A stretch of 55,357 nucleotides of DNA from Candidatus Coatesiibacteriota bacterium. Lineage in GTDB: Bacteria; RBG-13-66-14; B26-G2; WVWN01; G020348885. Positions 1 through 55,357 of the stretch are shown here, in pieces (the first letter of the stretch is position 1; every line of letters begins with the position of its first letter). Where the stretch lies: positions 527,658 to 583,014 of the forward strand of contig CP070755.1 in the NCBI GenBank assembly GCA_020348885.1. Reading direction: 5' to 3'. Position numbers and translations under genes: made by a program. The notes beneath the pieces are model-generated. The model was not told the DNA's origin, searched no databases, and saw only the letters and a list, made by a program, of their open reading frames with translations.

Positions 1-58
1 AGGTAAACGTGTACGTAGGTTGGGTGTAACGAAAAAAGAAGGATTAGGAGTTTTTTGC

Positions 59-87
59 TTGACACGTATATTATCTTACGCTACTGT
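59..87 (+). promoter_or_regulatory. Promoter of the secreted glycosidase-like gene
   Basis: A TTGACA box (59-64), a 17-base spacer and TACTGT (82-87) form a sigma-70-like promoter. Predicted start of transcription is near 94, about 50 bases before the ATG at 144, with a GGGAGAG ribosome-binding site in between. Confidence 0.6.
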
Positions 88-143
88 TGGATGGTCGTTG
101 AATACTATCATTTCCTTTAACTAACTACCGGGAGAGTCGGATT

Positions 144-3100
144 ATGGCTACGCACGATAACAGTTTCTATTTTACGGTTTTAATAGTGGCATTCGTTGCC
201 GTTACATTAACTTCGGCAGAGGAAGACTATTTAGACGCGACCAGAGTGTTACTACATTACAACAGAGAATACCCTGACGTTTTAGAGTACGGTCTTTACC
301 AAGTACAACGTGCCGACGGGGAGGTCGAGGAGGATTATATACAAGGGCGTCATTGCGTACATTTAAAACCCGATTCCCTTTACATGTACTTCGACGTTGA
401 CGAGACCTATATACCGTACACGATAGACGACGTCGATTATAACTGTAATGACGTCTTCGTTACCGTTATAGTAAATAATCAGAACGATGTAGGGGAAGAT
501 TTATACGTCAAACTTGAATACGATGCTCCCGGCCCTGGAGGAGATTTCTTACCTACCGAAAGAATGTTCGAAGTATCGACACGTGATGTCTATGATCCAG
601 ATTTCCCTCTAGAGAGCCGTTGGCGTAAACTTACCTTCTGCTTACCCTTGGTCGAGTTCCAGAACGGGCAATACGGCGTGGCGGATTTTCGGTTGGTACC
701 GACGCCGGCCGCGCCCGGCGCCGACATCGAGGAACTGTACGTTATGTCGGTGTCCGTTTCGAGGTGTATGGGAGGGTATACCTCGCCGATTTACGACGAT
801 TTCGCTGCGGAAATAGAATCCTTCGAAGACGAAGAAATGTTGATATGTTCTGTGCTCATCTACTGGTACAACGTAAACACCGGGTGGCATATTACGGAGG
901 ATGGTTGTGCTATGTCTACGCATCCGTCCCTTCGCGGCGCCCCGTACATCATACAAGTAGAAGGTTGTACCGAATACCTGTTCCCCAGCGACTTCAGTTA
1001 CAAAGAGGTCGGGTACTGGAAGAGGGAACTCCAGTACATGGAAGACGCCGGTATAGATATCGCTATGATAGACTACTGGGGGTTTACCAAAGACCAGTTT
1101 ATTGACCAGTCCCCGGAAGACCCCGACGGCTTCCAGATAGGTCTAAGGAACATCGTCATAGCGCGGGAGGAACTGGTCTCGGAAAACAAAAACCCGCCCA
1201 AGTTATGTTTGCTTTATGACACTCCCGCTGTCCGTATCGAAAGGGCCTTGAAAATACGTGAAGCACCCTTAAATGTATCGGGCGAATTCTCCGCTGGTCC
1301 GTATACGCAAACCGAGGTTGACAGCCAGATATTCGCGAAATACGTACGCGATTATTTCTCGATAGTCCCGCCTTCCCATTGGGCCGCCGTCGACGGGGAA
1401 CCTATAGTATTCATATTTAAACCTGGACCTGACACATTACCCAACGTCGTGGGTTGCGAACCATCTTTCTTCCCGTTCCTGGAAGATAAGTTCGCGTATA
1501 ATTTCGACGATATTGAACCGTACCTTATAATGTCCTCAGGATGGTATGAAAGTTTTTTCGAAGAACAACAGGAAATATACTGGGACGAAACCTTCGTCTG
1601 GTGCTACGGATTACCCAGGCCGACAGTATTTTGCTACGGCCCGGGAGAGCCGGGTCAACCGAAAGCGAAAGAACCCGGGAAAGTGGCAGAGTTTACCCCC
1701 GGCTTCGACGCGAGGGGGTTCGGCTATCCCGGAGATCCTTATTTCCCGAGAGAACACGGTAATGCGTTCGCCCGCAACTGGTACAGGGCGATCAAGCAGA
1801 GCCGGGGCAGCCGGTTTTTCGTGGCCGAAACCTGGAATCTCCACTTCAAGGAAGGTACGTCGGTCAGCCCCAGCCAGGAATTCGAAAGCGACCCCGCTTC
1901 CGGATATAGCGGCGACGACGACCTTCTATACATGTATATTAACGAGAAGTACGTCAACCGTCTAAAAAAAGGCGTGAAGTACGTGGTATGCGCCCCTCAC
2001 TTCAACAGCGGAGACCTACTTAATTACGATATCGATACTTGGATCGAAGCTCCTTATGACTTAAGGGTGTACGACCCGGTTACGAAAAATATCGTATGGG
2101 AAGTGGAAGACCTTTTCTATCCACCCAGTAAATCGACACCCGTTACGAATGACACCGTTTATCACGACCGAACCGATGCGATTTTACCGGCCGATAGCAA
2201 CCTTCCGTCGACCGACGTAAGGCGTGACATAAGGTGTATTGGAAGCGTAAAAAGTCGAGAAGAAATCGCTACCGAATTCGGGATGAACTTATGCTGCGGT
2301 GACTTTAACGGCGACGGCTTCGACGACATCGCGGTGGCTATGGGCCCGGCGCCGAATATAGCCACCCAGCATTGGTTGAAAGTCTTGGATTTAGGAAACC
2401 CTACGCCTAAATGCGAAATCTGGACGCCGTTCGGTAACCTGACCCACGGTTTGAATATCGCCGCCGGCGATATCGACGGCGACGGCGTAGACGAAATCGT
2501 CGTAACGCCCGGGCCCACCGACCAGGACGACTCGGGTTTGATAACCGCTTACGATTTCCCTGTTTTCCACGACCCCTATAATAATTGGGACCCCGTACAG
2601 ATTATCGACCCGCCTTACGATATCGAAGACGATTGGCCCGGGTCCGAAACGGTAAACGGCGGTTTGAACGTCGCGTGCGGAGACGCCGATTGTAAGACGA
2701 TTGATGAATATGAAGACCCCTTTCCAGACTACGATATTGAAATGAATAACGACGAAATAGTAGTCGCCCCGGGGTTCGGGTCGACGTTAAATAGATACGT
2801 TCGATTTTACTATTACGATCCATTTACCGACGAGCTCAAGGAACACGATCTCGGAAATATACCTATATTCTCGGATACGGGGGGGATGCGGGTAGACTGC
2901 GCTGATATCTTAAAAGACGACCAGTTTAACGTGGGAAAAGAAGAGGTGATCTGCGGCGAATACCCCGAGTACCGTTCTTATCCTGACAACAACGACCCGA
3001 TAATAAGGGCGTGGACCTGGGGTATACCGGGCGGATACGAATGCAGGTGGGAAAAAGAGGTAGATTATGGCGGTTCGGATTGTCCGTACGGCGTAAACGT

Positions 3101-3653
3101 CAGCGCAATAGATTACAGAGGTAACGGTTATTACGAGGTCCTTTACGGGAATACGTGGAGCGCTCTGGGCCCTTTATTGTATCCGGTGGGTTGTTCGGAA
3201 ATGAGTATGTGCGACCCATTAGATAATATCTCGCCGCCCTGGGAATGGACCATTGACCCCGTCTACTACCCCAGATTACCAGTAAACGTCGCCGCCGGGG
3301 TGTTTAATGGGAGTATTATACTGGATTTACGTGGAGACGTTATTGAAGAGGTAAAAAGGAGATTAGATAAACCGTTAGATACGCCGCATATCTCTAAACC
3401 CGCCCCTAATCCCGTTACCGGCGGCGAGATACGTTTCGATTACAGTAATCCGGGGCACGAAGCCGTAGAATTGACGATTTACGATATAAAAGGCCGGAAG
3501 GTCTATTCAAACACCCTGGACAAGCCCGGCGAAACCGGTTCCTTCGTCGTAAACTTCGCTGAAAACGGGATATCTTTAACTCCCGGGGTGTATATTTTCT
3601 GTTGCGATATAGGTATTACCCGTAATACGGGGAGATTCGTCTATTTACGGTAG
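144..3653 (+). CDS. Secreted GH99/DUF5010-like glycosidase with FG-GAP repeats and T9SS-type C-terminus
   Basis: Large secreted protein of 1,169 residues. An N-terminal hydrophobic segment (about residues 8-25) looks like a signal peptide. Residues 30-210 look like a beta-rich, possibly carbohydrate-binding module. Residues 230-640 resemble the TIM-barrel DUF5010/GH99-like group: MIDYWGF, a PPKLCLLYDT strand and an AETWN motif followed by EGT. Residues 710-1050 hold FG-GAP-type calcium-loop repeats such as DFNGDGFDD and DIDGDGVDE. The last 80 residues (APNP, then LTIYDIKGRKV, then LTPGVYIF) match the T9SS type A sorting domain, so export to the cell surface is likely. Early codons are AT-richer than in neighbouring genes. 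The enzymatic role is an inference; no substrate can be named. Confidence 0.7.
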   Translation: MATHDNSFYFTVLIVAFVAVTLTSAEEDYLDATRVLLHYNREYPDVLEYGLYQVQRADGEVEEDYIQGRHCVHLKPDSLYMYFDVDETYIPYTIDDVDYNCNDVFVTVIVNNQNDVGEDLYVKLEYDAPGPGGDFLPTERMFEVSTRDVYDPDFPLESRWRKLTFCLPLVEFQNGQYGVADFRLVPTPAAPGADIEELYVMSVSVSRCMGGYTSPIYDDFAAEIESFEDEEMLICSVLIYWYNVNTGWHITEDGCAMSTHPSLRGAPYIIQVEGCTEYLFPSDFSYKEVGYWKRELQYMEDAGIDIAMIDYWGFTKDQFIDQSPEDPDGFQIGLRNIVIAREELVSENKNPPKLCLLYDTPAVRIERALKIREAPLNVSGEFSAGPYTQTEVDSQIFAKYVRDYFSIVPPSHWAAVDGEPIVFIFKPGPDTLPNVVGCEPSFFPFLEDKFAYNFDDIEPYLIMSSGWYESFFEEQQEIYWDETFVWCYGLPRPTVFCYGPGEPGQPKAKEPGKVAEFTPGFDARGFGYPGDPYFPREHGNAFARNWYRAIKQSRGSRFFVAETWNLHFKEGTSVSPSQEFESDPASGYSGDDDLLYMYINEKYVNRLKKGVKYVVCAPHFNSGDLLNYDIDTWIEAPYDLRVYDPVTKNIVWEVEDLFYPPSKSTPVTNDTVYHDRTDAILPADSNLPSTDVRRDIRCIGSVKSREEIATEFGMNLCCGDFNGDGFDDIAVAMGPAPNIATQHWLKVLDLGNPTPKCEIWTPFGNLTHGLNIAAGDIDGDGVDEIVVTPGPTDQDDSGLITAYDFPVFHDPYNNWDPVQIIDPPYDIEDDWPGSETVNGGLNVACGDADCKTIDEYEDPFPDYDIEMNNDEIVVAPGFGSTLNRYVRFYYYDPFTDELKEHDLGNIPIFSDTGGMRVDCADILKDDQFNVGKEEVICGEYPEYRSYPDNNDPIIRAWTWGIPGGYECRWEKEVDYGGSDCPYGVNVSAIDYRGNGYYEVLYGNTWSALGPLLYPVGCSEMSMCDPLDNISPPWEWTIDPVYYPRLPVNVAAGVFNGSIILDLRGDVIEEVKRRLDKPLDTPHISKPAPNPVTGGEIRFDYSNPGHEAVELTIYDIKGRKVYSNTLDKPGETGSFVVNFAENGISLTPGVYIFCCDIGITRNTGRFVYLR

Positions 3654-3763
3654 ACCTATTTAACACTTTATACGCGTAATTTAGAAAATCTACTCATCGG
3701 CTTCCGCTCCGCCGATATACGCCTCCGTGTTAGTTTTATAATCTAGATAATAACCACCGCGGA

Positions 3764-4861
3764 CTAAAACCACGCCATCACCTGTACCCGGTATATAGGG
3801 TGTTGGATGTAAAACTCGGAGATTTCCGGCCCGCGGAAGTAATCGCTTTCGACTTTCAGTTCAACGTTCTCGTAAACGCTCCAGGTAAGCGACGGGTTCA
3901 GGTAATAACTGTCGTCGTGGACGTTCACCATCGCGGCGAAACTCAAGAGCCAGAGCGGATGGGGGTAGTATGTAATGTATCCGCCGGCCATGTCCCGCCC
4001 CAGCGTTAATCGCTTCCCTTCTAAATAATCGATTATGTCGTACGATTTGGGGTCCGTCGCGCCGCGCTGGTCGCGATAGTATTCTAGCGTGAAGTTCGGC
4101 CCGTCACGCCACCCGTAGTTCAGGCCGACGGTGCCGCGGGGGTATTGCCTGCCGGACGGACTGTTAAAGTCGAAAGCCAGTTCTCCATATAGCCCGACGT
4201 CGTGAATCGAACCGGCGAAGTCGAAACCGACGGTTTTTACCTTGTCGTACCCCGGTTCGAGATACGAGCCGCCGAAGTCGAAATTCCAGAAGGTTACGAA
4301 CAAACGACCGGCCTTGGGCGACGCGGGCCAGGTGTCTTCAGGTTGGAATATTAGCCGCACTCCCGAGAACCCGGTGAAGTATATCGTCGAGCGGGCGCTC
4401 AGAACGCCGTCGCGCTCGCTCTTCGGCTCGGTGTAGTCGGGGGGGTTGAAGACGTCGAGGGGGCTGTAGAAATGCGCGGTACTCAATTTTAACCGTTGTT
4501 TACCGAGCGTTATCTGGAGCCGGTCCCAGAAGAAGTCCACCTGCGCGCGGGACAGGTTAACCTCGTACTCGCTGTCGAGAGGGGTTCCCAGATATGGGTC
4601 GAGGGTTCGGTCGCCGGCTAGGTATATGAATTGGGGCGTCGCGGTTACCGAGACGTTATCAGTGACGTATGCGTCCAGGTCGAGGCGGAGGCGCAGGTAG
4701 TTCCCGAGGCGGTTTCCCACGACGGCGCCGTAGCGCCTGTCGGTAATCGTGAAGTCGTCCCGAAGGTATCCGCCCCACTCGAGTTCGGCGGCGGCCACGA
4801 ACACGGGTTGAATCGCTAAGAAAATGAGTAAGAATCGTTGAAATAAGCGAACGCTGTTCAT
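3764..4861 (-). CDS. Outer-membrane beta-barrel protein of the Lol-like operon
   Basis: 365 residues with a signal peptide (cleavage likely after VFVAAA, about residue 25). The mature part alternates hydrophobic and polar residues and ends in an aromatic strand, VQVMAWF, as outer-membrane barrels do with a terminal Phe. The motif RLKLSTAHFYSPLDVFNPPD is typical of porin-like or alginate/DUF1302-type barrels. It is the last gene of the operon, 10 bases after the permease gene, which suggests that it provides the outer-membrane end of the transport route. Substrate unknown. Confidence 0.65.
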   Translation of the reverse strand: MNSVRLFQRFLLIFLAIQPVFVAAAELEWGGYLRDDFTITDRRYGAVVGNRLGNYLRLRLDLDAYVTDNVSVTATPQFIYLAGDRTLDPYLGTPLDSEYEVNLSRAQVDFFWDRLQITLGKQRLKLSTAHFYSPLDVFNPPDYTEPKSERDGVLSARSTIYFTGFSGVRLIFQPEDTWPASPKAGRLFVTFWNFDFGGSYLEPGYDKVKTVGFDFAGSIHDVGLYGELAFDFNSPSGRQYPRGTVGLNYGWRDGPNFTLEYYRDQRGATDPKSYDIIDYLEGKRLTLGRDMAGGYITYYPHPLWLLSFAAMVNVHDDSYYLNPSLTWSVYENVELKVESDYFRGPEISEFYIQHPIYRVQVMAWF

Positions 4862-4871
4862 CCCCGAAACC

Positions 4872-6119
4872 TTATCTGAATTTTAACGCGTCCACCGGTT
4901 TCATCCGCGCCGTCTTCCAGGCGGGATAGACGGCGGCCGAAGTTGACATCCCGAAAATGAGGGCGAAGGATATCAAGAACCCGCGCAAGTTTATCTTCGC
5001 GAACATCACCGTGTTTGCCATTCCCCAATCGGCCAGAGACTCGCCCATGTTGAACACGCTGAGGTCCAGTCCGTACCACGAGTTCACCCACGCGTTAACG
5101 AAGCCGATAGCGAACCCTATGGCAATCGCGACCAGCGTCATCATAACGTTCTCCAGCATCACGAGACGCGCAAGCTGGCGCGGCCGCATGCCCATCGCCA
5201 TCAGTATGCCGAACTCCCGGACCCGCTCAAAGACCGACATCAGGACCGTGTTCATCACACCTAAAGCGGCCACTACGCCGAAGACCATTATCGTCAAAAC
5301 GAAGCTGGCCCAGTCCCACGCGATTAGCTGTTCGAGTTCGGGCGCCGCTTCGGCCCAAGTGAGAACCTCGTACTCGTCCGGGTCCAATCCCCGCTCGATT
5401 TCACTATCGGTTCTGTTCACGTGGTTGGGGTCGTCCACCATCACGACGATTTCGTTGACCGCCGGCCCGTATGCGAGTAACTCCTGTGCGGCCGCCAGGT
5501 TCATCATCATAAGCGTGTTGTTCATCGTCGAGATGCCGGGGTCGCACAGGCCGACTACGGTGTATTTATCGGCCCCCATGGACCCGTCGGCGGCCTGTAC
5601 CATAATCGCAACCTCGTCGCCGATTCCGACGCCCAGATTCTCTGCAAGGGCGAACGCGAGTACGACTTCGTCGTCGCGGCCGGGCGTGAGGTAGTTGCCT
5701 TCCTTCAACGATTTATGCATGTTGCTTACGGTACGTTCCCGGGCCGGGTCGAAGGCCAGGATGAACGCGCCGGCCGAGTTGCCGTGGGCGGCGGCCAGGG
5801 CGTACGTCTTTATCCGCGGGCTGTACGCGCGAACGTACCGGGCGCTTTCGATTACGCTGTAAACGGGTTCCGGGTCGCGGATTCGCTTCATAACGCTCAT
5901 GTCGTCGGCAAAACCCAGGGCGTGAACCTGAACGTGGCCGGTCAGGATGCGGACGTAGTTCTCGAGCCAGTTATCGTGTCCGCCGTACGCGAAGTACATC
6001 ATCCAGAGTAGAAGCCAACTGCACAGGGCGACGGCGGCTATGGTCAGTACCGAACGCCGTTTGTTCCGCCAGAGGTTACGCCAAGCGATTTTAAAATAAG
6101 GTATTTTTACGCCCGGCAT
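4872..6119 (-). CDS. ABC transporter permease, FtsX/LolE-like (second copy)
   Basis: 415-residue MacB/LolCDE-type permease. The N-terminus has the usual IAWRNLWRNKRRS basic stretch, one transmembrane helix, then a large periplasmic domain (about residues 45-260), then three helices carrying the FtsX domain (ends with YPAWKTARMKPVDALK). Length fits the family. It starts one base after the ATPase gene ends, so it is translationally coupled. With the paralogous permease at 6855-8090 it should form a heterodimer. Likely role: extracting a lipid-anchored substrate from the inner membrane. Confidence 0.9.
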   Translation of the reverse strand: MPGVKIPYFKIAWRNLWRNKRRSVLTIAAVALCSWLLLWMMYFAYGGHDNWLENYVRILTGHVQVHALGFADDMSVMKRIRDPEPVYSVIESARYVRAYSPRIKTYALAAAHGNSAGAFILAFDPARERTVSNMHKSLKEGNYLTPGRDDEVVLAFALAENLGVGIGDEVAIMVQAADGSMGADKYTVVGLCDPGISTMNNTLMMMNLAAAQELLAYGPAVNEIVVMVDDPNHVNRTDSEIERGLDPDEYEVLTWAEAAPELEQLIAWDWASFVLTIMVFGVVAALGVMNTVLMSVFERVREFGILMAMGMRPRQLARLVMLENVMMTLVAIAIGFAIGFVNAWVNSWYGLDLSVFNMGESLADWGMANTVMFAKINLRGFLISFALIFGMSTSAAVYPAWKTARMKPVDALKFR

Positions 6120-6120
6120 A

Positions 6121-6819
6121 TCAGCTCTCCCGGCTCACTCGTTCGTCCGATACGACGGTGCCGTCGCGAAGGGTTACGCGGCGTTTCGCCCGGTCCATAA
6201 CCCGCGGGTCGTGGGTCGAGAAGAGGAAGGTCACGCCCCGCTCTTCGTTCAAGCGCGCCATCATATCGAGCAACCCCAGCGCGTTCTCGGTGTCGAGGTT
6301 GGCCGTCGGTTCGTCGGCGAGGACGAGGGCAGGCTCGCCGACAATCGCCCGGGCGACAGCGACGCGTTGTTGTTGTCCGCCGGACAGGTCCGTCGGGCGC
6401 CTGTTTATCATACCCTCGTCCAGGCCGACACGTTTTAATATCTCGACCGCTTTATCGCGCCTTTCGCCGGCTTCGACGCCGCGGAGCGTGAGGGCGAACT
6501 CTACGTTCTCCAACGCCGTCAAGACTGGAATCAGGTTGAACGATTGGAAGACGAACCCGAGACGGGTTCGGCGTAGGTCAGCCAGTTCCGACTTACGCAT
6601 CTTACTGAGGTCGCGGCCCTCCACGAACACATGCCCTTCCGTCGGTACGTCAAGTCCGCCGATTAAGTTGAGTAGGGTCGTCTTTCCGGAACCCGACGGA
6701 CCGGCGATCGTCATAAAATCGCCCCGTTCGATATCCAGGTTTACGCCCTTTAACGCTTCGACCTCGAGGCCGTCACTGTAAACCTTGTGCAAGTTTTCGG
6801 TTTTGACTACGGTTTCCAT
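6121..6819 (-). CDS. ABC transporter ATP-binding protein, LolD/MacB-like
   Basis: ATPase that powers the two neighbouring FtsX-type permeases. Visible motifs: Walker A GPSGSGKTT, Q-loop FVFQSFNL, signature LSGGQQQR, Walker B ALVLADEPT followed by ANLDT, and the H-loop STHD. The ATG at 6819 gives a start METVVKTENL like other LolD proteins and has GGTGA seven bases upstream; an upstream in-frame ATG at 6840 would add seven residues and cannot be excluded. Fourteen bases separate the 6840 position from the preceding permease gene. Confidence 0.93.
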   Translation of the reverse strand: METVVKTENLHKVYSDGLEVEALKGVNLDIERGDFMTIAGPSGSGKTTLLNLIGGLDVPTEGHVFVEGRDLSKMRKSELADLRRTRLGFVFQSFNLIPVLTALENVEFALTLRGVEAGERRDKAVEILKRVGLDEGMINRRPTDLSGGQQQRVAVARAIVGEPALVLADEPTANLDTENALGLLDMMARLNEERGVTFLFSTHDPRVMDRAKRRVTLRDGTVVSDERVSRES

Positions 6820-6854
6820 ATCTACATCACCAAACGTCATCGGGAACGTAATCG

Positions 6855-8090
6855 TTAAACGTGCCGCATAGCTTCGACGGGACGGAAACGGGCCGCTTTT
6901 ATGCCGGGGTAGATAGACGAAACGACGCCTATGAAGAAAACTGCGATTCCCGTTACCACAAACGCGTAGGGTTTAAGCGCGAAGAATATTACGGGGTCCA
7001 ACAGCCCGGTCATCTGGACGCCCGACGCCCAGAACCCGAGGTCGACGCCGTAGATGGAATTAATCCAGGTCAGGATACCGCCGGCGATGAGACCGACCAC
7101 TACGCCGATGAACGACAGGACCGACGCTTCATAAAAGATGAGCCTGAAGACCTGGAACGGCCTCAATCCCACGGCCGCCATCACGCCGAACTCGTGGACC
7201 CGTTCGAGTACGGACATTAATATCGTGTTCGTTACGCCGAAGCTGGCCAGGACGATAAGCAATATCAGCATAAACCCCATAAAGACTAGCATCATCTGGT
7301 AGAATTGGTAAGCCTGAGGCGACACCTCGTACCAGGTCAGCGCTTCCAGGTCGTCGGGCGGCAGCCGGTCGTTAATCGCGTCCCTTATCTTACTCGCGTC
7401 GCCAGCCGATTCGGCGATGATGGCGATTTTATTGTAACCGGAACCGTAACCGATAAGCTCCTGCGCGGCTGCTATTGGGAGAATGACGAAACCGTTGTCG
7501 AACATCGGGTTGCCAGTTCGGATTATTCCGACGAGTTCGTACGCTTCGGCCCTTACCTCGCCATCGAGACTCTGGACCATTACGCCTACGGGGTCGCCCA
7601 GTTCGACGCCCAGAACATCGGCCATCTTATGGCCGATGATTACGCCCTCCTCATCGCCGTATCCGAAGAAACTTCCTTCAACGATACGGTTCGGAAAAAC
7701 GGACGCCCGTCGTTCGCGGGCCGGGTCAACCCCGAATACGACGGCGCCCATCGAGTTCTCGGGCGTGGTTGCGAGGCCCCGGGCTTCCACGCGAGGCGCC
7801 CAGGTCTCGACGCCGTCGGTTCCTTCTATCAATGAAACAACCGGCGCCGGGTCGTCGATGTATTCGCTTATTTGCGGGTCTTTCTCGAACCCTTTCGGCT
7901 CCACGACCACGTGCCCCATGCCGCTTTTGACGGTATCTTCGGCCATCTTCTCGGTGAAGCCATCGCCCCAACCCATAAACCATACCGTCGAACCGGCGGC
8001 GACCGCCAGCGCCGCGATTGTAATCGCGCTCCGGCGCTTGTTACGCCAGACGTTACGCCAGGCCGTCCGCATGAGTGGCAAGCGTTTCAC
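6855..8090 (-). CDS. ABC transporter permease, FtsX/LolC-like (first copy)
   Basis: 411-residue permease with the same plan as its downstream paralogue: TAWRNVWRNKRRS at the N-terminus, helix 1, periplasmic MacB-like core domain, then three helices with the FtsX domain and the C-terminal YPGIKAARFRPVEAMRHV. Its ATG overlaps the end of the LolA-like gene by four bases, so the two are coupled. The periplasmic domain of the pair would hand substrate to a carrier, here the LolA-like protein encoded just upstream. Confidence 0.9.
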   Translation of the reverse strand: MKRLPLMRTAWRNVWRNKRRSAITIAALAVAAGSTVWFMGWGDGFTEKMAEDTVKSGMGHVVVEPKGFEKDPQISEYIDDPAPVVSLIEGTDGVETWAPRVEARGLATTPENSMGAVVFGVDPARERRASVFPNRIVEGSFFGYGDEEGVIIGHKMADVLGVELGDPVGVMVQSLDGEVRAEAYELVGIIRTGNPMFDNGFVILPIAAAQELIGYGSGYNKIAIIAESAGDASKIRDAINDRLPPDDLEALTWYEVSPQAYQFYQMMLVFMGFMLILLIVLASFGVTNTILMSVLERVHEFGVMAAVGLRPFQVFRLIFYEASVLSFIGVVVGLIAGGILTWINSIYGVDLGFWASGVQMTGLLDPVIFFALKPYAFVVTGIAVFFIGVVSSIYPGIKAARFRPVEAMRHV

Positions 8091-8839
8091 CGACCGGCCC
8101 TTCGGAGGTTTGACTTCGTGAAAATAGCGTCGTCGAGGGAAACGTCGAACTCGGCCGACGTGACCCAGACCGTCGTAACGCGGCCCTCTTTACGCTTGTT
8201 GGTCATAGCCCACTCGGTCGGGATCTCGCGTCCGCCCATCGTCTCCACGTCAGAGTAGTCGAGTTGCCTGATAAGCCCCTTTTTGTCGTAGTACTTCACG
8301 TAAATCGGTAGGTAGGTGTCCTTTTCGACCTTATAGAGAAGATACGTATAGGTTATTCCGGTCCCCTTATTGGGCGTCAGCTTCAGTACCCACGCGTTAT
8401 CCTTTTCAATTACTACCTTCGCGGCGTAATCGTCGGCGAAGGAATCTTCGCGAACCATATCGTCGTAGGTGAACTCGGAACCCAGCATACCCTGATACAT
8501 CATAGTCGGCATTATCTTCATTTCCTCGTCCACCTTCTTCACGTACTGCCAGATGTTGTTGCCGACTTTCAGGTACGTGTTCCCCTTCTCCTTGGCCGGC
8601 GACGTAACGAGAATGAACGATTTCTCCAGGCCGGACGACCACGATTCCATCGTCATTGTCCGTTCGTAATCCGGGTTGAGTATGTGCATCTTCCAGGTCA
8701 TGTGGGCGGTTTCGCCCCGGACCAGGTCTTGCGACTTCTTGACTATTTCGTATCCGTTATCACCGACGTCGATTGCGGGCGCGCCGATCGCTGCCGACAA
8801 CGCGAACGCCACCGAAGCAATTACCCATTTACTACGCAT
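8087..8839 (-). CDS. LolA-like outer membrane lipoprotein-sorting protein
   Basis: 250 residues with a signal peptide ending near AIGAPA (residue 22). The mature protein fits the LolA-like family (outer membrane lipoprotein-sorting protein, PF17131 type): GETAHMTWKM, then the RTMTMESWSSG strand, YLKVGNNIWQY and the YDDM motif in the lid region, then DYSDVETMGGREIP near the end. Members bind lipid or acyl chains in a half-barrel in the periplasm. It lies between a regulator gene and the permease/ATPase genes, overlapping both neighbours (8 and 4 bases), so it is probably their periplasmic carrier. Confidence 0.85.
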   Translation of the reverse strand: MRSKWVIASVAFALSAAIGAPAIDVGDNGYEIVKKSQDLVRGETAHMTWKMHILNPDYERTMTMESWSSGLEKSFILVTSPAKEKGNTYLKVGNNIWQYVKKVDEEMKIMPTMMYQGMLGSEFTYDDMVREDSFADDYAAKVVIEKDNAWVLKLTPNKGTGITYTYLLYKVEKDTYLPIYVKYYDKKGLIRQLDYSDVETMGGREIPTEWAMTNKRKEGRVTTVWVTSAEFDVSLDDAIFTKSNLRRAGR

Positions 8840-9401
8840 TTTTTTCGCCCTTCTCTTGAACGGCCAAGTCTTTCAACTCGGATAGGTACTTTTCCAATAA
8901 AGCCAACAGCGGTCTTTTCAAAGCCAGTTCTTCCCTCAATCGTTCCTTCACCAGTTCGGCGTCGAGGACGTTTTCCGGGTTTACGTCGCCTTCCAACGTC
9001 TCAAGGCATTTTCCGGCCGTATCGAAAAAGGGTATGGTCTCCATCTCCATTCCCTTTTTGAAGAAGTCGTAATAGAGGTTGGCTATCCTGAAATCCGCTT
9101 CGTAGTAACCCCGTCGGTCGCCTTTAACCCACACCTTTCTTGTGATACCGAGATTCTCGAGAAGTCTGATGTTCACGCTTATACCGGACTTCGCCGAACT
9201 CAGCCGCTCCGATATCTCGTCCAGGCTCATAGGATTCGGCGTAATCGCCAGTAATCCGAATATCCGCCCGGCGAGGGCCGGCATCCCGAAGCTTACCGTT
9301 ATTCGCTCCATCGCGGCGATGAACTCGTCGCGGGCTTGCTCGTACGAGTCGGGCGTTTCAATCCCGGGTTTGTTGCCTGAATATTCTGAACGTTCTGCCA
9401 T
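8832..9401 (-). CDS. GbsR/MarR-type transcriptional regulator
   Basis: 189-residue winged-helix protein of the GbsR group. Residues 25-95 carry the DNA-binding part (GMPALAGRIFGLL, SLDEISERLSSAKSGISVNIRLLENLGI), followed by a helical C-terminal half for dimerisation. It is the first gene of the envelope-transport operon and overlaps the next gene by eight bases. Its own promoter carries an inverted repeat over the start site (see separate entry), so autoregulation of the whole operon is likely. The GbsR family is often linked to osmotic or envelope signals; the ligand here is unknown. Confidence 0.85.
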   Translation of the reverse strand: MAERSEYSGNKPGIETPDSYEQARDEFIAAMERITVSFGMPALAGRIFGLLAITPNPMSLDEISERLSSAKSGISVNIRLLENLGITRKVWVKGDRRGYYEADFRIANLYYDFFKKGMEMETIPFFDTAGKCLETLEGDVNPENVLDAELVKERLREELALKRPLLALLEKYLSELKDLAVQEKGEKNA

Positions 9402-9439
9402 ATCAGAATGTTTATAACATATGCGGCGACGGAGGTCAA
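9383..9439 (-). promoter_or_regulatory. gbsR-type operon promoter with overlapping inverted repeat
   Basis: Reading the minus strand, TTGACC (9439-9434), 17 bases, then TATAAA (9416-9411). The start of transcription falls near 9404 and the ATG is at 9401, so the message is nearly leaderless. A perfect 7-base inverted repeat, ATTCTGA at 9383-9389 and TCAGAAT at 9403-9409, covers the start site and the start codon and encloses a further palindrome GAACGTTC (9388-9395). This is a good candidate operator for the encoded regulator. Confidence 0.6.
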
Positions 9440-9626
9440 GGGAAATCGGATAATTGAATCATACCGTTAAACGTAGAGGTATCCTGCGGCTTTAGAACGA
9501 TTAAACCGTTCTGACGGCCTTTTAAACAGCGATGTGCCGCGGCGGGTTTTATATCGAGTGGGTTTTAAAGTAAAGCTGGGCTTACTCCAAACGCTTCTAT
9601 TTACGGGTTTGGGAACCGGTTTGTTA

Positions 9627-9655
9627 TTGACGATCGTTTTGCGGGTTGTTATAGT
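9627..9655 (+). promoter_or_regulatory. Promoter of the EAL/receiver operon
   Basis: TTGACG (9627-9632), 17-base spacer, TATAGT (9650-9655). Transcription should begin near 9662, about 12 bases before the ATG at 9674; no ribosome-binding site is visible. Two 8-base palindromes, GTAATTAC and TTACGTAA, lie between promoter and start codon. Confidence 0.6.
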
Positions 9656-9673
9656 CGTAATGTAATTACGTAA

Positions 9674-11002
9674 ATGGGAAGCGGCGTGAAAACTGGGAAT
9701 GGCGGTTTCGAGGGCAGGACCTGGTGGTTCCGCCTCCAGAACCTCCTGGCGGATTCGGTAACCGGGCTTCCAACGCTGACAGGTAAACTCGGCGAAGTAC
9801 GGGAAGCTCTCGAGAAGCACGGCAACCTCTGTTTGTTGTACGTGAACGTCCCCCGCGGCGTCGAATTGGAAAAATTGTACGGATGGTCGTTCTACGACGA
9901 GTTCCTGAAAAAAACTTCTTCCCTGCTAACAGAATTTAAAAGAAATTATTTAGGCCGACAGGACTTCCTTTTAATAAGGGACGTGGAAACGTCCGAATTC
10001 GTTTTTTTCATTGCGCCCGGCTCTGGGAGCGAAACAGCCGAGTATCTGGACGAAATCGAACTCCTCCGCCAACGCTTACTCCAGTACATGTCGAAAGAAC
10101 CATACGTTTCGCACGGCCCGATTAAAATGAAAAACGTCATACACGTCGGTTGCTCCCAGGCGAAACTCGTATTGGTTGAGCGACCGGAAAGCTCGATACA
10201 TTACGCGATAGAAGAAGCGAAGCGACGGACGTTTGAGGAAGCCGAATCCGAATCCACGCGTTTTAAAAAACTCCTCCGGGAGGTTATATCCAACGAACGG
10301 GTATCGGTACGTTATCAACCGATAATTGAAATGCGGGCTAACCGTACTTTCGGCTTCGAAGCGCTTAGTTATACGGAAGGCGTACCGGGGCTCGAAGACG
10401 CCGAGATGCTTTTCAACCTGGCCGAAGAGAGCGATCTTTCGGTAGAACTGAACAGACTCTGCCGGCGGTTGGCTCTATCGGGTGCTCGGGGTTGGCCGCT
10501 CGATATTAAAGTGTTCCTTAATACGGACCCCCGATCGATCGAGGACATCGGGCGGGACGATACCGAATTCTTAGGGCTTTTACAAGATAAGGGCGTAAAA
10601 CCTGAATCGGTCGTTCTGGAAATAACGGAACGTTCGGCGATAACGAAGTTGGTGGAGTTCAAGGAAATCATCAAACATTTCCGGGAAATCGGCGTACGTA
10701 TCGCGATCGACGACGCTGGCGCCGGATACGCCAGCCTTAACACCATAGCATCGCTCAGGCCCGACTTCCTGAAGTTCGATATAGGCCTCGTCCGCGGCAT
10801 CGACAAAGACCGGGTGAAACAGGAACTTTTAACAACCTTGCAGAATCTGGCGCGCAAGGTGGAAGCTCGGATAATAGCCGAAGGAATCGAAACCGAAAAC
10901 GAATATAATACTTTACTCGGTATGGGCGTGGAACTCGGCCAAGGCTATTTTATCTCGCCGCCGCGGGATCCGTCGGAACTAAAATCGTACGTCACGGGTT
11001 AG
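9674..11002 (+). CDS. Cyclic-di-GMP phosphodiesterase (EAL domain) with degenerate GGDEF-like N-terminus
   Basis: 442 residues, cytosolic. Residues 25-150 have the pattern of a diguanylate cyclase domain (DSVTGLPTL start) but no GGDEF active-site loop, so this half is probably sensory. Residues 205-435 form an EAL domain with the residues needed for hydrolysis: FEAL, FLNTDP, LEITER, IDDAGAGYASL, DFLKFD, IAEGIET and GQGYFISPP. It should therefore degrade cyclic di-GMP. A single-domain response regulator follows 14 bases downstream, suggesting that the two act in one signalling unit. Confidence 0.87.
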   Translation: MGSGVKTGNGGFEGRTWWFRLQNLLADSVTGLPTLTGKLGEVREALEKHGNLCLLYVNVPRGVELEKLYGWSFYDEFLKKTSSLLTEFKRNYLGRQDFLLIRDVETSEFVFFIAPGSGSETAEYLDEIELLRQRLLQYMSKEPYVSHGPIKMKNVIHVGCSQAKLVLVERPESSIHYAIEEAKRRTFEEAESESTRFKKLLREVISNERVSVRYQPIIEMRANRTFGFEALSYTEGVPGLEDAEMLFNLAEESDLSVELNRLCRRLALSGARGWPLDIKVFLNTDPRSIEDIGRDDTEFLGLLQDKGVKPESVVLEITERSAITKLVEFKEIIKHFREIGVRIAIDDAGAGYASLNTIASLRPDFLKFDIGLVRGIDKDRVKQELLTTLQNLARKVEARIIAEGIETENEYNTLLGMGVELGQGYFISPPRDPSELKSYVTG

Positions 11003-11016
11003 AACGGGAGTACACG

Positions 11017-11409
11017 ATGGCGAAGAAGATAATGGTTATAGAGGACGAAGAAAACGTCCGGCTCGTGGTAAGCCTTTCGTTGGAAAAAGAGGGTTACGAG
11101 GTTGAGTCGGTCGCCACCGGCGAAGAAGCGTTGGAGAAAGTCGTTGACTTCGCGCCGGATTTAATCGTACTCGATATAATGATGCCCGGGATGGACGGTT
11201 GGGAAGTGCTGGGATTACTCAAATCGAACGAACTGACGGAAAAAATCCCCGTATGCATACTGACTGCGAAGGGCGAGGTTCGCGACATGATGTACGCCAC
11301 GCAAAAAGGCGCGGCGGATTATATAACCAAACCGTTCACGAGAAAGGAACTCGTGGACCGGGTAGGTCTATTATTGGCGACCGGCGCGGAAGAAACGTCG
11401 TCTGTCTGA
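11017..11409 (+). CDS. CheY-like response regulator receiver protein
   Basis: 130 residues, a stand-alone receiver domain. Acidic pocket E9/D10, phospho-acceptor D53 in LIVLDIMMPGMDG, the threonine in CILTAKG and the lysine in ITKPF are all present. There is no output domain, so it would act by protein contact, perhaps on the EAL protein encoded just upstream. GGGAG lies ahead of the ATG. No histidine kinase gene is in the window. Confidence 0.92.
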   Translation: MAKKIMVIEDEENVRLVVSLSLEKEGYEVESVATGEEALEKVVDFAPDLIVLDIMMPGMDGWEVLGLLKSNELTEKIPVCILTAKGEVRDMMYATQKGAADYITKPFTRKELVDRVGLLLATGAEETSSV

Positions 11410-11429
11410 TTGAGCTCCAAGGAGTATTA

Positions 11430-11927
11430 ATGAACCGAATAGCGAGGATAGTTTTCACCGGGTTAATCGCAGGGCTTGCCGTTTTCGTTGTGGGAAACGT
11501 CGTCGAAGTTCTTTCCTCGTTCGTCGTTCACGCGCCCGAAACCACCGGGAAGCTCGACCTTGCGGCAACGATTTTATTAACGTTCCTATTCGATATAATC
11601 GCCGGTTTACTTATAACGTTCGCGTACGGTATCGTGAAAAACGGGCTCGCGGCCAACCCGGTTTTCCGGGCTTTGACTTTCGCCGGGGTTCTCGTTCTGG
11701 TTAACGCCCTGCCGCGGGCGGCGGACGCGTACGTCGGCGTTCCGGCGGACAACGCCGTAATTGCGACCTGGTTAGCGAGCTGGATTCTGGAAGCTGTTCT
11801 CGCGGCTTTCATAGTAATATTAATGTACCCGCGTGAGAAGAAGCTTAAGCCCCCTAAAGGTAAAAAGCCTGAACCTGGCCCCGGCGCTCCGGGCGATGAA
11901 CCGAAGCCTGTAACCGCCCCCCGATAA
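11430..11927 (+). CDS. Small multi-pass membrane protein with Pro/Lys-rich tail
   Basis: 165 residues, function not recognised. The ATG at 11430 has AAGGAG six bases upstream and is preferred over longer in-frame starts that would overlap the receiver gene. Four hydrophobic segments are visible (about residues 5-30, 40-65, 75-90, 105-130), followed by a charged tail rich in Lys, Pro and Gly that should lie in the cytoplasm. It is the last gene before a strong terminator, so it is probably transcribed with the EAL and receiver genes. Confidence 0.75.
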   Translation: MNRIARIVFTGLIAGLAVFVVGNVVEVLSSFVVHAPETTGKLDLAATILLTFLFDIIAGLLITFAYGIVKNGLAANPVFRALTFAGVLVLVNALPRAADAYVGVPADNAVIATWLASWILEAVLAAFIVILMYPREKKLKPPKGKKPEPGPGAPGDEPKPVTAPR

Positions 11928-11944
11928 AAAATAACCTTTTATAT

Positions 11945-11972
11945 AAAAAACCCCCTTTCGGGGGCTTTTTTT
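11945..11972 (+). terminator. Intrinsic terminator after the EAL/receiver operon
   Basis: CCCCC-TTTC-GGGGG stem-loop with a run of T after it and a run of A before it, so it can also stop transcription arriving on the minus strand from the converging TPR gene. Confidence 0.85.
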
Positions 11973-11990
11973 ATAACTAACTTAACCAGT

Positions 11991-13385
11991 TTAATCGCCT
12001 AAGTAGCGGTCAATGGCGAGGCGTATCTCGTCGCCGGCCCCGTCGTAGAACGCCGTATCACGGCCGTAGCGCGCCAGGAACAACTGGCGGTACCAAGCTT
12101 CCCTGTCCGGGTCCGCGCTGAACACCCGGGATATTTCCCGAATCACGCTGGGATTATCCTCGTATTCCGGGTATCTGTCCAGGAGAGCCACGTAAACAAC
12201 TATCGCTTCCGCATAGTCGCCTTTGGACTTATCGAAGTCTTGAGCGACGGCCCGGAGTAACGTGGCCGCCGACCGGTCGCTCAGTCGTCCAGCCAACCGT
12301 TCCTCGAAAACCTCGAGGGCGCCGTGGGCGTTTACGGGCTTTGCGCTTTCCGACGCCGCGAGCGCGACGAGTGAAGCGGCCGCCGTCCTAGAGCAATGCT
12401 CCGTTATCGCCGTGTACCGACATTCCTCGTCTAGTTTTTCGTAGATGTTGAGTACTTCTCCGTCGTACCGTGGGTCATTTTCGATACCGGCCAGCGCGTA
12501 CTTCGCGTACGCAATACCGTAGAGGGCCGAGCTGTAATAATCGGAACCTGTGGATACCCTTTCGTAATACGATATAGCTTTCCTGTAGTCGCCGTCGTAA
12601 AGCGCCATTTCGCCCAACCGGAAACAGATATCCGGGTAATAACTGCGGTCTTCGGCCATCGTCGCAGCGTTCAGATAGTACGCTTCCGCGTCGTCGACCC
12701 GACCCTCCTCTTCGGCTATGAAACCTAAAAAATACAATGCGTACGCGAGGAGTTTATCGTCGCGGCAGTTCGCGGCGAGGGTTTCTAAAGTAGTACGCGA
12801 CCCTTCGCAACGGATAAGAGGTTTTTCAGGTATAGGCCCGCCGTACTCGTATGCCGACGCGGCAGCTTCGGCGAACCGCTCGAACTCTTCGACGGCTTCT
12901 TCCATCTCCTGTTCGTGTTGCATCTCGGCTTTGAGGACGAGTATTACGTATGCGTCTTCTTCGGGCGGGGCTTTCGCTAATACCTCGTCGGCCCAAACCG
13001 CCGCTCGTTCGCGTTTCCATCTAAGTTCCTCTATCGCCGCTTCGCGGGTGTCCCTATCCTCGAACGGTATGTCGAAGACGACGTTAATAGTAACCTCGTA
13101 GTCCAAATATCGAAAAGCGGCCTCCGACGCGATATCGTATCCGCCGCGGGCAAGGCCGATGTACGCGTTAAGAGCATCGTCGTCCAGATACTCCTTCCGA
13201 ACGAATATCTTGACCTTGTCTTCTGTCCGCCCGAAGGGCGTCAGACGCTCGACAGCGGTATTACCCGTCGCACTATACGCCGAATCGGCGGCGCCGCCGT
13301 CACCAGGACCCAAATAAACCGATGACGCCGAAATCGGTGTCGTCGTTATAATCAGGGCTATTATATAACCTACCGTCTGTTTCAA
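11991..13385 (-). CDS. Secreted TPR-repeat protein
   Basis: 464 residues with a signal peptide (IIALIITTTPISASS). Helical repeats of the TPR kind run from about residue 130 to the end, for example DKLLAYALYFLGFIAEEEGR, DAEAYYLNAATMAED and DYRKAISYYERVSTGSDYY. Predicted periplasmic or surface scaffold; no enzymatic motif. It is transcribed toward the bidirectional terminator at 11945-11972 and lies 146 bases downstream of comEC on the same strand. Function unknown. Confidence 0.75.
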   Translation of the reverse strand: MKQTVGYIIALIITTTPISASSVYLGPGDGGAADSAYSATGNTAVERLTPFGRTEDKVKIFVRKEYLDDDALNAYIGLARGGYDIASEAAFRYLDYEVTINVVFDIPFEDRDTREAAIEELRWKRERAAVWADEVLAKAPPEEDAYVILVLKAEMQHEQEMEEAVEEFERFAEAAASAYEYGGPIPEKPLIRCEGSRTTLETLAANCRDDKLLAYALYFLGFIAEEEGRVDDAEAYYLNAATMAEDRSYYPDICFRLGEMALYDGDYRKAISYYERVSTGSDYYSSALYGIAYAKYALAGIENDPRYDGEVLNIYEKLDEECRYTAITEHCSRTAAASLVALAASESAKPVNAHGALEVFEERLAGRLSDRSAATLLRAVAQDFDKSKGDYAEAIVVYVALLDRYPEYEDNPSVIREISRVFSADPDREAWYRQLFLARYGRDTAFYDGAGDEIRLAIDRYLGD

Positions 13386-13531
13386 ACCTACCTCCGTTTT
13401 AGATTCAGGTTTTTTCGGCCCTGTTTATTTGTACCGATTATATCGATTTCGCTACACGTTTCAAAAGGTTTTTTTCCGCCGAGCCGTTTTTTTCGTTACT
13501 CACCGTTACACATAACGAAAACGGTTAAACG

Positions 13532-15937
13532 CTAAAAAGCGGTACGGATACTGGCGTTGTCGCCGTCGGTTTCCACGACGACGGAACCATGGTCCGCTGT
13601 AACCAGGACACGTGACCCGGCCCTTTCGAACGCCCGTACGACCGCGGGGTCCGGTTTTCCCGGCCTTCCGCCGCGTTTCGTGGAGATTATTACGACGGCA
13701 GGGTTCAAAACGGCCGCGAAGTCTTTGGTCCCGTATCCGTCGGTTCCTCGGCCGAGCGCTTTCAACACGGTAACCCCCAAGAACTCGTCCGAACCGGTAA
13801 GCGTAAGCGATTGCCCCGGGTCGCGAAACCCCGGATAAAAGAGTGAAAACCGCCCGTAAGTCAACAATAATGACGTCGAGTCGTCGTTGGCTAAAGTCGT
13901 AAACCGGGCGTCGCCGAAGGAAGCCGCGTCGGGCGCGGGGCTTACCCTTTTTACGCCTACTTCGGCGGCCGCATTCTCCACGGCCGGCATCGGGTCGTAG
14001 TAGCCGCCGCCTGCCCAATTACGGCTGGCCCATAACTCGCTTATCGGGACGTTTTCGATTATATAAGGTGCCCCGCCCGCCGCTCCCGCGTCGCCCGACG
14101 TTATACACAGTACGTCCAACCGGTCTATCCCACGGCCGTGTAAGAACGGCTCTATCCGTGCGCGGCCGGCGCTGTAGTCCGCGTTCCCGTATCCGGCATT
14201 GACGAGTATTGATTGCCCGTCGGGCGTTTCGATAAAAGCGGCGTCGCCGTTACCCACGTCCAGAAACGTTACGCGTAAAGGCGCTCGAGCCGGCCGGATA
14301 ACCTCGCCGGCGACCGTTGCGGCGACCATAATTAAGAAAGCAACCAGCGTGACCCGCCGCCACCACGGCGACCGAAACGCGAAATATAATATCGCGGCCA
14401 CGATACTCAAAAGCGCCGGCAGCGGCGGGCGGCCTACCCAGAACTGCAAGTTGCCGTACTCGACGAAGGGCCGCCATCGAGCGAGGTCCGGCCAAACGCG
14501 ACCGAGCGGTTCGAGACCGTCAGCACAAACGCCGGCGGTTACGATAATACCTTTGCTTACGAACCACGCCGAAGCGCCGTAAATCTCGCCGAGGACCGGG
14601 TGTATAACGCCCGTTGCCAACGCGATTAGCCCGAATATTATCGCGAGGCTGCTCGCTGGAACGATTAACAGGTTGGAAACCAGGGCGACCGGCGATAACC
14701 TGTAGAACAGATGGAGTTGGAGGGGAAGAACGCCTATCTGGGCGGCCAACGTCGCCGCCGCGGTCTCGCGTAGAAGGGGAGGTAAAAAACCGAACCACCG
14801 GAAGAAAGGTTTATAGAACAAGGCGATAGCAAAAGTCGCGGCGTACGACAACTGGAATGACGCGTCCCCTATCAAGAGTGGGTTATAAACGAGTAGTAAA
14901 ACGGCGGACGCGGCCAGAACGTTTATTAAATCTACATCCCTGTCTATAAATACCGTCCCGAGGACCAGCAACGCCATCACGGTGGCTCGGATGACCGGCG
15001 GGTCCAGCCCGGTCATAATAGTGTACAGAGGAAGGAACGCCGCGACGGCGACGGCGCTCGCGCGGCGCGAGAGGTTAGCGCCGGACAGCAACAAGAACAA
15101 CACAAACGCTATCAGACTCACGTTCTGGCCGCTGATGGCCAGAATGTGGACTACGCCGGCGTCGGTGAACTCGGAAACTATCTCCGGGTCGATCTCGCCG
15201 CGGGTCCCGAGCATCATACCTTTAACGAGACGCCCCTCTTCGCCGCTGACGTACCGGTCCAGCGAGTCAGCGGCGTATCGACGTACGGCGTACGAAAAAT
15301 CGTACATCGGATTGGTCGCGGCCCGGCCCTCGACAGATACGAACTTACCGGACGATACCGTAAACGCGGTCGTAACGCCTCGGCTCCTCAAGTATCTCGC
15401 GTAGTCGAAACCGGTTTCGTATATCGGCGGCTTTGGTCGTGCCAGGCTCCCCGTTAACCGAAGCCGGTCGCCGTACCGAAGCGGTAGGTTATCGTATATC
15501 GTGACGCGTGTTTTTCCGGTTACTTCAATCAGTTCCCCGTCCTCGGGAGTAACACTTTCGTCGCGTAGGTCAAAAAGCGTCCGCCCGTCCCTTTGTTCCG
15601 GGTCGTTAGCGATTACGCCCTCGACCGTGGCCCAGGTCGGACGATAACTGTCGAGGAGGAATGACGCGTCTTTGTTCCCGATGTACCGAGAACACGCCGC
15701 GTAATATAAACACCCCGCAAAAGCGAGCGCGAGTACCGCCGCGTGAACGGAAAAGCGGCTTCGTCGGAAGTACAAGTATATAGTGAACGCCGAAACCACG
15801 GCCGTCAGTACGACGACGGGAACGAGCGGTGGTTTCAAAACGGCCGATGCAACCAACCCGGCGCCCAGGCCGGAGAGTACGTATACTGCCGGCCTCCGGC
15901 GTACCCCGTCCCACGTTTTCTCGTTTTTAACTTCCAT
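13532..15937 (-). CDS. comEC: ComEC/Rec2 family DNA-uptake channel with degenerate metallo-beta-lactamase domain
   Basis: 801 residues, the usual length for ComEC. Order: N-terminal helices and the OB-like DUF4131 region (residues 20-200), the polytopic Competence domain (about 230-530; HILAISGQNVSLIAF and DASFQLSYAATF are typical), then a metallo-beta-lactamase-like domain (about 550-801; starts LRVTFLDVGNGDA). The channel part looks intact and should pass single-stranded DNA across the inner membrane. The hydrolase part is odd: the usual SHPDADH-type ligand motif reads TSGDAGA, the LIDAG aspartate reads LVNAG, and no HHGS motif remains. No other competence gene is in the window. Confidence 0.9.
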   Translation of the reverse strand: MEVKNEKTWDGVRRRPAVYVLSGLGAGLVASAVLKPPLVPVVVLTAVVSAFTIYLYFRRSRFSVHAAVLALAFAGCLYYAACSRYIGNKDASFLLDSYRPTWATVEGVIANDPEQRDGRTLFDLRDESVTPEDGELIEVTGKTRVTIYDNLPLRYGDRLRLTGSLARPKPPIYETGFDYARYLRSRGVTTAFTVSSGKFVSVEGRAATNPMYDFSYAVRRYAADSLDRYVSGEEGRLVKGMMLGTRGEIDPEIVSEFTDAGVVHILAISGQNVSLIAFVLFLLLSGANLSRRASAVAVAAFLPLYTIMTGLDPPVIRATVMALLVLGTVFIDRDVDLINVLAASAVLLLVYNPLLIGDASFQLSYAATFAIALFYKPFFRWFGFLPPLLRETAAATLAAQIGVLPLQLHLFYRLSPVALVSNLLIVPASSLAIIFGLIALATGVIHPVLGEIYGASAWFVSKGIIVTAGVCADGLEPLGRVWPDLARWRPFVEYGNLQFWVGRPPLPALLSIVAAILYFAFRSPWWRRVTLVAFLIMVAATVAGEVIRPARAPLRVTFLDVGNGDAAFIETPDGQSILVNAGYGNADYSAGRARIEPFLHGRGIDRLDVLCITSGDAGAAGGAPYIIENVPISELWASRNWAGGGYYDPMPAVENAAAEVGVKRVSPAPDAASFGDARFTTLANDDSTSLLLTYGRFSLFYPGFRDPGQSLTLTGSDEFLGVTVLKALGRGTDGYGTKDFAAVLNPAVVIISTKRGGRPGKPDPAVVRAFERAGSRVLVTADHGSVVVETDGDNASIRTAF

Positions 15938-15992
15938 AACCGTAAATTACCGCGCAATGTACCGTACCGTGCGATACATCGCGGAACAAGCG

Positions 15993-16021
15993 ATTATACT
16001 TGACGAACGCGCGTATAGCAA
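15993..16021 (-). promoter_or_regulatory. Promoter of comEC
   Basis: On the minus strand TTGCTA (16021-16016), 17 bases, TATAAT (15998-15993). This places the start of transcription about 50 bases ahead of the comEC ATG at 15937. Confidence 0.5.
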
Positions 16022-16113
16022 GACTACTTTCGTTACAGCGAAGAAATTTATAGGATAAAGCTGCCTTGAAAGCGTTCCTATAACGTCAAGCTATCGAAAA
16101 AACGCGCCAGGCC

Positions 16114-16142
16114 TTTCACTCCGGCGCAAAACCTGCTATATT
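16114..16142 (+). promoter_or_regulatory. Possible extended -10 promoter for the TPR protein
   Basis: TGCTATATT is an extended -10 element (core 16137-16142). The -35 region at 16114-16119 is weak (TTTCAC). A strong AAGGAG precedes the ATG at 16189. Confidence 0.4.
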
Positions 16143-16188
16143 AACGGACACGACGAGATCGAACGCTTACCCAAGGAGTACTGAGAAA

Positions 16189-16755
16189 ATGGTTATACGC
16201 ACGAAACCTACGTTCTTCTATACGCTAATATCCGCCATAACTCTTACATCCGTTACGTCTTTTGGCGCCGACTACAAAACGGAACTGACGGACGCGTCCA
16301 AGTACTTCCTCTTAAGGGATTATGATAAAGCCGTCGAGATAATCGATGGCGTACTGGAAGAAGAACCCGGCAACGTAACGGCTCTGGAACTCCGCGGGCG
16401 TATCGAGATAGTTACGGGCGACCTGGACGCGGCCCTCGCGACCTTTGAGGAAGCCGTCGCGGCCGATCCGGAAGATTACCGCGGGTGGCAGGGGAAAGGC
16501 GACGTCCTCGAGCGTATGTATAAAACCGACGAAGCTCTGGAAGCCTATTCGGTAGCCGTTGAGAATAACAAAAAAGCGTCGTCGTCCCTTTACGCGCTGG
16601 CGGTTTTATATGCCGAGAAAGGGGAAAAGGAGAACAGCTTCGAGTACCTGAAGAAAGCGGTCAAAGCGAACGAATTTTTGAAGGAGACGGCCCGGAACGA
16701 ACCCGGTTTCGAGGGCTTCCGCGGCGACGCCGAGTTCTGGGAGATAGTTAATTAA
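16189..16755 (+). CDS. Secreted TPR-repeat protein
   Basis: 188 residues; signal peptide with probable cleavage after SFGA (about residue 26). Three to four TPR units cover residues 30-150 (YDKAVEIIDGVLEEEPGNV, DLDAALATFEEAVAADPEDY, TDEALEAYSVAVENN, KGEKENSFEYLKKAVKA). The C-terminal FEGFRGDAEFWEIVN resembles the TPR-end motif found when such repeats cap a chain. Likely a periplasmic scaffold; partners are not evident. Confidence 0.8.
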   Translation: MVIRTKPTFFYTLISAITLTSVTSFGADYKTELTDASKYFLLRDYDKAVEIIDGVLEEEPGNVTALELRGRIEIVTGDLDAALATFEEAVAADPEDYRGWQGKGDVLERMYKTDEALEAYSVAVENNKKASSSLYALAVLYAEKGEKENSFEYLKKAVKANEFLKETARNEPGFEGFRGDAEFWEIVN

Positions 16756-16835
16756 CGGGCTTAGGCTCTCGTAAACCAATTACCCGTCCGGATTACGATT
16801 TCCTTCCCATGTCCTATGGGACGTCATTTCCTCCG

Positions 16836-16864
16836 TTGACGGTACGGCGGCGGACCTATATAAT
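16836..16864 (+). promoter_or_regulatory. Promoter of the six-blade propeller gene
   Basis: TTGACG (16836-16841), 17-base spacer and a consensus TATAAT (16859-16864). Start of transcription near 16871. Confidence 0.75.
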
Positions 16865-16919
16865 CGTAGTAATAGGTTTTAAGTACCGTTAATATTTACC
16901 TTCAAGGATGGAACGAACT

Positions 16920-17831
16920 ATGAGACGTATTAACGTTTTACTAGTTATTATCGCGACCGCTTTTTTTGTAACGTCCGCCGGCGCGACCGACTGGCTCTGG
17001 CAGGTTACGACGGACCCGGAGGATGATTACGACTCTACGTGGTCGCCCGACGGTACTACGCTTGCCTTCCAATCGAATCGTAGCGGTAACGCGGACATCT
17101 GGACGATTCCTGCGGCCGGTGGGGCGGTTACCCAAATAACCACGGACCCGTCGTCCGATGCGTGGCCTGCGTGGTCGCCCGACGGTACTACGCTTGCCTT
17201 CAACTCGTACCGCAGCGGCAACTGGGACATCTGGACGATTCCCGCGGCCGGAGGGGCGGCGACGCGAATAACCACGGACCCGTCCGAAGATAAGTACCCT
17301 GCGTGGTCGCCCGACGGTACTGCGCTTGCCTTCATGTCGGACCGCGGCGGCAACGGGGACATCTGGAGGATTCCTGCGGCTGGTGGGGCGGCTACCCAAA
17401 TAACCACGGACCCGTCGGCCGATGCGTGGCCTGCGTGGTCGCCCGACGGTGCGAGTATCGCCTTCGGCTCCTTCCGAAGCGGCAACTGGGACATCTGGAC
17501 GATTCCTGCTGGCGGTGGGACTGCGACGCAGATAACGACGGACCCGGCGTACGATATAAATCCTGCGTGGTCGCCAGACGGGACTACGATAGCGTTTACC
17601 TCAGGCCGTAGCGGCAATTACGACATTTGGACGATCCCTACGGCCGGCGGGCTGGCGACACAAATAACCACAGATCCGGCGTACGATGAGGGTCCTGCGT
17701 GGTCGCCCGACGGGTTCGCGATATCCTTTGACTCGGACCGCAGCGGCAACTACGACATATGGGTTATAAAACCGGACCACACGTCGGTCGCACCCGCGTC
17801 CCTCGGCGAGATTAAAGCGACGTTCAGGTAG
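16920..17831 (+). CDS. Secreted TolB/PD40-type beta-propeller protein with shared C-terminal box
   Basis: 303 residues. The ATG at 16920 is preferred because AAGG at 16904-16907 is well spaced for it, while the in-frame ATG at 16908 directly abuts that site. Signal peptide ends near SAGA. The rest is six 44-residue PD40 blades starting at bases 17040, 17172, 17304, 17436, 17568 and 17700, each with WSPDG, AF-S-R-GN-DIW and ITTDP. Such propellers bind partners or glycans in the periplasm or at the surface. The protein ends SLGEIKATFR, a tail also seen on two other secreted propellers nearby. Function unknown. Confidence 0.85.
   Translation: MRRINVLLVIIATAFFVTSAGATDWLWQVTTDPEDDYDSTWSPDGTTLAFQSNRSGNADIWTIPAAGGAVTQITTDPSSDAWPAWSPDGTTLAFNSYRSGNWDIWTIPAAGGAATRITTDPSEDKYPAWSPDGTALAFMSDRGGNGDIWRIPAAGGAATQITTDPSADAWPAWSPDGASIAFGSFRSGNWDIWTIPAGGGTATQITTDPAYDINPAWSPDGTTIAFTSGRSGNYDIWTIPTAGGLATQITTDPAYDEGPAWSPDGFAISFDSDRSGNYDIWVIKPDHTSVAPASLGEIKATFR
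17040..17831 (+). repeat. Six tandem 132-base units encoding propeller blades
   Basis: In-phase 132-base repeats inside the propeller gene. The first four units share long identical stretches (for example GTGGTCGCCCGACGGT), which points to recent expansion or gene conversion; the last unit is diverged at its 3' end. Confidence 0.85.
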
Positions 17832-17990
17832 TTCGTCAAAATTAACGTTCGGGTAACGGCCCGCGGCGATTCCGCGGCGTCGAGGCGTTCGTATATACCA
17901 GCTTCCCAGCCAGGTAAATACGCCCTTCCCGTGTTCATGTCAGAAACGATTACCGCCTTGAAATAGATACTCGTATATTCTATACTCCGT

Positions 17991-18017
17991 CCGCTTGTCG
18001 AGAGCGGTTTTTATTAT
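17991..18017 (+). terminator. Probable terminator between propeller gene and serS
   Basis: CCGCT and AGCGG arms around a 7-base loop, followed by TTTTTATTAT. The stem is short (5 bp). It lies 31 bases before the serS GTG start, so it should end transcripts from the propeller gene, or could act in the serS leader. Confidence 0.5.
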
Positions 18018-18047
18018 AGGCATATAACCCATTTCATACGACCACCT

Positions 18048-19316
18048 GTGCTAGACGTAAAGTTCATAGTGGAAAACGAGGCCGCCGTCCGGCGGATGCT
18101 CGCCGAACGCGGCGCCGAGGCCGACGTGGATGGAATCCTCGCGCTGGCCGAGAAACGCCGCAAACTCGTCTTCGAGACCGACGAGAAGCGGGCCGAGCAG
18201 AACCGGGCGAGCGAAGCCATCGCCGAATCGAAGAAGGCCGGGGAGGACACGACCGAGGCCGTCGCCGAGATGAAGGCGCTGGCCGCCGAAGTGAAGGAGC
18301 TAGGCGCGGGTGTTTCGGAGCTGGAAGCGGAGCTTCACGAGAAACTCCTCGAAGTCCCGAATATACTACACGAGTCGGTGCCGCCGGGCGAGACGCCCGA
18401 GGATAACGAGTTAGTCCGCAGTTGGGGCGACCCGCCGAAGTTCGGGTTCCCGGCGCGGGCCCATTACGACCTGGGCGAGATGCTGGGCATCCTGGACGTG
18501 GAGCGGGCGGCCCGGGTCGCGGGGTCCCGGTTCGCGATGACCGTAGGCGCCGGCGCCCGGCTCGAGCGGGCCCTATTGAGCTTCTTCCTCGACGAGGCGT
18601 CCGCCGCCGGCTACACCGAGGTCTTCGCCCCGTTCCTCGTCAACTCGGCGGCCATGACGGGAACCGGCCAGCTCCCCAAGTTCGGTTTCGACATGTACGG
18701 GGTTGACGGCGAAGACCTGTGGCTTAACCCGACCGGCGAGGTACCTATTACTAACCTTCACGCCGGCGAGATACTAGACGGCGAACGCTTACCTCTCAAG
18801 TACGCAGGGTACACAGCCTGCTTCCGGCGGGAGGCCGGCGCACACGGCCGGGACACCCGCGGGATGATGCGGGTCCACCAGTTCAACAAAGTCGAGCTCG
18901 TCAAGATCACCGACGCCGAAAGCTCTTACGACGAACTCGAGTCCCTGACTGCCGACGCCGAGCGGTTGCTCTGTAAAATCGGGTTACCGCACCGGGTAGT
19001 AACGCTCTGCGCCGGCGACCTGGGCTTCGGCGCCGCCAAAACCTACGACGTCGAGGTATGGATACCGAGCGAAGAGACCTACCGGGAGATATCGAGCTGC
19101 ACCAACTACGAGGAGTTCCAGGCCCGCCGGCTACAGGCACGGTGGCGCAACCCGCGAACGGGCAAACCCGAGCTGGTCCACACGCTGAACGGGTCCGGTC
19201 TCGCGATCGGGCGTTGCGTTATCGCGATACTGGAAAACTTTCAGAACGCCGACGGGTCGGTTAAGATACCGGAAGCCCTCATACCTTACATGGGTGGGAT
19301 GAAGCGGATAGAGTAA
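18048..19316 (+). CDS. serS: Seryl-tRNA synthetase
   Basis: 422-residue class II aminoacyl-tRNA synthetase that charges tRNA-Ser (and tRNA-Sec). GTG start; the product [22 protein letters not shown] matches the family N-terminus. Residues 1-105 form the long antiparallel coiled-coil arm that contacts the tRNA long variable arm. The catalytic core has motif 2 ([20 protein letters not shown]) and motif 3 ([17 protein letters not shown]). Length is normal. Codons are more GC-rich than in the neighbouring propeller genes, as is common for highly expressed genes. It stands alone between secreted-protein genes. Confidence 0.97.
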
Positions 19317-19375
19317 GGGCGCGGTCCGAAGAAAGCCGCGCTAATCGCGATGCTAGTTTCAAGTTGGAAGCAGTG

Positions 19376-19397
19376 CCCCGAACCGGATGGTTCGGGG
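19376..19397 (-). terminator. Hairpin between converging serS and propeller gene
   Basis: Perfect 8-bp stem CCCCGAAC/GTTCGGGG with a 6-base loop, ending right at the stop codon of the minus-strand gene. No long T run follows on either strand, so termination may be weak or factor-assisted. Confidence 0.5.
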
Positions 19398-20231
19398 TTA
19401 GTTATACGACGCCTTTACCTGGCCAAAAGAGGTCGGGGTGACGGCGTTGTAGTAACAAACGCGCCAGAGGTCCGCGCTTCCAAAGCCACCGGGACGGTTT
19501 GAGTCGAAATACATCGCTCGTCCGTCCGAGGTCCAGCTGGGATAACCCTCGTTAGAGGAGGTGTTTACATCGGGGCCAAGATTTTGGGGGGTGGAGAAAT
19601 TTGTTCCTTCCCCTTGAGCTCGCCAGATGTCGCTTCCCCCGAGTCCACCAACGCGGTTACTTGCGAACCAGAGGTAACCGTCATGGTAGCAGGTGGGCGA
19701 ACCGTCACCGACACCCGTCAGTTGGACGTTAACCCAGTTTCCGGATACCTTTTCTGCGGTATAGATTATACCTTCACGGGCGAAGTAGATCCGGTTGCCA
19801 TTGCTGGAAAGGCAACAGCCATGCTCTTTAGCCGAGGTGTTTACGTTGGGTCCTAAGTTCTGTGGTGTTTCCCATGAGGAACCGTTCCAGTGAGAGACGA
19901 ACAGGTCCGCCCCGCCGTATCCACCATGATCAGCCGACGTAAAATACAAATCGTTGCGAACCTCGTCCCAGAAGGGATGTTCGGAACCGGGCTCGTTGAT
20001 GGGCGAGGGGAGTTCCTGGGGTATTGTCCAACTTCCGCCGACACACTCGGAAACGAAGATTTTACCGATGGTGTTGCGGGTGCTGACGAAGAAAATCTTG
20101 TTGCCCGCTCCGTCAATGGAGCTTTGGAAGTCCCACGCTGTACCGTTAGGAGGGTTACCGAGGTTTTGGGGGTCTCCCCAGCCAAAAGCCGAAGTAGCTA
20201 ACAAAAGCGTTATTGCCACTAACTTTTTCAT
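19398..20231 (-). CDS. Secreted PD40-like beta-propeller protein (paralogue 1)
   Basis: 277 residues with a short signal peptide (LLLATSAFG). WD40-like PD40 blades are recognised by DGRAMYFDSNRPGGFGSADLW, GGYGGADLFVS and GGLGGSDIW. It is a clear paralogue of the next gene upstream: both start with NLG-PPN-TAW-FQ, share INEPG/INNPG-PFWD and end in a TSDG-FxSNR-GG-G-DL blade. The chain ends TSFGQVKASYN, a version of the box found on all three propellers in this region. Probably surface or periplasmic; role unknown. Confidence 0.8.
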   Translation of the reverse strand: MKKLVAITLLLATSAFGWGDPQNLGNPPNGTAWDFQSSIDGAGNKIFFVSTRNTIGKIFVSECVGGSWTIPQELPSPINEPGSEHPFWDEVRNDLYFTSADHGGYGGADLFVSHWNGSSWETPQNLGPNVNTSAKEHGCCLSSNGNRIYFAREGIIYTAEKVSGNWVNVQLTGVGDGSPTCYHDGYLWFASNRVGGLGGSDIWRAQGEGTNFSTPQNLGPDVNTSSNEGYPSWTSDGRAMYFDSNRPGGFGSADLWRVCYYNAVTPTSFGQVKASYN

Positions 20232-20288
20232 TTTTGTACCTCTGAAACGTTTATGTTGAAGTTTTGATTTTCTTGCCCTAATATTAAT

Positions 20289-20317
20289 AGCTTAGCATGT
20301 TCTAGTAAATGGGTCAA
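20289..20317 (-). promoter_or_regulatory. Promoter of propeller paralogue 1
   Basis: On the minus strand TTGACC (20317-20312), 17 bases, TAAGCT (20294-20289). It gives the 19398-20231 gene its own promoter despite the upstream paralogue on the same strand. Confidence 0.5.
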
Positions 20318-20357
20318 GAGTGATAATTTGTCTATACTCAATTCCGGCAAGCAAGTA

Positions 20358-20375
20358 ACCTGCCTACCGGCAGGT
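20358..20375. repeat. REP-like hairpin ACCTGCC-TACC-GGCAGGT
   Basis: Perfect 7-bp stem with a 4-base loop in the gap between the two propeller paralogues. No T run follows, so it does not look like a terminator. A single copy was noticed; small hairpins of this sequence type are common as dispersed repeats in bacterial genomes. Confidence 0.4.
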
Positions 20376-20492
20376 AAGAAGGTTAAAGGGATAGGTAATA
20401 AGTAATGATTATCAGTTATCTCTTGTACCTTTAAGAAAGAAGGGTAAGAAAAAACCCCCGCTTTTAAGCAAAGGGCTAGGATTCGGAGGTTG

Positions 20493-21314
20493 TTAGCGGA
20501 AGAGAGCTTTGACTTGACCGAGAGACGTAGCCTCTACTGCGGTCTCGGTGTAGCGGGCCCAATAGAGGTCTACTGCTCCATGTCCACCGGACCTGTTGGA
20601 ATAGAAGAATAGGTATTTCCCGTCGGAGGTCCAAGTGGGGCTTCCGTCATTGGCGTAAGTGTTTATCTCCGGACCAAGATTTACGGGAGCGTTAAAACTT
20701 GTTTCTGAACCCTGGGCTTTCCAACAGTCAGTACCGCCTTGTCCTCCACCACGGTTATCGTAGAAGTAGAGGTAACCGTTATGGTAGGAAGAAGCGTACC
20801 CACTGCCGATACCAGTTGCCTGGGAATCTGTCCAGGTACTACCGCTTTTGAAGGCGACGTAGATGATCCCTTCGCGGCTAAAATAGAGATAGTCGCCGGC
20901 GACAACCGGCGCGCGTTCCTGATCGGAAGTGTTGATATCGGAGCCGACGCTTGTTCGCTCGGACCAATTATTCCCCCCAAGCCACGTCGAGTAGTAGATG
21001 TTACTACCGCTTACGAAGTAAAGCCGGTTATTATCGTCGTCCCAGAATGGATAGGTCGCGCCGGGATTGTTGATCTGAGAGGGAAGCGCAACGGGTATTG
21101 ACCAGCTGCTGCCGTTCTTCTCGGTGACGTAAATTTTCCCGTCGTCCCTGATGAAAAATAATTTATCGCCGTCGTCATCCACAGAGCCTTGGAATTCCCA
21201 GGCCGTGGAATTCGGCGGAGAACCGAGATTGTTCACCCAGGCCCAGTCGGCATTCGTAAGCACGGCCGAGATGGAGAACGACAGGATAGCGACGATAATG
21301 ACGGTGATTCTCAC
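20493..21314 (-). CDS. Secreted PD40-like beta-propeller protein (paralogue 2)
   Basis: 273 residues; the start MRITVIIVAILSFSISAVLTNA is a signal peptide. Blades include DDDGDKLFFIRDDGKIYV, YFYDNRGGGQGGTDCW and LFFYSNRSGGHGAVDLY. It aligns over its full length with the downstream paralogue, so the pair arose by tandem duplication. It ends TSLGQVKALFR, nearly identical to the tails of the other two propellers. A weak hairpin with a T run follows on the minus strand near 20450-20480. Confidence 0.8.
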   Translation of the reverse strand: MRITVIIVAILSFSISAVLTNADWAWVNNLGSPPNSTAWEFQGSVDDDGDKLFFIRDDGKIYVTEKNGSSWSIPVALPSQINNPGATYPFWDDDNNRLYFVSGSNIYYSTWLGGNNWSERTSVGSDINTSDQERAPVVAGDYLYFSREGIIYVAFKSGSTWTDSQATGIGSGYASSYHNGYLYFYDNRGGGQGGTDCWKAQGSETSFNAPVNLGPEINTYANDGSPTWTSDGKYLFFYSNRSGGHGAVDLYWARYTETAVEATSLGQVKALFR

Positions 21315-21382
21315 GTATATTACCTCCCCTGGTTAAAATAAACGAACGTTCAATCCTATATACAGTTCGGCTTATCGGCCAC

Positions 21383-22675
21383 CTACCGCCGACCGACGCC
21401 GTAGTACTCGAAACCGGCGGCCCGGACCTTCTCCGGGTCGTAGATGTTACGCCCGTCGAAGATTAACGGACGGGCCATCAACCCTTTCAACTTCTCGAGA
21501 TTGACCTCCTTGAACATGTTCCAATCGGTAACGACCGCCAGTGCTTCCGCCGCCTTCGCCGCGTCGTACGGGTTTTCGGCGGTTACAAGCCACGGGATTT
21601 CGGCCTTCGCGCCGTCGGCGGAGGCAGGGTCGTACGCGGTGACGTCGGCGCCTTCGTCCTTCAACAACCTTACTATTCCCAAAGCAGGCGATTCTCGCAG
21701 GTCGTCGGTGTTCGGTTTGAATGACAGGCCCCAGACGGCTACTTTCTTACCGTTCAACCCGCCGAGTTCTTCGCCCATTCGCTTTACGAAACGTTTCGGC
21801 TGGTCGTAATTCACGTCGACCGCCGACCGGAGGACACGGAAATCGTAACCGGCCTTCGCCGCGATGTCTATCAAAGCGAGCGTGTCCTTTGGAAAACACG
21901 ACCCGCCGAAGCCTATCCCCGCGCCGAAGAACGCCGGATTGATACGCCCGTCCATCCCGACGCCGGCGACGACCTCCTTTATGTCGGCGCCGACCCCGTC
22001 GCATATATTCGCAATCTCGTTGATAAAACTGATTTTAAGCGCCAGAAACGCGTTGGACGTGTACTTTATCATCTCGGCCGACAGGATGTCGGTTATTATA
22101 ATCGGCGCGTCGAGGGGTTCGTAAAGCTCCGCGACCATCTGCCCGGCCGCCTGGTTCGAGCACCCGACAACGACGCGGTCCGGGTGCATGAAGTCGTGGA
22201 CCGCCGAGCCCTCGCGTAGGAACTCGGGATTGGACACGACGTCGAATGGATGGTTCTCCGTTTGAGACTCTTCGATGATTTGCCCCACGACGTCGCCGGT
22301 CCCCACGGGAACCGTCGATTTGTTCACGACGAGCCGGTAGCCGTCCATCGCTTTCCCGACGGTCTCGGCGACGGCTTTGACCTGATTCAGGTCGGCTTCG
22401 CCGTCGGCGCCCTGGGGAGTCCCGACCGCGACGAAGATTATCTTCGAGTCCTTTACGGCGTCCTCGATATCCGTCGTAAACTCGAGGCGCCCCATCTTGG
22501 CGTTTATCCTGACTATCTCCGTAAGACCCGGCTCGAAAATCGGAATTTCTCCGTCTTTCAGCATCCCGATTTTATCTTCATCCACGTCGGCGCAAATAAC
22601 GTGGTTCCCCAGGTCAGCGAAACACGCGCCGGTAACCAGCCCGACGTAGCCGGTCCCCATGACCGCGATTCTCAT
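21383..22675 (-). CDS. ugd: UDP-glucose 6-dehydrogenase
   Basis: 430 residues. Oxidises UDP-glucose to UDP-glucuronate with NAD for surface polysaccharides. N-terminal Rossmann fold MGTGYVGLVTGACFA, middle helical domain, and the catalytic cysteine in GFGGSCFPKDTLA, then the C-terminal domain with VWGLSFKPNTDDLRESPA. Length is typical. The ATG overlaps the stop of the upstream dehydratase gene by four bases, so it is the last gene of the queH-metH-dehydratase-ugd operon. It could also act on a related UDP-sugar (the UDP-ManNAc dehydrogenase family is close), but the sequence fits Ugd best. Confidence 0.93.
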   Translation of the reverse strand: MRIAVMGTGYVGLVTGACFADLGNHVICADVDEDKIGMLKDGEIPIFEPGLTEIVRINAKMGRLEFTTDIEDAVKDSKIIFVAVGTPQGADGEADLNQVKAVAETVGKAMDGYRLVVNKSTVPVGTGDVVGQIIEESQTENHPFDVVSNPEFLREGSAVHDFMHPDRVVVGCSNQAAGQMVAELYEPLDAPIIITDILSAEMIKYTSNAFLALKISFINEIANICDGVGADIKEVVAGVGMDGRINPAFFGAGIGFGGSCFPKDTLALIDIAAKAGYDFRVLRSAVDVNYDQPKRFVKRMGEELGGLNGKKVAVWGLSFKPNTDDLRESPALGIVRLLKDEGADVTAYDPASADGAKAEIPWLVTAENPYDAAKAAEALAVVTDWNMFKEVNLEKLKGLMARPLIFDGRNIYDPEKVRAAGFEYYGVGRR

Positions 22676-23628
22676 ATACGCTCTCTCCAGTAGTCGAGTA
22701 TGTCCGACAGCGTTTGGTCGAAATGTATCTCAGGCTCCCAACCGGTGTCGGCCCGGAACTTATTATTATCGCCGATCAATAACGGCACGTCCGACGGCCT
22801 GAGCCGCGCGGGGTCCTGGACGACTTCCACGTCTACGCCGCTTATCGCTACTAACTTATCCAATATCTCACCGATCGAGTGACCGGTCCCGCTGGCGATA
22901 TTATAAACTTCGCCTTTCTTCCCCTTCTCCAGAGCCAGCCAATAAGCACGGACCGTATCGCGTACGTCGGTGAAGTCCCGGATGGCGTCCAGGTTCCCGA
23001 CGGTAACTTCCGGCGGTCGAAGTTTCTTCTCGACTTCGACCACCTGAATTGCGAAATCGGAACACACGAAGACACGCCCTCGCCTCGGGCCGGTGTGATT
23101 GAAAGCTCTCGTCCGAACCACGTCCAAGCCGAACGACTTGAAGTATTGGTATGCGAGTAAATCCTGCCCGACTTTCGACACGCCGTACGGGCTGAGCGGC
23201 CTCATCGGGTTGTCTTCGGTAATCGGCACCTCGTCCGGTTCGACGTAACCGTACTCTTCGCTGGAACAGGCGACCAGGATTTTGGGCGTAATCCCGGCGC
23301 GACGTACGGCCTCGAAGATGTTTACGGTCCCGATGATGTTCGTCGTAATTGTCTCCGTCGGTGCCTTCCAACTGGTTACGACGTAGCTCTGGGCAGCCAG
23401 ATGGAATACACGCTCCGGTTTGAAGTTTCGAACAAGCTCCTCCACGCTGGAGGCGTCGCGAAGGTCCGTTTCGACGAACTCGATTCGGTCGCGTATATGG
23501 TCGATATTAGCCGTCGGGCTCCGCCACCGGGTCGTACCGAACACCTCGACGTCGCCAACGTTATCGAGCAAATAGTCGGCCAGGTGGCTTCCGGCGAACC
23601 CCGTTATTCCCGTTATCAGTACGCGCAC
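22672..23628 (-). CDS. Nucleotide-sugar dehydratase/reductase, GDP-mannose 4,6-dehydratase family
   Basis: 318-residue extended SDR enzyme. NAD(P) motif GITGFAGSHLADYL, the active site CSSEEYG with YGVSK (Tyr-x3-Lys), and the FNHTGPRRGRVFV segment that contacts the nucleotide sugar. This set points to GDP-mannose 4,6-dehydratase or the related GDP-6-deoxy-mannose reductase; the two cannot be told apart safely by eye. It lies four bases into ugd and 23 bases after metH. With ugd it supplies sugars for surface glycans. Confidence 0.85.
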   Translation of the reverse strand: MRVLITGITGFAGSHLADYLLDNVGDVEVFGTTRWRSPTANIDHIRDRIEFVETDLRDASSVEELVRNFKPERVFHLAAQSYVVTSWKAPTETITTNIIGTVNIFEAVRRAGITPKILVACSSEEYGYVEPDEVPITEDNPMRPLSPYGVSKVGQDLLAYQYFKSFGLDVVRTRAFNHTGPRRGRVFVCSDFAIQVVEVEKKLRPPEVTVGNLDAIRDFTDVRDTVRAYWLALEKGKKGEVYNIASGTGHSIGEILDKLVAISGVDVEVVQDPARLRPSDVPLLIGDNNKFRADTGWEPEIHFDQTLSDILDYWRERI

Positions 23629-23651
23629 GCCGTCCCCCTTTCTACACTTCG

Positions 23652-26033
23652 TTAAGCTTTCCCCAGGACTTCTTTTGCTATTTTCACCGCGCCGACGGCG
23701 TCGGGTGCGTAATACGCCCCTATCTTCGACGCGTACGCGCCATCAACGACTGCCCCGCCGATGATTATCGGTTTTTCGATACCGGCTTCGGACAGGCTCT
23801 CCGCGACTTTACCCATTTCCGGCATCGTCGTCGTCATAAGCGCCGAAAGCGCGACGATGTCGGCGTCGCCGGCCGCTTCTACTATCGCATCGGCCGGTAC
23901 GTTCTTGCCCAGGTCGCGTACGACGAAACCGTGGCCCCGCATAACGGCCGATACGATATTTTTACCTATGTCGTGTACGTCTCCTTCGACCGTCGCAAAA
24001 ACCACGCCGCCTACCTTCGCGTTCGCGTCCTTCTCGAATAACGGCTCAAGTACGTTAAACGCTTCCTGTACCGCTTCGGCCGAGAGAATAACCTCCGGCA
24101 AGAAATACTCTTTCTTCTCGAACCGGCGCCCGACCTCCTCCAGAGCCGGTAATATAAACCTGTCGTTCACGGCGACCGGTTCGACCCCGTCGTCCAACAA
24201 CCGGCCGACGAGTTCGCCGACTCTGTCTCTATAACCGAGTAGAACGGCTTCGTATAACATATCGCCCGGGACCTTCGCGAGTTCGGCGGCCGGCGCCGCT
24301 TTCGGTTCGGCGCTTTTAGCCGCTTTAAGGAACGTGCGGGCGCCTGGGTCGCCGCCCTGTATCACCCTGATTATTGACAACGCCTCGGCGACCCGGGGGT
24401 CGTACGGGTTAACGATCGCCGCGTCCAAACCTTTACCGGCGGCCGCGAGTAATGTTCCAGCGTTGAGAGCGCTTCGGCCCGGCAAGCCGTGGGACACGTT
24501 CGATATACCCAACACCGTTTTTACGCCCAGTTTATCCCTACTTAGGCGGACCGCGTCCAGAGTAACCGACGGGTCGGCCTGGGCCGCCGTCATCATCAGT
24601 GTGTCTATCAATATGTTCTCGACTGTAATACCGGAGTTGATAGCGGTATCTACGATACGTTCCGCTATGCTAAGGCGGCCCTCGACCGTATCGGGGATGC
24701 CGTTGCCGTCGAGGGTCAGACCAACGAAGGCGGCGCCGAAGCGTTTCGCTAGCGGTAGCAGCGCCTCCAGCTTCTCGGGCTCGCCGCTTATCGAGTTGAG
24801 CAGCGGTTTCCCGGAAGCGGTTCTTAGCCCGGCTTCTAGCACGTCCGGGTCGCTCGAATCAATCGAAAGGGGCAGGGGCGTCGCCCGGTCGGCGAACGAC
24901 GCGGCCCAGTTCATCGCCTCGACCTCGTCCACGCCCGGCACGCCAACGTTTATATCGATAACGTCCGCGCCAGCGGCCGTTTGTTTTTCGATCTCCGTCC
25001 TGATTATCTCAAGCTTGCCTTCGGTTATTTCGGTCGTCAGGTCGGCCCTGGACGTCGGGTTTATCCGTTCACCGATCACGGTTACTCCGACGCCCACCTC
25101 GACGACCCGCATCCTGCTGGCCAGGAACGTCCGCCCCTTGGTCTCGTGATAGGCTGGCTCCAATCCGGAGACGGCCCTCGACAATTCGCGGATGTGGGCG
25201 GGCGTCGTACCGCAGCAACCGCCTATTACCGACGCGCATAACTCGGCGAACTTAGGCCCGAACTCGCCGAATTCCTTCGGGCCCATATCCCAGACTGTCT
25301 CTTCGCCGTCGAGCCGGGGCAATCCGGCGTTCGGCATCACCGCCAACGGCCTCGACGTGTAACAAGCCATCTCGGCGATTACCGACGTAAGCCCCTCCGG
25401 CCCGCCCGAGCAGTTGGCGCCGATAATGTCGGCGCCCATCGCGTCCATAACGACCGCCGCCACCGACGGCGGTGTACCGGTTACCGTCCTGTCACCTTCG
25501 CTGAAGGTCATCGAAGCCAGCACGGGGCCGTCGAAGACGTCCCGGACGGCCATGAGCGCCGCTTTCATTTCGCGGGTGTCCGACATCGTCTCGACGACGA
25601 TTAAATCGACCTTGCCTTTCGCAAGGACCTCGGCTTGTTCCCGAAAGTTGTCGTACGCGTCGCCGAAGGTCTGGGAGCCGACCGGCAGTACGTACTCGCC
25701 GCTGGGGCCTATGTCGCCGGCGATAAGAGTTCGCTCGCCCGCCGGTTCCCGCGCGAGTTTCACGCCGGCTTCGTTTATCTTCCCGACGTCGTCAGCGAGC
25801 CCGAACTCGGCCAAGCGCCGACGGGACGCGCAGAACGTGTTCGTAAAGATTATACCTGCACCCGCTTTTACGTATTCTCTGTGCGCCATCAGAACCGCGT
25901 CCGGGTTTTCCAAGTTGAACCAGTCGGGGACCATCCCGGCAGGCAAACCGCGGGCGGAGAGGAGCGAACCCATCGCTCCGTCGGCGACGAACACTTTCGA
26001 CTCGAGTTCGGTTAATAATTCGGCCCGGTTCAT
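23652..26033 (-). CDS. metH: Cobalamin-dependent methionine synthase, three-domain form without the reactivation domain
   Basis: 793 residues. Domain 1 (about 1-290) is the homocysteine-binding zinc barrel, with NCSG and GGCCGTTPAHI. Domain 2 (about 315-570) is the pterin-binding barrel that takes methyl-tetrahydrofolate, starting VIGERINPTSR with DVIDINVGVPG. Domain 3 (about 590-793) binds B12, with the DVHDIGKNI motif that supplies the cobalt-ligating His. The C-terminal S-adenosylmethionine activation domain of E. coli MetH is absent, as in many anaerobes. The ATG-TGA overlap with queH couples the two genes. Confidence 0.92.
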   Translation of the reverse strand: MNRAELLTELESKVFVADGAMGSLLSARGLPAGMVPDWFNLENPDAVLMAHREYVKAGAGIIFTNTFCASRRRLAEFGLADDVGKINEAGVKLAREPAGERTLIAGDIGPSGEYVLPVGSQTFGDAYDNFREQAEVLAKGKVDLIVVETMSDTREMKAALMAVRDVFDGPVLASMTFSEGDRTVTGTPPSVAAVVMDAMGADIIGANCSGGPEGLTSVIAEMACYTSRPLAVMPNAGLPRLDGEETVWDMGPKEFGEFGPKFAELCASVIGGCCGTTPAHIRELSRAVSGLEPAYHETKGRTFLASRMRVVEVGVGVTVIGERINPTSRADLTTEITEGKLEIIRTEIEKQTAAGADVIDINVGVPGVDEVEAMNWAASFADRATPLPLSIDSSDPDVLEAGLRTASGKPLLNSISGEPEKLEALLPLAKRFGAAFVGLTLDGNGIPDTVEGRLSIAERIVDTAINSGITVENILIDTLMMTAAQADPSVTLDAVRLSRDKLGVKTVLGISNVSHGLPGRSALNAGTLLAAAGKGLDAAIVNPYDPRVAEALSIIRVIQGGDPGARTFLKAAKSAEPKAAPAAELAKVPGDMLYEAVLLGYRDRVGELVGRLLDDGVEPVAVNDRFILPALEEVGRRFEKKEYFLPEVILSAEAVQEAFNVLEPLFEKDANAKVGGVVFATVEGDVHDIGKNIVSAVMRGHGFVVRDLGKNVPADAIVEAAGDADIVALSALMTTTMPEMGKVAESLSEAGIEKPIIIGGAVVDGAYASKIGAYYAPDAVGAVKIAKEVLGKA

Positions 26034-26566
26034 TTCTTCCTATATCGCTCTTCTTCGCTGTAGATACAGCCGCAATATCCCTGGATATGTACGCCCATTT
26101 CGCGAGCCGCCGCGTGGGAACTCTCTTCTACGTCCCGGAAGTCCCGGTCCAGGAACGGTACGCCGTGTTTGTTGGAAGCGGCGGCCGCGGCGCCTCGAAC
26201 CAGGTCACAATCCTGGCGGGATGATATCATTAGTGTCGTCGCGAACGCATCGTATCCGCCGTCGGCGACGCGCCGCGCGGTTTCGTTCAATCGTAATCCG
26301 TAACAGTTGGCGCAACGACCCGGTTTCTCGGCCGGGGCCAATACGCGCCCGAGTATCAACGGTAGATCGTACTCGTCGGCGACTTCCGGCTTGATATTAA
26401 GCCTGTCGCATACTTCGCGGAACGCGCCCCGGCGGCGCCGATACTCCCGGTACGGCATTACGTTCGGGTTGTACCAGAAAGCCGTTATCTCGTGACCTTC
26501 TCTACGAAGCGTTTCGGCGACGCCTATGAGACAGGGGCCGCAGCAACTATGTACAAATATCCGCAC
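26030..26566 (-). CDS. queH: Epoxyqueuosine reductase QueH
   Basis: 178 residues. Performs the last step of queuosine synthesis in tRNA, reducing epoxyqueuosine, in organisms without the cobalamin enzyme QueG. The family cysteines are present: HSCCGPC at the N-terminus (C8, C9, C12), GRCANCYGLRL in the middle and GYCGCIYSEEER near the end; they hold an iron-sulfur cluster and an extra iron. Length matches QueH (DUF208). First gene of the operon, overlapping metH by four bases. Confidence 0.93.
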   Translation of the reverse strand: MRIFVHSCCGPCLIGVAETLRREGHEITAFWYNPNVMPYREYRRRRGAFREVCDRLNIKPEVADEYDLPLILGRVLAPAEKPGRCANCYGLRLNETARRVADGGYDAFATTLMISSRQDCDLVRGAAAAASNKHGVPFLDRDFRDVEESSHAAAREMGVHIQGYCGCIYSEEERYRKK

Positions 26567-26742
26567 CGCCGTTCCCGAGAATAGCCGCGATTATAAAGGA
26601 TAGGACCGTTTTTTGCAAGGGCTATCGGCATAAAGCATGTTGTGGTAAAAGGAGTAACGGCGGTTTACGACGGTTGTATATAATCGTTACGTATGGTAAC
26701 CTGAACGTGGAAATGACGAAACAATCACTCGGGGGCGCGTTC

Positions 26743-27279
26743 ATGAAACGTATAGTATTAGTTTCATCCATAATCGTTTTATTGATGGCAATTTCGGCCG
26801 GCGCGACCGTCGAAGTCACGGCCGAGACCGACGTGGGCCTTTTCTTGATTAAGCTGCCGGACGCGTCCAGAGACGCAGAGCTGCCGGTTAAAGGTATATT
26901 ATTTTTCTACGAACTTACCGGACTCGGGCCGGACTACGACCCTTATACGGGGGTTTACGCCCTTCCGGTACCGTGCGAACACCCGAGCGGGGACGCTGAT
27001 ATCGTATATCGAGAACACGTTAAAATCGAAAAAGAAACTAAAGGCTTCTTTGAGAAAAAAAGCTCGGCTCTGGTAAACACCGCTCGCCTATTAAATTACG
27101 ACACCGGGCGTTACGGCGTTTTCGAAGGTGAAGGGGAATTCGCCGTGTCGGCGATAATAGAAAAAGGCGGCGCTTTCTTCTTCGTAGAAGGCTACGTCCC
27201 CACGACGGTCGTCGAAAAATACCCCGAAATCGAGGAAGCGTTAAAAGGTATAGTGTTATCGGCACGGTTTGTGGAATAG
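26743..27279 (+). CDS. Secreted protein of unknown function
   Basis: 178 residues if started at the ATG at 26743, which gives a clean signal peptide (MKRIVLVSSIIVLLMAISAGA). Upstream in-frame starts at 26674 and 26713 would put extra residues before it. The mature part is mainly beta with no known motif. Its last 20 or so residues (KYPEIEEALKGIVLSARFVE) are matched by a decayed copy at 30176-30247, so part of this gene was once duplicated. It is not recognisable as any family. Confidence 0.6.
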   Translation: MKRIVLVSSIIVLLMAISAGATVEVTAETDVGLFLIKLPDASRDAELPVKGILFFYELTGLGPDYDPYTGVYALPVPCEHPSGDADIVYREHVKIEKETKGFFEKKSSALVNTARLLNYDTGRYGVFEGEGEFAVSAIIEKGGAFFFVEGYVPTTVVEKYPEIEEALKGIVLSARFVE

Positions 27280-27363
27280 ACCCACCTCCGTAGACTCATC
27301 AAGAAAGCCGACCAGATATAAGCCTCTCGGGGGGTTCTTATTCGCGTTTGAATTATTCGTAGC

Positions 27364-27551
27364 CTATTCAGCGGCCGCTTCCGTCCGCCTCGACTTCCCG
27401 CGACGGAACAACAGGGCCAAGGTGAGGGCGAAAACGGTGAGCATCAGAAGCGCTATTATACCCGCCATCCAGATACGGGCGGCGCCCGGGCGACTTTGTT
27501 CTTCACCACCGAATCGAACCAAACTTCCAAAGCGAAGAATAAAATTAAAAC
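27364..27551 (-). pseudogene. Frameshifted remnant of the 3' end of ccdA
   Basis: Minus-strand translation gives FFALEVWFDSVVKN, a one-base frameshift near 27490-27500, then RIWMAGIIALLMLTVFALTL, ALLFRRGKSRRTEAAAE and a stop. This aligns with the last 60 residues of the intact ccdA product (FAVELWFDSLVKGE, then GIWVAGLIALLILAVFALIV, VLLFRRGKAKRAEEAAE). The bases after the stop (27320-27345) also resemble the ccdA terminator. There is no upstream coding sequence, so it is a dead gene tail. The stretch 27280-27626 holds only this remnant and the following promoter. Confidence 0.85.
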
Positions 27552-27573
27552 TTCTTCGCGTGATTAAAAACGG

Positions 27574-27602
27574 TTGAACGAACCCAGCTGTAACGGTATA
27601 AT
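27574..27602 (+). promoter_or_regulatory. Promoter of the GT39-like gene pair
   Basis: TTGAAC (27574-27579), 17-base spacer, consensus TATAAT (27597-27602). The start of transcription would be near 27609, 18 bases before the ATG; no ribosome-binding site is visible. Confidence 0.7.
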
Positions 27603-27626
27603 AAACGGGTTTACTACCGGTTTTTT

Positions 27627-28952
27627 ATGCTGTCCCAAAGGGAAATAAAAAGTAAATCGGACGGCTTTCTGGGCAGACTGCGACGCCCGGAAGTTATTCA
27701 CATAACCGGCCTTTTCTCCGTAGCCCTTTTTATACGCTGGGCTTACGTACTGGCGAAACGCGGCGAGCCACTCTGGGGCGACGTTCAGTTCTACGACAAG
27801 CTGGCTGTACTCTTCGCCAACGAGTTCCTCGGGGCGTCGTTCGTACCGTTTTTCCCGGAAGCTACGTTGATTCCGTACGAACATTTGGGTTTAGTACGTC
27901 CGCCGTTATACCCGGTTTTCCTCGGACTGGTTTATATGTTATTCGGGCATTCATTGACGGTTGCTACCCTGGCAAACGGCGTTCTATCGGCTTTAACGGT
28001 CGTCGTAATGTACCTGCTGGCGCAACGGCTCTTCGGGCATACGGCCGGGTTAATAGCTGGAGCGTTCGCGGCCGTTTATCCACCGTTCATATATTTAGCG
28101 AACGTCGTTTACCCGGAGACGCTGTACGCGCTTTGCATTATAACGTCGGTCGGGTTAATCGTATGGTCCGCCGAACGTAAAGGTGTCGCGCTGCCGGCGT
28201 TGGCGGGGTTGGCGGCAGGTCTGGCGATAAACGCGCGGGCGAACTTCTTGGTAGCAATCCCAGCGTTAACGCTCGCGATTTGGCTATGCTTCGAATTACC
28301 GAAGACCCGTAAAGCATTAGCGGCGGGTTTTTTCTTGGCGGCGGTGGTTATTACGTTCGTCCCGAGAACGGTGTATAACTACTTCGCGTACGAAATCCCT
28401 ACGCCTTTCGACTTGACCAGCGGGTTTGTACTATATCTCGGGAACAACGCTACGTCTACGGTTAACAACTACGGCACCGACGACAGGATTATGACATGCC
28501 GTGAAGCGGAGGGCGCTGGCGACGACGCCGCGAAAGACGCTTACTTGCGGATGAAAGCCTTCGATTATATCTCGGAGCATCCCGGACGAACCGCAAAACT
28601 ATGGGCGGCCAGGTTCTACTACTTTTTCCACTACGACCCCGGGTTAAGGCAGTCGGATTTCGCGGCACGCAATGTCGTCTATAAATGGGTCAATCTCGTT
28701 TTTTACGGCCCCGTTCTAGTCCTCTGGTTATTAAGTTTGTTACTCCTGAGAGACCGGCGGCTTTTCGCTCTGATCCACCTGACTGTTCTTTCGACGGCCG
28801 CGGCGGCGATAGTATTCTGCGTTAGAGTTAGGTACCGGTTACCGGTAGAACCGTTGATTATAGTGGCCGCCGCTGGGACTGCGTGGTACGTTATAACCAG
28901 GTTCTCGACGAATAAACGTAAGGATACGAAAAAGGATGAATCGGGTATCTAA
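27627..28952 (+). CDS. Membrane glycosyltransferase, GT39/ArnT-like (first of pair)
   Basis: 441 residues of the GT-C fold: about 10-12 transmembrane helices, and an acidic residue in the first outer loop (D52 in WGDVQFYD) where these enzymes hold their catalytic Asp. PPLYPVFLGLVY and YPPFIYLANVVYPE are typical of the PMT/ArnT family. It would move a sugar from a polyprenyl-phosphate carrier to a lipid, glycan or protein on the outer side of the inner membrane. The second gene overlaps its end by 17 bases. Acceptor unknown. Confidence 0.82.
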   Translation: MLSQREIKSKSDGFLGRLRRPEVIHITGLFSVALFIRWAYVLAKRGEPLWGDVQFYDKLAVLFANEFLGASFVPFFPEATLIPYEHLGLVRPPLYPVFLGLVYMLFGHSLTVATLANGVLSALTVVVMYLLAQRLFGHTAGLIAGAFAAVYPPFIYLANVVYPETLYALCIITSVGLIVWSAERKGVALPALAGLAAGLAINARANFLVAIPALTLAIWLCFELPKTRKALAAGFFLAAVVITFVPRTVYNYFAYEIPTPFDLTSGFVLYLGNNATSTVNNYGTDDRIMTCREAEGAGDDAAKDAYLRMKAFDYISEHPGRTAKLWAARFYYFFHYDPGLRQSDFAARNVVYKWVNLVFYGPVLVLWLLSLLLLRDRRLFALIHLTVLSTAAAAIVFCVRVRYRLPVEPLIIVAAAGTAWYVITRFSTNKRKDTKKDESGI

Positions 28953-30162
28953 AGGGTTATTCGCAATCGCCGTCTTCGCTGTCGCGCTAAGAATCTTTGC
29001 CGTCTTCTTCGTTAGCGATTATGTGGAACCGAACGCCTGGGAGTATGGCGCTATAGCCGAAAATATCCGCACGGGAAAAGGCTACTCTTTTAACTGGTAC
29101 GAAGACGAAGAGCCGATACTGACTTCGCTTCAAGGACCGTTCTACGTCTATTTCCTCGTCGCCGCATATTCGCTACCCTATAAGTTCTTGGCGATACAAT
29201 TATTTCAATCCCTTGTGTGGGGTATAAATTGCTTATTAGTTTACTGCGTAATCCGCGAGTTGGGTGAAGACGAGCGTGTCGCGTTGCTAGCCGCGGCCGG
29301 CGTCGCCGTATACCCGGCCCTCGTGTTCTCCGCTACACAGCTCCACCACACCACCTTTTCGTTCGCCCTGATAACCGGTGCGCTGTGCGCGTTCGCCCGC
29401 GCTCGGCGGACGGCGAGTTACCGGGCGGCCGCGTCCGCCGGCGTCCTCCTTGGTCTGTACGCGCTGAACGAACCGGTCGTCTTCGCGTTTCTCCCGTTGG
29501 GGCTGCTTTGGTTCATTTGGAGGCGGAAACGCAACGTACCGGCAGCCACTTTCGTAATGGTGGCGACTGTTTTAACGATATTACCGTGGTCAGTCAGAAA
29601 TTATTACGTGCATCAACATCCGTGCTTAGTTAAATCGAGTATATGGCAAGTACTTTGGATAGGCAACAACCCGGCGGCCACCGGCTCGCTCCGTACCGGG
29701 CGCGGTTCGTCTATCTTCTACAACGAAATGCCTGCGGAGTTAACGGAACGAATAAAGAACGCGCCGACCGAAATCGAACGGTCGGCGATACTTCGTAAAA
29801 CCGCCTTAAGATATATTAAAGAGAACCCCGGCCGAGTACTGGCGACCGACTTAAAAAAAGTCGCCCACCTCTGGTGGTTCGACCCGTATCACCCCCGCGA
29901 ACGAAACCCGCTGAGTTGGGTACCGTGGCAGACCTTATTTTTGTTGGGTGGTGCCGGCCTTATTCTGAAAGCGAGGGACGTACGGAAGTACTTGCCCGTT
30001 TTCTTCCTCTTTATAGGTTACGGTTCCGCGTACGCGATATTCGTCCCGTCACCCCGGTATAAGTTCGTATTTATACCGTATTTTTTGGCGCTAGCGGCGG
30101 TAACGATAACGACGGCGGTTCGGGACTTCAAGGTATTCCTCGAACGTAAACGAAAACCGTAG
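28936..30162 (+). CDS. Membrane glycosyltransferase, GT39/ArnT-like (second of pair)
   Basis: 408 residues, the same GT-C plan with roughly 10 helices. The first outer loop carries acidic residues (VEPNAWEYGAIAENI) and GPFYVYFLVAAY replaces the PPLYP segment of its partner. AAAGG lies just ahead of the ATG, and the gene begins inside its neighbour, so both are co-translated. Paired, diverged GT-C genes often act on the same lipid-linked glycan. Substrate cannot be read from the sequence. Confidence 0.8.
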   Translation: MNRVSKGLFAIAVFAVALRIFAVFFVSDYVEPNAWEYGAIAENIRTGKGYSFNWYEDEEPILTSLQGPFYVYFLVAAYSLPYKFLAIQLFQSLVWGINCLLVYCVIRELGEDERVALLAAAGVAVYPALVFSATQLHHTTFSFALITGALCAFARARRTASYRAAASAGVLLGLYALNEPVVFAFLPLGLLWFIWRRKRNVPAATFVMVATVLTILPWSVRNYYVHQHPCLVKSSIWQVLWIGNNPAATGSLRTGRGSSIFYNEMPAELTERIKNAPTEIERSAILRKTALRYIKENPGRVLATDLKKVAHLWWFDPYHPRERNPLSWVPWQTLFLLGGAGLILKARDVRKYLPVFFLFIGYGSAYAIFVPSPRYKFVFIPYFLALAAVTITTAVRDFKVFLERKRKP

Positions 30163-30175
30163 ACGAACTCTGTAT

Positions 30176-30247
30176 ACTACCTGGAATTACCTCGAGACCG
30201 GGGAGGTGTTAAAAAGTATAGTACAGTCGACGTCGTTTGTGGAATAA
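30176..30247 (+). pseudogene. Decayed copy of the 3' end of the secreted-protein gene at 26743
   Basis: Reading to the stop at 30245-30247 gives TTWNYLETGEVLKSIVQSTS then FVE. The intact gene ends KYPEIEEALKGIVLSARFVE. The last 50 bases match at about 38 positions and keep frame and stop position. No start or upstream sequence of the gene is present. It lies 14 bases after the second glycosyltransferase gene. Confidence 0.7.
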
Positions 30248-30432
30248 GGAACGATATCACAATATTCGGTCAATCGGTAAAGTGTCACATTTCTATACTA
30301 AAACGGTCCATATGAACGGTTACCCGCTTGCGTTTTAACGCTATATACGTTAATATAACGACCGTACTAAGAAATCACCTTTAGGTTTATACGCCCTATC
30401 CGGTTTAGGATATCATTTCTATAGATAGTCGG

Positions 30433-30612
30433 ATGAATAGAATAATAAAGTTTGGGTTTCTACTATTCGGTTTCCTTTTGGGTATATTCGCGATCCTCTG
30501 CCCCTTAAAACCGCGATTCTGGGTAAATAGATACATCCTTACCCCGGCCGCGACGGTCGTTCTTAAATACGTTCCCAGTTTGCGCGATACGTACTTAACG
30601 CGAAAAGGTTAA
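30433..30612 (+). CDS. Small membrane protein, 59 residues
   Basis: Short open frame starting MNRIIKFGFLLFGFLLGIFA: one clear transmembrane helix at residues 5-24, then a short basic region (PRFWVNRYI) and a C-terminus ending LTRKG. It stops five bases before the ATG of the PP-loop gene, so they form a likely operon. No family recognised. The Cys at residue 23 in FAILCP resembles a lipobox only loosely; a simple single-pass protein is more likely. Confidence 0.5.
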   Translation: MNRIIKFGFLLFGFLLGIFAILCPLKPRFWVNRYILTPAATVVLKYVPSLRDTYLTRKG

Positions 30613-30617
30613 ACTAA

Positions 30618-31376
30618 ATGGATTTACGAGACGAAGTAACTGTCGAGTTTTCCGGCGGGTCCGATTCTACGCTCGCGGCCGCTATCGGCGCGGAACGGTT
30701 CCAGAAAGTTCACTTGTTATCGGTTACGCATGATGGGATAAAAAACGTTGAACGCGCCGACGGCCAAATAGAGAACCTTAAAAGACGGTACGGCGAAGAT
30801 AAAATCGCGGTTTATCGTACCGATATACGCCGGTTGTTACGGCGGATATATTATGATAAGTACTTCGGAGACATCGTCCGTTTCGGGACGCACGTATCCG
30901 CGTTTTCCTGCGTAGCATGTAAAATGGCGATGGATGTAGAAACGGCGGTTTACAACTTATCGAACGGAGTACGCTATATTTTCGACGGCCAACAACGAGA
31001 AAACCAAATGTGGCCTATGCAGATGGAGTCGGTTATCGAAATAATGCAGGATTTCTTCGGCGAATACGGCTTAATATACGAATGCCCCGTTTACGGAATT
31101 AAACGGACCGATAAGATACTCCACGAAAAGGGAGTAACCGACGTACCCGACGTTAAATTCAGAGCCATTTTACGACAAACGCCGGAATCTGCTTATGAAA
31201 CAGCCTCCGAACGCTCGTATCAGGGGAGTTGCTATGGCGCGACGATTCCTAACATCTTTTTAACCGGTTATTACATACCGGTATGGGGCCAGCAACGACA
31301 CGAAGAGAAGTCGGCGGCTTACTATACGGAAAAACTAGACCTACTCAGGGAGCTGATCGACGAAAGGTTAAGCTAA
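30618..31376 (+). CDS. PP-loop ATP pyrophosphatase family protein of unknown function
   Basis: 252 residues. The N-terminus has the PP-loop SGGSDST (residues 12-18) of the adenine nucleotide alpha-hydrolase fold used by enzymes that adenylate a substrate (ThiI, QueC, TtcA, asparagine synthetase). Cysteines C98 and C101 (SCVACKM), C156 and C205 could bind metal or carry sulfur. It is not a clear member of any named subfamily. Upstream is a 59-residue membrane protein; the closest neighbours otherwise are glycosyltransferases and convergent ccdA. Cytosolic; substrate unknown. No ribosome-binding site is visible before the ATG. Confidence 0.75.
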   Translation: MDLRDEVTVEFSGGSDSTLAAAIGAERFQKVHLLSVTHDGIKNVERADGQIENLKRRYGEDKIAVYRTDIRRLLRRIYYDKYFGDIVRFGTHVSAFSCVACKMAMDVETAVYNLSNGVRYIFDGQQRENQMWPMQMESVIEIMQDFFGEYGLIYECPVYGIKRTDKILHEKGVTDVPDVKFRAILRQTPESAYETASERSYQGSCYGATIPNIFLTGYYIPVWGQQRHEEKSAAYYTEKLDLLRELIDERLS

Positions 31377-31448
31377 AAATCGGCGGATTCGAGTACAATA
31401 ACCGGCCGATAAACACAGTTTATATTACGAATCCCCGGCCCCGCCAAT

Positions 31449-31480
31449 AAAAAAGCCCCCTCTCGGGGGCTTCTGTTCTT
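31449..31480 (-). terminator. Bidirectional terminator between PP-loop gene and ccdA
   Basis: GCCCCC-TCTC-GGGGGC stem-loop flanked by a run of A on the left (a T run for the minus-strand ccdA) and TTCTGTTCTT on the right for the plus-strand gene. A similar but decayed hairpin sits near the ccdA remnant at 27320-27345. Confidence 0.85.
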
Positions 31481-31499
31481 TAATTACGAATGTACTTAT

Positions 31500-32396
31500 T
31501 TATTCAGCGGCTTCTTCCGCCCGTTTCGCCTTCCCTCGGCGGAACAACAGAACCACTATAAGGGCGAAGACGGCGAGTATCAGAAGCGCGATCAGGCCCG
31601 CCACCCAGATGCCGGCGGCGCCCAGCGCCGTCTCACCCTTCACCAAAGAATCGAACCATAGCTCTACGGCGAAGGATAACTCGGCCAGAGCACCCAGCTT
31701 CGTCGAAAGCCATCCGATTTTGTCGTAAACGAACAGGAAACCCATCAACGTCAGTAGCCCGCCGCCCACCAACTCGATAACCCTGAACAACTTCTTGATG
31801 CGGGAGAACGCCGAGAAGAACGCGTTTATCGCGAGACCCGAGAGAATAAACGGTACGCCGAGACCGGCCGAGTAAACGAGCAATAAGAAGACCGCCTTGA
31901 AAATCGTCTTGGAATCGGCCGCCAACGCCAGCGTCGCCGCGAGGAACGGCCCCACGCACGGTGTCCAACCGAACGCAAACGCCATACCGATAATCAGGCT
32001 ACCGACCACGCCTAGCGACCCCTTCTGCCCCTCGAATCGCTTCTCCTTCAGCATAAACGGGACCTGGATAACGCCCATCATATGCAAACCGAAGACGATG
32101 AGGACGATACCCAGGAAGCGCCAGATCGCCGTTTGGTACGTCGCGACCGCCGCGCCGAAGAGTTGAGCCAATATCCCAAGAACGACGAATACTATCGTGA
32201 ACCCGCCTACGAAGAAGAGGGAGTTAACAAGTACCTTCAGCATCGCCTTGCGTTTCCTGTCCGGGTTCTGCATCTCTTCCAGCGAAACGCCCGAGATATA
32301 CGAAAGATACGCGGGAACCAGCGGTAGAACGCACGGCGATATGAAGCTGATGAAGCCGAAGACTACGGCGAGCAATACTTGCAGTATGATATCCAT
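31500..32396 (-). CDS. ccdA: Cytochrome c biogenesis / thiol-reductant transporter CcdA
   Basis: 298 residues, about eight transmembrane helices. It passes reducing power across the inner membrane to periplasmic thiol proteins through a pair of membrane cysteines: SPCVLPLVPAY in helix 1 and FGWTPCVGPF in helix 4, both present. The ATG at 32396 has GGAGGG six bases upstream; the in-frame TTG at 32402 abuts that site. The C-terminus is a basic and Glu/Ala-rich tail. It follows pth in the rplY operon. No cytochrome c maturation genes are in the window. Confidence 0.92.
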   Translation of the reverse strand: MDIILQVLLAVVFGFISFISPCVLPLVPAYLSYISGVSLEEMQNPDRKRKAMLKVLVNSLFFVGGFTIVFVVLGILAQLFGAAVATYQTAIWRFLGIVLIVFGLHMMGVIQVPFMLKEKRFEGQKGSLGVVGSLIIGMAFAFGWTPCVGPFLAATLALAADSKTIFKAVFLLLVYSAGLGVPFILSGLAINAFFSAFSRIKKLFRVIELVGGGLLTLMGFLFVYDKIGWLSTKLGALAELSFAVELWFDSLVKGETALGAAGIWVAGLIALLILAVFALIVVLLFRRGKAKRAEEAAE

Positions 32397-32414
32397 ATGC
32401 AACCCTCCGGCGAT

Positions 32415-32972
32415 TTACGCGTTAAACTCGGCCATCGCCCGTTCGATACCGCCGGCGATTATTGCTTCGACGGCTTCGGCGGAGTGGGCGATTGCGTCGG
32501 CCATAATATCTTCCTCGTCCTCCGAAAAAGGAGCCAGGACGTACTCGGCGGGGTCGCTTCCACCCGGGTCGCCGACGCCCACACGGACCCTGGGAAAGCT
32601 CTCGGTCCCCAACTCGTCTATTATAGACCCGAGACCTTTATGCCCCCCCGAACTCCCGGAACGTCGGACGCGAACCCGTCCGACGGGTAAATCTATATCG
32701 TCGCTAATTACGATAACTCGGTTGGGTGGAATATCGAGTTTCTCGACCGCCGCGCCGACCGCGTAGCCCGACCTGTTCATGTACGTCCGCGGCTTGATAA
32801 CTGCACAACGTACGCCCGCTATCGTACCCGCGCCGTACTTGGAGTCGAAGCGGCCGCGCCACGTCCGTATCCGGTTTCGCTTGCAGAAAACGTCGGCGAT
32901 ACGGTAACCGACGTTGTGCCGGGTCGCTCGGTACTTACGCCCGGGGTTCCCCAATCCGACAACGAGAAACAT
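32415..32972 (-). CDS. pth: Peptidyl-tRNA hydrolase
   Basis: 185 residues. Frees tRNA from prematurely released peptidyl-tRNA. GLGNPG at the N-terminus, the catalytic His in RHNVG, KPRTYMNRSG, SDDIDLP and GSSGGHKGL are all as in the family. Length is normal. It sits between rplY (15 bases) and ccdA, a common rplY-pth arrangement. Confidence 0.97.
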   Translation of the reverse strand: MFLVVGLGNPGRKYRATRHNVGYRIADVFCKRNRIRTWRGRFDSKYGAGTIAGVRCAVIKPRTYMNRSGYAVGAAVEKLDIPPNRVIVISDDIDLPVGRVRVRRSGSSGGHKGLGSIIDELGTESFPRVRVGVGDPGGSDPAEYVLAPFSEDEEDIMADAIAHSAEAVEAIIAGGIERAMAEFNA

Positions 32973-32987
32973 ACCGTAGCGGGGTCC

Positions 32988-33713
32988 CTACTCGGACCCG
33001 CCGTCGGTTTTCTCTTCGGCGGGCTTCGCACCCTCTTCGGACGGCGCCTCGCCCTCCTCGGCCGGAGGCGCTTCTTCGCCCTCTTCGGCCTCTTCGGCTT
33101 CGGCCGCGGCCGCAGCCGCAGCGGCTTCCTCCTCCAACTCGGCGAGCCTGGCTATTCGGCTCGGCTTCACCAGTACCGCCAGCGTAGAAGAGTCGTCGAG
33201 AATAGTAACGCCGGGCGGCGGATCAACGTCGCCGATAGTAAGGTTCTCGTTTAGCTCCAGAGTATCGACGCTTATTTCGACGTGGTCCGGAATCTCCTTA
33301 GGTAGGCAGGATATATGGAGTTCGCGGACCATGTGCTCCAGTATGCCGCCCTCCTGAACGCCCGGCGACTCGCCCACGACGTGCAGCGGAATCGTAACGT
33401 TAATCGGTTTGCCGAGCGTTACGCGGTAAAAATCCGTGTGCGTTATTTCTTCGCCGAAGGCGTCATACTGGACGTCTTTCAGAATCGTAAGGGTTTCGGC
33501 GTCGTCCGGAGCGCCGTCGACCTTCAGGGTTATCAACGCCTGGGCGCCGCCCTCGCGTAAGACCTTCCGTAGGGTAAGATTGTCGACGAAGACCGCCACG
33601 TTTTCTTTATCGGCGCCGTAAACGACAGCCGGCACTTTACCTTCCCGGCGCCCGGCCCGGGCCCTCGACGGCCCCGGCTCCCGAACTTCGGCGTCCAAAA
33701 TCATCCTTTTCAT
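32988..33713 (-). CDS. rplY: 50S ribosomal protein L25/CTC form with acidic tail
   Basis: 241 residues from the ATG at 33713, which has GGGGGAAG upstream and gives MKRMILDAEVRE; a longer frame reaching 33758 is not supported. Residues 1-95 are the 5S-rRNA-binding L25 domain and 100-190 the TL5/CTC beta domain (LHVVGESPGVQEGGILEH, CLPKEIPDHVEISV). The last 50 residues are a low-complexity Glu/Ala/Pro tail, a frequent CTC feature but here quite long. First gene of the rplY-pth-ccdA operon. Confidence 0.95.
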   Translation of the reverse strand: MKRMILDAEVREPGPSRARAGRREGKVPAVVYGADKENVAVFVDNLTLRKVLREGGAQALITLKVDGAPDDAETLTILKDVQYDAFGEEITHTDFYRVTLGKPINVTIPLHVVGESPGVQEGGILEHMVRELHISCLPKEIPDHVEISVDTLELNENLTIGDVDPPPGVTILDDSSTLAVLVKPSRIARLAELEEEAAAAAAAAEAEEAEEGEEAPPAEEGEAPSEEGAKPAEEKTDGGSE

Positions 33714-33786
33714 AAAACTTCCCCCGACGATAAAAAGAGACCGAAATCGTTCGGCCACCTATGGGTCGTTCGGACTTTAACGCAGG

Positions 33787-33815
33787 ATTATACACGAATT
33801 GGTATATATTTTCAA
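33787..33815 (-). promoter_or_regulatory. Promoter of the rplY-pth-ccdA operon
   Basis: On the minus strand TTGAAA (33815-33810), 17 bases, consensus TATAAT (33792-33787). It leaves a leader of about 65 bases before the rplY ATG. Confidence 0.75.
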
Positions 33816-33877
33816 GGTTATTTTTACCTCGTAAGCGAGCTGGCGGCTAGTCGGTTATTTACGGACGAACTCTTGGC

Positions 33878-33906
33878 TTGCAAAATCGAACGTCGGGTAG
33901 TAATGT
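33878..33906 (+). promoter_or_regulatory. Possible promoter of the Nudix gene
   Basis: TTGCAA (33878-33883), 17 bases, TAATGT (33901-33906). Transcription would begin about three bases before the ATG at 33916, suggesting a leaderless message; no ribosome-binding site is present. Confidence 0.4.
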
Positions 33907-33915
33907 TATAAACCG

Positions 33916-34425
33916 ATGCGCGAGTTCGCCTATTGCCCTTACTGCGGCGGGGCGCTAGACCCGGCCGAACGGACCGGCCGCCACGTCTGCGGGGCTTGCG
34001 GGCGCGGGATCTATCGCAACCCGCTCCCCAGCGTCGCCGTGTGTGTTTTCGACACGGAACAACGTCTCTTATTGATACGCCGGGGCGCCGAACCTAGGCG
34101 GGGCGCATGGGCTCTACCCGGCGGGTTTGTGGATTGGATGGAAACGCCGGAGGCGGCCGTCGTCCGGGAGTTGTCGGAAGAGACCGGCCTGACCGCCGAA
34201 AGCGAGCCGGAACTCGTGGACGCGCGATACCAGCCGTCTGCGATGTACGGTTCCGTCATCAATATATGTTACCTCGTAAGGTCCTGGTCCGGCGAACCGC
34301 GGCCCGGCGACGACGCCGACGAAACCCGGTTCTTCGCCTTCGACGACGTACCCGGCGACATAGCCTTTGAGAGCCATCGGATTTTTATCGAGAAACTGAA
34401 AACGATAGCGCGGGAACATAAATGA
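33916..34425 (+). CDS. Nudix hydrolase with N-terminal zinc ribbon
   Basis: 169 residues. A zinc ribbon (CPYCGG and CGACGRG, residues 6-30) is followed by a Nudix domain with the full box: GFVDWME then seven residues, REL, S, EETGL. This is the layout of NudC-like NADH pyrophosphatases and of many ADP-ribose or nucleotide pyrophosphatases; the NudC SQPWPFPxS motif is not seen, so substrate is open. The following radical-SAM gene begins four bases before its end. Confidence 0.9.
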   Translation: MREFAYCPYCGGALDPAERTGRHVCGACGRGIYRNPLPSVAVCVFDTEQRLLLIRRGAEPRRGAWALPGGFVDWMETPEAAVVRELSEETGLTAESEPELVDARYQPSAMYGSVINICYLVRSWSGEPRPGDDADETRFFAFDDVPGDIAFESHRIFIEKLKTIAREHK

Positions 34426-35357
34426 GCGACGGCTATAAATACATCTTCGGCCCGGTCCCGTCGAGGCGCCTCGGCAGGTCCCTGGGTGTGGACCTGGTCC
34501 CGGCCAAGGTCTGTACCTTCGACTGTATTTACTGCCAGGCCGGGCGCACGACTAACAAAACCATCGAGAGGACCGAGTACGTCCCAACCGCCGACGTTAT
34601 CGCCGAGTTAAGCGATTGGTTGCCCGGCGGCGCAGCAGATTACGTAACCTTCTCCGGAAACGGCGAACCGACCCTCCACTCGGGCATAGGCGAGATAATC
34701 GCGTGGCTCAATGCGAACTCGGGGGTCCCCGTCGTCGTAGTAACCAACGGGTCGCTGTTTCGCCTCCCGGACGTGCGGGACGAGCTCGCGTCCGCGGACC
34801 TGGTAGTCCCGTCGCTGGACACGGCGAACCCGGTAACGTTCCGGCGCCTAAACCGTCCGGACCCGTCGCTTGATATCGAAACGGTCATCGAAGGGTTGGT
34901 TACGTTCGCGAAGGAGTTCGCCGGCGAGATCTGGCTGGAACACTTCATAGTCCCCGGGATTAACGACACGCCGGCGGAGTTGAAAGCCCTGGCCGAAGCC
35001 GGCGCGCGGATAGGTCCGGCCCGGGTACAACTCAACACGGCGGTCCGGCCGCCGGCGGAGACGACGGTCCGGCCGATGCCGTACGCGGAGTTGTGCGCCA
35101 TAGCCGAGAAGTACTTCCCGGGGGCCGAGGTCATCGCGGCGTACGACGGCGAGAGCGCCGGGCGCCGGGGCGCGGCGCCGGACCCGGCGGCGACCGCCAG
35201 GTCTCTGATGTCACGGCGCCCGATAACGGCCGAGGACTTGGCCCGGACGGCGGGGATAGACATCAAACTCGCCGAAAAGACGCTGGAGTTATTAGTACAA
35301 AGTGGGGAAGCGGCGGTCGAGGAGAGGGACGGGGGGAGGTTTTATTCGAAGCTATAA
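34422..35357 (+). CDS. Radical SAM protein with C-terminal winged helix
   Basis: 311 residues. The start GPVPSRRLGRSLGVDLVP and the cluster motif CTFDCIYC (Cys-x3-Cys-x2-Cys) mark the COG0731-like radical SAM group. TFSGNGEPTLH and HFIVPGINDT are in the usual places. Residues 245-311 look like a winged-helix domain (ITAEDLARTAGIDIKLAEKT, LELLVQSGEAAVEE). The group is widespread in anaerobes but its reaction is not established; a tRNA or metabolic role has not been shown. Coupled to the Nudix gene by a 4-base overlap. Confidence 0.85.
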   Translation: MSDGYKYIFGPVPSRRLGRSLGVDLVPAKVCTFDCIYCQAGRTTNKTIERTEYVPTADVIAELSDWLPGGAADYVTFSGNGEPTLHSGIGEIIAWLNANSGVPVVVVTNGSLFRLPDVRDELASADLVVPSLDTANPVTFRRLNRPDPSLDIETVIEGLVTFAKEFAGEIWLEHFIVPGINDTPAELKALAEAGARIGPARVQLNTAVRPPAETTVRPMPYAELCAIAEKYFPGAEVIAAYDGESAGRRGAAPDPAATARSLMSRRPITAEDLARTAGIDIKLAEKTLELLVQSGEAAVEERDGGRFYSKL

Positions 35358-35380
35358 ACGGCTTGGTTTATCGAAATCAA

Positions 35381-35411
35381 AACCCCGGGCGTGCACCCGG
35401 GGTTACTTTTT
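35381..35411 (+). terminator. Bidirectional terminator between radical-SAM gene and porB
   Basis: Perfect 9-bp stem AACCCCGGG/CCCGGGGTT with loop CGTGCA, followed by ACTTTTTTAC on the plus strand. It separates two converging genes. Confidence 0.85.
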
Positions 35412-35427
35412 TACATCTTTCTCCACT

Positions 35428-36381
35428 CTACCCCGCCGGTACGCTCAGCGTCGCCCGGCCGTACTTCTCCTTCATCTCTTGGGTGCTTTCCTCCAGCCAG
35501 CGGAGCCGCTGCCAGTTGAAGTTGACAATCTCCTGTATCTCGTTGACCTGGTCCTCGGTCAGGTGCCGGAACCGGCCCTGAAGTTTCAGGTAGTCGGCCA
35601 CCGGGATTTCTTTCCTCGGTTTCCGGGTTATATTATAGACGCCCTCCTCTATCTCGAGCATCGGCCATATCCGCGTGTTCACCGCCAGCCGTATCACCTC
35701 TATCGACTTCTCGGGCACCATTTTCCAGCCGGGCGGACAGCTCGCCAATATCTGTACGTACTTGCAGCCCTTGATGTCTTTGGCCTTCGATACCTTTTTA
35801 ACTATGTCCTCGGGAAAGGCCATCGCCGAAGTCGCGATGTACGGTATTCCGTGGGCCGCCATTATGTCCACCATATTTTTCTTGGGCAGCTTCTTGAAGT
35901 GGCGCGCCGGCGTGGTCGTGGTCCACGCGCCCCAGGGCGTCTGGCTCGAGCGCTGGACGCCGGTGTTCATATAGGCCTCGTTGTCGTAGCAAATATAGAG
36001 AATATCGTCGTTCCGCTCGGCGGCGCCGGAAAGCGCCTGGATGCCGATGTCGGTGGTTCCGCCGTCGCCGCCCCACGCGACGGACGTTACGTCGGTCTTA
36101 CCCATTATGTCGAACCCGGCTTTCAACCCGGAGGCCATCACCGCCGCCGTTTCGAAGGCCGTGTGGAAGATGGGTATCCCGAGGGACGTGTACGGGAACG
36201 GCCCGTCGATAACCGACCAGCAACACGCCGGAATCGCGAACGAGGTCTTCGGCCCGAGGGCCTTCAGCGCGTAGCGCATCGCGATAGTGGCGCCGCAGCC
36301 CTGGCACGCCAGGTGCCCGGAGTACATCAGCTCTTCCTCGGGGACCGTTAACTTCTTCTTTTTTTCCTTTTTCTCGGCCAT
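35428..36381 (-). CDS. porB: Pyruvate:ferredoxin oxidoreductase beta subunit
   Basis: 317 residues, the thiamine-diphosphate subunit. GHLACQGCGA near the N-terminus carries cluster ligands; the TPP-magnesium motif is GGDGGTTDIG with NNEAY replaced by YDNEAYMNTGVQRS. With PorA, PorD and PorG it converts pyruvate and CoA to acetyl-CoA, CO2 and reduced ferredoxin, a mark of anaerobic metabolism. Last gene of the por operon; the gap to porA is 85 bases. Confidence 0.93.
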   Translation of the reverse strand: MAEKKEKKKKLTVPEEELMYSGHLACQGCGATIAMRYALKALGPKTSFAIPACCWSVIDGPFPYTSLGIPIFHTAFETAAVMASGLKAGFDIMGKTDVTSVAWGGDGGTTDIGIQALSGAAERNDDILYICYDNEAYMNTGVQRSSQTPWGAWTTTTPARHFKKLPKKNMVDIMAAHGIPYIATSAMAFPEDIVKKVSKAKDIKGCKYVQILASCPPGWKMVPEKSIEVIRLAVNTRIWPMLEIEEGVYNITRKPRKEIPVADYLKLQGRFRHLTEDQVNEIQEIVNFNWQRLRWLEESTQEMKEKYGRATLSVPAG

Positions 36382-36466
36382 TAAGGCTCCTTTATATCAA
36401 GGCGCGACTTTCGTCCGGTTCTTCCAAACCGAGTTTTAACCCGGCCCTTTCACCGTCCGGTTATAA

Positions 36467-37621
36467 TCACGTTTTCAACCCGTACCAGTAGGGGTCGGGC
36501 GTATCGTCCTTTTGCGCGAGATGGAACATTTCCTTTATATCCCGGACCTTGACGTCCCGGCCGCCCAGCCCGGCGATGAAGTTGCGTATCGACGGACGGT
36601 CGGCTTCGTTATACATCGCGCCCTTCGTCTCGGTGCAGAATATCCCCTCGTGGCCGAAGCTGACGTTGCGGTCGATTACGATTACTTGCTTTCGGCCCCG
36701 CAGGAGCTCGCGTACGGCTTCCGACGGGAACGGGCGGAACGTCCATACTTTGGCCGACCCGACACTCATCCCCTCGTCCCGCAGTTCGTCGATAGCGTCC
36801 TTGGTGGTGCTGGCGATGGTCCCGGAGACGACCATTACGATTTCGGCGTCGTCGCACCGATACGGCTTAACCATCACGTGCGGGCGGCCAAACCATTCGC
36901 CGAACTCGGCGCCGACTTGCGGGATTAACTCTTTCGCCCGGTCCATGGCCTCGCACTCGAGCCACTTGAGCTCGTAGTAGCGGTCCGGGCCGGTCAGCCC
37001 GCCGAACGTGTGGGGGTTGTCGGGGTCGACGGTGTACTTGGCCTTGTACGGCGGAAGAAACTCGTCGAGCTTATCCTGGTCCGGGAAGTCCACCGGTTCG
37101 GTGGTGTGGCTGAGGACGAAGCTGTCGAGTACTATCATCGCCGGCATCAGGACGTTCTCGTTCTCGGCCACCTTGAACGCGATTATCATCGAGTCGAGTA
37201 CGTCCTGGTTGGATTCGCAGTAGAACTGCATCCAGCCGGTGTCCCGCTGGGAGAGCGAGTCGATCTGGTCGGTCCAGATGGTCCACGGCGGGCCCATACC
37301 CCGGTTGATGTTGCCCATCACGACGGGCGTCCGCGCGTTCGCCGCCCAGTGGAGCATCTCGTGCATCAACGCCAGACCCTGGGCGGACGTGGCCGTAAAG
37401 GTACGGGCGCCAGCGGCCGACGCGCCGATACACGCGGCCATCGCCGAGTGCTCGCTCTCGACCTTTATAAAGATGGCGTCCATCTCGCCATCGGCGACGA
37501 ACTCGGATATACGCTCCACCACCTGGGTTTGGGGCGTTATCGGGTACGCGCTGACCACCTGGGCGCGACATATCTTGGCGCCGTAGGAAAGGGTGTGGTT
37601 CCCGGTTACTACCTGTTTCAT
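36467..37621 (-). CDS. porA: Pyruvate:ferredoxin oxidoreductase alpha subunit
   Basis: 384 residues. YPITPQT near the N-terminus, SEHSAMAACIGASAAGARTFTAT and the GHEGIF region near the end are typical for PorA or closely related 2-oxoacid oxidoreductase alpha chains. The whole subunit set and the lack of other 2-oxoacid genes favour pyruvate. It starts 18 bases after porD. Confidence 0.93.
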   Translation of the reverse strand: MKQVVTGNHTLSYGAKICRAQVVSAYPITPQTQVVERISEFVADGEMDAIFIKVESEHSAMAACIGASAAGARTFTATSAQGLALMHEMLHWAANARTPVVMGNINRGMGPPWTIWTDQIDSLSQRDTGWMQFYCESNQDVLDSMIIAFKVAENENVLMPAMIVLDSFVLSHTTEPVDFPDQDKLDEFLPPYKAKYTVDPDNPHTFGGLTGPDRYYELKWLECEAMDRAKELIPQVGAEFGEWFGRPHVMVKPYRCDDAEIVMVVSGTIASTTKDAIDELRDEGMSVGSAKVWTFRPFPSEAVRELLRGRKQVIVIDRNVSFGHEGIFCTETKGAMYNEADRPSIRNFIAGLGGRDVKVRDIKEMFHLAQKDDTPDPYWYGLKT

Positions 37622-37639
37622 AGTGGTTTCTCCTTCCCG

Positions 37640-37972
37640 TTAAGGCGTCGCCGCCGGTTCCGGGGCTTCGGCCCTTCCTGAGGGGGGCGTTGCCCCTTCT
37701 ATCATCTCTATAGCGTCGACGGGGCATTCGTTCGCGCAGACGCCGCAGCCCTTACAGTAATCGTAGTCTATTACCGGCGGGTCGTCGGCCGAAACGCAAA
37801 CGTCCGGGCAGAACTTCCAGCAGAGCATACAGCCGTTGCACTTCTCGGGGTCGAGCACCGGTGTCATATTACGCCACGAGCCGGTCTTGTTGTACGTCAT
37901 CAAGCCCAGGCTCATTGCCATGGCCGGCATATCCCGTACGCCGCGGATTTCAACTTCGTCTGACATATTCAC
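37640..37972 (-). CDS. porD: Pyruvate:ferredoxin oxidoreductase delta subunit (2x[4Fe-4S] ferredoxin)
   Basis: 110 residues. Two classical cluster motifs, CNGCMLCWKFCP and CKGCGVCANECP, will carry electrons from the TPP site to external ferredoxin. The C-terminus is a short Pro/Ala-rich tail. Lies 22 bases after the AIM24-family gene. Confidence 0.93.
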   Translation of the reverse strand: MNMSDEVEIRGVRDMPAMAMSLGLMTYNKTGSWRNMTPVLDPEKCNGCMLCWKFCPDVCVSADDPPVIDYDYCKGCGVCANECPVDAIEMIEGATPPSGRAEAPEPAATP

Positions 37973-37994
37973 CTCTTACGGTCCCTATACACTT

Positions 37995-38678
37995 TCATCC
38001 AAATTGCTTATCTTTAATCGGCAGCTTCGGAATCAGCCAGTTCAGAAACGACTGGGGGCTTCGGGTCTGGAGCCAGACCTTGCCCTCACCGGCGAACCGG
38101 CAGACGAGCCCCTCGCCCGATAAAAAAGTACTCTTGATGCCGCCGACCGTCTTCACGTCCCAGGTCAGGTTATCCTCAAACGCGACTATGTGCCCCGTAT
38201 CAATGACCAGGTCGTTACCGCGGGTGACGTTAACCTCGTGTATCGCGCCGTAGGAGCTGATGAAAACCGGGCCGGTTCCGGCGGCCTTCAGGAAGAAGAA
38301 ACCTTCGCCGCTGATAAACCCCTTCAACCCGGCGAACTTGGTGTCTATCTCGACCGTTTCGGCGCTGGCGATATACGACGTTCCCTGTATTATCAACCCT
38401 TTCCCGGTCATCTCGATTACTTCGCAGTCGCCGGGGAGTGACGGCGCCAGCGTTATAACGCCGTCTTCCCGGGCGGTATAGAAATTGATAAAAAACGACT
38501 CGCCGCCGAGAACGCTCCGCTTGAGAGACCCGAGTATTCCGCCGCGGGCCTTCGTCTCGATCTCGATGCTCGCACTCATACTGACCATTGCGCCGGCTTC
38601 CGCCACTATCTTCTCGCCGGCGGAAAGCCGGGCGATAACCAACGAATACGACGGGCGGTGGTCAATGTAGTATTCCAT
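37995..38678 (-). CDS. AIM24/TIGR00266 family protein inside the por operon
   Basis: 227 residues from the ATG at 38678 (GAGGGGG upstream). It has the beta-helical AIM24 pattern with repeated Gly-rich turns: AEAGAMVSMSASIEIETKAR, SFFINFYTA, SGEGFFFLKAAGTGPVFISS, LSGEGLVCRFAGEGKVWLQT. The family is widespread but its biochemical role is unknown. Here it separates porG from porD, 38 and 22 bases from its neighbours and on the same strand, so it is transcribed with the enzyme. Longer frames extending to 39083 overlap porG in another frame and are not real. Confidence 0.88.
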   Translation of the reverse strand: MEYYIDHRPSYSLVIARLSAGEKIVAEAGAMVSMSASIEIETKARGGILGSLKRSVLGGESFFINFYTAREDGVITLAPSLPGDCEVIEMTGKGLIIQGTSYIASAETVEIDTKFAGLKGFISGEGFFFLKAAGTGPVFISSYGAIHEVNVTRGNDLVIDTGHIVAFEDNLTWDVKTVGGIKSTFLSGEGLVCRFAGEGKVWLQTRSPQSFLNWLIPKLPIKDKQFG

Positions 38679-38716
38679 AAGATAACCCCCTCTGGCTCCG
38701 GGCTTATAACATACTG

Positions 38717-39265
38717 CTACCCGGTTAAAACCTCGTACGCCCGCCGGGCCGCGTTGGCGTTCTTCCCGTCGTCCTTCGGGAAGTACGTCGAAATTGCGTC
38801 GGCGACGGCGTCGATCCCGACCACGCCGCTGCCCGCTGCTAACGCTCCCAGCATCGTCGTATTCACTATCGGCGCGAGCCGGGAACCGAGCCCGTTCTCG
38901 ACGGCTATCGAAGACCCGTCGACGGTAACGACCTCGAAGTCGCCGTCCAGCCCGGCGTCCGCCGGTTCCTTCGGCGTATTGACTATAATAGTACCGCCTG
39001 GTTTTACGCCGGCGGTTACGTCCACGGCCTCGGTCAGGGTCGGGTCCAACACCAAAACGTAATTCGGTTCCTCTATCTCGCACTTGACCCTAATCGGTTT
39101 ATCGTCGACGCGTATGTACGCGGCTACGGGCGCGCCTCGCCGCTCGACGCCGAACATAGGGAACGATTGGACTTCTTTGCCCTCGCGGAAAAACGCCTCT
39201 GCGATAATACTGGACGCCAGCGCGGCTCCCTGTCCCCCTCGTCCGTGGAATCTTATCTCGATCAT
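38717..39265 (-). CDS. porG: Pyruvate:ferredoxin oxidoreductase gamma subunit
   Basis: 182 residues. MIEIRFHGRGGQGAALASSIIAEA is the standard gamma-chain start, with SFPMFGVERRGAPV and ALAAGSGVVG later. First gene of the por operon as read here; 63 bases separate it from the upstream yggU stop, so read-through from that group is possible. Confidence 0.94.
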   Translation of the reverse strand: MIEIRFHGRGGQGAALASSIIAEAFFREGKEVQSFPMFGVERRGAPVAAYIRVDDKPIRVKCEIEEPNYVLVLDPTLTEAVDVTAGVKPGGTIIVNTPKEPADAGLDGDFEVVTVDGSSIAVENGLGSRLAPIVNTTMLGALAAGSGVVGIDAVADAISTYFPKDDGKNANAARRAYEVLTG

Positions 39266-39328
39266 TCCGTTCCTCCGACGCCGGCAATTGCGCCAGCTCT
39301 TCGCTCAGATCGTTACGTAGAGAGCCCG

Positions 39329-39616
39329 TTACTTAAAAGGACTCAAGCGTTCGTCCAAGTCCGCCGGTGCCAACCCGGCTACCGATACTACCTTATTCTT
39401 TGAAGTACGTCCGGTCTTTATCTCTATCGAACTTATCGGTACTTTTAAAAATCTCGAAAGGAATTTAACCAGTTCCTCGTTCGCGCCGCCGTCCACAGGC
39501 GCAGCTTTCAATCGTACCTTCAACATACCGCCCGAATACGAAACGACTTCGGTGCGCGAAGACCGCAGCGTCACTCGGACGGATAGGCGAACCAATCGGC
39601 TCGCTTTCCTCGTCAC
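39329..39616 (-). CDS. yggU: DUF167/YggU family protein
   Basis: 95 residues, GTG start. The family signature is clear: LSVRVTLRSSRTEVVSYSGG, LKVRLKAAPVDGGANEELV and IKTGRTSKNKVVSVAG. Function of the family is not settled. The domain starts close to the N-terminus, so most of a 152-base overlap with the end of the upstream divIVA frame must be real coding in two frames, unless an assembly error has shifted divIVA. Gene order DivIVA-YggU is common in bacteria. Confidence 0.85.
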   Translation of the reverse strand: MTRKASRLVRLSVRVTLRSSRTEVVSYSGGMLKVRLKAAPVDGGANEELVKFLSRFLKVPISSIEIKTGRTSKNKVVSVAGLAPADLDERLSPFK

Positions 39617-40355
39617 CGCCCAGGCGCCGGAACACCTCGTCGGCGGCCCTTTCCGCGTCGAAGGAGCCGTCAGGTTCGCCGATAATCTCGACTTCGGGCC
39701 CGCCGGAAGCCGACGTCGTATCGCTTTTCACGCCGCCAAGGTCTTCGACCTCGACCGTTATTAAGTCGCCGGCCGCTTCCCCAGGCTTCTCCATGGTAAG
39801 TTTTTCGGCTTCGGGCGTTTCGCCGGCGGCGCCGACCGGAACGGCTGGTTTCGTCTTTTTCGCGGGCATTTCGGCGGCGGTTGGAGCTTTCTCCCTATCG
39901 ACTTTCGCCTCGTTGACCATTTCAGCGAGAAGCCGGTAATGCCGGTCAAGAAGCGCTTTATACTGGATTATGAAATCGTAGTGATATCTCTTTATATCGC
40001 GGACCCTTTGCCCGGTCTCCGTTAACTCGACCCGGGCTTCCTCCAAGATTTTAGCCGCTTCGGCCTGCGCGGCTTTCGACGCCGCTTCGACTTCCCTACG
40101 CGACGTTTCCTTCATCTGTTCTGTCGCCTGTTGCGCCGCGACGAGGGTCTTCTCAAGCAGTTCGTCCTTCTTCTCGTATTCGACCATACGAAGATTGAGT
40201 TCTTTGACCTGGTCTTTCAAATACCCGTTTTCCGAGACCACGGTCTCAAGTTCGTCTGCTATCTGCTGTAGGAACGCATCTACCTCGTCCAAATCGTAGC
40301 CGCGCAGCGAACGTTTGAACTCCTGATTGTGTATGTCCTGCGGGGTGATTTTCAT
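39465..40355 (-). CDS. divIVA: DivIVA/GpsB-like coiled-coil cell pole protein
   Basis: 296 residues from the ATG at 40355. ITPQDIHNQEFKRSLRGYD then LDEVDAFLQQIADEL is the DivIVA membrane-binding N-terminus; a coiled coil runs to about residue 145 (LNLRMVEYEKKDELLEKTL and following). The rest is a low-complexity acidic linker. The last 40-50 residues overlap yggU and have an odd Cys/Arg-rich composition (SCACGRRRERGTG), so the true end may be near EESEPIG if a base is missing. Role: marking curved membrane or the division site. Confidence 0.85.
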   Translation of the reverse strand: MKITPQDIHNQEFKRSLRGYDLDEVDAFLQQIADELETVVSENGYLKDQVKELNLRMVEYEKKDELLEKTLVAAQQATEQMKETSRREVEAASKAAQAEAAKILEEARVELTETGQRVRDIKRYHYDFIIQYKALLDRHYRLLAEMVNEAKVDREKAPTAAEMPAKKTKPAVPVGAAGETPEAEKLTMEKPGEAAGDLITVEVEDLGGVKSDTTSASGGPEVEIIGEPDGSFDAERAADEVFRRLGGDEESEPIGSPIRPSDAAVFAHRSRFVFGRYVEGTIESCACGRRRERGTG

Positions 40356-40378
40356 ATTATATTCTCCGTTCCTATCCT

Positions 40379-41341
40379 CTAAGAGAACAAACCGAGCTCG
40401 GCCAACTCGTCCTCGGGAACGTCCCACCAGAAATGGGCGTCGGCCGTATCGTGAAGCGTAAACTCCCTCGAGTGCTTCGCCGGGTCCGCGCCGACCATTT
40501 CGATGTCGTCGGGGTTACCCAGGCCGGCCCTCGCGCAGTAATAAAGATACCCTATGCGCGTCGGTTCCACGCCCATCATCCGGGCGCACGTGAAGTCAAG
40601 GGCGACAGCGTCCTCCGACGCCAACGCGATACCCCAATCGACCGGAGTACCGTAAATAGGTCCGTTGCCCTCCATAGCGGTATGTCCGTCCAATACGGCA
40701 AGATGAGGTAAAGCAACCCGCGAAAGTAAAAACAAGTTTAAATGCGTCGCGGCGCAACCCCGGTGTACGGCCCATTTATCGTCCCGAACCGCCGACCCGC
40801 AAAAACGGTTTAACGTACGCGCAAGCGGACCGGACCGTTTCTGAGGCGCCCCCATCGCCGCGTTCTTAATCGATAACGTCACAGCCACCGTGTCGTGGGT
40901 TTTCGGCGGGCTTACCGAAATCCGAAAATCGCTTTCCAGAAGTGTACGCGCTACTTTTATCGATACCTTGTTAAGTTTGTCGTCTAAAACCGAAAACGGA
41001 CGCGTGTCGTCGAAGTTGAGGTCCCGGAACTCCAATCCATACTCGTCGCATAACTCGCGATAACCGTAATCCTCGTAAGCCCGTTCTGTGCTACCGTGGG
41101 CCGAACCCTCGGCGATTAAAACCTCGCCCCCGGCGGCCGGAAGAATATACTCTAGAACAGCGCGGGCCGCATCGACATGAGTTGCCGAAAGGGGACGATA
41201 TGTCGAAACGAAGTTGGGTTTTACGACTATTCTCGCGGCTTTCGCGGCTTTTTCCAGCGGCGCGTCCGCGAGAAGTCCCAGAGCTTGCGTTACCGCTCGG
41301 AACCGGTCCCCCTCCGCGACCAGAGATACCCGCGGTGCCAT
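40379..41341 (-). CDS. DUF362 domain protein
   Basis: 320 residues from the ATG at 41341; an in-frame TTG at 41350 would add three. The family features are present: VVKPNFVSTY, SAHGSTERAYEDYGY, SPPKTHDTVAVTLSIKNAAMG and GIALASEDAVALDFTCARMMG. DUF362 proteins are often fused to ferredoxin domains; this one has none. Function not established. Separated by 23 bases from divIVA on the same strand. Its promoter overlaps an inverted repeat (separate entry). Confidence 0.85.
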   Translation of the reverse strand: MAPRVSLVAEGDRFRAVTQALGLLADAPLEKAAKAARIVVKPNFVSTYRPLSATHVDAARAVLEYILPAAGGEVLIAEGSAHGSTERAYEDYGYRELCDEYGLEFRDLNFDDTRPFSVLDDKLNKVSIKVARTLLESDFRISVSPPKTHDTVAVTLSIKNAAMGAPQKRSGPLARTLNRFCGSAVRDDKWAVHRGCAATHLNLFLLSRVALPHLAVLDGHTAMEGNGPIYGTPVDWGIALASEDAVALDFTCARMMGVEPTRIGYLYYCARAGLGNPDDIEMVGADPAKHSREFTLHDTADAHFWWDVPEDELAELGLFS

Positions 41342-41386
41342 ACCACTCAACGCGGGTATGTTATCAATCGGTATTTAACGTGTCAA
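41326..41386 (-). promoter_or_regulatory. DUF362 gene promoter with perfect 9-bp inverted repeat
   Basis: On the minus strand TTGACA (41386-41381), 17 bases, TAACAT (41363-41358); start near 41351. Arms ATACCCGCG (41326-41334) and CGCGGGTAT (41351-41359) flank the start codon, so the repeat lies over -10, start site and ATG. One arm is partly upstream of the transcript, which favours a DNA operator over an RNA hairpin. Confidence 0.6.
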
Positions 41387-41450
41387 GGCAATTCCCGATT
41401 ATTCGCCCAGAGATACGCCTTAATAAAAGTTATATCCCAAACGTTAAGAG

Positions 41451-41478
41451 AAAGGCCGGAGACTTGCCCCGGCCTTTT
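41451..41478 (-). terminator. Terminator of the porin-like gene
   Basis: AAGGCCGG/CCGGCCTT arms around a 9-base loop, with T runs on both sides; it lies 21 bases past the stop of the minus-strand gene at 41499. Confidence 0.8.
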
Positions 41479-41498
41479 CGTTGATAATGTATAAGGTT

Positions 41499-42572
41499 TT
41501 AGAACGTGTTAATCTCGCCGTTCAGGTAGAAGCCCCTCGTATCGGTAACATCGGCTTGGTACATCGTCGTCCGGAAGTTGGGCATAATTTTGCAGTGGCC
41601 GCCGGCGAAGTCGAGACCGAAACCGAACAGAATGTCGTTCCAGCCGTCGTTTTCCGCGTCGGCGTTCGGGTCAACCATGTCGAACCGGCCGACGATATGC
41701 AGGTGGTTCGGCAGCTTCACCCAGCCGTAACCGGTGATGAAGTAGTCGTCTACTTCGCGGGTAACACCGGCCACCGTAACATCCATCTTACGCCTGAAGT
41801 AACCGGCGCCGAAGTTTATGAAATCGTGTTCGAGACCGGCCAGGAAGCCGTACGCGAGGTCTTCGGCGCGCGGGTCGTCCATCACGTTGGCGTAGTGCAG
41901 GAGAATGTTGGCGCTGAACCCGCCCATAACCGTATGCGGCGAGAACGGCATCACGCTGAAGCGGTAATCGATGTTTTTACCCTTCGACATTTCCAGGTTC
42001 ATGTATCCGCCGCCGTTGGTGAAGGTAAGGTGATGGTCCAGCTTACCGCCGAGGAAATTACCGCCGAAACCCAAACCCAGATCGGCTACGGGGAGATAAC
42101 CCTGTTCGGTAACTGCGACCGGACGGAGCATACGCCAGCCCCAGATGTGGTTCTCGTAGTTGTTCCAGGGCGTCGCGATCATACCGCCGTAAATGTGATG
42201 GTCCGGGATAAGACCGCCGACGTCCATAAAGGCGTGGCGCACGTGGATGGTGTAACGGCCGGGCGTTCTGCCTAACGCGGGGGGCTCGTCGGGGTAGCCC
42301 TCGGGTATATTAAGGTAATACCTATACTCCCGCATAGCTTCTACCCTTACCTCGAAGCCGACGTCGTCGGTAGCCATAGCGTTAAAGTCGAGGCGCGCCC
42401 GCCCGAGCTCAAAATGGAAATCCTCGGCGTCCTCGGTCAGGTCGTAGAACATGTAAGTAAAGACCTGCCCGTCAACGCTAATCGGCTCCTCCATGTCGAG
42501 AACCTCGAACGCCGCCGCCGGCAAACAGACCGTCAACGCGGCAACCAACGTCAAAACCTTGACGCGAGACAT
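41499..42572 (-). CDS. Porin-like outer-membrane beta-barrel protein
   Basis: 357 residues with a signal peptide (VAALTVCLPAAA, cleavage about residue 21). The mature chain is alternating beta strand with many Tyr, Gly and Phe, for example FHFELGRARLDFNAMATDDV and HIVGRFDMVDPNADAENDGW, as in phosphate-selective or OprO/P-like porins; the C-terminal strand ends GEINTF. AAGGAGGAG precedes the ATG. It forms a single-gene unit with its own promoter, structured leader and terminator, suggesting strong, regulated expression. Confidence 0.75.
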   Translation of the reverse strand: MSRVKVLTLVAALTVCLPAAAFEVLDMEEPISVDGQVFTYMFYDLTEDAEDFHFELGRARLDFNAMATDDVGFEVRVEAMREYRYYLNIPEGYPDEPPALGRTPGRYTIHVRHAFMDVGGLIPDHHIYGGMIATPWNNYENHIWGWRMLRPVAVTEQGYLPVADLGLGFGGNFLGGKLDHHLTFTNGGGYMNLEMSKGKNIDYRFSVMPFSPHTVMGGFSANILLHYANVMDDPRAEDLAYGFLAGLEHDFINFGAGYFRRKMDVTVAGVTREVDDYFITGYGWVKLPNHLHIVGRFDMVDPNADAENDGWNDILFGFGLDFAGGHCKIMPNFRTTMYQADVTDTRGFYLNGEINTF

Positions 42573-42606
42573 AGTTCTCCTCCTTGGGGTTTACTTTTTT
42601 TACTTT

Positions 42607-42660
42607 TTACGGGTTCCGTCGGTTTACCCTCGCGATCGGCAAACTCCCAGTAACCCGTAA
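42607..42660 (-). promoter_or_regulatory. Structured 5' leader of the porin-like gene
   Basis: In the porin transcript TTACGGGTT and AACCCGTAA (9 bp) close a stem that encloses a second 7-bp stem, GTTTGCC with GGTAAAC (one G-U pair), around a 9-base loop. The fold sits between the promoter and the ribosome-binding site. It matches no riboswitch class that can be recognised by eye. Confidence 0.45.
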
Positions 42661-42694
42661 ATCCCAATAAATACGTACCTATAAATACCGAGAA

Positions 42695-42723
42695 AGCGTA
42701 ACACTAAACACGACCCGCGTCAA
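42695..42723 (-). promoter_or_regulatory. Promoter of the porin-like gene
   Basis: On the minus strand TTGACG (42723-42718), 17 bases, TACGCT (42700-42695). Leader of about 115 bases to the ATG at 42572. Confidence 0.55.
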
Positions 42724-42726
42724 CAG

Positions 42727-42750
42727 AAAAAACCGGCGGGTTTCACCCGC
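42727..42750 (-). terminator. Orphan minus-strand terminator-like hairpin
   Basis: GCGGGT-GAA-ACCCGC on the minus strand followed by CGG and TTTTTT. No minus-strand gene lies within 2.8 kb upstream, so it either insulates the porin promoter or ends an unannotated short RNA. Confidence 0.5.
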
Positions 42751-42876
42751 GGAAAAACCGGCCGAACAGCGGTTTCCTACGCCGAAAAAGGTCGAAATGC
42801 CTTGCTAAAAGGGTAATCACCGATTAAAATACTCAAATGTAACTTCCCGGGTAAACACCGATAATCAACAGTCATC

Positions 42877-43455
42877 TTGGCGACCGAATCCGTAGAGGGA
42901 ACCGAAGAAGAAGAGGCCGTAGTCGCACGGGCGAAACGCGGCGACGAAGACGCGTACGCGTGGTTGTTGGACCGTTACAACGCGGCTATATATACCTATT
43001 GCCGCCGTTTGGTAAGAGGAGAAGACGCCCGAGACTTGGCGCAAGAGACCTTCGTAAAAGCGTTCCTGTCGATCGGGACGTTCGACGAAACCAAACGTTT
43101 TGCCCCCTGGTTATACCGCATCGCACACAACCTCGTTATAGACTATTTACGGAAGAAACGCGCGCCAACGTACTCACTGACCATCGAAGACGACGGAGAA
43201 GCCCGCGAATTCGAATTCGCCGACCGTACGCTCGCCCCCGAAGAACTCGTGTCGCGTAAAGAGATACGCGAAGCTTTCAACGCGGCCCTCGAATCCCTCG
43301 AAACTGAATATAAAGAAGTGCTGGTACTGCGGCACGTGGAGGGATTCTCGTACGACGAAATCGCGGGAATCCTGGGATTACCTCTCGGTACCGTTAAAGT
43401 CCGCATACACCGCGGCCGGCAGAGATTGAAACAAAAATTACGCCCGTACGTATAA
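42877..43455 (+). CDS. RNA polymerase sigma factor, ECF family
   Basis: 192 residues, TTG start. Region 2 includes the DLAQETFVKAFLSIGTFDET segment that contacts core polymerase and the -10 element; region 4 has the helix-turn-helix FSYDEIAGILGLPLGTVKVR followed by IHRGRQRLKQKL. Overall it resembles RpoE/SigW-type ECF factors. An anti-sigma gene follows 15 bases downstream, so it is probably held inactive at the membrane until an envelope signal arrives. Confidence 0.93.
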   Translation: MATESVEGTEEEEAVVARAKRGDEDAYAWLLDRYNAAIYTYCRRLVRGEDARDLAQETFVKAFLSIGTFDETKRFAPWLYRIAHNLVIDYLRKKRAPTYSLTIEDDGEAREFEFADRTLAPEELVSRKEIREAFNAALESLETEYKEVLVLRHVEGFSYDEIAGILGLPLGTVKVRIHRGRQRLKQKLRPYV

Positions 43456-43470
43456 TAAGGCGGTAGTGAA

Positions 43471-44076
43471 ATGGTAAAGAAAACCAATAAATGCTCCGAG
43501 TACGTCGAGCTCATACACATGGCGTTCGACGGCGACCTTGGCGAGAACGCCCGCAAAACTCTGGACGAACACGTGAAGACGTGCGCAGACTGCGCCGGCG
43601 AGATGCACTTGGTCGATGGTATCAGGAAACTCTTCGACGACTTACCTACGTTGGAAGTCCCGCGCGGGTTCAACGATGCAGTGTTGGCATCGGTACGCCG
43701 CGCTCGCACCGCGGAGCGGACGCGCCCGACGGCCGTATGGTTAAGATGGGCCGCGGGTCTAACGGCGGCTACGGCGGGGATATACGCCGCCGCCGGCGTC
43801 GAGGCGTTACGGTCGATATTCTGGTCGTTCGCTAAATCAATCCCACAGTTCATCGTTGATGCAACGGCCGCGGTAGCGCCTTTATTAAGGTTAGCGACAT
43901 CCCTGGTCGATACGACCTGGACGCTTTTCACGACGGCGTTGAACTTGACGGGTCCCGTCGGCGAACGGCTTGCGCTTGAGCATAGTGTCTTGCTGGGTAC
44001 CCTCACCGCCGTCGTCTGCTTATATTACGTGTTTCGCCAAATTATTCGCCGGCCGGTTCGTCTTCCGATTATATAG
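43471..44076 (+). CDS. Anti-sigma factor with zinc-finger (ZAS) domain
   Basis: 201 residues. The N-terminal zinc-binding anti-sigma motif His-x3-Cys-x2-Cys is seen as EHVKTCADC (with CSEYVELIHMAFDGDLGE before it), which binds the ECF sigma factor. A hydrophobic stretch at about residues 90-110 and another near the C-terminus (LLGTLTAVVCLYYVF) anchor it in the inner membrane, with a periplasmic sensor part between. Coupled to the sigma gene. Confidence 0.88.
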   Translation: MVKKTNKCSEYVELIHMAFDGDLGENARKTLDEHVKTCADCAGEMHLVDGIRKLFDDLPTLEVPRGFNDAVLASVRRARTAERTRPTAVWLRWAAGLTAATAGIYAAAGVEALRSIFWSFAKSIPQFIVDATAAVAPLLRLATSLVDTTWTLFTTALNLTGPVGERLALEHSVLLGTLTAVVCLYYVFRQIIRRPVRLPII

Positions 44077-44103
44077 ATACCGAGAAGCCAACCACCATAC
44101 ACA

Positions 44104-44132
44104 AAGGACCCCGGAAGGGTCCTTATTATTTT
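44104..44132 (+). terminator. Terminator of the sigma/anti-sigma operon
   Basis: AAGGACCC/GGGTCCTT 8-bp stem with a 5-base loop, followed by ATTATTTT. Confidence 0.75.
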
Positions 44133-44185
44133 AACCGGCCCGGCCGTTTCCGCGTCGAAAAGACGTAGATAGGCGTGGATAAATG

Positions 44186-44213
44186 TTGATTTACGGGGAC
44201 GCAATGCTATACT
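44186..44213 (+). promoter_or_regulatory. Promoter of the CsgG/TolB-like TPR gene
   Basis: TTGATT (44186-44191), 16-base spacer, TATACT (44208-44213); start near 44220, then GGGAGGA ahead of the ATG at 44261. Confidence 0.55.
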
Positions 44214-44260
44214 ACCGGTGCTTTTGCGTAGACTAAAACCTCGAAGTCGGGAGGAACGAG

Positions 44261-45559
44261 ATGAGTAGGGCAACCGTTAATATCGGTCTAGCTATCGTAA
44301 TAACGTTTATTACCGCGATTTCGGCGCAAGCGGATGAACTTTACCGGCCGACCCTCGTTTTTCAACCGTTTACGGACAAGACCGAAGGAGTCGAAGAATA
44401 CGTACCGCCGCCGCCCGGCGCCGGCGGCGTCGTGGACGTAAAAGCGCCCATGCCGTGGCTTTCGACGGGTATTCCTGAGATGCTCTACTTTATGTTGGAA
44501 CGTACTTACGCGGTAAACCTCGTAAGCTCGTCCGATATCCGGGCCGACCTGAAGAAACACGGCGTCGAACTCGGCCCCGAAACGCCGATAACCGTATTGA
44601 CCGAAACCGCCAGCCGCGAGGGCGCCGATTACGTCGTGAGCGGCGAGTACAGTAAAACCGAAGATACGATAAATATCTCCGTGACGGTATACGGCCTATC
44701 AGGGATCGCCGCCGGCTCGGCCGACGCGTCCGGCGACATAGAGGATATATTCGCCGTCGAAGAAGAAACCGCGAAGGCGATACTCGGCGCAGTCGGCGTA
44801 CTCTTCGACGGGAAAATACTCCTTCAGGACCCGACCGGCTCCCTCGAGGCATATAAATGGTTCAGCGAAGGTTCTGCTAAATATTATACCGGAGAGCGGA
44901 TCGCGATGTTCGACCGCGCGCTGGCGGTCGACGCCGACTTCGTCGAACTCCACTTGAAAATAGCCGAAGCCAACCGGCTGGAGGGCGCATACGAAACGGC
45001 GAAACTATCGTACGAAACGGCGAGAGGTCTTGCCGACGTATATCCGGAAGCGCCCGCGTACCTGGGCTTCATAACGACGAAGCTGGACCCAACGGCTACG
45101 AGCGACGCGTTCGCTTATTACGAAGAAGCGCTCGCGATGGACCCGGCGTTCGCGCCGGCGGTCGGCCAAATCGGTTATCTCTACTATAAACAAGAGGACT
45201 ACAAGACGGCGGCGAAGTATTTCGACGAGTTGATAGAGATACAGCCCGGGAACGCGACGGGGTACTATCATAAAGGGAACGTCCTGTGGATAACCGGGAG
45301 TACGAGCGCGAGTTGGCAAACTGTGTACCGGGACGCCATCCGCGAGTACGACGTGGCCGTCGAAAAGGACCCGGAGTTCGCCGAGGCGTACTACAACCGG
45401 GGCTCCATATACAAAGCCTTCGAGGATAAGACCAACGCGGCGGCCGACTACATCCAATACCTCCGGCTCAAACCGAACAGCCCGTATAAGGAAGACCTGA
45501 TCGAGACGCTGAAACTCTGGGGCGTCTCAATTCCCGGGGATATCGACCCGGGCGAATAA
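44261..45559 (+). CDS. Secreted protein with CsgG/TolB-N-like domain and TPR repeats
   Basis: 432 residues. Signal peptide ends near ISAQA (residue 24). Residues 30-185 resemble the CsgG/FlgO/TolB-N fold found in envelope proteins (LVFQPFTDKTEGVEEY, STGIPEMLYFMLERTYAVNL, GADYVVSGEYSKTEDTINIS). Residues 195-430 carry TPR units such as AYETAKLSYETARGLADVYP, YKTAAKYFDELIEIQPGN and AIREYDVAVEKDPEFAEAYY. Likely a periplasmic scaffold or signalling adaptor. Its place next to the ECF pair suggests but does not prove membership of that regulon. Confidence 0.8.
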   Translation: MSRATVNIGLAIVITFITAISAQADELYRPTLVFQPFTDKTEGVEEYVPPPPGAGGVVDVKAPMPWLSTGIPEMLYFMLERTYAVNLVSSSDIRADLKKHGVELGPETPITVLTETASREGADYVVSGEYSKTEDTINISVTVYGLSGIAAGSADASGDIEDIFAVEEETAKAILGAVGVLFDGKILLQDPTGSLEAYKWFSEGSAKYYTGERIAMFDRALAVDADFVELHLKIAEANRLEGAYETAKLSYETARGLADVYPEAPAYLGFITTKLDPTATSDAFAYYEEALAMDPAFAPAVGQIGYLYYKQEDYKTAAKYFDELIEIQPGNATGYYHKGNVLWITGSTSASWQTVYRDAIREYDVAVEKDPEFAEAYYNRGSIYKAFEDKTNAAADYIQYLRLKPNSPYKEDLIETLKLWGVSIPGDIDPGE

Positions 45560-45582
45560 TATCCGGCGAGGTATAAAACGAG

Positions 45583-45608
45583 GCGGGAGCTGTAGGCTCC
45601 CGCTTTTT
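45583..45608 (+). terminator. Terminator between TPR gene and sirtuin gene
   Basis: GCGGGAGC/GCTCCCGC 8-bp stem with loop TGTAG and TTTTT. It lies between two converging genes. Confidence 0.85.
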
Positions 45609-45626
45609 ACGCTAGTTCCGTGCCGA

Positions 45627-46367
45627 TTAAAACGTAACCCCCACCAAATCCGGTAGTACTTCGCCGGCCGGGCCGAGGTGGACCTCGTCGGCGAGGGTAC
45701 TTATCGGCGTACGTTCCAGGTTCACTTCGATAACGTACCCGCCGGCGTCCTTCGCAATTCGCGGTAGATGGGCTATCGGATAGACCACGCCCGACGTCCC
45801 CGCGACGACCATCACGTCACACTCCCCGGCGGCGGCGAACGCCGAACTGAGAGTCGCTTCAGGCAGGTTCTCGCCGAACCATACGACGTTGGGTCGGAGC
45901 GTCCCGCCGCAAGTACACTTCGGTGGGAGTTCGCCGAGGGGGTGGTCGCGCCGTTCCACGACGTCGCCACAACCGAGGCACCGTGTCTCCCACAAACACC
46001 CGTGGACTTCACGGTAGTTACGCGTCCCTGCGACTCGATGTAACCCGTCGACGTTCTGGGTAACTAGAAGGAACGATCCGGTAACTCGATTCTCTAATTC
46101 GGTGACGGCGGAATGGGCGGCGTTCGGTTCGCACTCGGCCACCAGCCCCCTGCGCCACTCGTACCACTCCCACACCAGAACCGGGTCCCGGGCAAAAGCG
46201 CCGGGAGTAGCTAAATCTTCGGCCCGGAAATTACGCCAGAGCCCGTCGGCGCCGCGGAACGTCGGAACACCGCTTTCGGCGGACATACCGGCCCCGGCCA
46301 ATATGACGATACCGCCGCCGGATTCGGCGGCGGCTACTAAACGGTCAGACCGGTTCGAAGCGTCCAT
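45627..46367 (-). CDS. cobB: NAD-dependent protein deacylase, SIR2 family
   Basis: 246 residues. Removes acetyl or other acyl groups from lysine using NAD. GAGMSAESGVPTFRG and TQNVDGLH bind NAD, the catalytic His is in EVHGCL, and a structural zinc is held by CLGCG and CTCGG. Length and order are those of bacterial CobB. Only four bases separate it from the upstream polysaccharide-export gene, so they are co-transcribed. Confidence 0.93.
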   Translation of the reverse strand: MDASNRSDRLVAAAESGGGIVILAGAGMSAESGVPTFRGADGLWRNFRAEDLATPGAFARDPVLVWEWYEWRRGLVAECEPNAAHSAVTELENRVTGSFLLVTQNVDGLHRVAGTRNYREVHGCLWETRCLGCGDVVERRDHPLGELPPKCTCGGTLRPNVVWFGENLPEATLSSAFAAAGECDVMVVAGTSGVVYPIAHLPRIAKDAGGYVIEVNLERTPISTLADEVHLGPAGEVLPDLVGVTF

Positions 46368-46371
46368 CCGA

Positions 46372-47058
46372 TTACCTTTCCCACCGGGCCCGGTAAACTG
46401 AGTTAGCTCGTAAGTAAACGGCGAGCGACGGCGAGATATCGCTTAGGAACTGGTTCAGGTTCGCGATAAAAGTCTTGGGAACGACGATTATATCGCCGCG
46501 TTGAACGGGCACGTTCAACGTAACGACGCCTTCGTCGATAACCTTCTCCATATCGATACGCGTCACCGTCGGCCCTTCGCCCACCTCGCGAACGAGCATA
46601 GTGCTGGCGCGGGCGGCGGTCCGCTCGAACCCGCCGGCTTCGGCTATGACTTCGAGTATAGTCGCGCGGCCGTCAAACGTGTAAACGCCCGGTTTGGCCA
46701 CCTCGCCCAGTATATAAACCTCGCACGAGCTATATTTACTTATATCGACTATTACCTGGGGATCGTAGTAGTAATGTGCCAACTCGTCGTTTAAAACGTC
46801 GTTAAATTCGCCCAAGGGCACACCCGCCGCCGTTATCTCGCCGACATACGGGAACATGACGATGCCGTCGTAACGGACCGGGTACTCGCCGGACAGATTA
46901 TCGACGTTAAACACTTTTATATGAAGTAAATCGCCTGCGCCGATTACGTACCCACCGTCGGGAATCGGCGGAGTTTCGTCGAAATCGCCAGCGGCGTCGT
47001 CGGCGAATGCAGATATCGAACTAGCGAGTATTATGTAAACCGCGATATACTTATACAT
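46372..47058 (-). CDS. Polysaccharide export protein, Wza-like (Poly_export plus SLBB)
   Basis: 228 residues, short for the family. Signal peptide ends near SAFA; no lipobox cysteine is seen. The Poly_export domain (IGAGDLLHIKVFNVDNLSGE, FPYVGEITAAGVPLGEF, DPQVIVDISKYSS) is followed by one SLBB domain (VYILGEVAKPGVYTFDG, GDIIVVPKTF). It lacks the C-terminal membrane helix of Wza, so it may be a periplasmic part of an export channel. No partner Wzc or Wzx genes are in the window. Confidence 0.85.
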   Translation of the reverse strand: MYKYIAVYIILASSISAFADDAAGDFDETPPIPDGGYVIGAGDLLHIKVFNVDNLSGEYPVRYDGIVMFPYVGEITAAGVPLGEFNDVLNDELAHYYYDPQVIVDISKYSSCEVYILGEVAKPGVYTFDGRATILEVIAEAGGFERTAARASTMLVREVGEGPTVTRIDMEKVIDEGVVTLNVPVQRGDIIVVPKTFIANLNQFLSDISPSLAVYLRANSVYRARWER

Positions 47059-47110
47059 AAACTACACCCATTACAACCTGGGCGCGCCCCGCGGTAATAG
47101 CCTGTATCGT

Positions 47111-47488
47111 TTATTTCTTGGTCGTTTTCCTTCTTGGCTTCTTGACCCCAGCAGCGCGTCTCTTTTTAGCCGGTTTCTCCGTACTTTCTTTCTCAAGCCT
47201 TTTCAACATCTTTAATATCTCGGCTTCGAGAGCTTTTATCTCCTTTAGGCCGGACTTGACCTTCGGCGAAGCCATTACGTTGTCTTTCTTCTCCTTATGT
47301 AAACCGTATACGGTTTTACCCAACAACGCGAAACTACGTTCCAATTGACGTTTCTTCGTGAATATCTTTAGCCTAATCCCGGCTCGCACGGAAGCGTCCT
47401 CGGCCAACTCGGCCGCATAAAGCACACCTTCCCGCGCCACTTCGTATCCCTCTTCGAAACCTTTCCAGAAACGGTCTACATCAACCAT
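47111..47488 (-). CDS. Small helical protein with Lys/Arg-rich tail
   Basis: 125 residues; the ATG at 47488 is chosen for its strong AAGGAG seven bases upstream. No signal peptide. The body is helical (FWKGFEEGYEVAREGVLYAA, ERSFALLGKTVYGLHKEK) with a coiled-coil region at KEIKALEAEILKMLKRLEKE. The last 20 residues are strongly basic (KKRRAAGVKKPRRKTTKK), as in proteins that bind nucleic acid or acidic lipids. Divergent from murA; the downstream export gene starts 52 bases later. Not recognised as a family. Confidence 0.65.
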   Translation of the reverse strand: MVDVDRFWKGFEEGYEVAREGVLYAAELAEDASVRAGIRLKIFTKKRQLERSFALLGKTVYGLHKEKKDNVMASPKVKSGLKEIKALEAEILKMLKRLEKESTEKPAKKRRAAGVKKPRRKTTKK

Positions 47489-47532
47489 ATCTCGCTCCTT
47501 ACGGAATAACACGTTTCGGCCAGCGTACCGGT

Positions 47533-47561
47533 ATTTTACACGATAAAAAAAAACGCGTCAA
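47533..47561 (-). promoter_or_regulatory. Promoter of the small helical protein gene
   Basis: On the minus strand TTGACG (47561-47556), 17 bases, TAAAAT (47538-47533). The -35 box is part of TTGACTTGACG, which also occurs in the divergent murA promoter. Confidence 0.55.
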
Positions 47562-47633
47562 GTCAATTACGAAAAGAGTACCCAACCGGAAATATCGAGA
47601 ACGTTGCACGTGTCCGTAGTACGTTGATATAAC

Positions 47634-47662
47634 TTGACTTGACGTACCGCGTCGGTTAGTAT
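47634..47662 (+). promoter_or_regulatory. Promoter of murA
   Basis: TTGACT (47634-47639), 17 bases, TAGTAT (47657-47662). The same TTGACTTGACG sequence as in the divergent promoter. A small ACGGT/ACCGT hairpin lies in the leader before the ATG at 47707. Confidence 0.5.
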
Positions 47663-47706
47663 CCGTATCATCTATGGACGGTTAAGACCGTACACGCTCC
47701 AACGGG

Positions 47707-48969
47707 ATGGATAAATACGTTATAAAAGGCGGCCGCGCTTTATCAGGTACGGTCCGGGCGCAGGGGTCAAAAAACGCTGTACTCCCAATGATACCTGCGG
47801 CGCTTCTCGTGGACGGTACGACGGTCTTCCGCGGCGTACCCGGCATTACCGACATTCACACGATATCGGCGGTAATGGAGAGCCTGGGCGCTGGCGTCGG
47901 GTTCGTTGATGGGACGCTCTCAATAGACAGCACTTCAGTCGATAACCAAACGGCGCCGTACGACCTCGTACGGCGTATGCGCGCGTCGATATGCGTATTA
48001 GGTCCCTTACTCGCTAGGTACGGTTACGCCAAAGTATCGTTACCGGGCGGGTGCTCCTTTGGGCCTCGCCCGGTGGACTTGCACCTGAAAGCGATGGAGG
48101 CTTTGGGCGCCGATGTTCGGCTCGAAGGCGGATACGTAATTGCCGAAGCGAAAAAGCTGAAAGGCGCCAAGGTTTACCTGGCGGGGCCCGCCGGCCCCAG
48201 CAGAGGCGCGACCGCCAACCTGATGACGGCCGCGTGTTTGGCTGAGGGTACCACGGTAATCGAAGAAGCGGCCCGGGAACCGGAGACAGTGGATCTGGCC
48301 GACTTGCTTATCGCGATGGGAGCCGAAATAGAAGGGGCAGGTACCAACGAAATTACGATTAACGGCGTAAAAAACCTTAAACCTGTAGAGTACGAACCGA
48401 TGTCGGACCAGATAGAGGCCGGGACTCTCCTCGTGTGCGGCGTTGCGTCCGGGGGGTCGGTTCGCGTAGGAGGAGCCGATGTCGAGTACCTGACGCCTTT
48501 TCTCGAGTGCCTGTACGAGATGGGTATAGAAATATCCTCGGATAACGATTCGATTACGGCCGAATCTTCCGGGCGCGCAAGGCCCGTTGTAGTACATTCA
48601 AAACCTTACCCCGGCTTCCCGACTGACCTGCAGCCGCAACTTATGGCGGCGGCCGCGTTGGCCGAAGGACGGAGCGTGTTCGTCGAGGGCATATATCCGG
48701 ACAGGTTCAATCAGGTACCGGAGTTGGTTCGGTTGGGGGCGGACATCCGGGTCGAAGGTAATACGGCCATCGTTGACGGCGTAAAAAACTACGCGGGCGC
48801 TACGGTCATGGCGTCGGATATAAGGGCTGGCGCGGCGTTGGTAATCGCAGGTCTCGCCGCCGAAGGTGAGACCCACGTTAGGCGTATTTATCATATCGAC
48901 CGAGGTTACGAAGACCTCGAAGGGAAATTAAGGTCGCTGGGAGCCGAAATAGAAAGGATAGCCGAGTAA
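47707..48969 (+). CDS. murA: UDP-N-acetylglucosamine 1-carboxyvinyltransferase
   Basis: 420 residues. First committed step of peptidoglycan synthesis, adding enolpyruvate to UDP-GlcNAc in the cytosol. GSKNAVLPMI at the N-terminus, the catalytic cysteine C116 in LPGGCSFGPRPVDLHL, GPSRGATANLM and FPTDLQPQLMAAAALAEG are as in the family. With Cys rather than Asp in the loop the enzyme should be sensitive to fosfomycin. Single-gene unit. Confidence 0.97.
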   Translation: MDKYVIKGGRALSGTVRAQGSKNAVLPMIPAALLVDGTTVFRGVPGITDIHTISAVMESLGAGVGFVDGTLSIDSTSVDNQTAPYDLVRRMRASICVLGPLLARYGYAKVSLPGGCSFGPRPVDLHLKAMEALGADVRLEGGYVIAEAKKLKGAKVYLAGPAGPSRGATANLMTAACLAEGTTVIEEAAREPETVDLADLLIAMGAEIEGAGTNEITINGVKNLKPVEYEPMSDQIEAGTLLVCGVASGGSVRVGGADVEYLTPFLECLYEMGIEISSDNDSITAESSGRARPVVVHSKPYPGFPTDLQPQLMAAAALAEGRSVFVEGIYPDRFNQVPELVRLGADIRVEGNTAIVDGVKNYAGATVMASDIRAGAALVIAGLAAEGETHVRRIYHIDRGYEDLEGKLRSLGAEIERIAE

Positions 48970-49009
48970 ACACAGGGGGATAGTTTAGTAAAAATTATCG
49001 GAAATGCCC

Positions 49010-49038
49010 TTGACAGCGGCCGGTCGGCCTTATATAAT
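49010..49038 (+). promoter_or_regulatory. Consensus promoter of the barrel/TPR operon
   Basis: TTGACA (49010-49015), exactly 17 bases, TATAAT (49033-49038): a full match to the sigma-70 consensus, the strongest promoter in the window. Start near 49045, about 30 bases before the ATG. Confidence 0.9.
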
Positions 49039-49076
49039 ATTAGGGAGTAAATAGACGGAGCTACGCGACGAGTAGT

Positions 49077-50093
49077 ATGAAGAGCAAGTTCATACATATA
49101 TTCGTTTATTCGATTTTTATGCCGTTACACGCGTTCGGCGGCGTAGATATCGCAAACGGGCTATTGGATACGCCGTCGGCGTACGTCTTGGACAACACCG
49201 TGTTCGCGATAGGTGTGTCTATGACAGCGTTGCCGTACGGGGACCAGGACTTCGCCGATTTCTACTGTAAACACGAACTAGGTGAATATCGTAACGTAGT
49301 GGACGACGTCCATACGAAAAACCTCGCGGAGTTGGATTCTTACTTCTCCTTCGGATTATTCGATAGAATTCAGTTAGGTGTCAGGGAATACGACCCCCAG
49401 ACTTTCGCGGGAGACGTAAAAGTCCAAGTATGGAAGGAATCGGCGCGGTGGCCAGCGATAAGCGTCGGGGTATTGAACATCGGAGCGCCGGCAAACGTTA
49501 ACTCATACGGCGAAAAAGCTTTAACCTACCATCCGGACGATAAGCAGAATAACGCGTATTACATAGTAGGTAGTAAAGACCTGGAAAATATAATTAGGTT
49601 ACCGCTGTCGGTACACGTCGGCGTGGGTTCCAGACGTTTCCAGGGCGAGTGGCGGATATCAAAACATTGGAACGGTATCTTCGGAGCACTGGAATACGAA
49701 ATCCTCAAGGACAGATTAACTGCGATCGCCGAAGTGGACGGCCGCGACCTTAACCTGGGGGCCAGGATTACGTTGCCCTGGGGATTCACGATCACACCGT
49801 ACGCCGCCGAGTTCGAACAGATATGGCTTGGTGGTAAGGTTATCCCGGTATGGTCTGATATTTCTGGGTACGGCGAACCGGAGTTCTATAGTAACGAGTT
49901 TTCGCAGCCCAAATTCGGCGTAGGTTTATCTTTCACCGGTGGGCCGATATACAGCCGGGCCGAAGCGGAACGTTTACGGGCGCTAAGGTCCCGCCTGAAG
50001 CGTGCCGAAGAACGGCTTAAAGCGGCCCGGCAAAGGCGCGAAGCCCTCGAGCGCCGTCTGGAAGAAATCCGGGCGGAGTTGCTGGGAGATTAG
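49077..50093 (+). CDS. Outer-membrane protein (YjbH-like barrel) with C-terminal coiled coil
   Basis: 338 residues; signal peptide ends near HAFGG (residue 22). The body is beta-rich with features of YjbH-like barrels: LLDTPSAYVLDNTVFAIGVS, FDRIQLGVREYDPQ, PLSVHVGVGSRRF. From about residue 285 the chain turns into a strongly charged coiled coil (LKRAEERLKAARQRREALER) about 50 residues long. The gene leads into two TPR genes, so the barrel and TPR proteins may form one envelope assembly. Function unknown. Confidence 0.7.
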   Translation: MKSKFIHIFVYSIFMPLHAFGGVDIANGLLDTPSAYVLDNTVFAIGVSMTALPYGDQDFADFYCKHELGEYRNVVDDVHTKNLAELDSYFSFGLFDRIQLGVREYDPQTFAGDVKVQVWKESARWPAISVGVLNIGAPANVNSYGEKALTYHPDDKQNNAYYIVGSKDLENIIRLPLSVHVGVGSRRFQGEWRISKHWNGIFGALEYEILKDRLTAIAEVDGRDLNLGARITLPWGFTITPYAAEFEQIWLGGKVIPVWSDISGYGEPEFYSNEFSQPKFGVGLSFTGGPIYSRAEAERLRALRSRLKRAEERLKAARQRREALERRLEEIRAELLGD

Positions 50094-50123
50094 TTTAAGA
50101 TTTGAACTCGCTAAGGGGACGGT

Positions 50124-52082
50124 TTGATCCTCGATAAACGTCCGAAACCCAAACGCGCTTACCTATTAACGTATGTGGTTATAGCCGTTGCGGCGTCCGG
50201 CGTCCTAACGTACGCTTCGGCCGACGCGCTTTCCACCGATCATATAGAACAACTCCGGCAAACGAAAAAATTCAAAGAGTTCGAATCGCTCGCGTCGTCC
50301 GCGTTCAATAGAGCGATGAACCTGTATAAAGACGAGAAATACTTTGACGCGGCCGTTAAGTTCAAAGAGGTCGTACTCTTGTACCCGAGCTTCTCCCAGG
50401 TCGACCGGGCTACTTTTATGATGGGCGAATCTTACTACCAGGCGTCTATGTACGTCGAATCGGCCCAAGCTTTCAATAGGATTTTAAAAAACTTCGCGAC
50501 TTCCGAATTCGAACCCAGAGCTTTATACAGGCTCGAACTTTGCAGTTTGAAGATGGAGCGGTACAACGCGGCCATAGCGTACTATCAACAGTTGGAACGG
50601 AAATACCCCCAATCGCCCGACATTGACGGGGCCAGGTACTTCGGCGGACTTGCCTTCTACGCTATTGACGACTTCGACTCTTGTAACGGCGTAATGGATA
50701 TGTTGTCTTCGGAAAGCGAGTACTACGGTTTCGGGCAATACACTATAGCGCTCTGTTATCTACGTGAAGGTTTGAGGGACAAGGACGTTGCTGGCGGCGT
50801 AGATAAAGCGACGAACCAACTGGGCAAAGTAATTCAGATTAAGAAACGATCGGCCGTAGGGCGTGCATTGGTCGGAAAAGCACGCGTAACTCTAGGACAG
50901 CTCCACTATCAGATGGGCCGTTACGACGAAGCCGAAGATGAGTTCCGGAGAATCCCCAGCCGTGACGGACATAACTACGACAACGCCCAGTTCGGGCTTG
51001 GTTGGTGCCAAATAAAACGTACCGAACTAACCGAAGACCCCGACGAAGTAAATGGGCACTTCAAGGGCGCGTCCAAGTACATGAAGCGTATAATAAATAA
51101 CCTGGAAGGCTCGGAACTATACGCTGAAGCATACTTGACGCTGGCGCACTGCTATCTGGGGACCGGCGACTATGACAAGGCCATCGAAACTTACCGGTAC
51201 GTGATCGATAACTTCTCGCTCGCGGCCGACTTCGCCGGCGACCCCCAGGTATCAAAAGTGCTCGAAGGTATTATTACCGAAATAGAGAAAGTAAAGCGGA
51301 TAAACACGGCCCTGCAAGAGTTGAATTCCATCGCAAAGCGACAGGGCAGGGACGATGTTATCGCCGAAATTCGGGAAGAGCAGAAGGAGGTCAGCCGACT
51401 TCTCGAGGACCTGAACGAACTTGAACTTTGGTTCACGGGCCGGTCTATCTCGGGCGGCAACGTAATGCTCGGCGCCGATTACGGCCTCGCGACGATTTCG
51501 TTCCGCGAGGGCGAAGAGATAGAAAAAGAGCTTATCGCTTATGACCTGGAATTATCGGAAAAGCTCGGAAAAGCCAGGGAGGAGATAGGCCGTCTCGAAA
51601 AAGAGGTACACGTCCACGAGTTAAAACTCGAGGAACTGCCGCTCGGACAACCGGGTACGGCGGAAGAAACGCCCGAAGATATTTACAGGCGCCGTATCGA
51701 AAAGTACAACGTTATCCCCGACCAGGGAATGGGTACTTCCGACATACCGGAGCAATTACCGCCTATCGAATACGAATACGAAACGCCGGAAGAACCCGGA
51801 CCGTTAGAAGAACCCGGTACGGAAACAGTACCGGTCGAAGATACGACTTCGGGAGAAGCTGGCGAACCGGGGGAGAGCGTGCCGCCTGAAGAAACTTCTC
51901 CGGAAGGGGAAACGGAAACAACCGAACCCGAAGGAGACGGGACTACGACCACGAGCGGCGATTTGGAAGAAACGACGGTTTCGGATGAAGAAACTGCGGT
52001 TTCTGAGGAAGAAACCGAGGTTACCGAGGAAGAACCTGTAGTACCCGAGGACGAGATTGAAGGAGAAACGCCGCCGGAATAG
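50124..52082 (+). CDS. TPR-repeat envelope protein with acidic low-complexity tail
   Basis: 652 residues, TTG start (50124) with AAGGGGA upstream. An N-terminal hydrophobic segment (LLTYVVIAVAASGVLTYASA) is a signal peptide or anchor. TPR units run from residue 60 to 370 (DEKYFDAAVKFKEVVLLYPS, ERYNAAIAYYQQLERKYPQ, GDYDKAIETYRYVIDNF). A coiled coil (about 390-510) follows, then a Glu/Thr/Pro tail of about 110 residues. Resembles YbgF or gliding-motility TPR proteins only in general layout. Follows the barrel gene by 30 bases. Confidence 0.8.
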   Translation: MILDKRPKPKRAYLLTYVVIAVAASGVLTYASADALSTDHIEQLRQTKKFKEFESLASSAFNRAMNLYKDEKYFDAAVKFKEVVLLYPSFSQVDRATFMMGESYYQASMYVESAQAFNRILKNFATSEFEPRALYRLELCSLKMERYNAAIAYYQQLERKYPQSPDIDGARYFGGLAFYAIDDFDSCNGVMDMLSSESEYYGFGQYTIALCYLREGLRDKDVAGGVDKATNQLGKVIQIKKRSAVGRALVGKARVTLGQLHYQMGRYDEAEDEFRRIPSRDGHNYDNAQFGLGWCQIKRTELTEDPDEVNGHFKGASKYMKRIINNLEGSELYAEAYLTLAHCYLGTGDYDKAIETYRYVIDNFSLAADFAGDPQVSKVLEGIITEIEKVKRINTALQELNSIAKRQGRDDVIAEIREEQKEVSRLLEDLNELELWFTGRSISGGNVMLGADYGLATISFREGEEIEKELIAYDLELSEKLGKAREEIGRLEKEVHVHELKLEELPLGQPGTAEETPEDIYRRRIEKYNVIPDQGMGTSDIPEQLPPIEYEYETPEEPGPLEEPGTETVPVEDTTSGEAGEPGESVPPEETSPEGETETTEPEGDGTTTTSGDLEETTVSDEETAVSEEETEVTEEEPVVPEDEIEGETPPE

Positions 52083-52142
52083 AAAAACCGCCGGCGACTC
52101 GGTCCTCGAATGCTGGAATAGTAGTAAACAAGTTCGTTCAGG

Positions 52143-52184
52143 CTCTACGGCGACCTTAGACAGGTTTGCAGGTAGAGTTTTTTT
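52143..52184 (+). terminator. Terminator after the TPR gene
   Basis: CTCTAC (52143-52148) pairs with GTAGAG (52172-52177), enclosing a smaller ACCT/AGGT stem; seven T follow at once. It closes the barrel/TPR operon before the lipoprotein gene. Confidence 0.7.
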
Positions 52185-52218
52185 GTTGAAAATCAGCGGC
52201 GGCGGGAACGCGGGGTAT

Positions 52219-52257
52219 TTGCAAAAGCAGGGTTTGTCCGCTATACTTACGTAAGTA
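52219..52257 (+). promoter_or_regulatory. Promoter of the TPR lipoprotein with 14-bp palindrome
   Basis: TTGCAA (52219-52224), 17 bases, TATACT (52242-52247). A perfect 14-base palindrome, TACTTACGTAAGTA (52244-52257), covers the end of the -10 and the start site, a typical place for an operator. Confidence 0.6.
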
Positions 52258-52321
52258 AGCGGTAAAAACGACGATTAACGGTAGTACGTCTTGATGCTCA
52301 GGACGCTAGGCGGTGGCGATT

Positions 52322-55300
52322 ATGGGTAAAATAACTAAACTTGTCCGACCGGTATTCGCGGTAATTATTGTAACCTCGGCGGCGGTTGTTACTACCGTCT
52401 TCTTCGTCGGTTGCGGTGACGAAGGGGGAGGCGATAAACTGGCCGAAGCTATGGAAAAGGAAGAGAAGGCGATTACCGAACTCCGGTCGAAAATCGAGAA
52501 GAAACAGGCCGAGCTGGACGAGATGTCCCGGGAAAAGAGCGAAAAGACTTCGAAACTGGCCGACGAAGAGAAGGAAAAAAGGGACGAAGCTATCCGCAAG
52601 TACGAAGAATTCCTCGGTAACTACCCGATAAGCGCTTACACGCCCGACGTCCTGATTAACCTGGGTGAATTGTACCTGGAACGGTCCGAAGAGGAGTACA
52701 TCGAAGTTCTCGACGAATGGCAGGCGAAAAGCGAAGCTTCGATGGAAACCGGCACGATATTCAGCGAACCCGAACCCCAACCACATTATGAAAAAACGGT
52801 TGCCGCGTACCAACAAATAACCCTGAAGTATAAAGATTACCCCTTCGCCGACGTAGCCTACTACGGCCTGGGATATTGTCTGCAAGCCCAGGCCGAGTAC
52901 GAAGCGGCCGCCGAAACGTTTTTTAATCTCGCCAAAAATTACCCCGAGTCCAAGTTCGTTCCGGAAGCGTACTTCCGAATAGGCGAGTACTGGTTTGATA
53001 CGTACGAGAAAGACCATTACAGGAAGGCGATAAGTTACTACGAAAAGGTCCCGGCCGAAACGGATTTCTACGACAAGGCTTTGTATAAAATCGGGTGGGT
53101 TTGGTACAACTTGGGGGATATCGGCGAAAGCAGCCTCGAATACGAAAACGCTATCGGCGCGTTCACAACCCTCATCGAAGAATCCCAACAGGAATCGGTA
53201 CTAACCGACGAAGCGATGGAGTTCACCGCCATCTCCATCACCGAATGGGCTACCGACCCGAACGACGAAACGGCCATTAACAAAGCGCGATCGAACTACA
53301 ACTCGCTTTTCGAAGGTGCCAACAAACGCACATATTCGCCCGAAGTTCTTCACCAACTCGGGGACGTTTATCTTTATAAACAGGATAAGATAAAATCCGC
53401 GGCTCATATGTACGAAGCCTTACTCGCGAAGTACCCCGATTACGAAAAATCGCCTACGGTTCTCGACTCGCTGGTGGAAGCGTATCTCCGTAACGAAGAC
53501 CACGAAGGCGCTTACGAAACCCGTATCAGGGTGGTCGACAACTATGGGCCCGAGTCTGCCTGGTACGAACGCCAAAAAGACCTCGACGCGAAAAACGAAG
53601 CCTTGAAACGGTGGGAGAAGAGCCTGTACGAAATAGCCGTTTACAGCCACCAGAAAGGCGATAACGAACCGGATAAGGAAAAGAACCAGCAGTTCTACGA
53701 GGAAGCCATCAACCGCTACAATCAGTATATCACCGCGTTCCCCACGAACACGAAATCGTATCACGTGAATTTCTATCTGGCCCAGTCGTACGATGCCGTC
53801 GGTGATTGGCGGAACTCCGGCGACCAATATCAGAAAACGGCCCTCGGTTACGTGGACGAAGAACATTTCGAGATAGATAAGTGGGCCGAACGGTTTACGC
53901 GTAAAGACGCCATGTTCAACGCCATAGTCGCTTTCGACGAGATATTCCAGGCGGAGTTGGCCGAGGTAACGGGTGAAGAAGGGGAGGCCGAAACCGAAGT
54001 GGAAACGACGGTGGCCGTTGACCTGACGACGCGGCCCCCGGAAAAGATGCCCTCGAAGAGTATGAACCTGGACGAAGCCAACCTCGTACGGGCTTGCGAT
54101 GCGTTCATAGACCTGTACGAAACGAGCCCGGAAATGCCTTTGGTCCTCTCCAAACGGGGCGAGGTTTATTTCTATGTCGAGGACTTCGATAAGGCGAGAT
54201 CGTCCTTCGAAACCATCGTAAACAACTACCCGCTTAAACCGGAGGGCTTGCAGGGTTACAAACCCGAAGATTACGACAAACTCTATGTGGAATCCTGGGA
54301 GTATATCGCGAAAAGCTATTACCGGGAAGCCGAGTACCACGAACAAATAGGCGACGCATACCAGGAAATCGATCCCGGATTCGCGAAACTAGAGTTCGAA
54401 AAGAGTATCGAAAAATACGGACTCGCGAAGCTCGCACGGGGGCGCACCTACGACGCCGCCGTCGAACGGAATATGCACGAACAGGCCGAACTCAACAGGA
54501 AGTTGAAAGGGTACTGTGGCGTTAAAGAAGGCGAGTTAATGGTAAAAATCGGCCGTTCGGACGTAATGTTAGCCGAAGCCGAACTACCTGACGTTATCGG
54601 TCCGGAAATCGGGATCGACGGCGACGGATTCCCTGATTACGTCGAAACGGCGGCGCTGCCCGACAACGTGGACGTTCTCGGCGATTTGGTCATAGCCGAA
54701 AAAGACGACTTTACTGGCGCCGTTAACTTGGAACGGGAACCGGTTTCCGACGCAGAAAAAACGGCCCTCTCCGACGCGGCGAAAGTCTACGAACAAAACG
54801 CCGACGACAACCAGGATACGGAAGTAGGGATGCTCAGCCTCGGTAAAGCCGCCGAGACCTTCGACCAGGCCAACGACTACGAGAACGCGGGGCGGGTTTA
54901 CTTGAAATACGCGAAGGCATATCCCGAGGCGGAAGATGCCGCCCTGGCGTGGAAGAGTTCTGCCGAGATGTACGAATACGACGGCGACTACGAAAAGGCC
55001 GCCGAGATATGGCTCGAGATTAACGAAAACCCGAAACTTAAAGATATAATGGTCGGCGAGGGCGACGAAGCCCTACCGTTCGGCGAAATTGCCCTTTTCC
55101 AGGCGGCCGTATGTTACGAGTTAACCGAAAACTGGGGTAAGGCGGCCCGGACATACGACCGGTTCAACGACGAGTATCAGGAGCACGCCATCCCGCGCGT
55201 CAAGGCGACTTTCAGGCAGGGACGCGCCGAGGAGAAACTGAACAATTACGACGACGCGATCGAAGCGTATAAGGAATGTACGGCCCTTTACAAATACGCT

Positions 55301-55357
55301 ACCGATAACCTGGGCCTAGATATACCCGATGCGCTTCCGTACGCGGCCGAAGCCACG
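52322..55357 (+). CDS. Very large TPR lipoprotein, truncated by the window end
   Basis: An unbroken frame of 1,012 codons that continues past the window. The N-terminus MGKITKLVRPVFAVIIVTSA ends in a lipobox FFVGCGD (C31), so it should be a lipoprotein. A coiled coil (about residues 40-85) is followed by many TPR units: IRKYEEFLGNYPISAY, TVAAYQQITLKYKDYP, AAETFFNLAKNYPES, AAHMYEALLAKYPDYE, INRYNQYITAFPTNTK, KARSSFETIVNNYPL, AGRVYLKYAKAYPEAE. A calcium-loop-like DGDGFPDYVET lies near residue 770. Very long TPR lipoproteins are known in gliding bacteria (AgmK/AglT type), but this resemblance is only general. Own promoter; the antisense frames here are shadows. Confidence 0.88.
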   Translation, partial: MGKITKLVRPVFAVIIVTSAAVVTTVFFVGCGDEGGGDKLAEAMEKEEKAITELRSKIEKKQAELDEMSREKSEKTSKLADEEKEKRDEAIRKYEEFLGNYPISAYTPDVLINLGELYLERSEEEYIEVLDEWQAKSEASMETGTIFSEPEPQPHYEKTVAAYQQITLKYKDYPFADVAYYGLGYCLQAQAEYEAAAETFFNLAKNYPESKFVPEAYFRIGEYWFDTYEKDHYRKAISYYEKVPAETDFYDKALYKIGWVWYNLGDIGESSLEYENAIGAFTTLIEESQQESVLTDEAMEFTAISITEWATDPNDETAINKARSNYNSLFEGANKRTYSPEVLHQLGDVYLYKQDKIKSAAHMYEALLAKYPDYEKSPTVLDSLVEAYLRNEDHEGAYETRIRVVDNYGPESAWYERQKDLDAKNEALKRWEKSLYEIAVYSHQKGDNEPDKEKNQQFYEEAINRYNQYITAFPTNTKSYHVNFYLAQSYDAVGDWRNSGDQYQKTALGYVDEEHFEIDKWAERFTRKDAMFNAIVAFDEIFQAELAEVTGEEGEAETEVETTVAVDLTTRPPEKMPSKSMNLDEANLVRACDAFIDLYETSPEMPLVLSKRGEVYFYVEDFDKARSSFETIVNNYPLKPEGLQGYKPEDYDKLYVESWEYIAKSYYREAEYHEQIGDAYQEIDPGFAKLEFEKSIEKYGLAKLARGRTYDAAVERNMHEQAELNRKLKGYCGVKEGELMVKIGRSDVMLAEAELPDVIGPEIGIDGDGFPDYVETAALPDNVDVLGDLVIAEKDDFTGAVNLEREPVSDAEKTALSDAAKVYEQNADDNQDTEVGMLSLGKAAETFDQANDYENAGRVYLKYAKAYPEAEDAALAWKSSAEMYEYDGDYEKAAEIWLEINENPKLKDIMVGEGDEALPFGEIALFQAAVCYELTENWGKAARTYDRFNDEYQEHAIPRVKATFRQGRAEEKLNNYDDAIEAYKECTALYKYATDNLGLDIPDALPYAAEAT

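Follow-up and report, generated by a model that had tools for sequence, protein, structure and literature searches.

A short C-terminal tag on exported proteins of Candidatus Coatesbacteria, with a possible link to type IX secretion

Three secreted propellers with a common tail

The stretch of DNA analysed here (the window; 55,357 nucleotides) belongs to a genome of 2.6 Mb on a single contig, and it holds three genes for Sec-exported β-propellers whose chains finish in much the same way. On the plus strand, the ORF at 16920–17831 encodes a PD40/TolB-like propeller (PD40 with E=1.4e-68, plus a TolB-like match) that ends ...TSVAPASLGEIKATFR, its start lying either at 16908, as in the longest ORF, or at 16920, at the Met before MRRINVLLVII. 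The other two, both on the minus strand and recognized by ORF and profile match, are a propeller with a PorE/OmpA-type PD40 region at 19398–20231, ending ...VTPTSFGQVKASYN, and another at 20493–21314, ending ...VEATSLGQVKALFR. These latter two proteins are 49% identical, while the first joins them only via a broad single-linkage cluster of PD40 propellers. As read from the ORFs and from the genome-wide pattern matches, the tails and their stop codons occupy positions 17799–17831 (plus strand), 19398–19430 and 20493–20525 (both minus strand), and the ends that a sequence-only reading of this DNA had reported for them, namely SLGEIKATFR, SFGQVKASYN, and SLGQVKALFR, are all present exactly. That reading also held the tail to be conserved apart from the propeller. 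Here, the claim stands insofar as the tail recurs on 17 further protein clusters, though the three window proteins themselves share the one broad propeller cluster.

In structural models of the window proteins, each built from a shallow alignment, the tail is placed outside the propeller and modelled with some of the lowest confidence in the chain, with pLDDT values below 50 for the 16920–17831 protein and of about 32–46 for the 20493–21314 protein. As a point of contrast, the gene at 144–3653 (plus strand) encodes a protein with no tag and with a C-terminal type A sorting domain of the type IX secretion system (T9SS), matched by TIGR04183 at E=1.2e-4 and 21.9 bits (cut-off 23). This large, secreted protein with its weak type A C-terminal domain (CTD) ends GRFVYLR, unlike most CTDs of the genome, which are of the KKMVV type.

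Terminal placement and conservation of the motif

A strict DNA pattern, G-x-[IV]-K-[AGSTR]-x-[FY]-[RKHNQS]-stop, was run over the whole genome with the reversed pattern as control. Because this returned 57 matches against none for the control, the likeness of the three window tails is not due to chance, and the same tail is far commoner than was first noted. With the stop codon dropped, there were 67 matches (control, 6), 57 of them terminal, whereas a looser pattern gave 86 (control, 9) and puts the number of tagged proteins in the genome at about 80. The resulting consensus is [IV]-x-P-[AST]-S-[LFWV]-G-x-[IV]-K-[AGST]-x-[FY]-[RKHNQ]-stop, covering some 10–16 residues.

For detailed protein analysis, about 444 kb around the tag sites were taken, with stretches around CTD sites used as well. 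The 64 distinct tails in this set give the logo [TS]-[SN]-[IV]-x-P-[AST]-S-[LFV]-G-x-[IVL]-K-[A/T/G/S]-x-[FY]-[RKH], in which Ser at −10 and Gly at −8 are kept in 63 of 64, and Pro at −12 and Ala at −4 each in 52 of 64, with conservation limited to the last 16 residues. The constancy of Lys at −5 and of the aromatic residue at −2 is partly imposed, since both were demanded by the search pattern. A 16-column scoring matrix places all tagged C-termini at 27.7 bits or more, while among the untagged ones in the stretches taken there are four near-misses at 17–32 bits (for instance, PTSLGRSKAIFR and PASLGRVKSSFM) and all others fall below −3. Off the strict terminus, the matrix found only two matches, each within 13 residues of an end. 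Given this separation and the scarcity of non-terminal matches, the tail motif is discrete and terminal.

None of the 65 tails examined contains a transmembrane segment: over 19 residues, none has a Kyte-Doolittle mean as high as 1.6. We also considered an amphipathic helix and rejected it: no helix is claimed because the helical moment does not improve on that of same-residue shuffles and is exceeded by the β-type moment. The latter, taken at 170 degrees, averages 0.61 in the tails against 0.32 in untagged C-termini, and the alternating pattern thus favours an added β-strand over a helix as the predicted conformation. No Pfam (E≤1e-3) or NCBIfam (E≤0.1) family covers the tail in the 64 tagged proteins scanned, and we found no description of the motif, or of such a signal in these phyla, in the literature.

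Carrier proteins and their gene neighbours

Once the signal peptide and tail are cut off, 65 carriers fall into 18 clusters with no BLAST-detectable link between them, so the tail extends well beyond direct paralogues. By Pfam and NCBIfam, the families include PD40 propellers, CBM96/DNRLRE, Big_5, choice-of-anchor J, GDSL, Omp28-like, and cleaved-adhesin proteins, together with unknowns; among these, choice-of-anchor J was named by NCBI for its variable anchors. By a simple heuristic, a signal peptide is present in 56 of 66 carriers as against 118 of 401 other ORFs (Fisher p ~1e-17), which bears out the enrichment on exported proteins that had been expected of a signal. This heuristic is crude, as is the greedy gene calling, but several of the failing carriers have masked, truncated, or lysine-free N-termini.

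The suggestion that a peptidase or export gene might accompany the tag fared less well, as no dedicated peptidase, no recurrent exporter, and no candidate intramembrane sortase or protease was found among the scanned gene neighbours of the tagged genes. The sole recurring family there is that of the T9SS CTD proteins, which are also the most frequent among the nearest untagged neighbours (6 of 59). At about 511 kb and 1395 kb of the contig (loci L040 and L055), a T9SS-CTD gene is followed by a gene for a tagged protein of 199 residues; the two pairs are on opposite strands, and the two tagged proteins have identical termini and length, as though a CTD-plus-tag cassette had been duplicated. Elsewhere, at 1077855–1096407 (locus L049), four or more tagged proteins are encoded in tandem, and their local tail dialect, ASLGEIKAGYH, indicates that neighbouring copies share tail sub-variants.

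Distribution, dialects, and co-occurrence with SprA

All 14 Candidatus Coatesbacteria genomes examined carry the tag, with 51–86 matches per genome in the sister family, 10–16 in other families of the class, and 1–9 in the other class of the phylum, where Trp often replaces Leu. An initial set of 23 genomes from other phyla gave only four matches against about seven for the control. In a wider sample of 103 genomes of other families, the tag is present in 12, of which five have 26, 15, 12, 5, and 2 matches and seven a single one (controls, 0–1). The tagged proteins outside the phylum are secreted as well, with ends such as ...SSWGRIKALYR, and the form seen is the Trp variant [ST]WGx[IV]KxxFR. 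As the tag thus occurs in other T9SS-bearing lineages, its earlier description as a signal 'of this lineage' is too narrow. Similar tails may also occur in uncultured phyla of the FCB group, such as Eisenbacteria and WOR-3, which we take as a lead.

Each genome has its own dialect. The source genome often has Glu at −7 and Thr, Met, or Leu at −3, while G003 has Arg or Lys at −7 and Leu at −3 (G-[RK]-V-K-A-L), and G002, of the same class, has His, Asn, Gln, or Lys at −1. Similarly, G106 always has Trp at −9 and mostly Ile at −6 (WGxIKALYR), and G136 combines Trp, Ile, Leu, and Arg (WGAIK[TS]LFR). Such dialects would fit a common signal drifting in step with a single receptor, with descent among paralogues contributing too.

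SprA and type A CTDs are likewise found in all 14 genomes of the phylum, with about 67 such CTDs in the source genome, these being on proteins other than the tagged ones. The tagged proteins have both a Sec signal peptide and a C-terminal signal, and their genome encodes SprA, a combination that is the general description of T9SS cargo. Outside the phylum, where we counted as SprA-positive any genome with a SprA match above its cut-off, the tag is in 10 of 23 SprA-positive genomes and in 2 of 80 others, both with single matches (Fisher p ~2e-6, a value confounded by kinship), and two or more tags occur in 5 of 23 against 0 of 80. A search for a swap of CTD for tag within one family gave only three weak alignments between tagged proteins and the sampled CTD proteins. 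Taken as a whole, the sequence data offer moderate evidence for a link between the tag and the T9SS, and the co-occurrence with SprA may reflect common ancestry.

A single-copy FN3-like carrier

Several of the tag-bearing genomes outside the phylum have only one or two tags, and in four of these the carrier examined proved to be a secreted FN3-like protein of 130–148 residues ending TWGSIKA[ML]FR. Among 386 genomes searched, its full-length orthologues are found in 19, from roughly 15 families and always in single copy; as a family, they have 130–150 residues and end TWGSIKA[MLI]FR. On average, the body of these orthologues is 26% identical and the tail 88%, the exceptions being one that runs a few residues past the tag and one that reads TWGSIKALLK. 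The four members scanned have no NCBIfam match and no Pfam match above the cut-off, and a PDB search with the protein returned nothing significant. In three families (3 of the 19 neighbourhoods), porD lies beside the gene or one gene away, PorD being a subunit of the SprA extended translocon (PMC10994853), and in two families a PorV/PorQ-family gene is near. Other neighbourhoods include an M23 peptidase (five), an rpoD-like sigma factor (three), and BamD or a BamD-like protein (three).

Comparison with known C-terminal signals

T9SS signals described to date comprise type A, B, and C domains (PMC10202324). Like the tag, the type A CTD (TIGR04183/PF18962) is C-terminal, occurs in the same genomes on Sec-exported proteins of many families, and carries a near-invariant Lys close to the C-terminus (PMC10994853), which the Lys at −5 of the tag recalls. 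However, the type A CTD is a folded β-sandwich of about 70 residues with motifs A–E, GxY, and a conserved basic motif E, and in the source genome mostly ends ...GVYVYKLxAGxxSAxKKMVV. The tag lacks GxY, and none of the 64 tagged proteins matches TIGR04183 or PF18962 (NCBIfam E≤0.1, Pfam E≤1e-3), there being no detectable similarity between tag and CTD; the tail is thus both shorter than and unlike the T9SS domain, as the sequence-only reading had it. The short CTDs of Prevotella intermedia are also shortened C-terminal signals in a T9SS context, though at 40–55 residues, with motifs B, D, and E and three predicted β-strands (PMC11969387), they differ from a tag of 10–16 residues. The PEP-CTERM, GlyGly-CTERM, and MYXO-CTERM signals likewise are short C-terminal homologies that many exported proteins of one genome share without being related, each type being paired with a sorting machine (PMC3237569, PMC11980579). 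Yet they are tripartite (a motif, a transmembrane helix, and a basic end) and processed in the membrane, whereas the tag has no transmembrane segment. We would therefore place the tag within a known kind, the C-terminal sorting signal, as a previously undescribed form, with strong evidence for its being a signal and moderate evidence for its T9SS link.

Interpretation

That the tail is a discrete C-terminal tag on exported proteins of different families, and a signal distinct from the T9SS domain, is strongly supported by its terminal position, its association with signal peptides, and its occurrence in no fewer than 18 clusters. Since about 80 mostly unrelated exported proteins bear it, and other T9SS-bearing lineages have it as well, it has the look of an address label, not described before, for proteins that are secreted or displayed on the cell surface. 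We consider the chances about even that it is a compact sorting or docking peptide read by a conserved outer-membrane machinery, most likely T9SS-linked, with a putative receptor. Somewhat more tentatively, it may be an outer-membrane secretion or surface-docking signal of 10–16 residues, read by T9SS-type machinery in parallel to the CTD in several mostly uncultured lineages, with the old single-copy carrier maybe a part of that machinery. By such a mechanism, Sec would export the carrier, whose tail would then project from the folded domain; a conserved receptor belonging to T9SS-type envelope machinery would bind it, either within the periplasm or at the outer membrane. Candidates for this are the SprA translocon, PorV/PorQ-type shuttle barrels, or their periplasmic subunits, and the alternating [IV]-K-A-x-[FY]-R would suit a short β-strand added to a receptor sheet. 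The receptor would move or dock the carrier at the cell surface, and the tag would serve a further group of proteins, mostly of smaller size, in the way that the 70-residue CTD serves its own.

The most serious competitor, though we find it rather unlikely, is that the tag docks to a non-T9SS envelope receptor, be this a surface lattice, an outer-membrane lipoprotein, or a peptidoglycan-associated protein, with the SprA link being shared ancestry only. In keeping with this, 13 of the 23 SprA-positive genomes outside the phylum are without a tag under the pattern used, no cleavage motif is apparent in the tag, and the M23 enzyme near five of the FN3-like genes is a murein peptidase. Against it stand the presence of SprA in almost all tag-bearing genomes and the location of the FN3-like gene near porD and PorV/PorQ-family genes in several lineages. 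We judge it improbable that the tag imitates an outer-membrane β-signal, with alternating hydrophobics and a near-terminal aromatic, recruiting soluble proteins to the BAM complex. The β-type moment and the nearby BamD-like genes noted above would agree with that, but the carriers are propellers and other soluble domains, the final tag residue is basic rather than aromatic, and the tag is rare, whereas BAM is, to our knowledge, near-universal in diderms.

Equally slim is the prospect of a processing signal that a peptidase of its own would cut off, with the invariant Lys as a possible site, in the manner of exosortase-type or PorU-type signals. The strictly C-terminal placement and the conserved (if partly pattern-imposed) Lys at −5 speak for it, and PorU is known to cleave T9SS CTDs (PMC10202324), but the 65 tails have neither a transmembrane segment nor a basic anchor, no peptidase family recurs beside tagged genes, and the Lys may instead serve binding. 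We see hardly any likelihood that the tail has no signal value and is simply left over from gene duplication or belongs to a fold that the carriers share. While some carriers are tandem paralogues (for instance, at L049 and L069), the number of clusters left after tail removal, the divergence of orthologue bodies beside near-constant tails, the many families involved, and the low-confidence modelling of the tail outside the fold all argue otherwise.

Returning to the address label, if the proposed reading is true, the tag predicts where dozens of hypothetical proteins per genome end up in phyla without a cultured model, and reveals a second address code besides the T9SS CTD. It would also supply a minimal peptide for finding the receptor, for which the single-copy FN3-like carrier, found in 19 genomes, is a direct experimental handle.
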